From assembly GCA_031266315.1 (NCBI GenBank), contig JAISBG010000240.1, positions 1 through 10,498 of the forward strand: a DNA stretch of 10,498 nt. Reading direction: 5' to 3'. This stretch comes from Planctomycetaceae bacterium. Its GTDB lineage: Bacteria > Planctomycetota > Planctomycetia > Pirellulales > Thermoguttaceae. Numbering within the stretch: the first letter of the stretch is position 1; every line of letters begins with the position of its first letter. Made by a program: the position numbers and the translations under genes. Below the pieces are notes generated by a model. The model was not told the origin of the DNA. It was given only the letters and a program-made list of their open reading frames with translations, and did not search any database. This document shows, in pieces, positions 1 to 10,498 of the stretch.

Positions 1-41
1 CATTGCCCTTGCAGGGCGGAGGAAAACTTGCAATCCTGCTG
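1..41. repeat. Right end of a family-2 palindromic element, cut by the window edge
   Basis: This stretch matches the right end of the complete element at 7906-8134. Both contain a small GC-rich hairpin (here GCCCTTGCAGGGC), then GGAGGAAAA, then the terminal repeat GCAATCCTGCTG, which differs by one base from GCAATCCTACTG at 8123-8134. It is also close to the reverse complement of the left end at 7906-7945. The rest of the copy lies outside the window. It sits about 70 bp beyond the stop codon of the minus-strand oligopeptidase gene. Confidence 0.75.
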
Positions 42-60
42 ATTTACCATACCACTCGCT

Positions 61-109
61 CCATCTCCTGAGAGATGGAAGGGTCGCACCGGTTGAGTTT
101 TTATTGACT
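61..109 (+). repeat. Family-1 hairpin repeat, type-II copy with an altered stem
   Basis: Positions 78-109 match the minus strand of 2507-2538 at 29 of 32 bases, and 78-98 match 4282-4302 with one difference. Where other copies carry CCCTTC-GCT-GAAGGG, this one has CCATCTC-CTGA-GAGATGG (61-78), a different but still perfect 7-bp stem. The copy ends 4 bp from the stop codon of the oligopeptidase gene, so it would lie in that gene's 3' untranslated RNA. No T-run directly follows the stem on the minus strand, so a classical intrinsic terminator is not supported. Confidence 0.6.
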
Positions 110-112
110 TTT

Positions 113-2263
113 TTACCATTCCATACCGAGTTGATCCATAATAAACGTCCAAATATCGGCGGATTCTTCGATTCGTTTACTGATTGGTTTACCGGCTCCG
201 TGTCCGGCTTTGGTTTCAATTCGGATCAACACGGGATTTGGGCTCGAACTTTTCGCTTGCATTTCCGCCATGAATTTGAACGAATGCGCCGGAACCACTC
301 GATCATCGTGATCCGATGTTGTTACCAAAATTGCCGGATAATCAACACCGGACTTAATATTGTGCAGCGGCGAATAACGAAACAAGTATTCAAACATTTC
401 CTTGCTTTCTTTACTGGTTCCGTAATCGGTTGCCCACGCCCAGCCGATGGTGAATTTATGATACCGTAACATATCAAGAACTCCCACCTGTATGACCGCC
501 GCCTTAAAAAGATCAGGCTTCTGTGTAACCGACGCACCCGTTAATAGACCGCCATTTGAACCGCCTTGAATTGCTAATTTTTGCGGTGAGGTGTAATGTT
601 CTTTGATTAAAAATTTTGCCGCCGCCGCAAAATCGTCGAACACATTTTGTTTCTGTAATTTCGTACCGGATTGATGCCAGTTTTCGCCGTATTCACCGCC
701 GCCGCGCAAAACCGCGTGGGCGAAAATGCCGCCGTGTTCCAGAAACGGTACCCGATAAGGGGAAAACGCCGGACGAACACTGATGTTGAAACCGCCGTAA
801 CCGTAAAGTAAAACCGGATTATTACCGTTTTGCAAAACTCCTTTTTTGTACGTCAAAAACACGGGAACCTTGTTTCCTGCGGAGTTTTCGTACCAAACAC
901 GTTCCGTTACATAATTTTCCGGTTTGAAATCAATACCGGACGGAAATAACTCGGAATGTTTGCCGGTTTCAATATCGCAACGATAAATGACCGTAGGATA
1001 CAGATACGAAGTGAACGACTGAAAAAATTCCGTTTCGTCTTTATTACCGGAAAAACCGGCAACTCCAAGTGTCGGCAATTCAATTTCACGAAGCCTTTTT
1101 CCTGTTACATCATAAACGTACACACTTTTCGCCGCATCGTTTAAATAAGTTGCGATAAACTTGCCGCCGATACAAACAACATTTTGAAGCAAGGAATCGG
1201 ATTCAGGAATAATATCGATCCAATATTCCGGTTGCGGTTTTTTCGGATCAACAGCAACAAAACGTTTGTTCGAAGCGTTCCGGTCGGTCAGCAAATAGAA
1301 AGTACCATTCAAAACGGTAACAACTTCCTGTTCCGAATGAAAATCTTGTACAATTGTTTGAAATACGGCGTCTGGTTGCGTGAGATTCTTAAATTCCAGC
1401 GTGTTACCGTAAGTCGATTCGGTTTCGTAAACAAAAAGATAATGTTGTTCTTGATCGGTTATTGCGTTACGGTTTCGGAGCGGATGTTCGCGGTCTTCCC
1501 GAATCAAAAGGTCGTCTTTTTGATCTGTATTGAGTTGATGGAAAAAAATCTTGTGATTCTCATTTTTTGCGGTTAATTTTTCGCTTTCCGGCGGAGCATC
1601 GTAACGGCTGTAATAAAAACCGTTGCCATGCCAGGCAATATCGGAAAACTTAACCCAATCGAGTTGATCCGACAATTTTTCGCCCGAATCAATTTTCAGA
1701 ACATTTATTTCCATCCAATCCGACCCGCTCTGAGCAAGAGAATACGCCAGATAAGTTCCGTCTTTGGACACAACCGCATTTTGTAAACTAACAGTTCCGT
1801 CATCGGAAAGTTTGTTTGGATCGAGTAAAATTCGCGGTTTTGCTTCCGGTGTATCAAGAATATACAATACCGATTGATTTTGTAACCCATTGTTTTTAAA
1901 GAAAAACCGCTTGCCGTTCCGGTTCCAAGGTAACGAATATTTCGGATAATTGACGACTTCCGTTAATCGTTTTTGAATATTATTACGAAACGGAATTGCG
2001 TTGAGATATTTTTCGGTCAATTGATTTTCCGCGTTGATCCATGCGGTTAATTCCGGCGTATCGTTTGTTTCCATCCAACGATACGGATCGGCAACCGTTG
2101 TTCCGAAATATTCTTCCTGTTGCTCCAAACGTTTCGGCTTCGGATAATCAAAATCATTTGCCAATAAATTTGCCGACAAATTCGACACCAAAATTGCCGT
2201 CAGCATGACAGCAAAGAAAATATTCGTCCGAAAATAGATAAAAAAATAAAACATTGTCATCAT
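113..2263 (-). CDS. Secreted prolyl oligopeptidase (peptidase family S9A)
   Basis: This 716-residue serine peptidase should cut short peptides on the carboxyl side of proline. The N-terminus has a basic residue followed by a hydrophobic stretch (about 14-35) ending near SANLLA, which looks like a signal peptide, so the enzyme probably acts in the periplasm or outside the cell. Residues about 37-440 match the N-terminal segment plus beta-propeller of the family; about 450-716 form the alpha/beta-hydrolase domain. The triad is visible: Ser569 in GGSNGG, Asp653 in DHDDRVVP and His688 in KAGHGAG. Arg655 and Trp610 (GWAWATDYG) occupy the positions of the substrate-binding Arg and Trp known from porcine prolyl oligopeptidase. 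Length is normal for a family member with a signal peptide. The start at 2263 is preceded by AGGAAA (2271-2276) at good spacing; ATGs at 2260 and 2254 are also possible. It is monocistronic, with 362 bp between it and the permease gene. Confidence 0.95.
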   Translation of the reverse strand: MMTMFYFFIYFRTNIFFAVMLTAILVSNLSANLLANDFDYPKPKRLEQQEEYFGTTVADPYRWMETNDTPELTAWINAENQLTEKYLNAIPFRNNIQKRLTEVVNYPKYSLPWNRNGKRFFFKNNGLQNQSVLYILDTPEAKPRILLDPNKLSDDGTVSLQNAVVSKDGTYLAYSLAQSGSDWMEINVLKIDSGEKLSDQLDWVKFSDIAWHGNGFYYSRYDAPPESEKLTAKNENHKIFFHQLNTDQKDDLLIREDREHPLRNRNAITDQEQHYLFVYETESTYGNTLEFKNLTQPDAVFQTIVQDFHSEQEVVTVLNGTFYLLTDRNASNKRFVAVDPKKPQPEYWIDIIPESDSLLQNVVCIGGKFIATYLNDAAKSVYVYDVTGKRLREIELPTLGVAGFSGNKDETEFFQSFTSYLYPTVIYRCDIETGKHSELFPSGIDFKPENYVTERVWYENSAGNKVPVFLTYKKGVLQNGNNPVLLYGYGGFNISVRPAFSPYRVPFLEHGGIFAHAVLRGGGEYGENWHQSGTKLQKQNVFDDFAAAAKFLIKEHYTSPQKLAIQGGSNGGLLTGASVTQKPDLFKAAVIQVGVLDMLRYHKFTIGWAWATDYGTSKESKEMFEYLFRYSPLHNIKSGVDYPAILVTTSDHDDRVVPAHSFKFMAEMQAKSSSPNPVLIRIETKAGHGAGKPISKRIEESADIWTFIMDQLGMEW

Positions 2264-2310
2264 TCTGCACTTTCCTAAAACTGTGGTGAAACAAACATGA
2301 ACGAATCCTT

Positions 2311-2338
2311 ATTTTATACATTTTGCTAAAACCTGCAA
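2311..2338 (-). promoter_or_regulatory. Possible sigma70-type promoter of the oligopeptidase gene
   Basis: Reading the minus strand, TTGCAG (2333-2338) is followed after 16 bp by TAAAAT (2311-2316), about 48 bp before the start codon. The -10 box fits 5 of 6 bases and the -35 box only 3 of 6. It lies just inside the AT-rich gap between the repeat at 2381-2577 and the gene. It is inferred from consensus only. Confidence 0.3.
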
Positions 2339-2380
2339 TTAAGTTTAATGTAATTTTTTGCCGATTCCATTGGATTAACG

Positions 2381-2577
2381 GTTGCCCACCTCAAAAATGC
2401 CAAGCGCGGTGGGCTATTTATCAAAAGTTTCGCTGAAAGGTCACGTCGGTGATAGCTGACTGTGAATCTGATTAACAATGGAAAACTATGTTGCCTTCCA
2501 TTTTGGAGTCAATAACGACTCAACCGGCGCGACCCTTCAGCGAAGGGATCGCCCACCTGATGATTGCCTCCCTTTAA
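2381..2577. repeat. Family-1 structured repeat, composite copy
   Basis: The segment fills most of the gap between the permease stop and the oligopeptidase promoter. It has several parts. GCCCACC (2384-2390) pairs with GGTGGGC (2408-2414). A degenerate copy of hairpin 1 follows (TTTCGCTGAAAGGT), then hairpin 2 (2445-2460, GTCGGTGATAGCTGAC), whose stem is held by two G-U pairs, and the tail TGTGAATCTGATTAAC. A type-II copy on the other strand has its stem at 2529-2552 (11/10 bp, one bulge, GCT loop), and GAGTC/GACTC at 2507-2519 can form a second stem. It ends in GCCCACCTGATGATTGC and CTTTAAC, the same flank as at 4373-4400. Confidence 0.75.
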
Positions 2578-2592
2578 CTATTGGTAGGAGAC

Positions 2593-2610
2593 ACCTAATC
2601 CGGTAGAATC
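2593..2610 (-). repeat. 18-bp intergenic repeat, copy 1
   Basis: The minus strand reads GATTCTACCGGATTAGGT, identical to plus-strand 4870-4887. The bases on its 5' side are also alike (CAATCTTT here, CAATCT there). It lies 15-33 bp downstream of the permease stop codon, just outside the family-1 repeat. Confidence 0.6.
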
Positions 2611-2625
2611 AAAGATTGACGTTTT

Positions 2626-4089
2626 TTAGATTGGCAGAGTGGTCAACGGGAGTAATTGTGACAGAATCAAAACAATGAGGAGACCGGAAAATCCCAATAA
2701 AATGAGTCCGATTGTCCATGTTTTCAGTGCGTCCGTTTCACGAATACCGCCCATGCGGCAGAAAATCCAAAAACCGCTGTCGTTCATCCAACCGGTAACA
2801 CAAGAACCAAGACCAATTGTTACGGCAAGATATGCCGGATGGAACGGTAATACGGTAGAATCTTTTACTATTCCGGCAAAAATTCCGGCGGAAGTAATCA
2901 TGGCAACCGTGCTGGAACCTTGTGCTGTTTTGATTATTGCTGTAACCGCAAATGATAAAAGCAGCAAGGAAATTCCAGTCAAGGCGGTTTCGTCCTGAAA
3001 ACATTCTTCAATCCGTTCACCAATTCGTGCCGCACGAAGCATTGCCCCAAACGCACCGCCTGCCGACGTAATCAAAATAATCATTCCGGCACTGAAAATT
3101 GCTGTTTCGATTCGGTTGCTTAATTCCTGCAATGAAAATTTACGGACATGAGACAATACACCAATACTGATAATTGCCGCAATAATCAATGCCATTTGCG
3201 GATCACCCAAAAGCCGGCAAAGATTTTTGACAACAAGCCAATCGTCATTCCAAACAAGAACTTTCGATTTATCGAGCATTTCAAGTACCGATTGCAAAGA
3301 AATGAGAAAAACCGGAACAAGAATCGGCGCAAATGACCAAAATAACGAAGGAGAAGGATTGGTTTCAGAAATCGTTGAAGTCTGATATTTCTGATGTTCC
3401 GGTTCTGTATTTTCGTGTTCTTGTTTCGTATTTTCGGGTTCATCTTCAAAATGGACATCAGGACAAGGCAGCAAGCGGTTCATTAAAAAAGCAATTCCAA
3501 GTGCAAACGGAGCCGTCAAGGCTGCGACAAAAAGTGAAACAATTAAAAGTGATCCCAAAGGAATGTTCAATGTTGCTGCCGCGATTACCGGAGCGGGTGC
3601 CGGCGGCGTCAAGGTGTGAGTTAATGTTGCGCCAAGTCCGATTGATAAAAGATAAAGAATGTAATTCTTCTTCATCATTTTATAAAGAGAACGGGCAATC
3701 GGAACAAGTAAATAAAATGTTGTATCATAAAAAATCGGAATCGACAAAATGAAACCGCTGGTCAAAAGTGCAGCCGGTATTAGTTTTTCTCCGAAAAGGC
3801 GGCGAAGCATTGTAACGATTCGGTCGGCACTGCCGCTGTCGAGCATACATTTTCCGATAATCGCTCCCATTGCAATAAGAATACTGATATTTCCGGCAGT
3901 TGTTCCGAATGCCAAACAGAGTTCTTTGATATGATTGTCCCAAAATTGTCCGGGTTTAAGAGGTGTCATAAAACTCACAAGCATTGCCGCCGCAAGGAGT
4001 GACAGAAAAGCGTTCACCCGCAAAAAAACCACCAATCCGACTACCGTCAGAATTCCAAACAAAAGAATAAGCAACGGATCAATCATCAT
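2626..4089 (-). CDS. GntP-family permease (gluconate / sugar-acid:H+ symporter)
   Basis: The 487-residue product is an inner-membrane protein of about 12-14 hydrophobic segments, matching the GntP family, which imports gluconate and related sugar acids with protons. Motifs follow the family order: IAMGAIIGKCMLDSGSADRI (72-91), SIPIFYDTTFYLLVP (116-130), THTLTPPAPAP (157-167), KTAQGSSTVAMITSAG (387-402) and MNDSGFW (435-441). Differences from well-known members are PPAPAP where the usual form is PPHPGP, and a hydrophilic Glu-rich central loop (about 206-246) containing an imperfect repeat (ENTKQEH, ENTEPEH). The actual substrate cannot be read from sequence. Two ATGs open the frame (4089, 4086); no clear Shine-Dalgarno sequence precedes them. 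A family-1 repeat starts 40 bp upstream of the start codon and could lie in its leader or promoter. No sugar-acid kinase or regulator is adjacent. Confidence 0.9.
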   Translation of the reverse strand: MMIDPLLILLFGILTVVGLVVFLRVNAFLSLLAAAMLVSFMTPLKPGQFWDNHIKELCLAFGTTAGNISILIAMGAIIGKCMLDSGSADRIVTMLRRLFGEKLIPAALLTSGFILSIPIFYDTTFYLLVPIARSLYKMMKKNYILYLLSIGLGATLTHTLTPPAPAPVIAAATLNIPLGSLLIVSLFVAALTAPFALGIAFLMNRLLPCPDVHFEDEPENTKQEHENTEPEHQKYQTSTISETNPSPSLFWSFAPILVPVFLISLQSVLEMLDKSKVLVWNDDWLVVKNLCRLLGDPQMALIIAAIISIGVLSHVRKFSLQELSNRIETAIFSAGMIILITSAGGAFGAMLRAARIGERIEECFQDETALTGISLLLLSFAVTAIIKTAQGSSTVAMITSAGIFAGIVKDSTVLPFHPAYLAVTIGLGSCVTGWMNDSGFWIFCRMGGIRETDALKTWTIGLILLGFSGLLIVLILSQLLPLTTLPI

Positions 4090-4120
4090 AAAAATAAATC
4101 GAAATAGGGGTAATAAGGTA

Positions 4121-4390
4121 GCAATCTGAGGTGGGCAATGTTTCGCTGAAACATTGCGTCGGCGATAGCCGACTTGTCCCTGTTAACGGCTGGCAATTTG
4201 ATTCCAAAACCATTGGCAACACTAATTGCCGTCGTTAGTCTAATTCACAGTCGGCGAAAATAGGTGGGCGATCCCTTCGCTGAAGGGTCGCGCCGGTTGA
4301 GTCATCATTTTGCCGGAGTTAATCTGATTCACAGTCGGCGAGTACGCCGACGCAACCTTTCAGCGAAAGGTTGCCCACCTGATGATTGCT
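4121..4390. repeat. Family-1 structured repeat, complete inverted composite
   Basis: This is the most complete copy. Its ends are inverted: GCAATCTGAGGTGGGCAA at the left and TTGCCCACCTGATGATTGC at the right. The left half (plus strand) has hairpin 1 at 4135-4157 (10-bp perfect stem GCAATGTTTC/GAAACATTGC, loop GCT) and hairpin 2 at 4158-4173 (GTCGGC-GATA-GCCGAC). The right half (minus strand) has hairpin 1 at 4374-4352 (GCAACCTTTC/GAAAGGTTGC, loop GCT) and hairpin 2 at 4351-4334 (7-bp stem). A type-II unit sits in the middle at 4262-4302 (stem GCGATCCCTTC/GAAGGGTCGC). Segment 4181-4224 is duplicated at 4950-4993. No transposase or convincing target-site duplication is visible. Confidence 0.8.
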
Positions 4391-4645
4391 TACTTTTAAC
4401 AAATAACAAAAATTCCGCATGTGAACTCTCCACTATCAACTCTCCACTAATGTTTTGCGTTTAACTCTGCATGAAGACGTTCAATAGCAATCCTCCATTT
4501 GAAAGGGAGGCGAAAAACATTCCTGAATAGTCATAAATCGTGTTGACCAAAGGAATTAAATTTGTTATTCGTCTTTCCACCGTAGTGATCATTAAATAAT
4601 TTTAGTGGTTATGGTTGTTTGTTTTTGGGGGTAAAACCCAAAAAA
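4391..4645. other. Intergenic stretch with no supported gene
   Basis: I see no credible gene here; the open frames are short, lack ribosome-binding sites and match nothing recognisable. Minor structure: ACTCTCCACTA occurs twice (about 4424-4448), and CCTCC/GGAGG (4492-4510) could form a weak stem. TTGACC (4543-4548) followed 17 bp later by TATTCG would be only a poor promoter pointing at the 21-bp array. Confidence 0.5.
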
Positions 4646-4663
4646 AGCACGAGAGATTTTTTT

Positions 4664-4847
4664 ATTTCCCGTGAAATTTTTTTTATCTCCCGTGAAATAG
4701 TTTTCATTTCTCGTGAAATGGAGTCTGTTTCTCGTGATTTTTGCCTAATTTTTCTCGTGAAAAGGGGTTCACTTCTCGTGAAACAGGTTTTATTTCTCGT
4801 GAAATAGAAAAAATCTCCCGTGAAATAAAAAAAATCTCCCGTGTAGT
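4664..4847. repeat. Nine-unit array of 14-bp near-palindromes at 21-bp period
   Basis: Units start at 4664, 4685, 4706, 4727, 4750, 4771, 4792, 4813 and 4834. The typical unit is ATTTCTCGTGAAAT: 5-bp inverted arms ATTTC/GAAAT around TCGT. Seven of eight steps are exactly 21 bp; the step between units 4 and 5 is 23. The outer units (1, 2, 8, 9) carry CCCGTG and the inner five CTCGTG. Spacers are not conserved beyond being T- or A-rich. Twenty-one bp is both seven codons and two helical turns: in one frame it reads as a heptad such as FISREIF, with the 2-bp extra step breaking that frame. A further degenerate ACGAGAGAT lies at 4649-4657. Function is unknown. Confidence 0.85.
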
Positions 4848-4869
4848 TTCCGCGTTATTGAATCAATCT

Positions 4870-4887
4870 GATTCTACCGGATTAGGT
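4870..4887 (+). repeat. 18-bp intergenic repeat, copy 2
   Basis: GATTCTACCGGATTAGGT is an exact match to the minus strand of 2593-2610. It follows directly after the 21-bp array. The two copies lie near family-1 material in both places, so this may be an outlying module of that family. Confidence 0.6.
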
Positions 4888-4949
4888 TTTTTCCACCGGA
4901 ACAATCAAATAATTGTAATATCTCATCGGCGATCATCAAGTAGGCAATC

Positions 4950-4993
4950 TGTTAATGGCTGGCAATTTGATTCCAAAACAGTTGGCAATATAC
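4950..4993 (+). repeat. 44-bp duplicate of a family-1 internal segment
   Basis: This segment matches 4181-4224 at 40 of 44 bases, including the uninterrupted GGCTGGCAATTTGATTCC. Here it is flanked by TCATCGGCGATCATC on the left, a possible remnant of hairpin 2, but it lacks the head and hairpin-1 modules. Confidence 0.7.
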
Positions 4994-5001
4994 TACTTGG
5001 C

Positions 5002-5036
5002 GGTATTTAACCGACCCAAAGAGTCGGTTAAATACC
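5002..5036. repeat. Perfect 14-bp stem-loop downstream of the DUF4912 gene
   Basis: GGTATTTAACCGAC (5002-5015) and GTCGGTTAAATACC (5023-5036) are exact reverse complements around a 7-nt loop (CCAAAGA). It lies 53 bp beyond the DUF4912 stop codon and would form in that gene's 3' RNA. It lacks a T-run on either strand, so it is not a textbook intrinsic terminator; it may instead stabilise or process the 3' end. AGTCGGTTAAATA, part of the right arm, recurs at 7883-7895 downstream of the PDZ gene. Confidence 0.7.
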
Positions 5037-5089
5037 TGTTAAATAGTTCTAACATTCCCGTGTGCGCGACCAGCGCAACCGCCGGACGA

Positions 5090-6511
5090 TTAATCGTCAT
5101 CGGCTGGTTCTTGAAAGAGTGTTTCGAGAATCCGGGTGTTTCGTTCAATAGTTAGAATGGCGCGTTGTGTTTCCACGCCGTCACTTCCTTCCGCTTCCAT
5201 TGGAAAGACGTGCCGTTTTTCGGGAAGCACGAAACGAACCCCAAAAGAACCGTCCGGTTGAACTTTGATCGGTTCATTCCGAATTGTTACCTGAACACTT
5301 GGGTCTGTCTTACCGTGAACAATAACATCAACATCAATATTAAAAAGAAAATTCCGACGTGTTTTTTCTGAATTTACTCCTTGATGTTGTGAAGCACGGT
5401 AACGTGAAAGAAGCGGAGCCGACATGGGACGATGTAATTGTTCCTCAAATATTTTTTTGAGTTCCTGATTATTGCTGTCGCCGCCGCTTAATTTGTAAAT
5501 CCGCCCCAAATCTTCCGCCACACCGCGCCAATTGCCGTCAAGATTATCCAGCTCGTCGATAACCTGTTGCTGGGGAGTTTCAACGGTGTTGCTGGAAACG
5601 AGAGAATAAAATTTCTTTTCCCGCGAGATATAACCAAGTTCAATCTGAAACGCCGAAGGCGGATCCACCACATCCAAATACCAGTTATTCACACCGCCAT
5701 GAATCAGAATATCACGAACAAACAACCGTTTCGGTTGTGACATTCCGTCGGATTCCAAACGGAAAAGGCGAATTATCGGCAAGGACGTATGCCAGAACAT
5801 ACCCAAAGCAACTTTGGCACGTTCTACGGTTCGGGCTGTTATTTCCCAAAAAGCGTGAAGCCAAAATGAATCCCGAACCAACAAAACAAGCCGATCCGTT
5901 CGTCCTTCATCGGAGTGTGTGCTAATATCGCGCCGGAGTTTTTTCCGATATTGAGAGGCAATTCCTTGATCTTTGCGAGGTTCTACGGCAACCAAAACGG
6001 TGTTTTGTTTTCGTGGAATTTCTTTTTTAACATCCTTTTTAGCCTCTTTCGTATTGGATGTGGAGGAAGCGGATTTTGTGGGCGGTGTTTTGCGGGAAGG
6101 TTTAGAATTAGAAGAATGAGAAGAATTAGAAGAAAGTGTTTCGGCAAGTGGTTGTTTTGGGGACGGTTTTGAAGGTGATTTGGGTAATGGTTTTGGTAAC
6201 GGTTTGGGAGACGGTTTCGAGGAAGGCGAAACTGTTTTTTTCACTTCTGTTTTCTTTTTATTTTCAACTTTCTTTTTTTCTACTGTTTTCTTTTTTTCTG
6301 GTGTTGAACTGGGTTTGGATGCTGTTGTTTTTTCCAGTTTGGCAAGTCGCGGCAAAATCAGTTCCCGACCGATTTTGGTGCGTGCTTTTAGTGCCAAAGC
6401 ATTGATGAGTTCATCTTTGCGCATTTTGTGCCAACTGAAAACAGAAAGTTCTTTCGCAAGAGCCCCTAATTCTTTGGCTGTCAATAAATTAAGTTTTGTC
6501 GAAATTGTCAC
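5090..6511 (-). CDS. DUF4912 domain protein with Rho-N/SAP-like head and long basic linker
   Basis: The product has 473 residues. Residues about 7-45 (LLTAKELGALAKELSVFSWH, then KMRKDELINAL) look like a Rho-N/SAP-type helical domain, a fold often linked to nucleic-acid binding. Residues about 60-170 are low-complexity: Lys-rich, then Pro-Lys repeats (PKPLPKPLPK), then Ser-rich. Residues about 205-314 match DUF4912 (DRLVLLVRDSFWLHAFWE, NNWYLDV, IELGYIS, SNTVETP). Residues about 385-458 (DVIVHGKTDP...PDGSFGVRFVLP) are the beta-rich C-terminal region commonly seen in these proteins. No signal peptide or membrane segment is visible, so it is probably cytoplasmic. Its function is unknown. The start is GTG, chosen because GGAGA (6517-6521) precedes it at 5-nt spacing; an upstream ATG is out of frame. 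It is divergent from the PDZ gene. Confidence 0.88.
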   Translation of the reverse strand: MTISTKLNLLTAKELGALAKELSVFSWHKMRKDELINALALKARTKIGRELILPRLAKLEKTTASKPSSTPEKKKTVEKKKVENKKKTEVKKTVSPSSKPSPKPLPKPLPKSPSKPSPKQPLAETLSSNSSHSSNSKPSRKTPPTKSASSTSNTKEAKKDVKKEIPRKQNTVLVAVEPRKDQGIASQYRKKLRRDISTHSDEGRTDRLVLLVRDSFWLHAFWEITARTVERAKVALGMFWHTSLPIIRLFRLESDGMSQPKRLFVRDILIHGGVNNWYLDVVDPPSAFQIELGYISREKKFYSLVSSNTVETPQQQVIDELDNLDGNWRGVAEDLGRIYKLSGGDSNNQELKKIFEEQLHRPMSAPLLSRYRASQHQGVNSEKTRRNFLFNIDVDVIVHGKTDPSVQVTIRNEPIKVQPDGSFGVRFVLPEKRHVFPMEAEGSDGVETQRAILTIERNTRILETLFQEPADDD

Positions 6512-6612
6512 GACGATCTCCGCTCCATTAAGTTGGCAGTATTGATAACCCTATCGGTTACGCTGTTAAAACAGGCTAAAAACCCAAAATAGCAAGAATA
6601 ACCAAAACAAAC

Positions 6613-6618
6613 ATTATA
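6613..6618 (-). promoter_or_regulatory. Consensus -10 box possibly serving the DUF4912 gene
   Basis: The minus strand reads TATAAT exactly, about 100 bp before the GTG start. No good -35 box lies 16-18 bp upstream, so the call rests on the -10 alone in AT-rich DNA. Confidence 0.3.
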
Positions 6619-6758
6619 CGCTAATTAAGGATTTTAAAAATGAACTTTGATAATATACCAAAAAAAGAAAGAAAAACAACTATCCGCTCTCCATTGTTTT
6701 TAAAATAATCCTAAATCCCGATAATGGAATTAAAAATTTGTAAAGATAAGGCGTTCAT

Positions 6759-6802
6759 AGGTGGGCAACCTTGGTGGGGGCTTACCTTTTGGTTGCCTGC
6801 CT
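6759..6802. repeat. Short family-1 remnant
   Basis: The head AGGTGGGCAACC (6759-6770) and an inverted partner GGTTGCCTGCCT (6791-6802), followed by TTAAC, are retained. GCAACC/GGTTGC can pair around a 20-nt spacer. The GCT-loop hairpin and hairpin 2 are absent. Confidence 0.55.
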
Positions 6803-6840
6803 TTAACGGAAATTCTATTGAAAAATTACCAAAAAAATTT

Positions 6841-6870
6841 TTGAACAATTTTTTTCGTTTATCGTAATAT
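6841..6870 (+). promoter_or_regulatory. Possible promoter of the PDZ gene
   Basis: TTGAAC (6841-6846) and TAATAT (6865-6870) are 18 bp apart and 80 bp upstream of the ATG. Each box matches four of six sigma70 consensus bases, and the region is AT-rich throughout, so chance is a real alternative. Confidence 0.25.
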
Positions 6871-6950
6871 CGTTTAATGGAAAAAAAGGTCGGAAGGTCT
6901 GACCTTTGCGAAAAATCCGAATCTTCAATATTTATTTTGAGAGCAAAAAA

Positions 6951-7838
6951 ATGAAAACGCCTAGAAAATCAATCGTAAAATTGTTTTTGGGAATGGTCAT
7001 CTTAATATTATCGGCTTGGTTTCTTTACGCCGACGCCGAAAATAAGGGGACGCAAAGTCCGCCGGAACCCGACCAAAATACAACCACTCTCGCTCCGGCT
7101 TCTTTTTGGATCGGTGTTCAGGTTGCCCCTGTTCCCGATATTTTTCTTTCCCATTTCGGAGCAAAAAAAGAAAATTCCAGCAGAGTTGTTGTTGAACAAG
7201 TTGTTGCCGACAGTCCGGCGGCTCAATCCGGTTTGAAACGCGGAGATGTGATTCTTCAATTCGCCGGAAAAGAAATCAATACGCTTCATGATTTGGTTGG
7301 TCAAGTTTCCGAAGCAAAAGAAACAACAAAACCAATTCAAATTATTCGCGATGGAGCAAAAGTTGACCTAAACATTACACCTGCACCGCGTCCGGCGGAA
7401 TCAATGGCGGTACAAGGAAATCCGATGTTTCGCGGTCGTTCGATGATGCCCCAACCGTTGTTGCCGCCGCCCGGAATGAAGTTGGGACCGGATGTTTGGA
7501 TTGGTCCGCGTGACCCGCAAAAAATGATGCGCGAAATGGAAGAGTATTTCCGTCAAATGCAAGGCGGCGTCGATAGTGATCAACTCTTGATTTTGCCGGA
7601 ACAGGACGAGCAACAGGCGAAAACGTCTTCACCTCTTTTATCTTCCTCTTCAGGAAAACAGATTTCCGTTTCTTCTGTTACCGATAAGGACGGCAAGACG
7701 AAAATTCGTGTCAAGCAATTTCTGAAATCAGGTGATTCCACGGAGGAAAAAAATTGGGAAGCCGAAAATATTGACGATCTTCCCGAAGAAATTCGCAACG
7801 AAGTTAAAACGTTGTTGGGCGGTTCTATTCCCGGTTAG
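6951..7838 (+). CDS. Membrane-anchored or periplasmic PDZ-domain protein
   Basis: The 295-residue product has a basic N-terminus (MKTPRKSIVK) and a hydrophobic segment (about 11-26). ADA at 27-29 could be a signal-peptidase site, so the rest is probably extracytoplasmic. Residues about 52-145 form a PDZ domain (IGVQVAP, then VVADSPAAQSGLKRGDVILQ and INTLHDLVGQV), a peptide-binding module. The middle (146-205) is rich in Pro and Met; the C-terminus (about 237-290) is a compact region (ISVSSVTDKDGKTKIRVKQF, DDLPEEIRNEVKTLL). No trypsin-like protease domain is present, so this is not a complete DegP/HtrA enzyme; it may be an adaptor or scaffold, partner unknown. The start at 6951 is preferred over an in-frame TTG at 6906 because GAGAG (6939-6943) precedes it and the signal sequence then begins normally. 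It faces the POT gene, with 393 bp between stops. Confidence 0.88.
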   Translation: MKTPRKSIVKLFLGMVILILSAWFLYADAENKGTQSPPEPDQNTTTLAPASFWIGVQVAPVPDIFLSHFGAKKENSSRVVVEQVVADSPAAQSGLKRGDVILQFAGKEINTLHDLVGQVSEAKETTKPIQIIRDGAKVDLNITPAPRPAESMAVQGNPMFRGRSMMPQPLLPPPGMKLGPDVWIGPRDPQKMMREMEEYFRQMQGGVDSDQLLILPEQDEQQAKTSSPLLSSSSGKQISVSSVTDKDGKTKIRVKQFLKSGDSTEEKNWEAENIDDLPEEIRNEVKTLLGGSIPG

Positions 7839-7905
7839 GAAATCTCTTTTAATTCACTCATGTTCCGCACCGTAGGTAAAAAAGTCGGTTAAATATACAT
7901 CAACC

Positions 7906-8134
7906 CAGTAGGATTGCTAGTTTTCCTCCGCCCTGCAAGGGCAATGCGTAACAACCCACCGCAACGCGGTGGGTAACAGCCCTTCCCCAACAATCGCCCT
8001 GAAAGGGCAGCGCAAAACGAATTGGCATTGCCCTTTCAGGGCGAAATTGAAGGGTGAGCTTTAACCCACCGCGTTGCGGTGGGTTGTTATGCAATGCCCC
8101 TAAAGGGGCGGAGGAAAAACTTGCAATCCTACTG
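7906..8134. repeat. Family-2 palindromic element (229 bp) between convergent genes
   Basis: The ends are a perfect 12-bp inverted repeat, CAGTAGGATTGC (7906-7917) and GCAATCCTACTG (8123-8134). The two halves, roughly 105-110 bp each, are near reverse complements, so the whole element can fold into one long hairpin. Nested hairpins: GCCCT/AGGGC (7930-7942), ACCCACCGC/GCGGTGGGT (7954-7974), GCCCT/AGGGC (7996-8008 and 8030-8042), ACCCACCGC/GCGGTGGGT (8064-8084) and GCCCC/GGGGC (8096-8109). No convincing target duplication or transposase was seen, so it resembles a MITE or REP/BIME-type element. It separates the PDZ and POT genes, where it could act as a transcription barrier for both. Confidence 0.85.
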
Positions 8135-8171
8135 CCCCTTGCGTAACATGAGTTAAACAATCAAAAAATTA

Positions 8172-8190
8172 TCTCTGTGAACTCTGTGGT
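8172..8190. repeat. CTCTGTG double motif
   Basis: CTCTGTG occurs at 8173-8179 and 8182-8188 at a 9-bp step, followed by GTAAAAAAA; on the minus strand it reads ACCACAGAG-TT-CACAGAG. It lies about 42 bp past the POT stop codon. Motifs of the form CACAGAG-nn-CACAGAG are, from general familiarity, frequent between genes in many environmental bacterial genomes, with no agreed role. No terminator stem is evident. Confidence 0.5.
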
Positions 8191-8231
8191 AAAAAAAGTA
8201 TTTTTAGAGATGTCCGGTTCTTCTCCTTTCC

Positions 8232-10235
8232 TTAACCTTTTCCGTGCATCATTCGTTTGAGTTTCGGAGCGAACATCAGGGCAATGACACCGATAATCAT
8301 GGGAATAATTGCCATAAGAAGGAAAAAGTCGGCGAGTCCTGATTTTGCTCCGAAAAAGAATGTTATGCCGTCGCCGGAACCGAAATAGCTTGCCAGATAA
8401 CCGGCAAGAATATAAGCGACACTGCTTGCCATGAACCAAACGCCCATAAAAAACGATGCCAAGCGTGCCGGCGCCAACTTTGTAACCATTGAAAGTCCCA
8501 CCGGAGAAAGACAAAGTTCTCCCCATGTTGCGAAAAGATAACAGAGTACCAACCAATAAGTTGCGGATTTCCCTCCGGTTGCTTTGGCTTCGACGGCTCC
8601 CGGAATCATGATCAGAAAACTGGCGGAAACAAGCAACAAACCAAGTGCAAACTTTGTTGGTGTACTCGGTTCAATACCATATCGGGCAAGAGTTATCCAG
8701 ATTAACGTGAAAATCGGCGCAAAAATCACAATACTAAAGGCGTTGACGGATTGATACCAAGTTGCCGGAAAGGTGAAGGCTTCCGCTTTGGGAGTAAAAT
8801 TGTTGCCGAAGTTGTCTTCTATTTTTTTCAGGTTTGCAATCGCATCGGTAATATCTTTGTATTCATTACTATTCAGACGTTCTTTCAATCCGGGGGCTTT
8901 TTCGGAAAAAAAATGCTTCAATTTTCCAACAGCACCGACAATCTCTTCATATTCTTGATCGCCGAAACGGATTTTTAATTGGGCGGCTTTTCCGGTTAGG
9001 ATTTTTTCCAAATTTTCAACGGCAAGTTTTTCTTCGTCTGCCCACAAACGTTCTTTCAATCCGGCGGATTTTTCACGTAGTTCGGGATAAATTTCTGCAA
9101 TCGGTTGTTCTTGCTCGGTCTTGTGAAAGGAACACAAACGCCTGAAACGATCACGAAACGATTCGTATTGCGAGGGAAGGATGTTGCCGGTTTGCGTCAA
9201 TTTCTCCGCCTGATTTTCCAACGCTTCAAGCCGGACAATAATCGATTGATACTCGACAATCGTTTCATTGTTCAGATAGAACTTTTTAATAAATGTCGGC
9301 GATACATCAATGATTGATTCCGCAATATTGCGGTCGGTATTTTTCTTAGCAAAAATATTCAGTGAAGAACCCGCCTGCTCAAAAGACGCCCAAAACGCAA
9401 TCACAAAAATTGAAAGTACCATGATTACAAAAATCCGGTCATAATCTTTTTTGTCGAGCGGTCGGGTTTGTTCGTAAACTAATCTTTCGTGAGCCGTTTG
9501 TTCTTCGGGAGTCATTTGGGCAAGAGGATCATGTTTTACCGGCGCGTTGCCAATCCCTTTCAAATATTTTTGCCCGAACAGAATAAACGAAATCAGACCG
9601 CAAATCATACCCAAACCGGCAATAATAAAACCGTGATGATAACCGTATTTTTCCGCAACTGTTCCGGCAACAAGCGGAGAAAAGAAAGCACCGATATTGA
9701 TTCCCATATAAAAAATGACAAATGCGGCATCGCGGCGTTGGTCGCCCGGAGCATAAAGTTGACCGACCATAACGGAGATACAGGGTTTGAAAAAGCCGTT
9801 GCCCAGAATCATCAATCCGAGTCCGAGATAAAACATCGACAACGCAACCGGATCCGTCATCATGGTAACTTTAACACCGTTGCCAAGACGAATGAGTTCT
9901 GTTGCGGCGAGACAAAATTCGCCGAGAGCCATTAGGATTGCTCCGATGATCACACAATACCGTTGCCCGAAAAACCGGTCGGCAATCCAACCGCCTAAGA
10001 GCGGCGAAAGATAAACAAGACCGGTGTACCAGCCGTACAATTTATAAGCGTCCGCTTCGCTCCAACCAAATCCGGGCGTATGTTCGCTGGTCGAAACATC
10101 AACCAAATAGAGAACAAGAATTGCCCGCATCGCGTAAAAAGCAAATCGTTCCCACATTTCCGTTGTGAAAAGAACCCAAAGTCCTGCCGGATGCCGTGTT
10201 GGAAATTTCCGAATATTTTGAGTATTTTTATTCAT
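8232..10235 (-). CDS. POT/PTR-family proton-coupled di-/tripeptide transporter with large loop insertion
   Basis: The 667-residue inner-membrane carrier of the POT branch of the major facilitator superfamily should import di- and tripeptides with protons. Family marks: ExxER in helix 1 (Glu26, Glu29, Arg30), GGWIADRFFG (81-90), FYMGINIG (175-182) and GELCLSPVGLSM (572-583). Typical bacterial POTs have about 450-510 residues; the excess is one hydrophilic block of about 170-190 residues (about 298-487) between helices 7 and 8, a loop predicted to face outward. It contains three related units at 388-414, 415-444 and 445-474 (EKSAGLKERL, GKAAQLKIRF, EKAPGLKERL) and is likely alpha-helical. ATG 10235 is preferred over an in-frame TTG at 10244; neither has a clear Shine-Dalgarno sequence. 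It appears monocistronic. Peptides released by the oligopeptidase at 113-2263 are plausible substrates, but no operon links them. Confidence 0.92.
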   Translation of the reverse strand: MNKNTQNIRKFPTRHPAGLWVLFTTEMWERFAFYAMRAILVLYLVDVSTSEHTPGFGWSEADAYKLYGWYTGLVYLSPLLGGWIADRFFGQRYCVIIGAILMALGEFCLAATELIRLGNGVKVTMMTDPVALSMFYLGLGLMILGNGFFKPCISVMVGQLYAPGDQRRDAAFVIFYMGINIGAFFSPLVAGTVAEKYGYHHGFIIAGLGMICGLISFILFGQKYLKGIGNAPVKHDPLAQMTPEEQTAHERLVYEQTRPLDKKDYDRIFVIMVLSIFVIAFWASFEQAGSSLNIFAKKNTDRNIAESIIDVSPTFIKKFYLNNETIVEYQSIIVRLEALENQAEKLTQTGNILPSQYESFRDRFRRLCSFHKTEQEQPIAEIYPELREKSAGLKERLWADEEKLAVENLEKILTGKAAQLKIRFGDQEYEEIVGAVGKLKHFFSEKAPGLKERLNSNEYKDITDAIANLKKIEDNFGNNFTPKAEAFTFPATWYQSVNAFSIVIFAPIFTLIWITLARYGIEPSTPTKFALGLLLVSASFLIMIPGAVEAKATGGKSATYWLVLCYLFATWGELCLSPVGLSMVTKLAPARLASFFMGVWFMASSVAYILAGYLASYFGSGDGITFFFGAKSGLADFFLLMAIIPMIIGVIALMFAPKLKRMMHGKG

Positions 10236-10311
10236 AGGATTCAATATTGGGTTAATATTTTTGTTATCAGGTTAAAACCTATCGCCGTTTCGCAAATCAA
10301 TCAGCCGTAAC

Positions 10312-10339
10312 AGTATAACCTTATCTTTCCAAAACACAA
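10312..10339 (-). promoter_or_regulatory. Possible promoter of the POT transporter gene
   Basis: On the minus strand TTGTGT (10334-10339) lies 16 bp before TATACT (10312-10317), about 77 bp upstream of the ATG. The -10 box matches five of six consensus bases; the -35 box only about three. AGGTT-AA-AACCT (10269-10280) could form a small stem in the resulting leader. Confidence 0.25.
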
Positions 10340-10415
10340 GAACAGGAACAGGAGTTAAATAGTTTTGTAGTAAATAGTGAATAACTCCGCAAGATCAATA
10401 AGGATAAAACTCAAG

Positions 10416-10498
10416 AGGTAGGCAACCGTTTGCAGGCAGACAATCTTTTGTAGGTGGGCAACCTGTTAATAGAGGTGGGCGACCTTTCGCTGAAAGGT
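10416..10498 (+). repeat. Family-1 repeat, start of a copy cut by the window end
   Basis: Three heads follow each other: AGGTAGGCAACC (10416-10427), AGGTGGGCAACC (10452-10463) and AGGTGGGCGACC (10473-10484). The last leads into hairpin 1, GCGACCTTTC-GCT-GAAAGGT (10479-10498), whose final bases are beyond the window. The stem differs from those at 4135, 4268 and 4352 but pairing is kept in all visible positions. Confidence 0.7.

Follow-up and report, generated by a model that had tools for sequence, protein, structure and literature searches.

What are the hairpins that recur between the genes of an uncultured planctomycete: structured RNAs, or repeats that move? The question is raised by a window of 10,498 nt (the whole stretch of DNA analyzed; GenBank assembly GCA_031266315.1, contig JAISBG010000240.1), in which a sequence-only reading had noted intergenic hairpins whose stem arms change together around a constant loop. 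Our data indicate that the hairpins are a very abundant family of short paired REP-like repeats between genes of a planctomycete group. The interpretation we hold to be reasonably probable is that of a REP family of the GTAG type (tag GTGG here) in head-to-head dimers, i.e., REPIN-like miniature elements multiplying, or recently multiplying, in one planctomycete genus. It draws directly on the anatomy, copy number, stem covariation, dimers, mostly intergenic place, concentration in one genus, and lack of a target-site duplication.

Anatomy of the hairpin units

Each unit consists of an unpaired AGGTGG tag, a 10-bp stem (GCRACCTTTC) closed by a 3-nt loop, and a second hairpin (GTCGGC...GCCGAC). 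The window holds a composite element of three units, an older dimer, a unit cut by the contig end, and solo heads (Table 1). All the stems named by the sequence-only reading were recovered there, together with a copy of hairpin 2 with two G-U (G-T) pairs. The motif AGGTGGGC occurs in the window 11 times at ≤1 mismatch against 3.99 expected (0 of 200 shuffles as high). The composite element folds as RNA at −126.7 kcal/mol (z −10.4).

Table 1. Hairpin elements in the window (positions are those of the window; bits, covariance model)
Feature	Position	Strand	Details
B-type unit facing decayed unit 2407-2460	2527-2558	-	Model 32.3 bits
Decayed unit	2407-2460	+	Tag CGGTGG, damaged hairpin 1; model 20.8 bits, E 0.003
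Hairpin 2 of decayed unit	2445-2460		GTCGGT-GATA-GCTGAC, two G-T pairs
Head-to-head dimer, 152 bp	2407-2558		Decayed unit + B-type unit; older than composite 4129-4380
Solo head, no hairpin	2380-2391	-	AGGTGGGCAACC
Repeated flank modules outside dimer 2407-2558	2559-2611	-	Head-like piece, then partial CTGATTCTACCGG... module
Composite element, 252 bp	4129-4380	.	C-end + B + A-end units; tags outward at both ends
C-end unit	4129-4173	+	Tag AGGTGG 4129-4134, hairpin 1 4135-4157, hairpin 2 4158-4173; model 71.7 bits
Hairpin 1 of C-end unit	4135-4157	+	GCAATGTTTC-GCT-GAAACATTGC
A-B dimer, 119 bp	4262-4380		Inside composite element 4129-4380
B-type unit	4262-4291	+	Tag 4262-4267, hairpin 1 4268-4291 with one unpaired T, then CGCCGGTTGAGTC
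B-type unit, model match	4262-4339	+	37.3 bits
B stem	4268-4291 and 2529-2552	+ and -	GCGATCCCTTC/GAAGGGTCGC
A-end unit	4334-4380	-	Tag 4375-4380, hairpin 1 4352-4374, hairpin 2 4334-4351; model 70.0 bits
Hairpin 1 of A-end unit	4352-4374	-	Stem GCAACCTTTC/GAAAGGTTGC
Solo head, no hairpin	6759-6770	+	AGGTGGGCAACC
Two stacked tag-like heads upstream of cut unit	10416-10462	+	Begin at 10416 and 10452
Unit cut by contig end	10473-10498	+	Model 37.7 bits, 3′ part missing; cut stem 10479-10498

The loop is indeed GCT in the window and in the units of its own genome, but its supposed constancy ends there, GCC being found in sister genome G013 and, mostly, in G014. An unpaired GTAG-type motif is present at one stem end, as GTGG in most units of the own genome and as GTAG in G014, where the tag reads AGGTAG (seven of the eight listed heads are AGGTAGGC, one is CGGTAGGC). 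The third stem had been placed correctly but needs one correction: B-type units, which run into CGCCGGTTGAGTC, carry an unpaired T in the stem (GCGA-T-CCCTTC). Since this T was found in 37/37 B copies tested (41 found; 4 of other length left out), B represents a distinct end type with a bulged T, the A and C ends having perfect stems.

Parts of units also occur alone. A headless half B-type unit (GAAGGGTCGCACCGGTTGAGT...) lies at 78-110, where the prolyl oligopeptidase gene has its 3′ end. No hairpin unit is present at 4869-4988, where flank module (i) precedes an isolated fragment of the C-end interior (CTGTTAATGGCTGGCAATTTGATTCC).

Stem covariation

The alignment used for covariation comprised 75 distinct units from three genomes, after removal by eye of 7 of 82 distinct candidate rows with a false anchor or a longer loop (two of these rows, both from L029, do form hairpins, though longer in the loop). 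In the 75 rows, 98.9% of the cells were paired versus 91.3% upon shuffling, and two-sided changes affected 97 cells versus 25.8 (0/500 shuffles as high), where the shuffles ignore relatedness and one inherited stem change counts once per copy carrying it. Such changes were seen at 9 of the 16 pairs and at 7 of the 10 pairs of hairpin 1; with the partner slid by 1 to 3 columns, pairing fell from 98.9% to ≤65.6%.

Many loci had been fetched with a core pattern that itself specifies some stem positions (150 of 187 units match that core), and the control therefore lies in pairs 11 to 13, fixed by no search pattern, and in the units off the core. Pairs 11 to 13 were all Watson-Crick in 176/187 units (shuffled mean, 86.0; maximum, 102) and in all 37 off-core units (shuffled, 16.6; maximum, 27), 26 of which had the ten pairs (shuffled, 7.7; maximum, 16), so the covariation holds. 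All ten stem pairs were Watson-Crick in 159 of the 187 units, a figure that the search core favors, and these stems comprise 15 distinct sequences of 10 bp each. Among the A/C units of the own genome found by head plus hairpin 2, 99 of the 104 of usual length (9 of 113, of other lengths, were excluded) paired at all eight inner pairs tested, with G-T allowed (shuffled mean, 42.3; maximum, 57), as did 20 of the 25 distinct stems (shuffled, 7.4; maximum, 14); of 37 B stems, 33 had Watson-Crick pairing throughout the eight pairs tested (shuffled, 9.9; maximum, 19). Stem covariation exceeds what column make-up alone would give, and the claim that both arms change together is borne out.

The earlier inference that G-U pairs favor RNA is not supported in that form. 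On the head strand, the 75 rows have 27 G-T versus 9 A-C cells, and distinct single-mismatch stems have 13 versus 4 (P = 0.049). This excess hints weakly that the strand being read is the one on which the tag precedes the stem, and single-stranded DNA read by a HUH enzyme predicts the same.

Head-to-head dimers

The arrangement of the units was analyzed in the window plus 40 contigs of its own genome (284,185 bases), where the covariance model finds 154 units at E ≤0.01; 39 of the 40 contigs were chosen for a listed core match and one (C697) for its Y1 gene, which biases density upward. Among the best 150 of the 154 units, neighbors ≤300 bp apart (n = 68) were head-to-head in 55 cases, head-to-tail in 10, and tail-to-tail in 3 (binomial P = 6e-22 for head-to-head against one quarter). 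The head-to-head spans cluster at 117 to 124, 142 to 150, and 153 to 181 bp, with preferred values of about 119, 145, and 167 bp. Fifty-six loci from other genomes gave 43, 5, and 10, respectively (n = 58; one head-to-head pair is counted twice, L148 repeating part of L094). Single units made up 29 of 82 clusters, 10 of them ≤200 bp from a contig end.

Local pairs exceeded cross pairs between the two ends in 18 A/C dimers of the own genome (283/288 versus 209/288 cells) and in two dimers from G013 and G014, one of them doubtful (25/32 versus 16/32). The unit hairpin is therefore what is kept, even though the best fold for the strand of an entire dimer is a single long hairpin. Doublets had fewer unpaired arms than singlets (0.28 versus 1.09 per unit), a measure with which the distance to common sequences disagrees (1.53 versus 0.95; P = 0.77). 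In L058, positions 5394-5749 hold two nearly identical tandem dimers, 18 bp apart, overlapping the end of a called gene.

The inverted ends and fixed spans would also suit a MITE moved by a DDE transposase via terminal inverted repeats. We consider this very improbable, because the two ends carried unlike stems in 18/18 dimers of the own genome (raw count), each end pairing with itself, and because no direct repeat of ≥3 nt above shuffled pairs was found beside 68 isolated dimers (lengths 2 to 9, offsets 0 to 2). Direct repeats of 2 nt numbered 8 versus 3.4 expected (shuffled maximum, 10).

The REPIN-like reading would account for these features as follows. When the element is single stranded, the strand carrying the tag on the 5′ side of its stem would fold into hairpin 1, and tag plus stem would be read by a HUH single-strand nuclease acting in trans. 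The dimer would be copied or moved as a unit, with no duplication of the target. Compensatory stem changes would persist if what counts is the tag, the loop, and the pairing rather than the identity of the stem letters, and copies would survive where they are least harmful, i.e., between genes and beyond stop codons. The family is probably mobile, which, like the single-stranded intermediate and the HUH enzyme, we infer.

Position relative to genes

In the window, no gene contains a unit; the neighboring genes encode a prolyl oligopeptidase, a GntP permease, a DUF4912 protein, a PDZ protein, and a POT transporter. The intergenic location noted there extends to the sample, in which, with genes called by a simple purpose-made caller, 56 of the 57 clusters that could be judged lay between genes. 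Of all 82 clusters, 1 was mostly inside a called gene, 25 were at contig edges (not among the 57), and 33, 16, and 7 were in co-directional, convergent, and divergent gaps; by a stricter measure on another unit list, 4/82 overlapped a called gene by >15 bp. A cluster was present in 15 of 22 convergent, 32 of 90 co-directional, and 6 of 17 divergent gaps, and 23 of the 33 co-directional clusters were closer to the upstream stop.

The location of clusters close to stop codons and within convergent gaps, the covariation with more G-T than A-C on the tag strand, and the stable folding are what would be expected if the hairpins were kept mainly as RNA elements at message 3′ ends, blocking exonucleases or being cut by RNases, with their spread secondary. 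We regard this as unlikely. A dimer holds both orientations, so that a transcript carries one of its units as the reverse strand, and an RNA stabilizer needs no unpaired tag, yet the tag is kept (the alignment selected for it, but nearly all tags are GTAG or GTGG). Intrinsic terminators are not in excess (1 found at 4050-5100 versus 1.3 expected). The comparison with Rfam proposed by the sequence-only reading returned no family at gathering score in the window, the match of 4100-4420 to mir-1468 being sub-threshold (36.1 bits; cut-off, 95), and the spread within one genus is patchy and dialect-like. The family is also a caution against taking covariation of this kind in intergenic DNA for a new riboswitch or small RNA.

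The flanks are themselves repetitive. Head-like sequences lie ≤32 nt upstream of 58 of 138 units (2/138 in a control slot), and the regions outside the heads contain stacked heads and repeated modules that recur, in some cases on either side, with their order inverted. The intergenic region of the composite element also holds, at 4644-4844, an array of TTTCTCGTGAAAT-like units with 21-nt spacing, partly an inverted repeat.

Copy number and distribution

Collecting copies genome-wide, as the sequence-only reading had advised, took the family far beyond the window. The core pattern AGGTGGGCRANNNTTCGCTGAA matched 720 places at ≤3 mismatches in the own genome, a metagenome-assembled genome (MAG) of 4,235,414 bases in 883 contigs that is 65.8% complete, and the reversed pattern matched none. 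At ≤2 mismatches there were 585 matches in the own genome; among 20 sister genomes, 34 to 273 in 9, 1 to 4 in 3, and none in 8. Outside the genus, 19 of 59 genomes had 1 to 3 (total, 28 versus 5 for the reversed control). The covariance model, for which about 150 candidates per genome were scored so that unit counts per genome are lower bounds, found units among the candidates listed in 16 of 21 genus genomes and none in 5; three of the carriers (G001, G006, and G007) had been missed or almost missed by the pattern. Among the matches listed in public records, a stricter exact motif identified at least 65 stretches from nine "Planctomycetaceae bacterium" MAGs, whose source samples we take to be termite gut. 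Viral contigs gave 0 exact matches to a 29-position pattern of the family, and blastn of 4129-4380 against plasmid and phage collections (E 0.001) gave no match.

High copy numbers were seen in one genus only, in which the family forms species dialects and is absent from some species. The dialects suggest amplification after the species split. The REP population of this uncultured planctomycete genus is dense, and related species that carry the family, lack it, or carry another form a natural series in which to follow how such repeats originate, expand, and disappear. One genome lacking the family, G009, contains a different abundant palindrome-like repeat, around AACAACGTGAAGCGGTTGTT, at a density of about 25 places per 100 kb (59 kb on 7 contigs, L201 to L207).

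Search for a transposase partner

No RAYT-type Y1 transposase flanked by hairpin repeats was found at the own Y1 gene or at 25 sister Y1 loci (24 of the 26 proteins extracted; 150-nt flanks inspected by eye). In the own genome a single Y1 gene was found; it scores above the cut-off for the IS200 family, and its 8.45-kb contig (C697) holds no hairpin unit; no Y1 gene was found in the repeat-rich sister genomes G013, G005, and G008. Of the sister loci, only L109 had a covariance model match, one unit about 1 kb from the gene, and L119 had two pattern matches. Ten Y1 proteins were scanned: 7 pass the IS200 cut-off and none passes REP_Tyr_transpos (best, 57.9 of 80 bits). Called genes with a unit ≤300 nt away on both sides numbered 16/380, and the 10 of these that were scanned matched no transposase family.

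The Y1 genes seen are mostly IS200-like, and their flanking palindromes, where present, are of other families. One such family, CGACCCCTTRYGGGGTCG with AATATTTAT, lies beside an IS200-like Y1 gene in both the own contig C697 (L081, 8017-8420) and G012 (L116, 1901-2118), the two genes belonging to the same cluster. Eight of its palindromes lie within about 500 bp on the 5′ side of the own Y1 gene, versus 8 in the other 275,735 bases sampled, and its pattern has 27 places in the own genome, 21 in G012, and ≤2 in each of the other 19 genus genomes. The method is therefore able to see Y1-palindrome pairing. MAGs are incomplete and break at repeats, which makes the absence of a partner weak evidence, as a partner could be hidden. 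In L052, a dimer at 541-910 has copies of this second family inserted inside.

No excision or empty site was found in the synteny and flank BLAST comparisons. In 8 sister genomes the two neighbor genes were absent beside GntP, leaving no empty site readable, and BLAST of the flanks gave no clean empty site, the flanks being repeats themselves. This, together with the lack of a RAYT beside the repeats and of clearly better conservation in doublets than in singlets, counts against the REPIN-like reading.

Two other explanations start from the missing partner. According to one, the REP population is old and no longer mobile: the transposase that spread it has been lost, and the copies are decaying. 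Solo heads, mosaics with other repeats, and decayed units such as 2407-2460 are in keeping with it, but the 159/187 units with ten Watson-Crick pairs (favored by the search core) and the species dialects, suggestive of amplification after the split, make it rather improbable, more so than conservation as RNA. The other, about as unlikely as the RNA explanation, is an orphan REPIN-like population in which several hundred paired hairpins would amplify with no dedicated Y1 REP transposase, some other enzyme of host or mobile origin moving them, and with the perfect-stem and bulged-T ends as distinct left and right ends. The missing transposase makes the family a test case for whether REPs need a dedicated RAYT.

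Relationship to known REPs

The sequence-only reading had no named family to offer, but the anatomy is that of the GTAG-tagged REPs as described by Di Nocera et al. 2013 (PMC3733652), whose hosts include Planctomycetes and for which GTGG is a reported tag variant, found in most O. terrae GTAG-20 elements. Shared features are an unpaired GTAG-type tag beside a short perfect stem, complementary stem variants with G-T pairs, unlike stems in the two partners, and head-to-head dimers with structured spacers, set in longer palindromes (as are A. variabilis GTAG-15 dimers) beyond gene ends; the 10-bp stem, with complementary variants among copies, fits the REP range of 6 to 13 bp. Unlike them, the planctomycete family has its own stem, loop, second hairpin, and stacked upstream heads and no adjoining RAYT; the comparison with the families in Figure 1 of that paper is by description, not by sequence. 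REPINs with RAYTs (Bertels and Rainey 2011, PMC3116915) similarly show strongly overrepresented inverted doublets with fixed spacing, compensatory changes, and a mostly intergenic place. The differences are that here no RAYT was found, doublets are not clearly better conserved than singlets, and dimers are longer (about 119 to 180 bp versus spacings of 71 and 110 bp).

Because tag, stem, copy number, place, and doublets are as in GTAG-type REPs and REPINs, we file the hairpins as a new GTAG-kind REP family working like REPINs, no enzyme partner having been found among the Y1 genes examined. In the literature surveyed, no description of this planctomycete family was seen. Tag plus hairpin also recalls the TnpA-REP substrates of E. 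coli and others (Corneloup et al. 2021, PMC8266576). Known REPs are there either perfect or bulged, in contrast to the perfect (A/C) and bulged (B) ends in one dimer here; if the orphan population were real, one element would combine both known styles of REP recognition. Enterobacterial BIME mosaics, likewise composed of inverted hairpin units and linkers, sometimes with repeated inner modules, are similar in layout (PMC8266576). In L072, positions 6586-6971 hold inverted hairpin units with repeated inner modules.

The window also contains palindromes of another kind, GCCCTGAAAGGGC and CCCACCGC..GCGGTGGG, which make up a long inverted repeat at 7906-8107 and 1-41. GC-rich palindromes resembling these, as judged by eye, flank several IS200-like Y1 genes in sister genomes.
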